A DNA stretch of 33,467 nt from Chitinophagales bacterium (GTDB lineage: Bacteria; Bacteroidota; Bacteroidia; Chitinophagales; UBA2359), in contig JAEUUX010000140.1 in the NCBI GenBank assembly GCA_016787295.1, forward strand, positions 1 through 33,467. Reading direction: 5' to 3'. Below are positions 1 to 33,467 of the stretch, piece after piece. The translations under genes were made by a program, and so were the position numbers. Under the pieces are notes generated by a model. It was not told where the DNA came from, did not search any database, and saw only the letters and a program-made list of their open reading frames with translations. Each line of letters begins with the position of its first letter. The stretch's first letter is position 1.

Positions 1-26
1 CAATTAACCATTAACAATTAACAATT

Positions 27-137
27 AAAAACAACCCTGAAAGGGTGACAAGTTTATAGCAAAAACAAAAAACAACCATTAACACAAACCCTGAAAGGGT
101 GACATAATCTAAACGAAATCCACACATTGTTGAGCGA
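27..137 (+). repeat. Duplicated block, left copy
   Basis: This block of about 111 bp recurs at 824-934 with three visible mismatches. It contains two ACCCTGAAAGGGTGACA boxes whose starts are 54 bp apart, separated by an A-rich spacer, and runs into the CACATTGTTGAGCG motif. In each box ACCCT and AGGGT can pair around GAA. The two blocks flank the 21-bp GCGCAA array. Confidence 0.85.
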
Positions 138-225
138 AGCCCACACACTGTCCAACAAAACCCACACACTGTCCAACAAAACCCACACACTGTCCAACAA
201 AACCCACACATTGTTGAGCGAAGCC
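121..225 (+). repeat. 21-bp minisatellite, five units in A-B-B-B-A order
   Basis: Five consecutive units of exactly 21 bp. The outer two (121-141, 205-225) are identical and contain ATTGTTGAGCGAAGCC; the inner three are identical and contain CTGTCCAACAAAACC. All begin CACACA. Related 21-bp units occur at 918-959 and 3520-3561. Confidence 0.9.
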
Positions 226-362
226 AACACCCCCAACAAAAAAATCATTAACAATTAACAATTAACAATTAACAATTAAAAAATCCCTCATTAACCATTA
301 ACCATTAACAATTAACAATTAAAAAACCCGTTTATACAAACAAAATTTCGGAACATAATTTT

Positions 363-605
363 TTGCAAAAAACGCTCACAACAGCGCAAAAGCCGATTCA
401 TCACGCGCAATTGATGATCATTGTAGCGCAAAAGCCGATTCATCACGCGCAATTGACAATTACATTAGCGCAAAACATGATTCATCACGCGCAATTAACG
501 ATCGTTGTAGTGCAAAACACGATTCATCACGCGCAATTGACGATCACATTAGCGCAAAACATGATTCATCACGCGCGAACCTCTCTCTCTGTCGCGCAAA
601 CCTAA
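363..605 (+). repeat. 21-bp period GCGCAA array
   Basis: From 384 the hexamer GCGCAA (or a one-base variant such as GTGCAA or GCGCGA) recurs every 21 bp through 594, giving ten full units. The preceding 21 bp (363-383) look like a degenerate unit. Two alternating unit types give a 42-bp higher-order repeat: one contains GATTCATCAC, the other AATTGACGATCA. Because 21 is a multiple of three, an 80-codon frame with a 14-residue repeat stays open, but it has only a TTG start and no recognisable domain, so I call it a DNA repeat. The last unit has a CTCTCTCTCT run. Confidence 0.88.
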
Positions 606-823
606 TTTTTATTACCTAAAAACATAGTGTTGTCCATTTTAACCCTATTGTTGGTTTATAGAACCCATAAAATCATGACAAAAAGCAAGAAATAAACACA
701 ATTTTAACAATAACAAGCAAAGAACAACCGTTTGTGTCATCTAAAACTTTCTCACATTGTTGAGCGAAGCTAACACCTCCAACACAAACCAAATTAACAA
801 TTAACAATTAACAATTAACAATT

Positions 824-934
824 AAAAACAACCCTGAAAGGGTGACAAGTTTATAGCAAAAACAAAAAACAACCATTAACAAAAACCCTGAAAGGGTGAC
901 ATAATCTAAACGAAACCCACACATTATTGAGCGC
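824..934 (+). repeat. Duplicated block, right copy
   Basis: Near-identical copy of 27-137, shifted by 797 bp. The two ACCCTGAAAGGGTGACA boxes lie at 831 and 885, again 54 bp apart. It is followed by two 21-bp units (918-938, 939-959) and a run of eight C (934-941) that interrupts the first unit, where the left copy has a GAAGCC ending instead. Confidence 0.85.
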
Positions 935-1180
935 CCCCCCCACATTGTTGAGCGAAGCCAACACCCCCAACACAAACTAAATTAACAATTAACAATTAAA
1001 AATTAACAATTAAAAAAAAGCTCATTAACAATTAATAATTAACCATTAACAATTAAAAACCCCTCTCTCTTTTTCGTCATTTCCCACACATTTTCGCCGC
1101 CAAACAAAGCACATTTGTCATATTTCAGTAAAATTTTACATTTTTTTTGCATCAAAAAAAAAAAATTCAAAAATAAACCT

Positions 1181-1188
1181 TACCTTTG
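1181..1188 (+). promoter_or_regulatory. Putative -7 promoter box
   Basis: TACCTTTG fits the Bacteroidota -7 consensus TAnnTTTG and lies 51 bp before the ATG of the gene at 1240. No good TTG -33 element is seen at the right distance, so only the -7 box is claimed. Confidence 0.5.
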
Positions 1189-1239
1189 TGTATGTTTATC
1201 CACTATTTTAACTTTTAATTCTATCAAAAAGCATTCGTT

Positions 1240-1956
1240 ATGAACAAAGCTCAGGAGAATAAACGAACGATGTTTATCGTAACCCAATCTTATTGTCGTG
1301 ACAACAAAGCATTGTGGGACAGCTATATACCGTTCAATAAAAGTTTTGGTGCCTTTGAAAGTATTATTGAAGAAATCAACCAATACGCAGGCATACAAAT
1401 TGTACCCACCATTGGAGCAGCCCAAGACAAGCAAGAAGACCGCGATGTTTTGGAGCAAAAAATGGTTAAACTATTCAAAATCGTCAGTGGTTATGCCGCC
1501 ATCACGGGTGACCAGACCATGAAAGAGTCTGTTAACTACACAGCTTCTTTTTTGAAACGTCAACGCGACACGATGGTTGTCAATATCGCCATCAATTTGG
1601 CGCAAATCATAGACAGCAATCTCGTTTCCTTAGCCGAGTACAACATTACCGCAGCGATGTTAGACGATTTGCAGGCAAGTATCAGCCAATTCAAAAACAT
1701 CATTAGCATACCGCGCAACAAATTAGTAAACAGAAAAGGCGCAACACAAAAACTGCGCACATTGTTCAAAGAAGCCGATGAAATCCTCAAAGAACAATTA
1801 GACAAACTAATTGCTAACTTCGAATTTTCTCATCCAACTTTTGTACAAGGCTATCAAAACTCGCGCATGATTATCGATTTAGGTCGTCGCCATCGCGCTG
1901 CCAATTCCGATGATACAACAGGCAACACAACCAACAATGTAACAAAGGTCGAATAG
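1240..1956 (+). CDS. Bacteroidota family protein of unknown function
   Basis: This 238-residue protein has no signal peptide or membrane segment, so it is probably cytoplasmic. From memory it resembles a widespread family of uncharacterised, mostly helical Bacteroidota proteins of about 200-230 residues that share segments like VNYTASFLKRQRDT, a central run of helices, and a C-terminal FxxGYxNSRxIIDLG (here around residue 200-216). The last 20 residues are Asn/Thr/Asp-rich and probably disordered. It stands alone: repeat DNA lies upstream and a hairpin terminator begins 25 bp after the stop. The ATG at 1240 is preceded by a TAnnTTTG box. No enzymatic motif is visible and I assign no function. 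Confidence 0.8.
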   Translation: MNKAQENKRTMFIVTQSYCRDNKALWDSYIPFNKSFGAFESIIEEINQYAGIQIVPTIGAAQDKQEDRDVLEQKMVKLFKIVSGYAAITGDQTMKESVNYTASFLKRQRDTMVVNIAINLAQIIDSNLVSLAEYNITAAMLDDLQASISQFKNIISIPRNKLVNRKGATQKLRTLFKEADEILKEQLDKLIANFEFSHPTFVQGYQNSRMIIDLGRRHRAANSDDTTGNTTNNVTKVE

Positions 1957-1980
1957 TTTTTTGGCATTCATCAGCACATA

Positions 1981-2017
1981 AAAAAACAGCGTGGGAAGTA
2001 TTTTCCACGCTGTTTTT
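1981..2017 (+). terminator. Rho-independent terminator after 1240-1956
   Basis: AAAAACAGCGTGG and its complement CCACGCTGTTTTT form a stem ending in T5, with a one-base bulge near the loop. It starts 25 bp after the stop codon. Confidence 0.8.
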
Positions 2018-2139
2018 GTCGTTTACTTGTTTTGCTAAGGCACAAAAAAAAGGCATTTTGTGTATTTTTGTGCTACTGTTGTGTTTTACCTATTTTGTGG
2101 CGACAAAATGCTATTGTCTTACAGCACATCATCACTTGT

Positions 2140-2260
2140 TCGAATGGCGAAGCGCGTTAGGGATTGTAAGGGCAACCTGCAAGGTTGGTGCTTGCACCGT
2201 AGCGGTAGCGAAGCCCTGTAAAGCCCGACCCGCAGGGAAACGCCCAAAAAAACATCTTCG
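2140..2260. repeat. Multi-hairpin intergenic element
   Basis: This GC-richer island in an AT-rich gap contains nested inverted repeats: GGGATTGTAAGGGC (2160-2173) can partly pair with GCCCTGTAAAGCCC (2213-2226), enclosing the hairpins CAACC-TGCAA-GGTTG (2173-2187) and GGTGC-TT-GCACC (2187-2198), then CCGTAGCGG. The motif AAGCCCGACCCGCAGGGA follows. It resembles the dispersed palindromic elements between genes in many Bacteroidota genomes; a structured RNA is the alternative. A 94-codon open frame across it has no protein-like features. Confidence 0.55.
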
Positions 2261-2342
2261 ACAAAACGACCTAAATAGAACATTACTACAAAATTTTTAA
2301 GAGTCACCATCAAACAATACCCTATCATTGGGGACAAAAAAA

Positions 2343-3404
2343 TCACAGACTTTTGCGCTGACGCAACAAAAACCCGAAAGTAGTGCCAACATTTGGCGTA
2401 CTTCGCACATGAATCGTTTGCCTATGTGCCTCTATCAAGTGCTTAACAATTGCCAATCCCAATCCCGACCCACCACTTTCGCGCGAACGGCTGCTATCTA
2501 TCCGATAAAAACGCTCAAACAAGCGCGGCAAATGCTGATTATCAATACCAATGCCATTATCTGTCACCTCAACCAGCACCGACTTGTCCATATCGTACCA
2601 ACCAATCCAAACTTTCGGCTGTTTGGTTTGGCGATAAGCAATGCCGTTGTTAATCAAGTTAAGCAGCACCTGCCTAATCTTCTCGCGGTCTGCCTCAACA
2701 ACCAATTGCCTTTCGCAACCCTCCTTAAACAGCAAAACCACGCCCGTTTGTTGAGCAATAGGCTCCAATTCATCAAAAACCTCCTTACACAAGTCTGCAA
2801 TTCTAAACCGCTCCCATCTAATACTGATTTGTCCCGCCTCGTGTCGAGCAATCGTCTCCAAATCTTTGACAATATTGCCCAATCTTTCGGCGTTTTTCAG
2901 CGATTTTTCCACATACGCATAATTAATTTCGGAGTCATCAATTCCGCCATCGAGCAGCGTTTCCAAATAAGCCTGCAACACAAAAATAGGTGTTTTCAAT
3001 TCGTGCGAAACATTGCCAATATATTCGCGCCGATACACCTCCAACTCCTTATAACGCTCGATGGTTGCCCGCCTTTCGCTGTTCCACGCCTCCACCTCGT
3101 CCTCCACCGCTGCAATCATGTTCTCGTCCATGTTAACTTTATCGACGATGGGCGACTTAGCGGGCAGTTTTATTTGGTGAATGTTCTTATAGATGAGCTT
3201 AATGCGGCGATAAATAAAATACTCCAACGCATAATAAAACAACAAGTACGTCACCAACGACACAACGCCACTCAGCATCAACAATTGAAGCAAAGTGGCA
3301 TTATTATTCAACACTATTTTAAAAAACAACAACACAAAAAACAGTATAACACCCGCCGCTCCTGCCAATAAATATGCCAATTGGCGCGGCGTGACCTGTT
3401 TCAT
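2343..3404 (-). CDS. PhoR-like sensor histidine kinase
   Basis: Transmembrane two-component histidine kinase of about 353 residues from the ATG at 3404. Two hydrophobic segments near the N-terminus (about residues 9-30 and 38-62) are followed by a HisKA domain with the H-box SHELKTP (phospho-accepting His about 134), an N-box NLINNG (about 249-254), G1 DNGIGI and G2 GSGLGL. This is a complete HisKA/HATPase pair that should autophosphorylate. Upstream in-frame ATGs at 3425 and 3500 exist, but the segment they add is unlike the family and MKQVTPRQLAYLL is a typical beginning. No response regulator gene is adjacent, unusual for PhoR-type kinases; the upstream flank is repeat DNA. The ligand is unknown. 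Confidence 0.9.
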   Translation of the reverse strand: MKQVTPRQLAYLLAGAAGVILFFVLLFFKIVLNNNATLLQLLMLSGVVSLVTYLLFYYALEYFIYRRIKLIYKNIHQIKLPAKSPIVDKVNMDENMIAAVEDEVEAWNSERRATIERYKELEVYRREYIGNVSHELKTPIFVLQAYLETLLDGGIDDSEINYAYVEKSLKNAERLGNIVKDLETIARHEAGQISIRWERFRIADLCKEVFDELEPIAQQTGVVLLFKEGCERQLVVEADREKIRQVLLNLINNGIAYRQTKQPKVWIGWYDMDKSVLVEVTDNGIGIDNQHLPRLFERFYRIDSSRSRESGGSGLGLAIVKHLIEAHRQTIHVRSTPNVGTTFGFLLRQRKSL

Positions 3405-3519
3405 ACTTCGCGGAATATGTTCCATATAAAAACTTATTACAATCCGAATAATAGCCGATGAAATGTCTATTTGAAAGGCAAGTGAGCAATAATAATCCAA
3501 GCAAATTCGGTTCAGATTT

Positions 3520-3561
3520 TACACATTGTCAAACAAAACCCACAAATTGTCTCGCAAAACC
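3520..3561 (+). repeat. Two 21-bp minisatellite units
   Basis: Two adjacent 21-bp units, with cores ACATTGTCAAACAAAACC and AAATTGTCTCGCAAAACC, are close relatives of the middle units of the 121-225 array 3.3 kb away. Confidence 0.75.
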
Positions 3562-3582
3562 AACCGCCACCAACCCAAATTC

Positions 3583-3657
3583 CATTAACAATTAACAATT
3601 AACCATTAACAATTAAAAAACCCTCATTAACAATTAACCATTAACCATTAACAATTA
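3583..3657 (+). repeat. Heptamer AATTAAC/CATTAAC arrays
   Basis: Two arrays (3583-3617 and 3624-3657) of 7-bp units, each followed by an A run and CCCTC or CCCCG, match the modules at 246-330 and 979-1066 in order and orientation. They fill the gap downstream of mutS. Confidence 0.85.
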
Positions 3658-3674
3658 AAAACCCCGCTCCTCTC

Positions 3675-6314
3675 CTACTCCACCATTTTCTTAAGCTCGT
3701 TCAGCTTCATCAAAGCCTCGATAGGTGTGAGCGTATTGGGGTCAATAGCCTCCAAAGCCGCCTTCAAACGCTGCAATTCGGGGCTACTCATGTCAAAAAT
3801 GCTCATTTGATATTGCGGTTCTTGTCGCGCCATTTGTTTGAGGTTGCTCTTAATAGGATTTTCTTGCTCAATATGTTTCTGTTCGAGGGTAGCCAAAATC
3901 TCGTTGGCACGCCTCACGATGCTTACGGGCATACCCGCCATTTGTGCGACGTGTATACCGAAACTTCGTTCTGCTGCCCCTTCCACCAATTTGCGCAAAA
4001 AGATAACTTTGTTGCCCATTTCGCGCACGGCAATAGTAAAATTTTTGACCCGTTCAAACTTTTCTGCCAATTCGGTTAGCTCATGGTAGTGCGTTGCAAA
4101 CAAAGTCTTAGGTTGTCCTTTCGGAGATGTATGGAGGTATTCCGCCAATGCCCATGCGATAGAAATACCGTCATAAGTGCTGGTACCACGCCCAATTTCG
4201 TCTAACAAAATCAGGCTTCGGGAGGAAATATTGTGCATAATGCTGGCTGTTTCGGTCATTTCCACCATAAAAGTAGATTCGCCCGACGAAATATTGTCCG
4301 ATGCCCCGACGCGCGTAAATATCTTATCGACCCAACCTATGCTCGCCGCCTCCGCAGGCACATAACAACCGATTTGAGCCAACAGCACGATGAGCGCCGT
4401 TTGGCGAAGCAAGGCAGATTTTCCCGCCATGTTGGGACCAGTGATGAGCAAAATCTGCTGTTCGTCTGCATCTAAAAAAACATCGTTCGCCACATACTCT
4501 TCACCCAATTGCAGTTGCGTTTCAATGACCGGATGCCTGCCTTTTTTAATATCAATACTCAAAGAATCGTTGATATTCGGGCGACAATAGTTGTTTTTGC
4601 GTGCCAATAGTGCAAAAGCGTGCAAACAATCCAACTTCGCCACGATAGCCGCATTATATTGTATCGGTTTGATGTAATCGAGCAGTGCCAACACCAATGA
4701 TTCGAACAATTTGACTTCTATTTGTGCAATTTTCTCTTCTGCGCCGAGGATTTTATCCTCATATTTCTTTAACTCCTCCGTGATGTAGCGTTCTGCTTGT
4801 GCGAGAGTCTGTTTTCGTAGCCACGTTTTCGGTACTTGGTCTTTGTAGGTGTTTCGAACCTCCAAATAATAGCCAAAAACGTTGTTAAACCCAATTTTTA
4901 AGGACTTAATGCCCGTGTTTTGGATTTCGCGCTGTTCTATTTCGAGCAATCGTTCTTTGCCAGAGTGCTGCAACTCCCTCAATTCGTCCAATTCGGCAGC
5001 AACACCATGTCTAAACACGTCACCTTTTCCGAGCGCAACGGGTGCTTCTTCGATAAGTTCGCGCTCGATACGTTGCGAAATACCCGCGCAGGGGTTCAAT
5101 TGTTCTGCAATTCGTTGTAAATATGGATTTTGGCTTTGTTCGCAAACCACTTTTATCGGTTCGAGCGCCTTTAAACCATTTTTGAGTTGCACCAACTGTC
5201 GTGGGTTCACCTTTCCGAGGGGTATTTTTGCGATGAGCCTTTCGAGGTCGCCAATTTGTCGCAATTGAGTTGCCAATAAGTGTGCAAATTCTTCATTTTC
5301 GAGCATATAATCCACCAAAGAGAGGCGTTCTTCTATCGGTTGCACCTCTTTGAGTGGCAAGACGAGCCATTTTTTGAGCAAGCGTGCGCCCATCGGCGAA
5401 ACAGTCTTGTCCAATACTTTAATTAAGGGCGTTCCGCTGTCGTGGGTGCTTTGCAACAGCTCCAAATTTCGGATAGTAAAACGGTCTAACCACACATAAC
5501 GGTCGGGTTTGACGCGCGAAAGTGCCGTTAAATGCTGCAAATTTGGGTGTTCGGTCTCTTTGAGGTAGTGGATAATCGCTCCCGCCGCCACAACGCCCGA
5601 TGAGGCTTCCTCAATGCCAAATCCGCGAAGATTTTTCACCCCAAAATGGCGCAACAACACGTCCTCTCCAAATTGGCGCTCAAATATCCATTCATCTAAG
5701 GGATAAATGTAGAACGAATCGGCTATCATGCCTTTCAAATCGCGTTGGCGTGGCTTGGGATACAATATCTCCGATGGTTGAAAACTCTGAATGGTTTTCT
5801 CGATATATTCTGGTGAGCCTTCAGACAACCAAAACTCACCTGTGGACACATCTGCGAGGGCAATACCCATGTCTTGTTTTCCAAAATACACGGCTGCCAA
5901 ATAGTTATTACTGTGATGGTCGAGCATTTTATCGCTTAACGCCACACCGGGCGTTACCAATTCTGTAATACCGCGTTTGACGATTCCCTTGGCGAACTTT
6001 GGGTCTTCCAATTGGTCACAAATAGCCGCCCTATAGCCCGCTCTGACGAGCTTGGGCAGATAGGTGTCTAAGGCATGATACGGAAAACCTGCCAATTCGG
6101 TCTCCGAAGCCGTGCCATTATGCCTTTTGGTGAGGGTAATACCAAGCACACCGGCAGCCACAACGGCATCTTGTCCAAAAGTTTCGTAAAAATCCCCGAC
6201 TCTAAACAGAAGGATAGCGTCGGGATATTTAGTTTTGAAATGATTATATTGCTTCATCAAAGGCGTAACGTTCGCCTCCGATGTATTTTTATTGGAATTG
6301 TTGGGACGTGCCAT
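3675..6314 (-). CDS. mutS: DNA mismatch repair protein MutS
   Basis: MutS recognises mismatches and small loops and starts methyl-independent or MutL-dependent repair. From the ATG at 6314 the protein has 879 residues, normal for the family. The N-terminal mismatch-binding motif GDFYETF (Phe42, Glu44) is intact, followed by connector, lever and clamp regions. The ATPase has Walker A GPNMAGKS (from about 626), the SSGESTFMVEM signature, Walker B LILLDEIGRG (about 701) and ATHYHEL. The ORF extends 19 codons upstream to 6371, but MARPNN... is the more plausible start, and a TAnnTTTG box on this strand lies at 6349-6356. It is transcribed alone; repeat arrays lie within 20 bp of its stop. No defect is visible. 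Confidence 0.97.
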   Translation of the reverse strand: MARPNNSNKNTSEANVTPLMKQYNHFKTKYPDAILLFRVGDFYETFGQDAVVAAGVLGITLTKRHNGTASETELAGFPYHALDTYLPKLVRAGYRAAICDQLEDPKFAKGIVKRGITELVTPGVALSDKMLDHHSNNYLAAVYFGKQDMGIALADVSTGEFWLSEGSPEYIEKTIQSFQPSEILYPKPRQRDLKGMIADSFYIYPLDEWIFERQFGEDVLLRHFGVKNLRGFGIEEASSGVVAAGAIIHYLKETEHPNLQHLTALSRVKPDRYVWLDRFTIRNLELLQSTHDSGTPLIKVLDKTVSPMGARLLKKWLVLPLKEVQPIEERLSLVDYMLENEEFAHLLATQLRQIGDLERLIAKIPLGKVNPRQLVQLKNGLKALEPIKVVCEQSQNPYLQRIAEQLNPCAGISQRIERELIEEAPVALGKGDVFRHGVAAELDELRELQHSGKERLLEIEQREIQNTGIKSLKIGFNNVFGYYLEVRNTYKDQVPKTWLRKQTLAQAERYITEELKKYEDKILGAEEKIAQIEVKLFESLVLALLDYIKPIQYNAAIVAKLDCLHAFALLARKNNYCRPNINDSLSIDIKKGRHPVIETQLQLGEEYVANDVFLDADEQQILLITGPNMAGKSALLRQTALIVLLAQIGCYVPAEAASIGWVDKIFTRVGASDNISSGESTFMVEMTETASIMHNISSRSLILLDEIGRGTSTYDGISIAWALAEYLHTSPKGQPKTLFATHYHELTELAEKFERVKNFTIAVREMGNKVIFLRKLVEGAAERSFGIHVAQMAGMPVSIVRRANEILATLEQKHIEQENPIKSNLKQMARQEPQYQMSIFDMSSPELQRLKAALEAIDPNTLTPIEALMKLNELKKMVE

Positions 6315-6348
6315 ATAATAGAACAAAAAAGGGGTGTTAAAATTTGCG

Positions 6349-6356
6349 CAAAGATA
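6349..6356 (-). promoter_or_regulatory. Putative -7 promoter box for mutS
   Basis: TATCTTTG on the minus strand, 35 bp before the chosen ATG at 6314. It supports the start at 6314 rather than 6371. No well-spaced -33 TTG was found. Confidence 0.5.
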
Positions 6357-6459
6357 GTACAAAAATCGCAAAGCCCGATTCTTTATCGGCTATCAAAGTG
6401 TGATTTGGCGTTAATTTGGCAAAAAAAGGGATTAAATAGCTATTTTTCTAAAAAACCCT

Positions 6460-6467
6460 TACCTTTG
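6460..6467 (+). promoter_or_regulatory. Putative -7 promoter box for 6496 gene
   Basis: TACCTTTG lies 28 bp before the ATG at 6496, divergent from the mutS box. Confidence 0.5.
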
Positions 6468-6495
6468 TGCGTTTTTTTGTTGCTAATTTTTCAAT

Positions 6496-7170
6496 ATGTT
6501 ATCCATAAGCCGTTATCAATACTACCTTAGTTGGTTTTTCGACCAAACACTCCTACAAACCCAAAGCGAACTCCACCCCAATCTCAAGCTAATGTTAAGC
6601 AATGGACGTTTGCGTTTAGAGGCTGAACAAGCGATTTATTCTTTTGAGGACAAATACGAAGTTTTCTTTTCGCCCTTTCGGGAGATGAATTTTGAGCGAC
6701 AGCAGTTTCGGCGTGTATTAGTGTTGGGTTTCGGTTTAGGTTGTGTTCCACTTATGCTCACCCAAAATTTTGGACAGCAACAAGCCCAATACATTGGTGT
6801 CGAGATAGACCCTGTTATCATCGATTTGGCGCAGCAATGTTTGCCCGAAAAAGTTTGGCAACAATGCAAGGTTTACCAAGCCGATGCCCTCACTTTCGCC
6901 TCGCAACACCCCAAACAATACGACCTCATTGCAGTTGACGTATTTGAAGACATGACAACTCCCCTACCCTTTCGGAGCAGCCATTTTTTGGAGCAACTTA
7001 GCGAACAATTACTACCAAATGGCTATTTGTGCTACAATACCCTCGCCTTTGACCGCTCCACTATCAACGAAAGTATGGCATTTTTTAATGATGTTTTTTC
7101 AAAAGTGTTTCCCAATGCCAAACTTTTTCCGGTGGTTGGCAATCAATTATTAGTAGGACAGAAAATTTAA
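6496..7170 (+). CDS. Spermidine synthase-like SAM-dependent methyltransferase
   Basis: This 224-residue Rossmann-fold protein has the SAM-binding motif I VLVLGFGLG (about 74-82), an acidic residue ending strand 2 (GVEIDP, Glu103), QADAL (Asp130) and DLIAVDVFED (about 143-152), the arrangement of spermidine synthase-like methyltransferases. The N-terminal part (HPNLKLMLSNGRLRLEAEQAIYS) matches the beta-rich start of that group. It is shorter than typical SpeE (about 280) and no SpeD neighbour is present, so true aminopropyl transfer is doubtful; the substrate is unknown. It is divergent from mutS and followed by a tRNA gene. Confidence 0.8.
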   Translation: MLSISRYQYYLSWFFDQTLLQTQSELHPNLKLMLSNGRLRLEAEQAIYSFEDKYEVFFSPFREMNFERQQFRRVLVLGFGLGCVPLMLTQNFGQQQAQYIGVEIDPVIIDLAQQCLPEKVWQQCKVYQADALTFASQHPKQYDLIAVDVFEDMTTPLPFRSSHFLEQLSEQLLPNGYLCYNTLAFDRSTINESMAFFNDVFSKVFPNAKLFPVVGNQLLVGQKI

Positions 7171-7236
7171 GGCGTGCTTTTGGTGCTTTTTTTAAAAAAA
7201 ATGGATTTTTTAAGCAAAATAATGGTGCAAAAATTT

Positions 7237-7264
7237 TTGTTTTCAGAAAAAAGCCGTACCTTTG
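7237..7264 (+). promoter_or_regulatory. Promoter of the tRNA gene
   Basis: TTG (7237-7239), a 17-bp spacer and TACCTTTG (7257-7264) match the Bacteroidota -33/-7 consensus. The -7 box ends 10 bp before the tRNA. Confidence 0.7.
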
Positions 7265-7274
7265 CACCCGAATT

Positions 7275-7348
7275 GGCGAGGTAGCTCAGATGGTTAGAGC
7301 GTTGGATTCATAACCCAAAGGTCACGGGTTCAACTCCCGTCCCCGCTA
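7275..7348 (+). tRNA. tRNA-Met (CAT anticodon)
   Basis: A cloverleaf folds from GGCGAGG (acceptor), GCTC/GAGC (D arm), TTGGA-TTCATAA-CCCAA (anticodon arm, CAT) and ACGGG-TTCAACT-CCCGT (T arm) to CCCCGCT plus discriminator A; CA follows but full CCA is not encoded. Base pair 1-72 is G-T and the anticodon stem lacks the three G-C pairs of initiators, so elongator tRNA-Met is likelier than initiator; tRNA-Ile with lysidine at C34 is an alternative. There is an A-C mismatch at acceptor position 5-68 and another at 31-39; the latter also occurs in related tRNAs as I remember them. Confidence 0.88.
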
Positions 7349-7380
7349 CAATAAGGCATAAGTGCCTGATAATCAGCACC

Positions 7381-7417
7381 TTTTGTGACCCAAAGGGTGT
7401 TTTTTGTGACCCCAAAG
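7381..7417 (+). repeat. Two-copy 21-bp direct repeat after tRNA
   Basis: TTTTGTGACCCAAAG (7381-7395) recurs 21 bp later as TTTTGTGACCCCAAAG (7402-7417). The GTGACCC core partly echoes the tRNA GGTCACGGG on the other strand. Function unknown. Confidence 0.5.
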
Positions 7418-7452
7418 AACCTCCATAGCATTTTGCTTTTGGAGGTTCTTTG
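7413..7452. terminator. Hairpin terminator downstream of tRNA
   Basis: CAAAGAACCTCCA (7413-7425) pairs perfectly with TGGAGGTTCTTTG (7440-7452) around a 14-base loop. It lies between the tRNA and the next gene; its right arm overlaps the next promoter's -33 element. Confidence 0.65.
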
Positions 7453-7479
7453 TTGTTTGTCAAATAATCTGTATCTTTG
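7449..7479 (+). promoter_or_regulatory. Putative promoter of the interrupted gene at 7505
   Basis: TTTG (7449-7452), 19 bp, then TATCTTTG (7472-7479), 26 bp before the ATG at 7505. It suggests that the original start was 7505, upstream of the in-frame TAG. Confidence 0.6.
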
Positions 7480-7504
7480 CCCTGTCAAACAAAACAGCCT
7501 TAAC

Positions 7505-8167
7505 ATGAAAAAGAAACGTGCTAAACCTTTTGAGGCGTAGTTATATGAAGAAGTGAACCTTGCTTTCGGGCTTACACGTCTCTATGAACATGATTTTTTT
7601 GAGCAACTACAGCATTTGGTTTGGGATAAAAATATGCCTAACATAGCGCAGTTGCGACATTTGCAACAACTACTTTATAGAAAAGCCGATGCTTGGAATG
7701 AAGATGAATTAAAATTCTTCTTTATTAGTCCTTTTTTAGCGTTGGTTGACTATCAAAGTTCTTATTACAATGCTTTCACACAACGTCCAATGGAAGTGGT
7801 TTATGACAATAATACAAAAATCACCGCAGGACGCGTGAAGTTCATGCTAGCGCGTGGTATTCAAATTCCACAACTCCCTTATTTTTTCCTGCATGAGTAT
7901 AAGCCAGAAAAAAGGCGCGAAAACGACCCTTTGGGTCAATTATTAATTGCTATGGTGGCAGCGCAATACCAAAATGCAGATGGTTTGCCCATTTATGGTG
8001 TATATGTGATAGGTAGATTCTGGTATTTTGTTATTTTGGATAAGCAGCAATATGCTGTTAGTCAATCTTATGACGCTGCAAATCCCGATACCGTTTTACA
8101 TCTTTTTGCGATTTTGCAATACATCAAATCTTTGATGGAGCAGTTGTATGGTGTTGTCAATAAATAA
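7505..8167 (+). pseudogene. PD-(D/E)XK nuclease-like gene with in-frame TAG near the start
   Basis: Translation from the ATG at 7505 gives MKKKRAKPFEA, then TAG (7538-7540), then LYEEVNLAFGLTRLYEHDF in the same frame; the frame stays open to 8167. The first downstream start is GTG 7553, giving 204 residues. The protein resembles a Bacteroidota family of about 220 residues that I remember as beginning with a Gln at the stop position (CAG to TAG is one transition). The core FLHEYKPEK carries an E-x-K typical of PD-(D/E)XK folds; the earlier strand reads VKFML where I recall VDFM in relatives, so the catalytic Asp may also be lost. TAG is a normal stop here (mutS and the carbonic anhydrase end with it), so recoding is unlikely. 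Weak restart at GTG is possible. Confidence 0.65.
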
Positions 8168-8209
8168 AGTTCAAACCCCTTTACTTTTTTCGTTCTAAAT
8201 TCTAATACA

Positions 8210-8887
8210 ATGATTAAACGACATTTTTTTTATTTTTTGGGCAGTATTTTGCTGTTATTTAGCTTTGGTAGCAATGCAATAAAGGCGCAAAGTTCGGCAT
8301 CTGCTTCTGCTTCCGCCTCTTTTGAAGGTATTATTGTCTATGATATGCTCTACGAAGACCGTTTAGGACTTCTGACCAAAGAACAAGCTAAACTTTTTTT
8401 AGGAGACCAATATACCTATACCGTTAAAGGAAATCACTATAAAAGCGAGATGAATGGCTTACTGCTCACCACACAATACTATTTAGGAGGCGATACACTT
8501 TATACACATACCAAGAACACCAGCTCTCTAACATGGAACGATGTACGTCAAAACGGGGACTCCCTTATTCGCGTCGAAACACAAACCAATGTAGACACCA
8601 TTCAAGGTTTTATTTGTGACCGTTTGAGTATTTATAGCAAAAAAGGTGTTTATCACTACTATTACAATACCCAATTTGCACTTAATCCGTCCGATTATGC
8701 CCATCATGCCTTTGGTTTTTCAGATGTTTTTGCCTCAAAAACCAAATCATTACCATTAAAAATCGTTACAGATACCAAGGAAGCCTATAGTGTATCCATT
8801 GCGAAGCATATCGAAGCAAAAAAGATTGATGATAGTGTTTTCAATTATCCTAACCAACTAAGGCGCGTAGCTAATCCTTACAAATAA
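8210..8887 (+). CDS. Secreted GLPGLI/DUF4412-like protein
   Basis: A 225-residue exported protein. A signal peptide (about residues 1-26, hydrophobic core FFYFLGSILLLFSF, then AIKAQ) is followed by an Ser-Ala dipeptide run (about 27-37) and a beta-rich domain starting FEGIIVYDMLYED. The pattern of an extracytoplasmic beta domain with YTYTVKGNHYKSEM, a threonine-rich centre and IQGFICDRLSIYSKKG recalls the Bacteroidota GLPGLI and DUF4412 lipocalin-like families, but membership is a guess. The gene sits 42 bp after the interrupted nuclease gene and 4 bp before kdsB, so it is probably cotranscribed with kdsB. Function unknown. Confidence 0.75.
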   Translation: MIKRHFFYFLGSILLLFSFGSNAIKAQSSASASASASFEGIIVYDMLYEDRLGLLTKEQAKLFLGDQYTYTVKGNHYKSEMNGLLLTTQYYLGGDTLYTHTKNTSSLTWNDVRQNGDSLIRVETQTNVDTIQGFICDRLSIYSKKGVYHYYYNTQFALNPSDYAHHAFGFSDVFASKTKSLPLKIVTDTKEAYSVSIAKHIEAKKIDDSVFNYPNQLRRVANPYK

Positions 8888-8891
8888 TTTT

Positions 8892-9656
8892 ATGACAAAA
8901 ACCATTGGAATCATTCCTGCTCGCTATGCTTCTTCGCGTCTTATGGGTAAAGCCTTGGTAGATATTGGCGGGAAAAGCATGATTCAGCGTGTTTATGAAC
9001 AAGCTGCTCTTTCGAGTGCCTTGGACGAGCTGTGGGTTGCAACCGACGACGAGCGTATCGCTTTGGTTGTGGCGCAATTTGGTGGCAAAGTAGTTATGAC
9101 CTCGGCGGCTCATCAAAGTGGCACCGACCGTTGTGCGGAGGCAGTGCGCTTGTGTTGTCCCGATGCTTCCATTGTTATCAATATCCAAGGCGATGAGCCT
9201 TTTATTTTACCTGAACAGATAGACCTTTTAGCCAATTTACTACAAAACCCAACAGTCCAAATCGGAACTCTGGCTAAGGCTATAACAACTACCGATGAGC
9301 TATTTGATAGCAATAAACCAAAGGTCGTAATGAACAAAATGGGCGTTTGTTTGTTATTTAGTAGGCAAGCCATACCTTTTGTTCGTCAAGCACCTGCTGA
9401 ACAGTGGTTGCAACACCATCTATACTATAAACATATTGGCATGTATGGTTATCGAGCGGCTATTTTGCAGCAACTCACCTCTCTGCCACTTAGTAGTCTT
9501 GAGCAAGCCGAAAGTCTTGAGCAATTGCGTTGGATAGAAAATGGTTTTGTTATTCATATTGCTATTACGGAGCATGAAACACTCTCCATTGATACACCTA
9601 CCGACCTTACCATGGCAAAGAAATGGTGGGCAGCACAACAAAAACTTACAAAATAA
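8892..9656 (+). CDS. kdsB: 3-deoxy-manno-octulosonate cytidylyltransferase
   Basis: KdsB activates KDO with CTP to CMP-KDO, the donor for lipid A inner-core synthesis in the cytoplasm. The 254-residue length is normal. Visible motifs are the nucleotide-binding IIPARYASSRLMGKAL (residues 5-20), the ATDDERI segment, SGTDRCAEA, and the metal-binding NIQGDEPFI (about 95-103). The start motif reads RLMGKAL where most KdsB have a proline-rich RxPGKPL, a minor deviation. It is 4 bp after the secreted protein at 8210 and 28 bp before a carbonic anhydrase, so the three may form one transcript. Confidence 0.95.
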   Translation: MTKTIGIIPARYASSRLMGKALVDIGGKSMIQRVYEQAALSSALDELWVATDDERIALVVAQFGGKVVMTSAAHQSGTDRCAEAVRLCCPDASIVINIQGDEPFILPEQIDLLANLLQNPTVQIGTLAKAITTTDELFDSNKPKVVMNKMGVCLLFSRQAIPFVRQAPAEQWLQHHLYYKHIGMYGYRAAILQQLTSLPLSSLEQAESLEQLRWIENGFVIHIAITEHETLSIDTPTDLTMAKKWWAAQQKLTK

Positions 9657-9683
9657 TCCATTTTTTTATAATCAATTTCTTTT

Positions 9684-10313
9684 ATGGCATCGTTTGAGCA
9701 AATTTTTCAAAACAATGAGGCTTGGGTCGCCGAGAAACTTCAAAAAGACCCCGACTATTTTCACAAATTAGGCAAAGGTCAATCTCCCGATTATCTTTAT
9801 ATTGGTTGTTCAGACAGTCGTGTTACTGCTGAGGATCTAATGGGTCTTAATCCTGGCGATATTTTTGTACATCGTAACATTGCTAACATGGTGATTAGTA
9901 TTGATATGAACGTACAAAGCGTTATTAACTATGCTGTTCGTCATCTTAAGGTGAAACACATTATTGTTTGTGGGCATTATGGTTGTGGAGGCGTAAAAGC
10001 AGCTATGCAGCCTGCCGATTTAGGGCTTTTAAATCCTTGGTTGCGTAATATCCGTGATGTATATCGTATACACAAAGACGAATTAAACGCCATTACAGAC
10101 GAAGAAGCTCGTTACGATCGTTTGATTGAGTTGAACGTTCAAGAACAATGTATCAATGTCTTGAAATTGGCGGCTGTTCAAGAGGCTTATTACGACCATG
10201 AATTGACAGTACATGGCTGGGTGTTTGATGTACATACGGGCAAATTAAAAGACCTTAACATTAATTTTGCGAAAATCCTGTCTGACATCCGAGAAATCTA
10301 TCGCATTGTGTAG
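9684..10313 (+). CDS. Beta-class carbonic anhydrase
   Basis: Cytoplasmic zinc enzyme that interconverts CO2 and bicarbonate. The 209-residue protein has the full beta-class set: CSDSRV with zinc ligand Cys42 and the Asp44/Arg46 dyad, HRNIAN (about 63-68), and HYGCGG with zinc ligands His98 and Cys101. The length and the SINYAV-like helix fit the E. coli Can type, although sequence alone cannot assign a subtype. It ends in TAG and is followed by a strong bidirectional hairpin shared with the convergent protease gene. Confidence 0.95.
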   Translation: MASFEQIFQNNEAWVAEKLQKDPDYFHKLGKGQSPDYLYIGCSDSRVTAEDLMGLNPGDIFVHRNIANMVISIDMNVQSVINYAVRHLKVKHIIVCGHYGCGGVKAAMQPADLGLLNPWLRNIRDVYRIHKDELNAITDEEARYDRLIELNVQEQCINVLKLAAVQEAYYDHELTVHGWVFDVHTGKLKDLNINFAKILSDIREIYRIV

Positions 10314-10369
10314 TCATTCTACTTTTGACATTATGCGTCCCTTTAACCTTACAACATAACAACATCAAA

Positions 10370-10398
10370 AAGCGTCTTTCCTTGTGAGAAAGACGCTT
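10370..10398. terminator. Bidirectional terminator
   Basis: AAGCGTCTTTC (10370-10380) pairs perfectly with GAAAGACGCTT (10388-10398) around a 7-base loop, flanked by A and T runs. It lies between the convergent carbonic anhydrase and metalloprotease genes. Confidence 0.85.
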
Positions 10399-10434
10399 CT
10401 TGTTTTATACTACAATAATAGCTTTGTTAGTTGC

Positions 10435-12366
10435 TTAGTGAGCCACAACAAAACGACCTTGTTGTTTCATAGTACCGTTGTCTACTTGTACGAAGTAGTA
10501 ACCGTTGGCTAATTGACTAACATCAACACCAATGTTGTTAGCACCTTCGTTAGTAGCAGCGTTTTGTTGGCTGATTTGACGACCCATAACATCGAAGATA
10601 CGAACAGTTACGTTGTCGTTAGCAGTTGCTACAAAACCGATAGTTACTTTGTCTTTGCTTGGATTAGGGAACAAGCTCAAAGTAGAGATTTCGTTAGGAG
10701 CTACTTCCATTTCCATAGTTTTGAAGTTAGTAGCACCTGTAGAGGCACGCAAAGTATAGCATTGAGAAGCGCTAAACGCACCACCATAACCATACACATA
10801 AACATAGTAGGTATAAGCAGATGTTGTACCGTTGTAGATAATTTGTTCAGCAGTAGTACCACTATTTTCAGAAATACCTACTTGTGTGTTGCTGCGATAC
10901 AATTTTACGTCATAGTCACCTGCCAAGTTAGACAAGTTGATTTTTACTTTAGGGTCAGCAGTTGTAGTGGTAAATTTGAACCAATCTACATCTGTAGAAG
11001 TACCGATAGAAGCAGTAATATCTGCATTTTTAGCCATGGTTTTAGCTGTAGATTTACTGTTGTTAGATTCATAGGTATCTGTACAAGTTCCACCGCCACC
11101 TGAAGCAGAGGTTGTGAAATTGCTACCAGCTACATAAGCGCTTGTACCACTAGAGCAAACTGCTTGTACTTGCCAGCTATAAGTAGTGCTTGCAGACAAA
11201 CCTGTCAAAGACAAAGAGTTGCTAGAAGCACTAACAGTTGTCCAAGTAGAGGCAGTAGAAACTTTGTATTGTACATTGTAAGAAGTGGCACCGCTTGCCG
11301 CAGTCCAGCTCAAAGTAGCACCAGAAGCTGTCAAACTACCAGCAGCCAAACTAGCGGGGCTACCACAAGTTGTTCCGCCACCGCTTGGGGCAGTACAACC
11401 ATCAGAAGTTGCCAAACTAACGCGAGAACCGCCACTTGCGAACAAGGCTTGCATACGAGTTTTTTGACCATTTGAGAACATGTACATACAACCATCATCT
11501 ACATAGTCCATATAGTTCATGAACATGTCACCATTAACGTTGCTACAAGTAACGTGTGGGTGGCTTGGGCAACCATAGTTAGAAGTTTGTTGGGTAGGAG
11601 TGTCACTTACTTGGTCGTTACCACAACTTGCATCACCCCAGATGTGGCGAAGGTTTAACCAGTGTCCTACTTCGTGTGTCAAGGTACGACCTTTACCATA
11701 TACGCCACCTGCGGGATTTGGTGTTGCCACAGAACCGAAAGAAGTATAAGTACAAATAACACCATCGGTATTAGCTGTGCCACCGGGGAATTGTGCATAA
11801 CCTAAAAGGTTTGCGCTACTTCCGCCAAATATACAACTCCAAACGTTTAAGTATTTATTTCTGTCCCAGATAGTTTGTGGTTTAAGGGTGCTTTCAATTT
11901 GGTTTTGTGCCCAACTTGCTTGTCCCATATTAACACGGTTAATACCTGTAGTAGCCGTTCCATCGGGTTTGCGTTGTGCCAAACAGAATTGAATTTCAGC
12001 GTCAGCTGCTAAACCTGCAAAAACAGAAGGTACTAAGCTAACATCACTGTTCAATTTGCGATAATCTTTGTTCAATTGATCTAACTGTGCCATGATGTAG
12101 GTATCAGAAATGTTTTCGCCGCTACCTACTGCGTCACCATTGTGAATGATGTGAAATACAACGGGAATTGTTACCACTACGCGTTCGCCATGCTGATGGT
12201 GAGCTGCATAATTTTGTGTGTGTTGTTCGATTTGTTCCATGCGATCTTGCATCGCAGGATCTTGAAGCAATTGATTATTGAGGTTGTCCATTGAACCACA
12301 ATTACGTTGTGCCATTGCAGCCAACGAACAGAAAAGAGAGAAAGCAACCAGTGTTAACTTTTTCAT
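10435..12366 (-). CDS. T9SS-secreted M43 (cytophagalysin-like) metalloprotease
   Basis: A 643-residue secreted zinc protease. Order: signal peptide (1-19, ending AMA-Q); propeptide-like region; M43 catalytic domain with HEVGHWLNLRH (His231, Glu232, His235, His241) and a Met-turn segment MNYMDY (about 283-288); several Cys pairs; a fibronectin type III domain (about 335-420); a bacterial pre-peptidase C-terminal-like domain (about 428-545, with DVDWFKF); and a T9SS type A sorting domain (about 563-643, FPNPSKDKVTI ... GYYFVQVDNG ... GRFVVAH). Likely exported by the T9SS and cell-surface bound or released. Gly/Ser linkers join the domains. Related secretion genes porX and gldB lie 4-7 kb away. 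The substrate is unknown. Confidence 0.95.
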   Translation of the reverse strand: MKKLTLVAFSLFCSLAAMAQRNCGSMDNLNNQLLQDPAMQDRMEQIEQHTQNYAAHHQHGERVVVTIPVVFHIIHNGDAVGSGENISDTYIMAQLDQLNKDYRKLNSDVSLVPSVFAGLAADAEIQFCLAQRKPDGTATTGINRVNMGQASWAQNQIESTLKPQTIWDRNKYLNVWSCIFGGSSANLLGYAQFPGGTANTDGVICTYTSFGSVATPNPAGGVYGKGRTLTHEVGHWLNLRHIWGDASCGNDQVSDTPTQQTSNYGCPSHPHVTCSNVNGDMFMNYMDYVDDGCMYMFSNGQKTRMQALFASGGSRVSLATSDGCTAPSGGGTTCGSPASLAAGSLTASGATLSWTAASGATSYNVQYKVSTASTWTTVSASSNSLSLTGLSASTTYSWQVQAVCSSGTSAYVAGSNFTTSASGGGGTCTDTYESNNSKSTAKTMAKNADITASIGTSTDVDWFKFTTTTADPKVKINLSNLAGDYDVKLYRSNTQVGISENSGTTAEQIIYNGTTSAYTYYVYVYGYGGAFSASQCYTLRASTGATNFKTMEMEVAPNEISTLSLFPNPSKDKVTIGFVATANDNVTVRIFDVMGRQISQQNAATNEGANNIGVDVSQLANGYYFVQVDNGTMKQQGRFVVAH

Positions 12367-12446
12367 AGATGCTGGTAATTAAACGTTTTAATGTTAGACT
12401 ATTATTTTTTTTATTTTGTGCAAGGTATATTGGGCTTTCGTGGGTG

Positions 12447-12477
12447 CAAATGTAAGGTGTTTTTTTGGATTATCCAA
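12447..12477 (-). promoter_or_regulatory. Putative promoter of the metalloprotease
   Basis: On the minus strand TTG (12475-12477) is followed after 20 bp by TACATTTG (12447-12454), about 80 bp before the ATG at 12366, leaving a long 5' leader. Confidence 0.5.
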
Positions 12478-12695
12478 TAGCGTAGCGTTCAAGTAGTATT
12501 TTTTTGTTAAAATTTTACAATACTATTACAAAAGTCCTACTGTTTAGTTCATTACTACCTTTAATGATACGAGAGACTGTGCTTATTTGTTGCTTTTATG
12601 GTCATTTTTTTTTTAAAAAAGTATCATTGATAACATTATTTGGGTGATTTAGGTAGAAAATTATTGAAACATGACACAATGTCAGGAAATTGTAG

Positions 12696-12703
12696 TACCT
12701 TTG
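12696..12703 (+). promoter_or_regulatory. Putative -7 box deciding the start of the sigma-54 activator
   Basis: TACCTTTG lies 23 bp before the ATG at 12727 and inside the longer open frame from 12640, arguing for the downstream start. Confidence 0.55.
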
Positions 12704-12726
12704 CCAAAAAAATAATTAATTCCTCC

Positions 12727-13977
12727 ATGGATATACAAACTGTCAAACAACGATTTGGGATTATAGGCAATTCGGCGGGGTTGAACAATGCTTTGAGCGT
12801 GGCAGTACGCGTAGCTCCTACCGATTTAACGGTTTTAATTTTGGGCGAAAGCGGCGTAGGCAAAGAAGTTTTTTCACAAATTATTCATGGTTTGAGCGCT
12901 CGCAAACATGCCACCTTGATTGCAGTCAATTGTGGTGCTATTCCCGAAGGCACTATAGATTCTGAATTATTTGGACATGAAAAAGGTTCTTTTACAGGAG
13001 CCTCCGATATGCGAAAAGGTTATTTTGAGGTTGCCAATGGCGGCACTATTTTCTTGGACGAAGTGGGTGAAATGCCACTAAGCACACAAGCTCGTTTGTT
13101 GCGCGTTTTGGAGACAGGCGAGTTTATTCGTGTTGGTTCTTCGAAGGCTTTGCGCACCGATGTTCGGGTGATTGCGGCTACAAATGTCAATTTGGGTGAT
13201 GCGGTGAAACAAGGCAAATTTAGAGAGGATTTGTATTATCGCCTCAATACTGTGCCTATCTACATTCCACCTTTGCGCGAGCGAAAAGAAGATGCTTATT
13301 TGTTGTTTCGAAAATTCACCTCCGATTTTGCTGAAAAACATCGCATTCAAAATATCAGTTTGGAAAACGATGCGCGTGAGGTATTGCTCAACTATAGTTT
13401 TCCGGGAAATATTCGCGAACTCAAAAATATGGCAGAGCAATTGTCTGTTTTATCGATAGAAAGAAATATTTCTGCCCACGATTTGTTGCGTTATCTACCA
13501 CAATTGTCTGTCCAACAATTACCTTCTTTTGTGGGTAATCAGGGAGGTAATAGTGCCAACAATAGCAATTTTTCGGATAGAGAATTGCTATACAAATTGT
13601 TGTTTGATATGCGTGAAGATATGATGGAACTCAAACAGCTTTTTTTCCAGATGATGGGTGGCAATATGAATCCTGCTAATGTGGTGGCTGCGAGCAATCG
13701 CCTGCAAATGCCTACGGCAAGCGGAAACAGCGACTATGGTACTATCAAAACCTATAAATCGGACACGCCTTTGGTGGTGAACAACAATGGTTTTTTGACC
13801 GACGATTATCATGCTGAAGAAGTTGAGGAATCCTTAGCTATTGCCGAGCGCGAGAAGGAACTGATAGAGAAAGCTTTGGCAAAACACCGTCATCGTCGCA
13901 AAGATGCGGCTTTGGACTTGGGTATTTCGGAGCGCACTTTGTATCGTAAAATCAAAGAATACAATATCAAAGAGTAA
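12727..13977 (+). CDS. Sigma-54-dependent transcriptional activator (AAA+/Fis)
   Basis: A 416-residue bacterial enhancer-binding protein without an N-terminal sensor or receiver domain. The AAA+ domain begins at once: Walker A GESGVGKE (40-47), the sigma-54 contact loop GSFTGA (87-92; most have GAFTGA), Walker B GGTIFLDEVGEM (105-116), an FREDLYYRLNTVPI segment and PLRERKEDA. A low-complexity Asn/Ser/Met linker leads to a C-terminal Fis-type helix-turn-helix (about 375-416, RRKDAALDLGISERTLYRKIKEY). The ATG at 12727 is preferred because a promoter box lies upstream of it inside the longer frame. Without a receiver it is probably regulated by expression or partners. The next gene starts 29 bp downstream. 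Confidence 0.93.
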   Translation: MDIQTVKQRFGIIGNSAGLNNALSVAVRVAPTDLTVLILGESGVGKEVFSQIIHGLSARKHATLIAVNCGAIPEGTIDSELFGHEKGSFTGASDMRKGYFEVANGGTIFLDEVGEMPLSTQARLLRVLETGEFIRVGSSKALRTDVRVIAATNVNLGDAVKQGKFREDLYYRLNTVPIYIPPLRERKEDAYLLFRKFTSDFAEKHRIQNISLENDAREVLLNYSFPGNIRELKNMAEQLSVLSIERNISAHDLLRYLPQLSVQQLPSFVGNQGGNSANNSNFSDRELLYKLLFDMREDMMELKQLFFQMMGGNMNPANVVAASNRLQMPTASGNSDYGTIKTYKSDTPLVVNNNGFLTDDYHAEEVEESLAIAEREKELIEKALAKHRHRRKDAALDLGISERTLYRKIKEYNIKE

Positions 13978-14006
13978 TTTTTATATTCTTATTATAATAG
14001 ACTCCA

Positions 14007-14642
14007 ATGCCAACTAAAAAAGACCGACATGTCGAATTGGTGCGCCAATGGGTGGCAGAACGCGATAAGCGCGAAAAATATCAGTGGCAACAGTTGTGGC
14101 ATCTAAAAAACGAACCTGCTACATGGGTCGATGCTACAGCTTCGAAAGCCCATAACAAAGTTTTTGCGGCTATTGACTGTAAACGTTGTGCTAATTGTTG
14201 CTATAAAATCGGACCTGCTTTTCGCCCATACGAAATCAATGATTTTGCACAAAGTTTGGGTCTTACTACCGACTCCTTGATTGAGCAGTATCTCAAATGG
14301 GACCCTACCGAATCGATTTATGAGGCTCGAAGCAAGCCTTGTCCTTTTTTGGGCAAAGACCAATTGTGTACAGTATATGAACATCGTCCTGAATCGTGTC
14401 GCCAATATCCACACACCGACAGTTCCGATTTTGCCAATAGTCGCTATATGCACGCCAACAATAGTGCCGTTTGCCCTGCTGTATACCATGTTATAGAGGA
14501 GTTGATTGAGGCGCGCAAAAACAAAAAGGCAGAAGAAAAATTCGAGCGTATGTTATTGAAGTTACATGAATACGAAAAGGAAATCGGACTTGCATCTGAC
14601 AACTCTTTGTCTTCTGAACCTTCACCACCTCCTGTATCTTAA
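14007..14642 (+). CDS. YkgJ-family cysteine-cluster protein
   Basis: A 211-residue cytoplasmic protein of the YkgJ / CxxCxxCC family, thought to bind zinc or an iron-sulfur cluster. The cluster motif is CKRCANCC (Cys58, 61, 64, 65), followed by CPFL...CTVYEHRPESCRQYP (Cys112, 121, 131), the family's second cysteine set. The C-terminus is charged, then Ser/Pro-rich. It is 29 bp after the sigma-54 activator, so probably cotranscribed. The biochemical role of the family is not settled. Confidence 0.88.
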   Translation: MPTKKDRHVELVRQWVAERDKREKYQWQQLWHLKNEPATWVDATASKAHNKVFAAIDCKRCANCCYKIGPAFRPYEINDFAQSLGLTTDSLIEQYLKWDPTESIYEARSKPCPFLGKDQLCTVYEHRPESCRQYPHTDSSDFANSRYMHANNSAVCPAVYHVIEELIEARKNKKAEEKFERMLLKLHEYEKEIGLASDNSLSSEPSPPPVS

Positions 14643-14709
14643 AACAATAGGTATTGTTAATGTTGTGTTAAAATAGTTAGAAAACCATTATTTCGTTCTC
14701 AAAAAACCT

Positions 14710-14717
14710 TACCTTTG
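14710..14717 (+). promoter_or_regulatory. Putative -7 promoter box
   Basis: TACCTTTG lies 32 bp before the ATG at 14750, implying a separate transcript for the DUF1599/DoxX pair. Confidence 0.5.
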
Positions 14718-14749
14718 CCGCGTAAAACGGCTATAGTCCATCTATTTTT

Positions 14750-15310
14750 ATGTCCGAAACCGTGTATTATTACGACCAAGCCTTGCAACGCTGTCAGCAA
14801 CTATTTGTGCAAAAAAACACCGATTATGGCACTGCTTGGCGAATCCTGCGCCCTTCGTCACTCACCGACCAACTTTACATCAAAGCACAACGCATCAGGA
14901 ACATCGAATTGGCTGGCACATCTGCTGTAGCCGAGGGCATAGAACCCGAATTTATTGGCATTGTCAACTATGCTTTTATGGCGCTTATACAACTGCAATA
15001 TCCTGTTAGCGAAGAAGTGCAGCTTTTTTTGTCTGCCCAAGAGGTTCTGTCATTATACGAAGCGGTTGCGGCTCAAACACGCCAATTGATGATTCAAAAA
15101 AATACGGACTATGGCGACGCTTGGCGTTGGATGCGGGTGAGTTCCTATACCGATTTAATTTTAATGAAATTGTTGCGCACCAAACAAATAGAAAACAATA
15201 GTGGTCAAACATTGGTTTCGGAAGGTGTTGATGCCAACTATCAAGACATCGCCAACTATGCCTTATTTGCACTTATCCAACTCTATTTTATAGACCAAAA
15301 CCATTCATAG
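14750..15310 (+). CDS. DUF1599 protein, duplicated domain
   Basis: A 186-residue protein made of two copies of the DUF1599 module (nucleotide-modification-associated). Copy one (about 11-85) and copy two (about 105-180) share QKNTDYGxAWR, a serine-threonine-aspartate patch (SLTDQLYIKAQRIRNIE / SYTDLILMKLLRTKQIE), EG(I/V)xxxxxxIxNYAxxALIQL. Enzymatic function is unknown. It lies 16 bp before a DoxX-family gene; this pairing recurs in Bacteroidota as I recall, often ahead of triosephosphate isomerase, which is not present here. Confidence 0.88.
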   Translation: MSETVYYYDQALQRCQQLFVQKNTDYGTAWRILRPSSLTDQLYIKAQRIRNIELAGTSAVAEGIEPEFIGIVNYAFMALIQLQYPVSEEVQLFLSAQEVLSLYEAVAAQTRQLMIQKNTDYGDAWRWMRVSSYTDLILMKLLRTKQIENNSGQTLVSEGVDANYQDIANYALFALIQLYFIDQNHS

Positions 15311-15326
15311 TAATATCAAGTTCTTT

Positions 15327-16493
15327 ATGAAGTATATCTATCAACTAATTCGTTTTGCCGTTGGGGCATTTTTCATCTTTTCGGGTGTAGTAAAAGCCAT
15401 TGACCCGATGGGAACAGGTTTTAAGATGGAAGAGTATTTCGAAGTATTTAGCGAAGCTATTCCATTTTTATCGGGTTTTTGGGAGTTTTTGGCAGGTTTT
15501 GCCTTACCCATAGCTATTGCCATGATTGTATTTGAGATATTTTTGGGTGTATCTTTGTTGTTAGGTACGCTCCGAAATATAACTTTGTGGGGTTATGTGG
15601 TGTTGATTGGCTTTTTTACTATCCTCACAGGTTACTCCGCTTATACTGGAAAAGTGACCGATTGTGGTTGTTTTGGCGATTTTATGAAGTTAAAACCTAT
15701 CCAAACATTTGGCAAAGATGTACTACTTTCGTTTTTAACCCTTTTCCTCATTCTGTTCAGAAAATACTTAACGCCTATTTTTAACCAACGCTTGGGCATA
15801 GGTATTTTGGTGGCAGCCACCTTGTGGGCATTGTGGTTCGATATGCGCAATGTGTGGGATTTGCCTGTGGTAGATTTCAGAGCCTACAAAGCTGGAGCTG
15901 ACATGAACCAAGGACGCTCGACAGAAGGTTTAGACGAAGGCGATGTACGGACTTACTATACACTCAACAACAAATCGACAGGCGAAAGCAAAGAGATAGA
16001 CTCCAAAGAATATATGGCACAAAAACTTTGGGAGGACAAAAATTGGGAAATCGACAAAGATAAAACCAAATCGGTGACTTTTCGCGAACCAGAATTGCCC
16101 AAAATGAAAGACCTTATTATTAACAATGCACAAGGAGTAGAAATCACTGACTCTATCTTGGCTATGCCGGGTTATAAGTTGTGGATTTTGGCATATCAAA
16201 CAACACACTACGAACCCACCGCCGAAGGCTTTGTGGCTATCAATGCCCTTGCTAAACAAGCTCGCGAAGCTGGTTGGCAAGTGATGGGTGTTTCTAACCT
16301 CTCGCCCGAACAAATCAATGCTAAAGCCGATACTCTGTACCAATTTAATGTCTTGGACGCAACTCCTGTCAAAACGATTATGCGCTCAAATCCCGGCGTG
16401 GTGTTGGTCAAAGATGCTTTGATTCTCGACAAATGGCATTGGAATCATCTGCCAACTTTGGAAGACATCAAAAAGAAACATAAAATTAAATAA
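15327..16493 (+). CDS. DoxX/BT_3928-like membrane protein
   Basis: A 388-residue inner-membrane protein. The first ~165 residues hold four hydrophobic helices with the conserved FIFSGVVKAIDPMG start and a DCGCFGDFMKL loop between helices three and four, as in the DoxX/MauE-type BT_3928 family of Bacteroidota. The remaining ~220 residues are soluble and may resemble a thioredoxin-like fold (VMGVSNLSPEQINAKADTLYQFNVLD), but no CxxC pair is seen there. It probably shares a transcript with the DUF1599 gene (16 bp) and ends in a strong terminator. A redox role through the CGC motif is inference. Confidence 0.85.
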   Translation: MKYIYQLIRFAVGAFFIFSGVVKAIDPMGTGFKMEEYFEVFSEAIPFLSGFWEFLAGFALPIAIAMIVFEIFLGVSLLLGTLRNITLWGYVVLIGFFTILTGYSAYTGKVTDCGCFGDFMKLKPIQTFGKDVLLSFLTLFLILFRKYLTPIFNQRLGIGILVAATLWALWFDMRNVWDLPVVDFRAYKAGADMNQGRSTEGLDEGDVRTYYTLNNKSTGESKEIDSKEYMAQKLWEDKNWEIDKDKTKSVTFREPELPKMKDLIINNAQGVEITDSILAMPGYKLWILAYQTTHYEPTAEGFVAINALAKQAREAGWQVMGVSNLSPEQINAKADTLYQFNVLDATPVKTIMRSNPGVVLVKDALILDKWHWNHLPTLEDIKKKHKIK

Positions 16494-16522
16494 GCTCACT
16501 TCTTTCATCAACCTACAGCAAT

Positions 16523-16557
16523 AAAACGGTCTATTCCCGATGGGAGTAGACCGTTTT
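16523..16557. terminator. Bidirectional terminator
   Basis: AAAACGGTCTATTCCC (16523-16538) pairs with GGGAGTAGACCGTTTT (16542-16557) with one G-T wobble and a 3-base loop, between the convergent DoxX-family gene and porX. Confidence 0.9.
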
Positions 16558-16563
16558 TCGTTT

Positions 16564-18114
16564 TTATTTGCTACTAAAATGTGCTATAGGAACAATAATT
16601 TCCTCTAATGAAATACCTCCATGCTGGAAAGTATTGCGGAAATAATTGACATAGTAGTTATAATTGTTGGGATAAGCAAAAAAGGTGTCTTCCTTTGCAA
16701 AAATAAAAGTTGAACTCACGTTGGGCGTGGGCAGTTTGACATCAGAAGGACGACGGAACTCCAACACCTCTTTGTTGTTGTACTGCAAATTTCTGCCATG
16801 TTTGTAGCGCAAATTAGAAGTTGTTTCGCGGTCACCTACCACTTTTGAGGGGCGCTGTACGCGCACTGTACCGTGGTCGGTCGTGAAAATAAGGTTGATT
16901 TTTCGGTCTTCTAAACGGCGCAAAGCCTGCCACAAAGGTGAGTGCAAAAACCAAGAACGGGTAATAGACCGATAAGCGGCTTCGTCACTTGCCAGTTCCT
17001 TCAGCACTTCCATCTCGGTGCGAGCATGTGAAAGCATATCCACAAAATTATAGACAATAACATTTAACTGGTTGGTCAACAAATTGGTGATATTGTCCAC
17101 CAGACTGTTGCCATCGTTGTTGTTCGTAATTTTGATGTACTTATACTTCATATCGTTACCGGTTCGACGCAATTGGTCGGCAAGAAAATCGTCTTCATAC
17201 AGGTTTTTTCCACCTTCGTCAACATCGTTTTTCCATAAATGAGGAAAGCGTTTTTCAATATCCAACGGCATTAAACCCGCAAAAATCGCATTGCGGCTAT
17301 AGTGAGTAGATGTGGGCAAAATGCTGAAAAAAGTGTCTTCCTGCAAAAACCGAAAACATTCTGATATAATAGGTTGTATAATTTTCCACTGGTCGAAGCG
17401 CAAATTGTCTATCACAATAACAAAATTAGGTACGTTGGCTTCTAATTTTGGGAAAATTTTATTGCGAAACAAGGTATGCGACATGGTAGGCGCTTTTTGT
17501 TTGCCCTGAATCCAGTCGGCGTAATTTTTGACAATAAATTTGCAAAATTCGGTATTGGCATCGGCTTTTTGGTTCGCCAAAACTTCGCGCATTTCTATGG
17601 CTTGGTTGCTCTCCAATTCCAACTCCCAATACACCAATTTTTTGTACAACTCTATCCATTCGTGATAATCGGAGGTGGATTGTATATCAGCAAAAATTTT
17701 CATGAACTCTTGTTGATACTTCGAAGTCGTAGCAGCCGACACCAAGCGTTGTGAGTCGATAATTTTTTTGAGGGTCAACAACACCTGATTGGGATTAACA
17801 GGTTTTATCAAATAGTCGGTAATTTGAGCACCAATGGCAGATTCCATCACGTTTTCGGCTTCGTTTTTGGTAATCATCACCACAGGCAAATTGTTGTTAA
17901 TGGCTTTGATGCGTGGCAAAGTTTCTAAGCCCGTGATACCGGGCATCGATTCGTCTAAGAACACAACATCGAAAGACTGCTCGCGCGCTTGTTCAATGGC
18001 ATCGTGTCCGTTGCTCACCGCAGTCACGTCATAGCCTTTGGTTTGAAGAAACATAATTTGGGGCTTCAACAAATCAATTTCGTCATCTGCCCACAAAATT
18101 TTGATGTTTGACAT
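16564..18114 (-). CDS. porX: T9SS response regulator/phosphodiesterase PorX
   Basis: PorX is a two-component response regulator of the type IX secretion system. The 516 residues comprise an N-terminal receiver (Asp10/Asp11, phospho-acceptor Asp54 in VVFLDES, Lys104 in LIKPVNP), a helical linker, and a PglZ-type alkaline phosphatase-superfamily domain (about 215-516). Candidate metal or catalytic residues are VIDN (Asp236), PTSTHYSRNAIFAG (about 267-280), VDMLSH (Asp359, His363), TTDHG (Asp413, His414) and QHGG (His498); all look intact. In studied relatives PorX works with kinase PorY and sigma factor SigP to control T9SS genes. No PorY is adjacent. gldB is the next gene on the same strand. 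Confidence 0.95.
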   Translation of the reverse strand: MSNIKILWADDEIDLLKPQIMFLQTKGYDVTAVSNGHDAIEQAREQSFDVVFLDESMPGITGLETLPRIKAINNNLPVVMITKNEAENVMESAIGAQITDYLIKPVNPNQVLLTLKKIIDSQRLVSAATTSKYQQEFMKIFADIQSTSDYHEWIELYKKLVYWELELESNQAIEMREVLANQKADANTEFCKFIVKNYADWIQGKQKAPTMSHTLFRNKIFPKLEANVPNFVIVIDNLRFDQWKIIQPIISECFRFLQEDTFFSILPTSTHYSRNAIFAGLMPLDIEKRFPHLWKNDVDEGGKNLYEDDFLADQLRRTGNDMKYKYIKITNNNDGNSLVDNITNLLTNQLNVIVYNFVDMLSHARTEMEVLKELASDEAAYRSITRSWFLHSPLWQALRRLEDRKINLIFTTDHGTVRVQRPSKVVGDRETTSNLRYKHGRNLQYNNKEVLEFRRPSDVKLPTPNVSSTFIFAKEDTFFAYPNNYNYYVNYFRNTFQHGGISLEEIIVPIAHFSSK

Positions 18115-18196
18115 AAATAGATAACTTATTATTATGGTGTAAAAAAATCGTTGTTAGGTTTAAGCAACTTAATTAGCTGCATACCATAGCTGCCCA

Positions 18197-18204
18197 CAAA
18201 GGTA
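18197..18204 (-). promoter_or_regulatory. Putative -7 promoter box for porX
   Basis: TACCTTTG on the minus strand, 82 bp before the porX ATG at 18114. A TTTG lies 12-16 bp further upstream, shorter than the ideal spacing. Confidence 0.45.
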
Positions 18205-18299
18205 TAGAAAAAACAGCAAACAAACAAAAACCGTCTAACTAAACTCGCCTTTTTAACAGTTTTTTTTGACTCTTTAACGGATTTTAAAGTTTGGCGTGC

Positions 18300-19334
18300 C
18301 TATTTGGGTTTGTATTTGCTCATCTGCAACAGTTTTTGTGCATCGTTCATGCTCATTAATTGTTCAAACGTAAGGTCGGGGTTTTGACTCATCAAACGAC
18401 GAATAATCTGCCAACCTACCCAGACACCCACGCGTCCGGGCGATTCGGGCGGCATACCCGAAGTGGTTGGTGCTTCGTTGAGCATTTTGCGAAATTCGCG
18501 CGCTTGGGTACTAAACAACAAATCTTTTTCGGTCAAAAATGCCCAGATTTGTGGCTCGTTGTGTTGACACCATTCCACCTGTTTTTGGGTATAACCAATT
18601 TTCAAGCTATCGGGTGTGTCGGGCAAAACGAGGTCTAAGTAATAGAGCATTTTCCCCTCCAAAATCATTTGGTCTAACAATTTGTTGGGTGGATTATCAG
18701 TACCATAAATCCCATTGATGTAGGCTTTCATGGTGTTGGGAACAAGGTAGGCGGGTTCGCAGCGGCGACGAATATAATAAGGCATTTGGTCTCCGATAGA
18801 ACGATAATAGGGAAAGTTTTCGCCCAAAAACATGTCCAAATTGAATGCCAAAATAGAATCGGTCAAGGTGAACGAAGCAGGACCAAAAGCAGAAATGTGG
18901 CTAATCAATTGTGGGTAAGTTTGTTTGGGCAAATAGTAGCGCGAATACTGAAAAGCATGGTTAAAATCCCGTCCCACCGCTTCTAAGTTGGGGAAAACGC
19001 GTTGCACTGTATCATACAAATGGCGCATATCGGGGTCTTTGAGAAAATGCAATAGGTTTTCGGTTTGTTTGGGCGTGTTGGGTGCGCCAAACCCCATGAT
19101 TTGTCCTACAAAAAGCGGGTAAAATTCGGGATATTTTTGTGCTAAGGCAGCCATGGCGGGCGCTGCTTGGTTCGTATCGATGGCAAATAAATCTTTCTCA
19201 AAACGCTGTATTTTCAGGTCGGTTTTGATGTGTGATACTGATGGTTTGGGTGGCACAAAATCGCTTGTTTCGTTGGTGCAGGCAGGTAATAGAAATAGGA
19301 AAAACAAAGGCAATAAACCCACAAAGGATTTCAT
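18300..19334 (-). CDS. gldB: Gliding motility lipoprotein GldB
   Basis: GldB is an essential lipoprotein for gliding and T9SS function in Flavobacterium. From the ATG at 19334 the protein has 344 residues; the longer frame adds only six residues (MYMNMS) before MKSF. The signal peptide MKSFVGLLPLFFLFLLPAC ends in a lipobox with Cys19. The mature part shows KIQRFEKDLFAID, a DPDMRHLYDTVQRVFPN region, and the C-terminal PPESPGRVGVWVGWQIIRR (about 297-315) characteristic of GldB. It is encoded 186 bp upstream of porX on the same strand, a functionally sensible neighbour. No metal-binding HExxH motif is present. Confidence 0.92.
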   Translation of the reverse strand: MKSFVGLLPLFFLFLLPACTNETSDFVPPKPSVSHIKTDLKIQRFEKDLFAIDTNQAAPAMAALAQKYPEFYPLFVGQIMGFGAPNTPKQTENLLHFLKDPDMRHLYDTVQRVFPNLEAVGRDFNHAFQYSRYYLPKQTYPQLISHISAFGPASFTLTDSILAFNLDMFLGENFPYYRSIGDQMPYYIRRRCEPAYLVPNTMKAYINGIYGTDNPPNKLLDQMILEGKMLYYLDLVLPDTPDSLKIGYTQKQVEWCQHNEPQIWAFLTEKDLLFSTQAREFRKMLNEAPTTSGMPPESPGRVGVWVGWQIIRRLMSQNPDLTFEQLMSMNDAQKLLQMSKYKPK

Positions 19335-19466
19335 CGACATGTTCATATACAATGCTTAGTTTTGATGGTTTTTGTTGGAGATAATTTGGTAATGATAACG
19401 TTTTTGTGGTGAAATTAGTGTGTTTTTAGGATTATTTTTTGTTATAACAACTTTATTTTGTGCAAA

Positions 19467-20096
19467 TTATTGTTTTACGAAAAGATAAGGTCCTGCTGTA
19501 GCTCCCCATACTTGTTGTTTTTTTTCGTCAAAACCCCTATCCCAACTTTCCAACTGTTGGGCAGAGATGGTTACTTGCGAAGTAGCGTATTTTGCACCAC
19601 GCAAACTACTTTCGCAACTGCCCAGATGGGTTTCGCCAACATATTTATCTCCTTCTTTGTGCAGCCATACCTCACAACCTTTGCGCTGCACCAACGAATC
19701 GGGAGTCAATTGTGCAAAAGCTATGGGATTTTTGTATTGTTGAATGTAACGTTGTGGTGTTTTGAGTTCATATACTTCGCTGACAAAACCTTTTTCGGCA
19801 ACTGCCACTCGATAGATTCGCTGTCTATATGGTTTGTCTAATTTGCCCGCCATAGCTTGTTCAACGTACAACCAATGTCCATCGGAGCGTTTTTGCCAAA
19901 TACGGTGCATTTCGAGACTAATATGGAAATAGTTGGTGTCTCTTTGAGATTGGGCAAGGGTATTGTATGAACCTTCCATATAGCGCAACAATTCTTCTAC
20001 ACTACCTTTGTTGTGGGAGTTCCGCGACATCTGAGACGAACAACTCCACCAACCAATGCTTAACAACAAACCCACCAAAAAATAATATTGCTTCAT
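19467..20096 (-). CDS. CpcT/CpeT-family lipoprotein
   Basis: A 209-residue probable lipoprotein (signal segment MKQYYFLVGLLLSIGWWSC, Cys19). The mature domain has the CpcT/CpeT signature: MEGSYNTLAQSQRDTNYFHI, MHRIWQKRSDGHWLYVEQAM, PYRQRIYRV and a late CEVWLHKEGDKYVGET...GSCESSLRGAKYAT. In cyanobacteria this fold attaches phycobilins to phycobiliproteins; here no phycobiliprotein is seen and the organism is presumably non-photosynthetic, so chromophore lyase activity should not be assumed. The CWW/Cys pair may form a disulfide. It stands 132 bp from gldB and 30 bp downstream of a retropepsin-like gene on the same strand. Confidence 0.88.
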   Translation of the reverse strand: MKQYYFLVGLLLSIGWWSCSSQMSRNSHNKGSVEELLRYMEGSYNTLAQSQRDTNYFHISLEMHRIWQKRSDGHWLYVEQAMAGKLDKPYRQRIYRVAVAEKGFVSEVYELKTPQRYIQQYKNPIAFAQLTPDSLVQRKGCEVWLHKEGDKYVGETHLGSCESSLRGAKYATSQVTISAQQLESWDRGFDEKKQQVWGATAGPYLFVKQ

Positions 20097-20126
20097 CTGG
20101 GATAAGAAATTTATTGTTTATGGGAG

Positions 20127-21251
20127 TTATTTCTCCAAATGCAGTTCGTTGGTTTTATTGTTGATAGACCAGCGCGAAAATTGGTTGAGAAAAGATTGTC
20201 CCAACAAAAGGTCTGTTTTTGCGTTTTCTACTACTGCCACTTCCACGTCATTGACCACATAATTACCCAATTGTAGTTCGGGCAATATGAACCGATGGCA
20301 AGTGACCGATGTGCCGTCTGCCAAAGTATAGGTGCGGTCGCTAAGATAGTCTTCGGAGTAGATAAATTCATCTAACAACAACTGTCGTTCCAATTTGGAA
20401 TCAATCATCACACTACTCGCCCCCGAATCGATAAGAAAATAGCGCTCCTTGTCCCCTATTTTCAATTTTACGCGCCCAACTTTTCCTACCATCATAATAG
20501 GGATATTTTCTTCTTTGGGTCCTGTGATAGTACTTTTGATAGACAATTCCGTTTCATTATCATCGCCACTCGCCAAGCTATTATCTCCTACGAGAAAGAG
20601 CGTCGCGCAAGGCACAATAACTTCGTTGAACACGATAGAATTTTGGTCTTCTAATTGGCTAAGATCGCTAAAGGATAAGTTTTTTTCTATTATTTTCTCA
20701 AAAGTACAATTACAATAACTTACGCCAGCTTCTTCCGAAATTTCGAGATTACCTTCGGCGATTTCTTTTTTCATGGCTCCGATACAACTTGTCATATATT
20801 CTTCTCTAAAAGAAGTCAACATATTACTACTACTGTCATCGTTTTGTTTTTTTGCTGTCGTGTTTTCTGCCGAATTACCGAACAGTGTATTGTTACTCAT
20901 ATAGCATTGCATCAATTGCACTTTAGCATCGGGCGGCAACATTGCTATGGCTTTGCTATAATCAGGTTCTTCTTCCACAATAATTTGCAGCATATCGACC
21001 ATAGTTAGATTTTCGGTAATTACCTCAAAAACGCATTCACACATAGCTTGCACGTCTTCTATGCCTTCGGCTTGGGCTGATGTCTTAGCTCCTTCGGCAC
21101 AAGCCTTTATAATATCGGCTTTATTACCGATTTCCAGACCATCTTTGAGATAGTATTTGTTGGGGTCGCGCTTGGCAGGGTCTTTTTCAATCTCCTGACT
21201 TTGGACAACAAAAGAGAGCAAACACAATAGAAAGGTAAACAATTGTTTCAT
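20127..21251 (-). CDS. Exported retropepsin-like aspartic protease with two Cys modules
   Basis: A 374-residue protein with a signal peptide (1-18, ending VVQSQ). Two related N-terminal modules follow: C51, C71, C73, C116 and C156, C180, C182, C215, each with the pattern Cys - about 20 - Cys-x-Cys - 30 to 45 - Cys, and each with an EN/KNL(T/S) segment. A spacer leads to a C-terminal retropepsin-like domain (about 255-374) with the catalytic DSGAS (Asp275), a flap-like region LADGTSVTCHRFILPELQLG, and DLLLGQSFL. Such clan AA enzymes act as dimers; the fold fits one half. The two Cys modules look duplicated and I do not recognise them. Likely periplasmic or surface-located; substrate unknown. 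Confidence 0.85.
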   Translation of the reverse strand: MKQLFTFLLCLLSFVVQSQEIEKDPAKRDPNKYYLKDGLEIGNKADIIKACAEGAKTSAQAEGIEDVQAMCECVFEVITENLTMVDMLQIIVEEEPDYSKAIAMLPPDAKVQLMQCYMSNNTLFGNSAENTTAKKQNDDSSSNMLTSFREEYMTSCIGAMKKEIAEGNLEISEEAGVSYCNCTFEKIIEKNLSFSDLSQLEDQNSIVFNEVIVPCATLFLVGDNSLASGDDNETELSIKSTITGPKEENIPIMMVGKVGRVKLKIGDKERYFLIDSGASSVMIDSKLERQLLLDEFIYSEDYLSDRTYTLADGTSVTCHRFILPELQLGNYVVNDVEVAVVENAKTDLLLGQSFLNQFSRWSINNKTNELHLEK

Positions 21252-21281
21252 TATTCGTTTGTTTTAAGTTGATTAGTAGCA

Positions 21282-21313
21282 CAAAATTAGCGTTTTTTTG
21301 TGGTTACACCAAA
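21282..21313 (-). promoter_or_regulatory. Putative promoter of the retropepsin-like gene
   Basis: On the minus strand TTTG (21310-21313), 20 bp, TAATTTTG (21282-21289), 30 bp before the ATG at 21251. Confidence 0.6.
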
Positions 21314-21350
21314 TTATGTCCTGAATTGGTGTAAATAATCGGTAAAAACA

Positions 21351-21382
21351 AAAAATGCCACCTATAGAAAGGCAGCATTTTT
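21351..21382 (-). terminator. Terminator after the SlyD-like gene
   Basis: AAAAATGC and GCATTTTT form an 8-bp stem with a 16-base loop, 25 bp past the stop of the isomerase gene; on the minus strand a T-rich tract follows. Confidence 0.6.
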
Positions 21383-21406
21383 ATAGGGTTATGAATTTGA
21401 CACGTC

Positions 21407-21916
21407 TTAATGGTGGTGATGTCCGCCAGGACCGTGAGCATGACCATGTGCGAGTTCTTCGAGGCTAGCAGGACGCACATCCACTACACTACCTTTGAAA
21501 TGAAGGTCGACACCCGCCATTGGATGATTGAAATCCATTGTTACACTATTGTCATCAACAGCCGCAATGACACCTTCGAAGTATTCGCCGTCGGCGTTTT
21601 GCATAGGTAACATATTACCCACTTGCAACATTTCCATATCAAGCGAGCCGTCTACCATAAAAGTATTCAAAGGCAAAGCAACTATTGCGTCTTCTTGGTA
21701 AGGACCATAAGCTTCGTCTCCTTCTAACAAAAATTCAAAAGAATCGCCTACTTTGAGACCCATCAATTGTTCTTCGAATTGAGGCAACAATTGTCCTGCT
21801 CCAAATAAAAATAGAAATGGCTCGTGGTGGTTCACCACTTCGATAACCTCTCCCGTTGCACTACCATCGCGCAAGGTGTAGGTAATGGATACAACGGTTT
21901 TTTCTGCGATATTCAT
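21407..21916 (-). CDS. SlyD-like FKBP-type peptidyl-prolyl isomerase
   Basis: A 169-residue FKBP-type prolyl isomerase and chaperone of the SlyD class. The FKBP core flanks an inserted IF domain: FLFGAGQLLPQFEEQLMGLKVGD (about 35-57), EAYGPYQ, VDDNSVTMDFNHPMAGVDLHFKGSV (about 119-143). The last 17 residues are His-rich (HAHGPGGHHHH), the nickel/zinc-binding tail typical of SlyD. No signal peptide, so cytoplasmic. It is monocistronic with its own terminator. Roles in metal handling and protein folding are inferred from the family. Confidence 0.93.
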   Translation of the reverse strand: MNIAEKTVVSITYTLRDGSATGEVIEVVNHHEPFLFLFGAGQLLPQFEEQLMGLKVGDSFEFLLEGDEAYGPYQEDAIVALPLNTFMVDGSLDMEMLQVGNMLPMQNADGEYFEGVIAAVDDNSVTMDFNHPMAGVDLHFKGSVVDVRPASLEELAHGHAHGPGGHHHH

Positions 21917-22081
21917 TATCTGCTTTTAAAAATGTAAAAAAATAATAGTACCAGCAAATGAGCATTGCCCAAATTGGCTGTAGTATGTTTATTGTTATGT
22001 CAATAGAAAATTTATCAATGTTGTAATTACAAAAACAACTCTCCAAATAAAACCATTAAAATGCTTTGTTTTTGCATTTTG

Positions 22082-23608
22082 TTATTTGGGAGGTATAACT
22101 ACTTTATAACGTCCAATCTTTTGTTTGCTTATGTTATTCTGTTTTGAAAGTATAGAGGCTTGAGGGTTTGTTCTAATTTGTTTGAGTAAATCAAGGTTTC
22201 TTAGATACGTAACTTCTTTGTCATAAGTATCTCGGTCGTTGGTGTTCATAGCCGAATAAATATCAGCAGGCGACAATTCTTTATCGTTCATGCCTGCAAT
22301 AATAATTCGTTTTTGAATGGGACTTAATTCAAAATCACTAAACAGCCGCAAAAACTCCTCTTGTATGGGCGTAAACACCGATTTATTGAACAATGTTACT
22401 GTGAACCAAACCGTATTGGAATACAATTTAGGTTTTTGGAGTTCGTTTTGTTGCATCAATGTAAAGATACGCTTCATGCCCTCGCCCATTTCACGCATTA
22501 CTTTATTTATTTTTAAAGTAGCTGCTATTTTGGCGTTTCGTGAATCGTGGCGATTGTCCAATGCTTCTAAGTCTTGTACTGTGAGCGTAGAAAGCAGGGC
22601 ACCAGGACTTTTAATTTCCATTCGGTCATTATAAATATGCACCTCAATACCGCGTCCTTCTACTGCATAATCTCTGTGAGCTATAGCATTGACAAGGGCT
22701 TCTCTACACGCATCTTCGGGATAAATAAATTTTTGTTCAAATTGGGCGTTTGCAGTAAAAATTGTTTGCGATGCTAAGTATGGGCGCATCGTTTCCCATG
22801 ATTTGAATATCAACTCATAGATATTGCCTTGCACAGACTCATCACTAATTACATTGTATTGTTCGCCCGATAACAATGCTGTTCCTGCTATTTTAATATA
22901 GCGTATTTGACAACGCGGGTGCCATCTTTGAATGTCTTTGGCGAACAATAATACGGCTGCTTTGGTAAGGCGAAGTCCATTAGTAGCATATTGTGCCAAT
23001 CCTAAATGCTGCAAATATCTTTCAACAGTATAACCTTTCAGATAGTTATCTGCCAAGGATTGCAGTAAAGGAAAATCTAAGTCTGCTACTGTCGCGCCAT
23101 CAACAAACTGCCTGTCATAAACTCTTGAATTGATCTCTTGTTGGTCAAATTGCAGTTTTTTAACATTAGCGGGTACTGTCTGACGTTTTTCATTGCGACG
23201 CATTACCCTGCCATCACGAAGCTGATATATTTCGGAACTACCTTTGTCCACCTGAAAAAAACAAAATAATCTTTCCTTCAATAACGGTTTTTAATTTGTA
23301 AACAATTGGCAGTTGTTGTCCTTCAAAAATGTGTGTTTGGGGAGCATTGAGCATCATTTCAATATCTTCGTCCGAATGTGGCACACCTGTTATAGTGGTA
23401 TCATCTTCCACACCGATTATTATTTCGCCTCCGTCAGTATTAGCAAATGCCACCAAATCTTCTGTAATATCCTCGCATATTTTTTTGGCAAGACGTGGTT
23501 TTTTGTTATCAGGCTTTCCCTCCAACGCAGATTTAAATTCCCTAACATCGCTTTCGCCAACAAGAATAGAGTTTTTATCCTTTCCTGTAAAATCAATATT
23601 TCCGTCAT
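22082..23608 (-). pseudogene. AlbA_2/HATPase_c_4 (Schlafen/RecG-like) protein broken by two homopolymer frameshifts
   Basis: The pieces assemble into one ~508-residue protein. Frame one starts MTEILILQERIK (ATG 23608); a T5/A5 run at 23572-23576 then shifts the match to another frame: NSILVGESDVREFKSALEGK...FANTDGGEIIIGVEDD, an AlbA_2 domain. At a run of seven (23255-23261, T7 on the coding strand) the match returns to the first frame: QVDKGSSEIYQLRDGRVMRRNEKRQTVP. The rest has CREALVNAIAHRDYAVEGRGIEVHI and RNAKIAATLKINKVMREMGEGMKRI, the HATPase_c_4 module, and a winged-helix-like end. Ends share a frame; only the middle is displaced. One A gained and one T lost would restore it. Decay, phase variation or sequencing error are all possible. 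The family is found as DNA-binding ATPases in accessory loci. Confidence 0.82.
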
Positions 23609-23722
23609 TGCATTACTTTGAGGGTTTTCATACATACCAATGCTACTTTCACAGTTTTTGCATTGGCTACGAATAGGCGAACAACAAAATTACTTGCTAC
23701 CATTGCAGCCAATTTTCCGCCG

Positions 23723-23730
23723 CAAAGGTA
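23723..23730 (-). promoter_or_regulatory. Putative -7 box for the AlbA_2 gene
   Basis: TACCTTTG on the minus strand, about 115 bp before ATG 23608; a TTTG lies upstream but 13 bp away, short of ideal spacing. Confidence 0.4.
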
Positions 23731-23792
23731 CGGAATATTTTGGCAAATACGATATTTATGTGCCTATAATTTAGCATTCGCCAAAAAAGTTC

Positions 23793-23800
23793 TACCTTTG
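23793..23800 (+). promoter_or_regulatory. Putative -7 box for the M23 peptidase
   Basis: TACCTTTG lies 31 bp before the GTG start at 23832, supporting that start. Confidence 0.5.
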
Positions 23801-23831
23801 CCCTTTCTTTTTATTCTAATTTATCTGTTTA

Positions 23832-24509
23832 GTGTCCAAGTTATTAGCTATTTTAGCGGCACAGCAAAACAATGTTGCGCCAATTGTGCCTTTTGAGCAA
23901 CAATATGACAAAATTGTTGAACTACATTTTGCAGCGAACGAATCTCTGTTTGCCGACCAAGACCTAAGCAACCCATACACAATGGAACATTGTATTTCAC
24001 AATATCTCCGCCAACAAAATGCTCGATATGGTGCAGGTGGTTATGGTGTGTTGCGTGCCATTTATGGACGGAGTTCCTTGTTTGATGGCGAAGCCGAAGC
24101 ACGCCGTTTCCACATTGGTTGCGATATTTTTGGCGAAGCGGGCACCCCTGTTTTTGCACCCATAGCAGGCAAAATCCATAGCTTTGCAGACAACCCAGCT
24201 TTGGGCGATTATGGTGCAACAATTATCCTCAAGCATACACTTTCGGGCGAAGTATTTTATACTTTGTATGGACACTTGGCTCGCACCGATTTGGACAGAC
24301 TTGTTGTGGATATGTCTGTAGAACAAGGGCAACTTTTCGCGCATTTCGGAACCATCGAAGAAAATGGCAATTGGTCGCCACACTTGCATTTCCAAATCAT
24401 CGCAGACATTGGCGATTATTGTGGTGATTATCCGGGGGTCTGTCGCTACTCGGAGCGCGAATGGTATTTGCAAAATTGTCCAAATCCTGTTTATTTGCTG
24501 CCTTGGTAA
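23832..24509 (+). CDS. M23-family (LytM) metallopeptidase, no signal peptide
   Basis: A 225-residue zinc peptidase of the LytM/lysostaphin family. The fold spans about 90-190: HIGCDIF (His94, Asp98 zinc ligands), GTPVFAPIAGKI, YGHL (His148) and SPHLHFQI (His184, His186). All catalytic residues are intact. The start is GTG at 23832; the next in-frame Met is about residue 51, inside the protein, and a promoter box sits just upstream. The first residues MSKLLAILAAQQN are not an obvious signal peptide, so cell-wall access is unclear. A C-terminal CPNPVYLLPW ending is Cys-containing. It ends next to a long bidirectional terminator. Peptidoglycan is the usual substrate. Confidence 0.9.
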   Translation: MSKLLAILAAQQNNVAPIVPFEQQYDKIVELHFAANESLFADQDLSNPYTMEHCISQYLRQQNARYGAGGYGVLRAIYGRSSLFDGEAEARRFHIGCDIFGEAGTPVFAPIAGKIHSFADNPALGDYGATIILKHTLSGEVFYTLYGHLARTDLDRLVVDMSVEQGQLFAHFGTIEENGNWSPHLHFQIIADIGDYCGDYPGVCRYSEREWYLQNCPNPVYLLPW

Positions 24510-24556
24510 AAAACAACTTCGCCCTTTCTGCACAGAGAAAAGGGCGAAGTTGTTTT
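24510..24556. terminator. Bidirectional terminator
   Basis: AAAACAACTTCGCCCTTT (24510-24527) pairs perfectly with AAAGGGCGAAGTTGTTTT (24539-24556), 18 bp, shared by the convergent M23 and subtilase genes. Confidence 0.92.
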
Positions 24557-24572
24557 TTTTATAGCAACCGTT

Positions 24573-26267
24573 TTAATCTGCCATCTTAATCGCTTGCAAC
24601 AATTGTTGATTGTCGCCATCGATGATTTTTACCAAATATATTCCCTTGGGATAGTTTTGCCAAGCATCTAACAAAAAACGGTAAGGTGTGCCTTCGGTGA
24701 CATACTGCTGTTGGGCTTGCAAAATCTTACCCGATGTATCGAGCAATTGTATAGACACATTCGTATTGGCGGTGGCATAATAATAGACATTCAACTCCGT
24801 ATTGAAAGGATTTGGGTATAAAAAACTACGGTTGGGGTTGCTTTCTATCTTATCGATATACACACCCAAATCTGCCATAGCTACATGAAAATCGGGCAAA
24901 CCATAGCCCATAGCATCGTCGGGATTATCATATTGCGAGGCGCTGCGCTCTACGGCTTGAATGATTTCCATATTGTTTTTGCTGCGGTCGGCTTGCCACA
25001 AACAAGTCACCAAGCCGGCTAACAAAGGCGATGAATAAGATGTACCATTGCCCGCAGTAGTGTTACCACTAGTATTGACGTAGGCAGTCATTTCGCCTTG
25101 TCCGACGATGTTGGGCTTCACGCGCCCATCGGCAGACGGACCATAGCCGCTAAAACCCGCATGAATACCCAACGAATCTGTTGCTCCAATAGTTAAGATA
25201 CTATCGGCATCAGAAGGAGCGCTAATGTGGTGCCAAGGTTGTTCTCCTGAATTGCCTGCACTAATTACCACCAAAATCCCTTTGGCAGCGGCAATATCCG
25301 CCCCGCGCGTACATACGGTTTTGTCACCATCGAGGTCTTCGTAGGTATGGTTCATTTGTTCAAAATCAAAAGTCGTATAGCCCAAAGATGAATTAATGAC
25401 ATCGACACCGAGGCTGTCTGCCAATTCGGCACCTGCCACCCAATTATACTCTTCTATCAAGGTTTCGCTGGCTGCATATTCCGTTCTGATAAGGTAATAT
25501 TGTGCTTTGGGAGCAGACCCCACAAAAGTTCCCGGTATCTCGGCTGCCATAATCGACAACACATTTGAGCCATGCGAACTACCTTCGTACACATAACTGT
25601 CTCCATCGGTAAAGTCGCGCCCGCCCAACAAACGTCCTTCGTTGCGCAAGGTCTCAAAAGCAGGATTATTGTCTACATTGTCAAAACCTGCATCTAAAAC
25701 AGCTACCAACATGCCTTCTCCTTGATACCCAAAAGCGTGAAGATGGTCGCCATTGAGCATATTGATTTGGTTAAAAGCTGTACCATAATATACATCACCT
25801 CCCCAAGCACGCTGTTTCTCTTCGTTTTGCAAGACTACACTTATACGTGTATTGTTTGGGGACATTAAATTCTTAATCTGGTTATTTTTGCGGCGCGACA
25901 AAGCAACAGCTTTTTTCTCGCTCACAAAAGGCAGCCCATCAATAGCCTGCAATTGGACAGAATCGCTGACCTGCACCACCACGCCATTCAACCATTTGGA
26001 ACTATACAAGACTATTGCTCCTGTATTCTGTATGCCTTGTACATAAACAGGTGAAACGGGAAGGTCTTGGTTAGTGAGCGCAATATTATATGCGGTGCGG
26101 CGAGCCAAAGCACGTTCCGACAAGAAAGATTGAGGATTAGATAAACTATAAGGTGAATTGTTTTTATCCTTAAACTGTACCCAATATTTGTTAAAAGCTA
26201 AGGCAGTTTGCGCCCAAGTGCTAATAGAAAAGCCGAGCGCTAAGATGACAGTTAATAAAGTACGCAT
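24573..26267 (-). CDS. T9SS-secreted subtilisin-like serine protease (S8)
   Basis: From the ATG at 26267 the protein has 564 residues. A signal peptide (1-19, ending TWA) precedes a propeptide region (about 20-150) and the S8 catalytic domain: AVLDAGFD (Asp192), SSHGSNV (His232), SAGNSG (Asn339, oxyanion hole) and GNGTSYSSP (Ser410). The C-terminus (about 495-564) is a T9SS type A sorting domain, FLYPNPFNTELNVYY ... PKGIYLVKIIDGD. Thus a cell-surface or released protease. Earlier in-frame ATGs at 26279 and 26333 exist; MRTLLTVILALG looks like the true signal start. It follows tyrS closely on the same strand (tyrS stop at 26337). Confidence 0.93.
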   Translation of the reverse strand: MRTLLTVILALGFSISTWAQTALAFNKYWVQFKDKNNSPYSLSNPQSFLSERALARRTAYNIALTNQDLPVSPVYVQGIQNTGAIVLYSSKWLNGVVVQVSDSVQLQAIDGLPFVSEKKAVALSRRKNNQIKNLMSPNNTRISVVLQNEEKQRAWGGDVYYGTAFNQINMLNGDHLHAFGYQGEGMLVAVLDAGFDNVDNNPAFETLRNEGRLLGGRDFTDGDSYVYEGSSHGSNVLSIMAAEIPGTFVGSAPKAQYYLIRTEYAASETLIEEYNWVAGAELADSLGVDVINSSLGYTTFDFEQMNHTYEDLDGDKTVCTRGADIAAAKGILVVISAGNSGEQPWHHISAPSDADSILTIGATDSLGIHAGFSGYGPSADGRVKPNIVGQGEMTAYVNTSGNTTAGNGTSYSSPLLAGLVTCLWQADRSKNNMEIIQAVERSASQYDNPDDAMGYGLPDFHVAMADLGVYIDKIESNPNRSFLYPNPFNTELNVYYYATANTNVSIQLLDTSGKILQAQQQYVTEGTPYRFLLDAWQNYPKGIYLVKIIDGDNQQLLQAIKMAD

Positions 26268-26336
26268 ATTGTTCGTCATTTTACAGAGATAGAAATAGGT
26301 TTTCGCGGTATTAAGACTTCCCCAATAGCTCAAAGA

Positions 26337-27638
26337 TTAGTCGCGACCGATAAGGTAGTAATTTTTTTTGCCTTTTTGTACCAAAAGATATTTATCGTTC
26401 AATAAATCGGCGGAGCTAACAAGGTGGTTGGCATCGACAATTTTGGTCTGGTTTAGGCTAATGCTATTGCTTTGCAAGGCTTTGCGGGTTTCGGTTTTGG
26501 AGGGAAGAATGTCGGTTTTTTCGCTCAACAAACTCACAATGTTAATACCTGCGTTCCATTCATCGGCGGGAATGCTATATTTAGGAACACCACTCATTAC
26601 GTCCAACAAAGTGGCTTCGGGTAATTGGCGCAACATTTCGACGTTCGCTTTGCCAAACAAAATTTCGGAGGCTTGCACGGCTTGGTCATACTCTTGCTGA
26701 CCGTGTACCCAAACTGTCAATTCTTGTGCCAATGTTTTTTGCAATAGGCGCAAATGTGGTGCTTCGGCATGTTGTTTTTCCAAATTTTCTACCACATCAT
26801 GCGGCAAAAAGGTGAAATAACGTACATATTTGGCAGCATCTTCGTCTGTTTGGTTGAGCCAAAATTGGTAGAATTGGTAGGGCGAAGTAAGGCGGGCATC
26901 TAACCAAACATTACCCGAGGCAGTTTTGCCAAATTTCGTGCCATCAGATTTCATGACCAATGGAATGGTGATGGCGTAGGCTTTGCCACCGGTTTTTCTA
27001 CCCACCAATTCCGTACCTGTGACAATATTGCCCCATTGGTCGGAGCCGCCCATCTGAACCTTCACGCCTTTGTTGGCATAGAGCCAATAAAAATCGTAAC
27101 CTTGAATGAGTTGGTAAGTAAATTCGGTGAACGAAATGCCTGATTCGCGCTCAAGGCGGTTTTTGACCGAATCTTTTGACAACATATAGTTGACGGTTAG
27201 GTATTTGCCCACATCGCGCAAAAATTCCAAGATATTAAAATCTTTGAACCACTCATAGTTATTGACCAATTCGGCGCTATTAGCAGCATTGCCTTCGAAG
27301 TCGAGGAATTGTGCCAACTGTTTTTTCAAACAATCTAAGTTGTGTTGTAGAATGGTTTCGTCGAGCAAATTTCGTTCTTCTGATTTGCCCGAAGGGTCGC
27401 CCACCATGCCTGTTGCACCTCCCACAAGGGCAAACGGTTTGTGTCCTGCCAATTGCAGGCGTTTGAGCAAAACAATTTGCGCCAAACTGCCCACGTGCAG
27501 AGAGTCGGCAGTAGGGTCAAACCCGATGTAGACCGATGTACTTTCTTTGTTTAGCTGTTCTTCTACGCCGGGAGTCATGTCTTGGATTTGTCCGCGCCAA
27601 CGCAAATCTTCTACGATATTGTAACGAAGCTGGGTCAT
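26337..27638 (-). CDS. tyrS: Tyrosyl-tRNA synthetase
   Basis: TyrS charges tRNA-Tyr with tyrosine in the cytoplasm. The 433-residue protein has the class I HIGH motif as SLHVGS (His48), the tyrosine-binding GGSDQWGNI (about 197-205), the KMSKS-like KFGKT (235-239) and a C-terminal S4 RNA-binding domain (LNQTKIVDANHLVSSADLLNDKYLLVQKGKKNYYLI). Length and order are normal. A promoter box (TATCTTTG) lies at 27745-27752 on this strand. The downstream subtilase is probably in the same transcript or closely follows it. Essential housekeeping gene. Confidence 0.97.
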   Translation of the reverse strand: MTQLRYNIVEDLRWRGQIQDMTPGVEEQLNKESTSVYIGFDPTADSLHVGSLAQIVLLKRLQLAGHKPFALVGGATGMVGDPSGKSEERNLLDETILQHNLDCLKKQLAQFLDFEGNAANSAELVNNYEWFKDFNILEFLRDVGKYLTVNYMLSKDSVKNRLERESGISFTEFTYQLIQGYDFYWLYANKGVKVQMGGSDQWGNIVTGTELVGRKTGGKAYAITIPLVMKSDGTKFGKTASGNVWLDARLTSPYQFYQFWLNQTDEDAAKYVRYFTFLPHDVVENLEKQHAEAPHLRLLQKTLAQELTVWVHGQQEYDQAVQASEILFGKANVEMLRQLPEATLLDVMSGVPKYSIPADEWNAGINIVSLLSEKTDILPSKTETRKALQSNSISLNQTKIVDANHLVSSADLLNDKYLLVQKGKKNYYLIGRD

Positions 27639-27744
27639 ATTTTTGTTTTGGATTAAAAACTATGGTGTTTGCATCTTATAGTATTTTGTCTAAGATATAG
27701 GATACAAACCTTTGTCTCTACAGAATTAGGTTAATTTATTGGCG

Positions 27745-27752
27745 CAAAGATA
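27745..27752 (-). promoter_or_regulatory. Putative -7 box for tyrS
   Basis: TATCTTTG on the minus strand, 106 bp before the tyrS ATG. A TTG lies upstream but 23 bp away. Confidence 0.45.
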
Positions 27753-27828
27753 AGGTTTTTCTATGAAATTGTGTACAACAACACGTTTATTACCTATAAA
27801 AAGCCTTGTGCGAGTCTATAGACAACAA

Positions 27829-27863
27829 AACCTCCCACACTATATTTAAAATAGGTGGGAGGT
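27829..27863 (-). terminator. Hairpin terminator after the Cys-rich gene
   Basis: AACCTCCCAC (27829-27838) pairs perfectly with GTGGGAGGTT (27854-27863); the loop also contains a CTAT/ATAG pairing. Confidence 0.75.
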
Positions 27864-27886
27864 TATTGAATTATGAAGAGAAGATA

Positions 27887-28342
27887 CTAGCGTTGTGGAG
27901 TAGCTTGGGTAGCTGTTGTTGGTTTAGTGGTAGTATTGTTCAACACCAATTTTTCGGCACGCATTTTTTTGCCTTTAGCTTTAGCAGCCGATTTTTTGTC
28001 TTTAGAACATGTTGCAGCGTCGGCATGACCTTGGCAAGTTTTGCCTTCGGTAGCTGTTGCAGCAGTTGCATGACCTTGGCAAGCAGCGGCACTTTTAGCT
28101 CCTGCTTTGTCTTTGCAGCAAGCTCCAGTTTGTTTGCCACAAGCACCCGCTTTGGTGGTATTGTCACCTGTGGCAGCAGTAGTGCTGGCAGGAACGATTT
28201 GGACGGGGTTAGTAGCAGCTTGTGCTTTGTTTTTATCTTTGCAGCAAGCAGCTCCCGCTTGAGATTTAGAACATTGAGCAAAAGTAGCTGTTGTGAATAA
28301 CATGGCTACTACAACGGCGAAAATACTTAAGAAATTTTTCAT
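27887..28342 (-). CDS. Exported Cys/Lys/Ala-rich repeat protein
   Basis: A 151-residue protein with a clear signal peptide (1-22, AVVVAMLFTTATFAQ) and a low-complexity mature part with repeated cysteine groups: QCSKSQAGAACCKDK, CGKQTGACCKDKAGAK, and CQGHATAAT / CQGHADAAT, with many Lys and Ala. The CCKDK and CQGHA units recur, indicating internal duplication. Cys and His suggest metal binding or disulfide cross-linking in the periplasm, but that is inference. I do not recognise the family. It has its own candidate promoter (28393-28400) and terminator, so it is probably monocistronic. Confidence 0.8.
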   Translation of the reverse strand: MKNFLSIFAVVVAMLFTTATFAQCSKSQAGAACCKDKNKAQAATNPVQIVPASTTAATGDNTTKAGACGKQTGACCKDKAGAKSAAACQGHATAATATEGKTCQGHADAATCSKDKKSAAKAKGKKMRAEKLVLNNTTTKPTTATQATPQR

Positions 28343-28392
28343 TGTATTTTTGAATTGTGTTTAATTGTTTACTTTATGTCTTTTAGACGGTA

Positions 28393-28400
28393 CAAAGATA
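28393..28400 (-). promoter_or_regulatory. Putative -7 box for the Cys-rich gene
   Basis: TATCTTTG on the minus strand, 50 bp before the ATG at 28342. TTTG lies upstream, 14 bp away. Confidence 0.5.
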
Positions 28401-28554
28401 CGGAAGTTACTTGACAAAGTGGTATAAAATTGAAAAAAATAGTTGCAAAATTCCATTTTTTAGGATTTTTAACGCTTTTTCGGGACGATTCCTGCCAAAT
28501 GCCGTCTTTTTGGGCAATAATTGAGGTCATTATATTGGGGTTGTTGTTGCGAGA

Positions 28555-29904
28555 CTAATTATTTTCTAAAAAAGGCATCGCATTAACATTGCTACCCACA
28601 ATTTTGCCTTGTGCCAAACCAATCATTACGGCATCGCGAAAATGCACACCACCGTAAAGGCGCGAAAAAGCCGCTTCGTTTGCCAAATCGTCAAAGGAAA
28701 TGTAGTAGCGCAACGAGCCGTCAAAAGCGGTCTCCGCACTATCGTAGGTAGTGTCATTAAAGGCATAGTTGTCCCCAAAAAATTGTGTCAAGACTTTGCT
28801 CAATACGCCCGCTTGTGCGCCATGTTCCGACGTATATTCGGGTGTGGCAGGAGCGGCAACAATAGGCTGCCAATTGGCATTGATGTGGCTTTGGATATAG
28901 GGAGCGGGACGCATAAGGCTGTTTTCGTATTTGCATTTCCAGCAAGCAATCAAAGCATCGTTCATACCCATACCCAATTTAGCGTAGGCTTCGGCGGCGG
29001 CGGCTAAATTGGCTTTTTCTTGTATCAAGATTTGGCGCAAAACGTTGGTCAAGTGTCCCGCAGTGGTCATCGTTCCCAAGTCATCTGCCCAATAGTGCGC
29101 AATTGTTTTTTGTTCATCGGTCAAAGCGTTGCCAACATTGTAGACCTCTTTGGCTTGGAAATAAAAAGGCGAAGTCATTTGTTCTGAATAGCTTTTGGGC
29201 GGAGCAGGTTGCGAACTTGTTACATTAACTGCCCAAAAAGGACGGTTATTACCCCAATAAGGGTGCAAAGGTTTGACGCTGGTGGGTGGTGTCCAGCGTC
29301 CTGGCCCTGCAACAGGCACAAAATTGGGCGCCGTTGGATAAAGATAGGCTTCGTGTCCGCCATCGGTGCTTGACCATTCAAACACTGCCTCCGCAATTTG
29401 TCTGCCAATATTGACAGAGCGGGTCAGGGTGGCAAGGTCTGTTTCTTGAGCAAATTTTTCTTTCCAACTTTGCTCCAATTCATCGACGCTTTCCAAATCG
29501 GCGGCGGGCATATTGGGATAGAGGTTTTTGAGCATAGATGCCATGGCGCTATTGGCAGCAGCGCCCCAGTGGTAAGTATATAGGTCTTGGTCGATGTAAC
29601 TTGTATTGAGAACAAAACCATCGAGACTACCGCTCAACGAACGATAGCCCTCCATGCCATTGACCACCGACTCGTAGAGCGCCAAACCCATATAACCCAT
29701 AGCACGGGCGCTAACGTTGGCGGTAAAACCCGATGTATGTGGCGTGACTTCTATAGCTTTGGCATACCATTCATTGGCAACATCGGCGCTATATTGGTCG
29801 GTCGAAACTTGATTGCTCGTAGGAGGTTCGGGAGTACAAGATGTTTGGAGAAAATAAAAACACAAGAGCAAACAGCAACTTGCATACGAAAAAATACGTT
29901 CCAT
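28555..29904 (-). CDS. Vanadium-dependent haloperoxidase-like (PAP2 superfamily) lipoprotein
   Basis: A 449-residue protein with a lipoprotein-like N-terminus (FLQTSC, Cys23; the -3 position is Gln, weak). The helical fold and motifs match bacterial vanadium haloperoxidases / acid phosphatases: KCKYENSLMRP (Lys325, Arg332), PEYTSEHGAQAG (Ser359, His361), and SRLYGGVHFRDAV (Arg415, His421). In the family the middle motif normally reads SGH; here Glu360 replaces the Gly. The Ser, His and Arg ligands for vanadate or phosphate remain. The enzyme would oxidise halides with peroxide or hydrolyse phosphate; which one is not clear, and the Glu substitution may reduce activity. It stands alone on its strand. 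Confidence 0.88.
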   Translation of the reverse strand: MERIFSYASCCLLLCFYFLQTSCTPEPPTSNQVSTDQYSADVANEWYAKAIEVTPHTSGFTANVSARAMGYMGLALYESVVNGMEGYRSLSGSLDGFVLNTSYIDQDLYTYHWGAAANSAMASMLKNLYPNMPAADLESVDELEQSWKEKFAQETDLATLTRSVNIGRQIAEAVFEWSSTDGGHEAYLYPTAPNFVPVAGPGRWTPPTSVKPLHPYWGNNRPFWAVNVTSSQPAPPKSYSEQMTSPFYFQAKEVYNVGNALTDEQKTIAHYWADDLGTMTTAGHLTNVLRQILIQEKANLAAAAEAYAKLGMGMNDALIACWKCKYENSLMRPAPYIQSHINANWQPIVAAPATPEYTSEHGAQAGVLSKVLTQFFGDNYAFNDTTYDSAETAFDGSLRYYISFDDLANEAAFSRLYGGVHFRDAVMIGLAQGKIVGSNVNAMPFLENN

Positions 29905-30066
29905 AGTATAAAAAAGTAGATTGGAAGTTTTAATACGGAATAATTACTATGCAAGTTTTCTCCAAATATTGTGCCAATTGTGTTTAACAAGCGCCATTCT
30001 CCATAATATAGCAGACAAAACCATATTGTACTAAACCTTTTTGCTGCTTGATTTTTCTTTTAATAA

Positions 30067-30112
30067 AACCTAAACGCTGTAAACCTTATTATGGGTTTAC
30101 AGCGTTTAGGTT
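30067..30112. terminator. Strong hairpin terminator
   Basis: AACCTAAACGCTGTAAACC (30067-30085) pairs perfectly with GGTTTACAGCGTTTAGGTT (30094-30112), a 19-bp stem, ending 20 bp after the stop of the minus-strand lipoprotein gene. Confidence 0.88.
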
Positions 30113-30131
30113 ATTTAAGTTAGACAACTAC

Positions 30132-30683
30132 TCAATCAATATCTACAGAAAACCGACCACGTTTAAAGCAAAGTTTATCAGCGTTTTGCTCGCCTCGCTT
30201 GGGTGCTTCTACTTCTAAATACACCTCAAACTCGCCTTCTACTTTATTCGTCAGCGTATCTAAGTGCGTAATCTCTACACAACTCTTAGGATGTTTGCGT
30301 AAATAGTAAATATCTTCCGCAACATCACCATCGTCAGTGGCAGTATAGCAACTAGCATACAAATGCCCTGTATTACTATAAAGAGAACTATTATCTCCAT
30401 CAATAGCATATCTGCCTTCTTTTAACGGAATATAGGTTATGTCAAAACGTTCGCGTAAATCTCCATACTCAGTAAAGGTAGCGCCAGAGACATAAAAAAA
30501 ATTTCTGTCGGTTTCTATGCGTTTCGCCCAGCCCGATGCTACCCAATCGTCGCCATTCCTGCAAGCATGAAGACTGCCGTGTATCATATCGCCGGGCAAA
30601 TAGAGCGGCATATCGTTTTTGTGGCAACTATTGTTCGCCATCATTATGCCCAACATAAGGTATAGATATAGTATTTTTTTCAT
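30132..30683 (-). CDS. Small secreted or lipoprotein of unknown function
   Basis: A 183-residue protein with an N-terminal hydrophobic segment (LYLYLMLGIMMANNSC, candidate lipid Cys20 although the -3 residue is poor). The mature part is polar and beta-rich, with DGD/ DGDVAED acidic stretches and a GEFEVYLEVEAPKRG segment, features of small Bacteroidota surface proteins of the DUF5025-like type; I cannot place it with confidence. A candidate promoter box is at 30756-30763 and a strong terminator follows, so it is monocistronic. Function unknown. Confidence 0.8.
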   Translation of the reverse strand: MKKILYLYLMLGIMMANNSCHKNDMPLYLPGDMIHGSLHACRNGDDWVASGWAKRIETDRNFFYVSGATFTEYGDLRERFDITYIPLKEGRYAIDGDNSSLYSNTGHLYASCYTATDDGDVAEDIYYLRKHPKSCVEITHLDTLTNKVEGEFEVYLEVEAPKRGEQNADKLCFKRGRFSVDID

Positions 30684-31042
30684 GGTGTTTGAGGTAGATA
30701 AATGGTTATGATTTCTTTTCGTTAAAAATTTTAGTGTTTTTAGTTAAACATACTACAAAGCTACAAAAAAGAATCTAACAATAGCACCCAAAGTCCGAAA
30801 TTTTACAATTTTGTTACAAAAATGCTCATTTTGGAGAATAAACACGCTTTCTTTCATTGTTAGAAAACTAAATCATTGTCTTGTTGGGAGGTATCACAAA
30901 AGCTATTCGATGTATCGAAATTTATTTGTTGGCACAAAAACAACATTTTTTTGCTCGAATGATACCAAAAACAAAAAAAAGTTCCTACTATTGCGTTTCA
31001 ATTGACCATAGCAGAATTTTCTACAAAAAAAATAGCAAATAT
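30684..31042. other. Divergent intergenic region
   Basis: The 359 bp between the minus-strand lipoprotein and the permease hold the promoter box at 30756 and A/T-rich sequence. An open frame enters the permease from 30881, but its extra 54 residues are unlike a permease. No riboswitch-like fold or repeat array is seen. Confidence 0.55.
30756..30763 (-). promoter_or_regulatory. Putative -7 box for the small lipoprotein
   Basis: TAGCTTTG on the minus strand, 72 bp before the ATG at 30683. Confidence 0.45.
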
Positions 31043-32521
31043 ATGGCAGATTTATTTCGCAGAAAAAACTTAACTGCCTTGCTTGCCGAAAGTGCCGAGC
31101 AAGGAGAAGGAACCTTACGCCGCCATCTTGGTGCCACTAATTTGGTGTTGCTGGGCATTGGTGCCATCATTGGTGCGGGTTTGTTTGTCCGTACCGCCGC
31201 CGCCGCCGCCGACAGTGCGGGGGCTGCCGTGACCATCTCGTTTATTATTGCCGCTATTGGGTGTGCCTTTGCAGGTTTGTGCTATGCCGAATTTGCATCG
31301 ATGATTCCTATTGCGGGAAGTGCCTACACCTATTCGTATGCCACGATGGGCGAGCTTATTGCTTGGATTATCGGCTGGGATTTGGTGTTGGAATATGCTT
31401 TGGGAGCTGCTACGGTAGCTGTGGCATGGTCGGAGTACCTCAACAAACTGTTGCACCAGATGGGCTTTAAGGAAATTCCCTTTGCATGGTGTCATTCGCC
31501 TTTCCAGATTTCGCAGGCAGGCGAGCATGGCATTATGAATTTGCCCGCTTTAATCATTTTGGCAATGCTCACCCTCATTCTTATTAAAGGTATACAAGAA
31601 TCTGCTTTGGTGAATGCCATTATTGTGATTATCAAAGTGGCAATTGTGTTGCTGTTCATTGCTTTGGGCTGGCAATACATCAACGGCGCTAACCATACTC
31701 CTTACATCTCGCAAGCCTTTGACTATCCGCCCGATGCCAACGGACATGTGAAGCATTTTGTGGGAGGCTGGATGGGTATTCTGGCTGGAGCAGGAACGGT
31801 ATTCTTTGCCTTCATCGGTTTTGATGCCGTGAGTACGGCTGCACAAGAAACCAAAAACCCTGGGCGCGATATGCCCATTGGTATATTGGTGAGCTTGGCT
31901 GTTTGCACGGTCTTGTATATCCTTTTTGCACACGTCTTGACAGGTGTTGCCAACTTCAAAGAGTTCCAAATTGCAGGTAAAGAGGCTTCTGTGGCTTATG
32001 TCATCGAAACCTATATGCAGAACTACAGTTGGTTAGCAACTTTTGTGACTGTAGCTATTTTGGCGGGTTTTTCATCGGTGATTTTGGTCATGCTCTTGGG
32101 GCAGTCACGCGTGTTCTATTCCATGTCGCGCGATGGGCTGTTGCCTTCCTTCTTCGGCGATTTGCACCCCACTTTCCGCACACCCTACAAATCTAACGTC
32201 ATTCTGTTTGGTTTTGTAGCCATCTTTGCGGCTTTCATTCCGGGCGAAGTGGTGGGCGATATGTGTAGCATTGGCACTTTGTTTGCCTTTGTGTTGGTGT
32301 CTATTGGGGTGATTATCATGCGAAAAACAAATCCCGATGTACCACGATCCTTCAAAACGCCTTTTAGTCCCGTCTTTCCTATGTTGGGAGCTATCGTTTG
32401 CGGTGCCATGATTTTTGGTCTCGGCTGGGAGAATTGGTTGCGCCTATTTGCTTGGTTAATCGTCGGTTTTGTTATCTATTTTGGTTATGGCGTTAAACAT
32501 AGCAAACTGAACAAAGGATAA
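31043..32521 (+). CDS. APC-family amino-acid permease
   Basis: A 492-residue inner-membrane transporter of the amino acid-polyamine-organocation superfamily, cationic amino-acid transporter subgroup. About 12-14 hydrophobic segments; the first carries GIGAIIGAGLFV, the substrate-binding unwound-helix motif; later FAFIGFDAVSTAAQETKNPGRDMP, the conserved APC segment. The start is ATG 31043 (MADLFRRKNLTALL), not the longer frame at 30881. A GCC run codes for an alanine stretch (residues about 52-56). A strong terminator follows at 32566. Substrate is likely an amino acid; arginine or lysine is guesswork. Confidence 0.93.
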   Translation: MADLFRRKNLTALLAESAEQGEGTLRRHLGATNLVLLGIGAIIGAGLFVRTAAAAADSAGAAVTISFIIAAIGCAFAGLCYAEFASMIPIAGSAYTYSYATMGELIAWIIGWDLVLEYALGAATVAVAWSEYLNKLLHQMGFKEIPFAWCHSPFQISQAGEHGIMNLPALIILAMLTLILIKGIQESALVNAIIVIIKVAIVLLFIALGWQYINGANHTPYISQAFDYPPDANGHVKHFVGGWMGILAGAGTVFFAFIGFDAVSTAAQETKNPGRDMPIGILVSLAVCTVLYILFAHVLTGVANFKEFQIAGKEASVAYVIETYMQNYSWLATFVTVAILAGFSSVILVMLLGQSRVFYSMSRDGLLPSFFGDLHPTFRTPYKSNVILFGFVAIFAAFIPGEVVGDMCSIGTLFAFVLVSIGVIIMRKTNPDVPRSFKTPFSPVFPMLGAIVCGAMIFGLGWENWLRLFAWLIVGFVIYFGYGVKHSKLNKG

Positions 32522-32565
32522 ACGAAAAACCGTATCTCCATAAACAAATACTAAAAACCGTTTGG

Positions 32566-32605
32566 CGGCTGTCTTTCCCTGTCGGGGAGAGACAGCCGTT
32601 TTTTT
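32566..32605 (+). terminator. Rho-independent terminator of the permease
   Basis: A 14-bp stem (CGGCTGTCTTTCCC, 32566-32579, with GGGGAGAGACAGCCG arm ending 32598) with one G-T pair, a 5-base loop and seven T after it. Confidence 0.93.
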
Positions 32606-32943
32606 GAGGAAGTTTGCGGGTCTTTGTTGTAATGTTCGCTGTGAAGGAAGGTCGTGATAGAATTCTGTAACCGCAAAGAACGCAAAAAAACACTATGAAA
32701 CGTTGCATAAACCGCTGTGTTACTCTCCTGTAAAACGCTATTGTTCTGGGCAATAACCCACAACAATAATAGATTGTTGCCTTTCAAAACCACAACGGGC
32801 TAATCGCTACAACTTTATTACTTGTCCCAACATTTGACACTTTAGTACTTTTACGCTTCTTGGTGCAATAGCTCTTTAACCCGCAATAAAAAATAAAAAA
32901 CGAAGCCTTCGGAGGTTCTGAACATCTGACGAACTAAACAAAG

Positions 32944-32980
32944 AAAAAACCGCTACAGCTTGAGGCTGTAGCGGTTTTTT
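32944..32980. terminator. Orphan terminator-like hairpin
   Basis: AAAAAACCGCTACAGC (32944-32959) pairs perfectly with GCTGTAGCGGTTTTTT (32965-32980), 5-base loop, plus one more T. The permease already has its own terminator 340 bp upstream, so the partner transcript is not obvious. Confidence 0.75.
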
Positions 32981-33142
32981 TGTGTGCTGACCTCGCCAAA
33001 AAAAGATAGCCAACTATCGCACCATCATCGTAGCAGGGTCGCTCCAATTGCTGGCGCTGTGGTATTTTCGTTGTAAAACGCTAAGGCTTTTGTATGATTG
33101 TGTGATATTGTTCTTTTTCAGAAATTTTGTTTGTATGCTTTT

Positions 33143-33175
33143 AACCCTTCGGGGGTTTTGAACCCCCGAAGGGTT
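33143..33175. repeat. 15-bp inverted repeat hairpin
   Basis: AACCCTTCGGGGGTT (33143-33157) and AACCCCCGAAGGGTT (33161-33175) pair perfectly around TTG. A related left arm occurs at 32904-32923 with a degraded right arm. Such palindromes recur between genes in Bacteroidota genomes. Confidence 0.75.
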
Positions 33176-33185
33176 TGTTTTAACG

Positions 33186-33437
33186 TCGTGTTTTTGTCGA
33201 AACCCATCGTGTTTTTGTCAAAACCCATCGTGTTTTTGCCGAAACCCATCGTGTTTTTGCCGAAACCCATCGTGTTTTTGCCGAAACCCATCGTGTTTTT
33301 GTCTAAACCCATCGTGTTTTTGTCAAAACCCATCGTGTTTTTGTCAAAACCCATCGTGTTTTTGTCAAAACCCATCGTGTTTTTGTCAAAACCCATCGTG
33401 TTTTTGTCAAAACCCATCGTGTTTTTGTCTAAACCCA
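33186..33437 (+). repeat. 12-copy 21-bp minisatellite
   Basis: Twelve consecutive units of exactly 21 bp, each starting TCGTGTTTTTG and ending AAACCCA; internal variants are TCAA, CCGA and TCTA before AACCCA, clustered in blocks (units 3-5 share CCGA, 7-11 share TCAA). On the minus strand they keep a 106-codon frame open with a 7-residue period (MGFDKNT); I treat this as repeat-driven, not a gene. The AAACCCA ending and TGTC(A)AA core also occur in the 121-225 and 3520-3561 units. Confidence 0.92.
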
Positions 33438-33467
33438 TCGTGGTTTGGTGGAGACGCGTGGTGGGTG

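What the first reader, a model, noticed from the sequence alone, without database searches (positions are those of the whole stretch)
22082..23608. Double homopolymer frameshift in an AlbA_2/HATPase gene, with both ends in one frame
The AlbA_2 coding segment is displaced by one base between an A5 run and a T7 run, yet both outer parts are in the same frame. Restoring A6 and T6 gives a full protein. Two opposite slips at homopolymers fit phase variation, decay or sequencing error. mutS nearby looks intact, so raised slippage is not explained by mismatch-repair loss.
Basis: partly seen in the sequence, partly recalled or inferred. Interest (0 to 1): 0.55.

Follow-up and report, generated by a model that had tools for sequence, protein, structure and literature searches.

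The report
Broken bacterial Schlafen-type defence gene
A horizontally acquired, probably anti-phage Schlafen-type gene in this environmental Bacteroidota genome is cut into three reading-frame pieces by two single-base length changes, while close relatives keep it whole; it is most likely a freshly broken gene (or, less likely, a local sequence error), not a genetic switch.

Summary
On the minus strand (23608->22082) one gene is split into three frames. Compared with all eight close relatives found, the window is one base short at 23572-23576 and one base long at 23255-23261; all eight read through both places in one frame. The gene encodes SLFN_AlbA_2 + HATPase_c_4 plus a C-terminal part, an architecture published as Schlafen RNase + minimal histidine kinase + wHTH. 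It is patchy (8 of 396 genomes of the order, own included), 90% identical to a copy in another genus where a neighbouring gene is 53% identical, and there it adjoins Gabija genes: a mobile, probably anti-phage gene. The displaced AlbA part has no ordinary start codon before its two conserved glutamates. Purifying selection acted almost to the present (omega 0.049; 1 rejected), so the break is very recent or an error. In 134 kb of this genome with homologues no other gene switches frame, so a generally error-prone assembly is unlikely; local error is not excluded. Phase variation and recoding are unsupported: the tracts are short, common and not conserved as tracts. Ordinary recent pseudogenisation is the best reading.

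The parts
22082..23608 (-). whole disrupted gene (SLFN_AlbA_2 + HATPase_c_4 + C-terminal part); 508 codons in the closest full-length relative
23579..23608 (-). N-terminal piece from the ATG (23606-23608), MTEILILQER; from this ATG translation ends after 62 residues
23572..23576 (-). first frame change: A5 on the coding strand; the stretch is one base shorter than in 8 of 8 relatives
23262..23570 (-). displaced SLFN_AlbA_2 piece, 103 codons in another frame; holds the conserved E (23553-23555), E (23538-23540) and D (23403-23405)
23523..23525 (-). first ATG/GTG/TTG in the AlbA frame (TTG); lies downstream of both conserved glutamates
23255..23261 (-). second frame change: T7 on the coding strand; the stretch is one base longer than in 8 of 8 relatives
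   Evidence: also called by the second frameshift HMM
22082..23254 (-). HATPase_c_4 and C-terminal piece; possible internal starts TTG 23281 and ATG 23203

Best explanation
This is a recently inactivated copy (a young pseudogene) of a horizontally spread, stand-alone bacterial Schlafen-type gene: an AlbA_2 (Schlafen RNase-core) domain fused to a minimal histidine-kinase-type ATPase and a C-terminal part. Shown: the reading frame is broken at two places where 8 of 8 relatives are continuous; the gene is patchy, far more similar between two genera than one of its neighbours, and lies in a defence cluster in one relative; selection kept the protein almost to the present. Inferred: the intact protein is an anti-phage, signal-activated RNase; after acquisition the gene lost its value or became costly; two one-base changes at short A/T runs ended full-length translation; as assembled the cell can make at most a 62-71 aa stub and an ATPase-half protein of about 370-400 aa, so no RNase activity is expected.
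For: Frames and junctions. One-frame homologues in the 13 loci, read stop to stop. No frame switch in any other gene within 134,069 bases of this genome that have homologues among 677 ORFs from G011 and the relatives' loci. Defence context: L031, which is the same record stretch as G011:C127, carries GajA and GajB directly downstream, a PD-Lambda-1 match upstream and an MjaI-type endonuclease match further down. Horizontal spread: 90% identity to G011 while the neighbouring FKBP-type isomerase is 53% identical there; 57-59% to records labelled Chloroflexi (two), Thioploca, Desulforapulum and Paenibacillus; 2 of 20 family genomes and 8 of 396 order genomes, own included. Selection: omega of the window branch 0.049 (grid interval 0.040-0.070) against 0.029 elsewhere, omega = 1 rejected (2dL 110.9); AlbA piece 0.097 against 0.034 (2dL 6.05), rest not different (2dL 0.80). 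The same genome seems to hold another gene with two short opposite shifts plus an in-frame stop (L062), so decay by small indels is plausible here.
Against: No stop or large deletion has accumulated in the gene and omega is close to background, which a sequencing error explains equally well. PMC3711429 (passages read) expects homology-validated frameshifts found in one genome only to be sequencing errors rather than true indels. No reads could be examined. The window is not an outlier in amino-acid changes at otherwise invariant columns (17 of 346; L032 21 of 355, L036 16 of 296). The excess in the AlbA piece rests on 113 codons, tree supports of 56-88 and long synonymous branches. The sensitivity of the homology check was not measured.
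Confidence: 0.57

Rival explanations
1. Consensus or assembly error: the organism has an intact gene and the draft contig carries two wrong run lengths, for instance through low local coverage.
For: Draft of 296 contigs; strong constraint almost to the present; no further disabling change; the literature expectation for single-genome frameshifts (PMC3711429, passages). The second gene with small opposite shifts (L062) could also be a sign of error.
Against: No frame switch in other genes within about 132.5 kb of homology-covered sequence outside the gene. 478 A/T runs of 7 or more lie in ORFs of 220+ codons that stay open. Both changes fall within about 320 bases of one gene. The check covers 15% of the 873 kb sampled and 2.5% of the genome, so a local problem is not excluded.
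Confidence: 0.26
2. Phase variation: reversible run-length change switches the gene on and off in the population.
For: Both junctions are A/T runs; poly(A)/poly(T) runs of 3-7 are over-represented in coding genes and proposed as general silencing sites (PMC2831843, passages); defence genes are plausible targets of switching (inference).
Against: Runs are short and commonplace and not conserved as runs in relatives. Two loci would have to switch together. At the gene's other 7-base run (23480-23486) there is no length difference from relatives. mutS and mutL are present.
Confidence: 0.07
3. Recoding: ribosomal frameshifting or polymerase slippage at the two runs yields some full-length protein from the split DNA.
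For: A-rich and U-rich runs can slip; PMC2831843 (passage) reports that transcriptional slippage yields some in-frame mRNAs from frameshifted genes in Buchnera.
Against: 8 of 8 relatives need no shift, so no conserved shift site exists. Two shifts of opposite sign would be needed in one message. Runs of 5 and 7 are shorter than those usually reported to slip efficiently (recalled).
Confidence: 0.04
4. Functional split: the pieces are made as separate proteins, in particular a free HATPase plus C-terminal protein.
For: The 3' piece has internal starts (TTG 23281, ATG 23203) and its omega does not differ from background, whereas the AlbA piece is somewhat relaxed.
Against: None of the 13 loci is split this way. 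The AlbA frame has no ATG, GTG or TTG before both conserved glutamates. The constraint may simply predate the break.
Confidence: 0.06

Closest known systems
[quoted passage not shown] passages read)
   Same: SLFN_AlbA_2 followed by HATPase_c_4 and, in full-length relatives, a mostly helical C-terminal part; one relative lies in a defence cluster
   Different: The window copy is split into three frames; its two adjoining genes are an FKBP-type isomerase and an M23 peptidase. One relative adjoins Gabija; no BREX core gene was identified, but of the relatives' flanks only seven proteins were searched
Mammalian SLFN13/SLFN12 endoribonuclease core
   Same: Weak sequence match to SLFN12 (E 0.003, residues 38-83). 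The E-x4-E spacing and a later D, invariant in 13 relatives, resemble E205/E210/D248 of rat SLFN13 (PMC5862951, passages); this correspondence is inferred, not aligned
   Different: One AlbA_2 domain with an ATPase half; no cleavage shown
Singleton frameshift genes and pseudogenes as classified by GeneTack (PMC3711429, passages)
   Same: Frame changes validated by homologues, shift sites not conserved in relatives
   Different: Two shifts in one gene, in a probable defence gene

Membership tests
Bacterial Schlafen (SLFN_AlbA_2 + HATPase + wHTH) | SLFN_AlbA_2 domain | tested here: met
   PF04326: relative P0002 59.4 bits; window piece 52.2 bits over profile positions 1-68 of 118
Bacterial Schlafen (SLFN_AlbA_2 + HATPase + wHTH) | minimal histidine-kinase-type ATPase domain | tested here: met
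   PF13749 HATPase_c_4, 79.6 bits in the window piece
Bacterial Schlafen (SLFN_AlbA_2 + HATPase + wHTH) | C-terminal wHTH | tested here: inconclusive
   No Pfam match in the last ~100 residues of P0002; AlphaFold gives helices plus short strands at pLDDT 76-92 from residue 411 on, but the model as a whole is poor (mean 59.3) and was not searched
Bacterial Schlafen (SLFN_AlbA_2 + HATPase + wHTH) | acidic catalytic triad | tested here: inconclusive
   E19, E24 and D69 invariant in 13 relatives and their codons present in the window; equivalence to the SLFN13 triad is inferred from spacing
Bacterial Schlafen (SLFN_AlbA_2 + HATPase + wHTH) | one uninterrupted reading frame | tested here: not met
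   three frames in the window
Pseudogene | reading frame disabled relative to intact homologues, sites not conserved | tested here: met
   8 of 8 relatives continuous at both places
Pseudogene | relaxed selection or further disabling changes | tested here: inconclusive
   omega 0.049 vs 0.029, AlbA piece 0.097 vs 0.034, rest not different; no stop within the AlbA or HATPase piece in its own frame
Phase-variable gene | hypermutable tract kept by selection | tested here: not met
   tracts bounded or interrupted differently in 3 of 8 and 2 of 8 relatives; comparable runs common in other ORFs
Phase-variable gene | different run lengths among cells or strains of the species | not testable with these tools
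   no same-genus genome in the lists; no reads held
Programmed frameshifting | conserved shift site in homologues | tested here: not met
   relatives are in one frame
Error-prone assembly | frame breaks elsewhere in conserved genes | tested here: not met
   none in about 132.5 kb with homologues outside the gene (sensitivity not measured); local error not excluded; one further gene with small shifts was seen by the HMM (L062)

The most novel reading that the evidence does not exclude
The two runs form a real on/off arrangement: in this lineage a costly Schlafen-type defence RNase is held in a reversible off state by paired run-length changes, or leaks a little full-length protein by slippage, so that a small part of the population stays armed.
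Probability: 0.06. Interest if true: 0.55.

Novelty: new member of a known kind. Interest (0 to 1): 0.2.

Why it matters
If real, it is one more example of a recently acquired defence gene being lost again by small indels, in a family (bacterial Schlafens) that is only now being tied to anti-phage defence. Practically, it warns that the split could make an annotation list an 'ATP-binding protein' and miss the Schlafen half. It does not reveal a new mechanism.

Tried and rejected
Structure: AlphaFold on 13 relatives gave mean pLDDT 59.3, pTM 0.31; judged too poor, so no fold search was run. Viral contigs: 2 stretches matched a pattern, none encodes a relative of P0001. Plasmids: 100 records under 60% identity, none covering 80% of the query; DNA search no match. 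Phages: 34 records, all under 60% identity, 5 of them covering at least 80% of P0002. NCBIfam: no model for P0002.

Frameshift surveys. A first HMM missed the known case. A sliding-junction scan found 21 of 300 simulated shifts and was dropped. The second HMM found 138 of 150 simulated shifts, with false calls in 2 of 150 unaltered ORFs, and made 13 calls in 327 kb: by eye 7 gene boundaries, 2 in non-coding sequence, 1 unclear (L062 18175), 2 in a formylglycine-type gene (L062) and 1 at the window T run. It did not call the first place, about 30 bases from the start codon. On 873 kb it made 91 calls, and 25 in 254 kb of the control genome G011 (sensitivity with a score cut 114 of 150 and 123 of 150); that output was cut and I did not classify these calls, so I lean on the homology check. 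One search also printed the first frame change of this same gene and one antisense shadow of it (an opposite-strand ORF of L037); neither is counted as another gene.

The PADLOC pAgo-model match of the relatives (E about 1e-28, residues 42-411) was set aside: I take it to be the AlbA/ATPase-like part of that long profile (inference), and the two genes adjoining the window gene are not Argonautes; no search for an Argonaute was made. A BREX reading of the PglZ-domain gene at 16564-18114 (PADLOC PglZ E 1e-26) was rejected: it has a receiver domain, the PorX architecture (recalled). The PADLOC 'subtilase' match of 24573-26333 (E 2.7e-19, weaker IetS matches) was set aside: a subtilase with a Por secretion tail.

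Full report
WHAT IS THERE. The window is the whole contig C120 of a 296-contig, 5.42 Mb draft. On the minus strand, between an FKBP-type isomerase gene (21407-21916) and an M23 peptidase gene (23832-24509), lies a gene in three reading-frame pieces: a start piece from ATG 23608; an AlbA_2 piece (PF04326, 52.2 bits, profile positions 1-68 of 118) in another frame; and a HATPase_c_4 piece (PF13749, 79.6 bits) back in the first frame, ending at 22082.

OBSERVATION CHECK. A scan of one-genome-per-species contigs gave 13 loci encoding relatives: eight at 81-90% identity (L030-L037, mostly Cytophagales MAGs; L032 is labelled Thiomargarita) and five at 57-59% (Chloroflexi twice, Thioploca, Desulforapulum, Paenibacillus). 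The aligned DNA of the eight shows one base missing from the window at 23572-23576 and one extra at 23255-23261, in 8 of 8, with no other length difference between the start and the second junction. L031, the same stretch as G011:C127, is a single 508-codon ORF beginning MTDILILQERIKNSILVGESDFREFK, which matches the window's start piece and AlbA piece. Two details change: the stretch read from the ATG hits stops before the second place, so the second change does not compensate the first; and the first change may be the loss of an isoleucine third base rather than a slip in a longer A run, since L030, L032 and L036 also have A5 there, after C or T.

WHAT THE INTACT GENE IS. The relatives tested carry SLFN_AlbA_2 and HATPase_c_4 (P0002, L036 second copy, L037, L038, L039, L041, L042). 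The same order, Schlafen-family RNase, minimal histidine kinase, wHTH, is described in PMC12839542 (passages read) as widespread beside BREX and related systems; [quoted passage not shown] In the 13 relatives E19, E24 and D69 are invariant; the E-x4-E spacing matches E205/E210 of rat SLFN13, whose alanine mutants were inactive (PMC5862951, passages), but I did not align the two families at these residues and the equivalence is inferred. A weak sequence match to SLFN12 covers residues 38-83 (E 0.003). In L031 the gene is followed directly by GajA and GajB (PADLOC E 1e-182 and 6e-193) and preceded, with one unmatched gene between, by a PD-Lambda-1 match, i.e. a defence cluster. The neighbours listed for the 13 loci look different from locus to locus (by eye from ORF starts; only seven neighbour proteins, from L030 and L031, were searched against families). 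The C-terminal two thirds of the protein (P0001) is 90% identical between the window and G011, while the neighbouring isomerase is 53% identical there and the M23 gene has no match at E 1e-20 in G011. The gene occurs in 2 of 20 genomes of the family (E 1e-60), 8 of 396 of the order and 3 of 395 of a class sample (E 1e-70), own included. This is the pattern of a horizontally moving gene.

SELECTION. On 403 codon columns shared by nine sequences (five codons at the junctions masked; the C-terminal ~100 codons left out because L035-L037 lack them) a two-ratio codon model gave omega 0.049 for the window branch and 0.029 elsewhere (2dL 4.08; grid interval 0.040-0.070, omega = 1 rejected with 2dL 110.9). 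The AlbA piece alone gives 0.097 against 0.034 (2dL 6.05), the rest 0.037 against 0.028 (2dL 0.80). If relaxation means neutrality, at most about 4% of the branch (17% for the AlbA piece) was unconstrained. Synonymous branches are long and tree supports are 56-88, so this is only a bound. Window changes at columns invariant in the other eight number 17 of 346; L032 has 21 of 355 and L036 16 of 296 on the same measure, so the window is not an outlier. The gene worked until very recently, or still does and the sequence is wrong.

ERROR OR REAL? I compared 677 ORFs of 150+ codons from G011 stretches and the relatives' loci (944 kb) with 873 kb of this genome. 134,069 bases of it are covered by homology and no other gene shows a frame switch; the sensitivity of this check was not measured, and a shift close to a gene end would be missed. 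478 A/T runs of 7 or more lie in ORFs of 220+ codons. A generally homopolymer-error-prone assembly is thus unlikely. The covered part is only 2.5% of the genome, and a local problem (low coverage, strain mixture) remains possible. A coding-potential HMM (138 of 150 simulated shifts found) turned up one further likely broken gene in the first 327 kb, a formylglycine-enzyme-like gene on C238 (L062, minus strand near 11439 and 11157), with two opposite shifts and an in-frame stop. I judged its identity from the translated motifs and did not confirm it with homologues. It suggests that small-indel decay happens in this genome, or that small indels in the assembly are not unique to our gene: it cuts both ways. 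The HMM's 91 calls on 873 kb and 25 on the control were not classified.

PHASE VARIATION AND RECODING. Both are poorly supported: tracts of 5 and 7 are commonplace here, bounded or interrupted differently in 3 of 8 and 2 of 8 relatives, and homologues need no shift. PMC2831843 (passages) argues that runs of 3-7 A/T can serve as general silencing sites, so silencing by run-length change remains a possible route to the break even if it is not a maintained switch. PMC3711429 (passages) expects homology-validated single-genome frameshifts to be sequencing errors rather than true indels. I weigh error at 0.26, below true recent inactivation (0.57), because of the clean homology check and the clustering of both changes in one patchy, mobile gene. 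PMC9252829 (passages) notes that many putative defence genes are annotated as pseudogenes and may be remnants or errors, so the finding fits a known pattern.

VERDICT. A real sequence feature, correctly described, of ordinary kind: a freshly broken, horizontally acquired Schlafen-type defence gene, pending read support.

Noticed in passing
L038, L039, L042 (matches at about 4650-6480): Relatives from two Chloroflexi MAGs and Paenibacillus carry an RNA recognition motif (RRM_1) behind the AlbA_2 and HATPase_c_4 domains: a Schlafen-type protein with an added RNA-binding domain.
   Followed up: partly
L035, L036, L037, L147, L151: Short forms, in open frames of about 410-440 codons, that end about where the C-terminal part would begin; L036 has a second short copy in tandem, 60% identical to P0002. 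In G020:C270 (L007/L147) the match to P0001 runs on past two stop codons, so some short forms may be truncated long ones.
   Followed up: partly
L031 1934-10974: The intact gene of UBA2322 sits in a defence cluster: PD-Lambda-1 match, an unmatched 251-aa gene, the Schlafen gene, GajA, GajB and an MjaI-type endonuclease match.
   Followed up: yes
L062 (G000:C238) minus strand, about 11700-10900: A formylglycine-enzyme-like gene (judged by eye) with two opposite one-base frame changes about 280 bases apart and an in-frame stop, a pattern like the finding's.
   Followed up: partly
window 112-214 and 33186-33446: Both contig ends lie in or near arrays of 21-base tandem repeats (4.9 and 12.4 copies), which may be why the assembly stops there.
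   Followed up: no
window 16564-18114: Response-regulator receiver plus PglZ domain in one protein (PorX-like, recalled), in a window with two genes bearing Por secretion tails (10435-12366, 24573-26333).
   Followed up: partly
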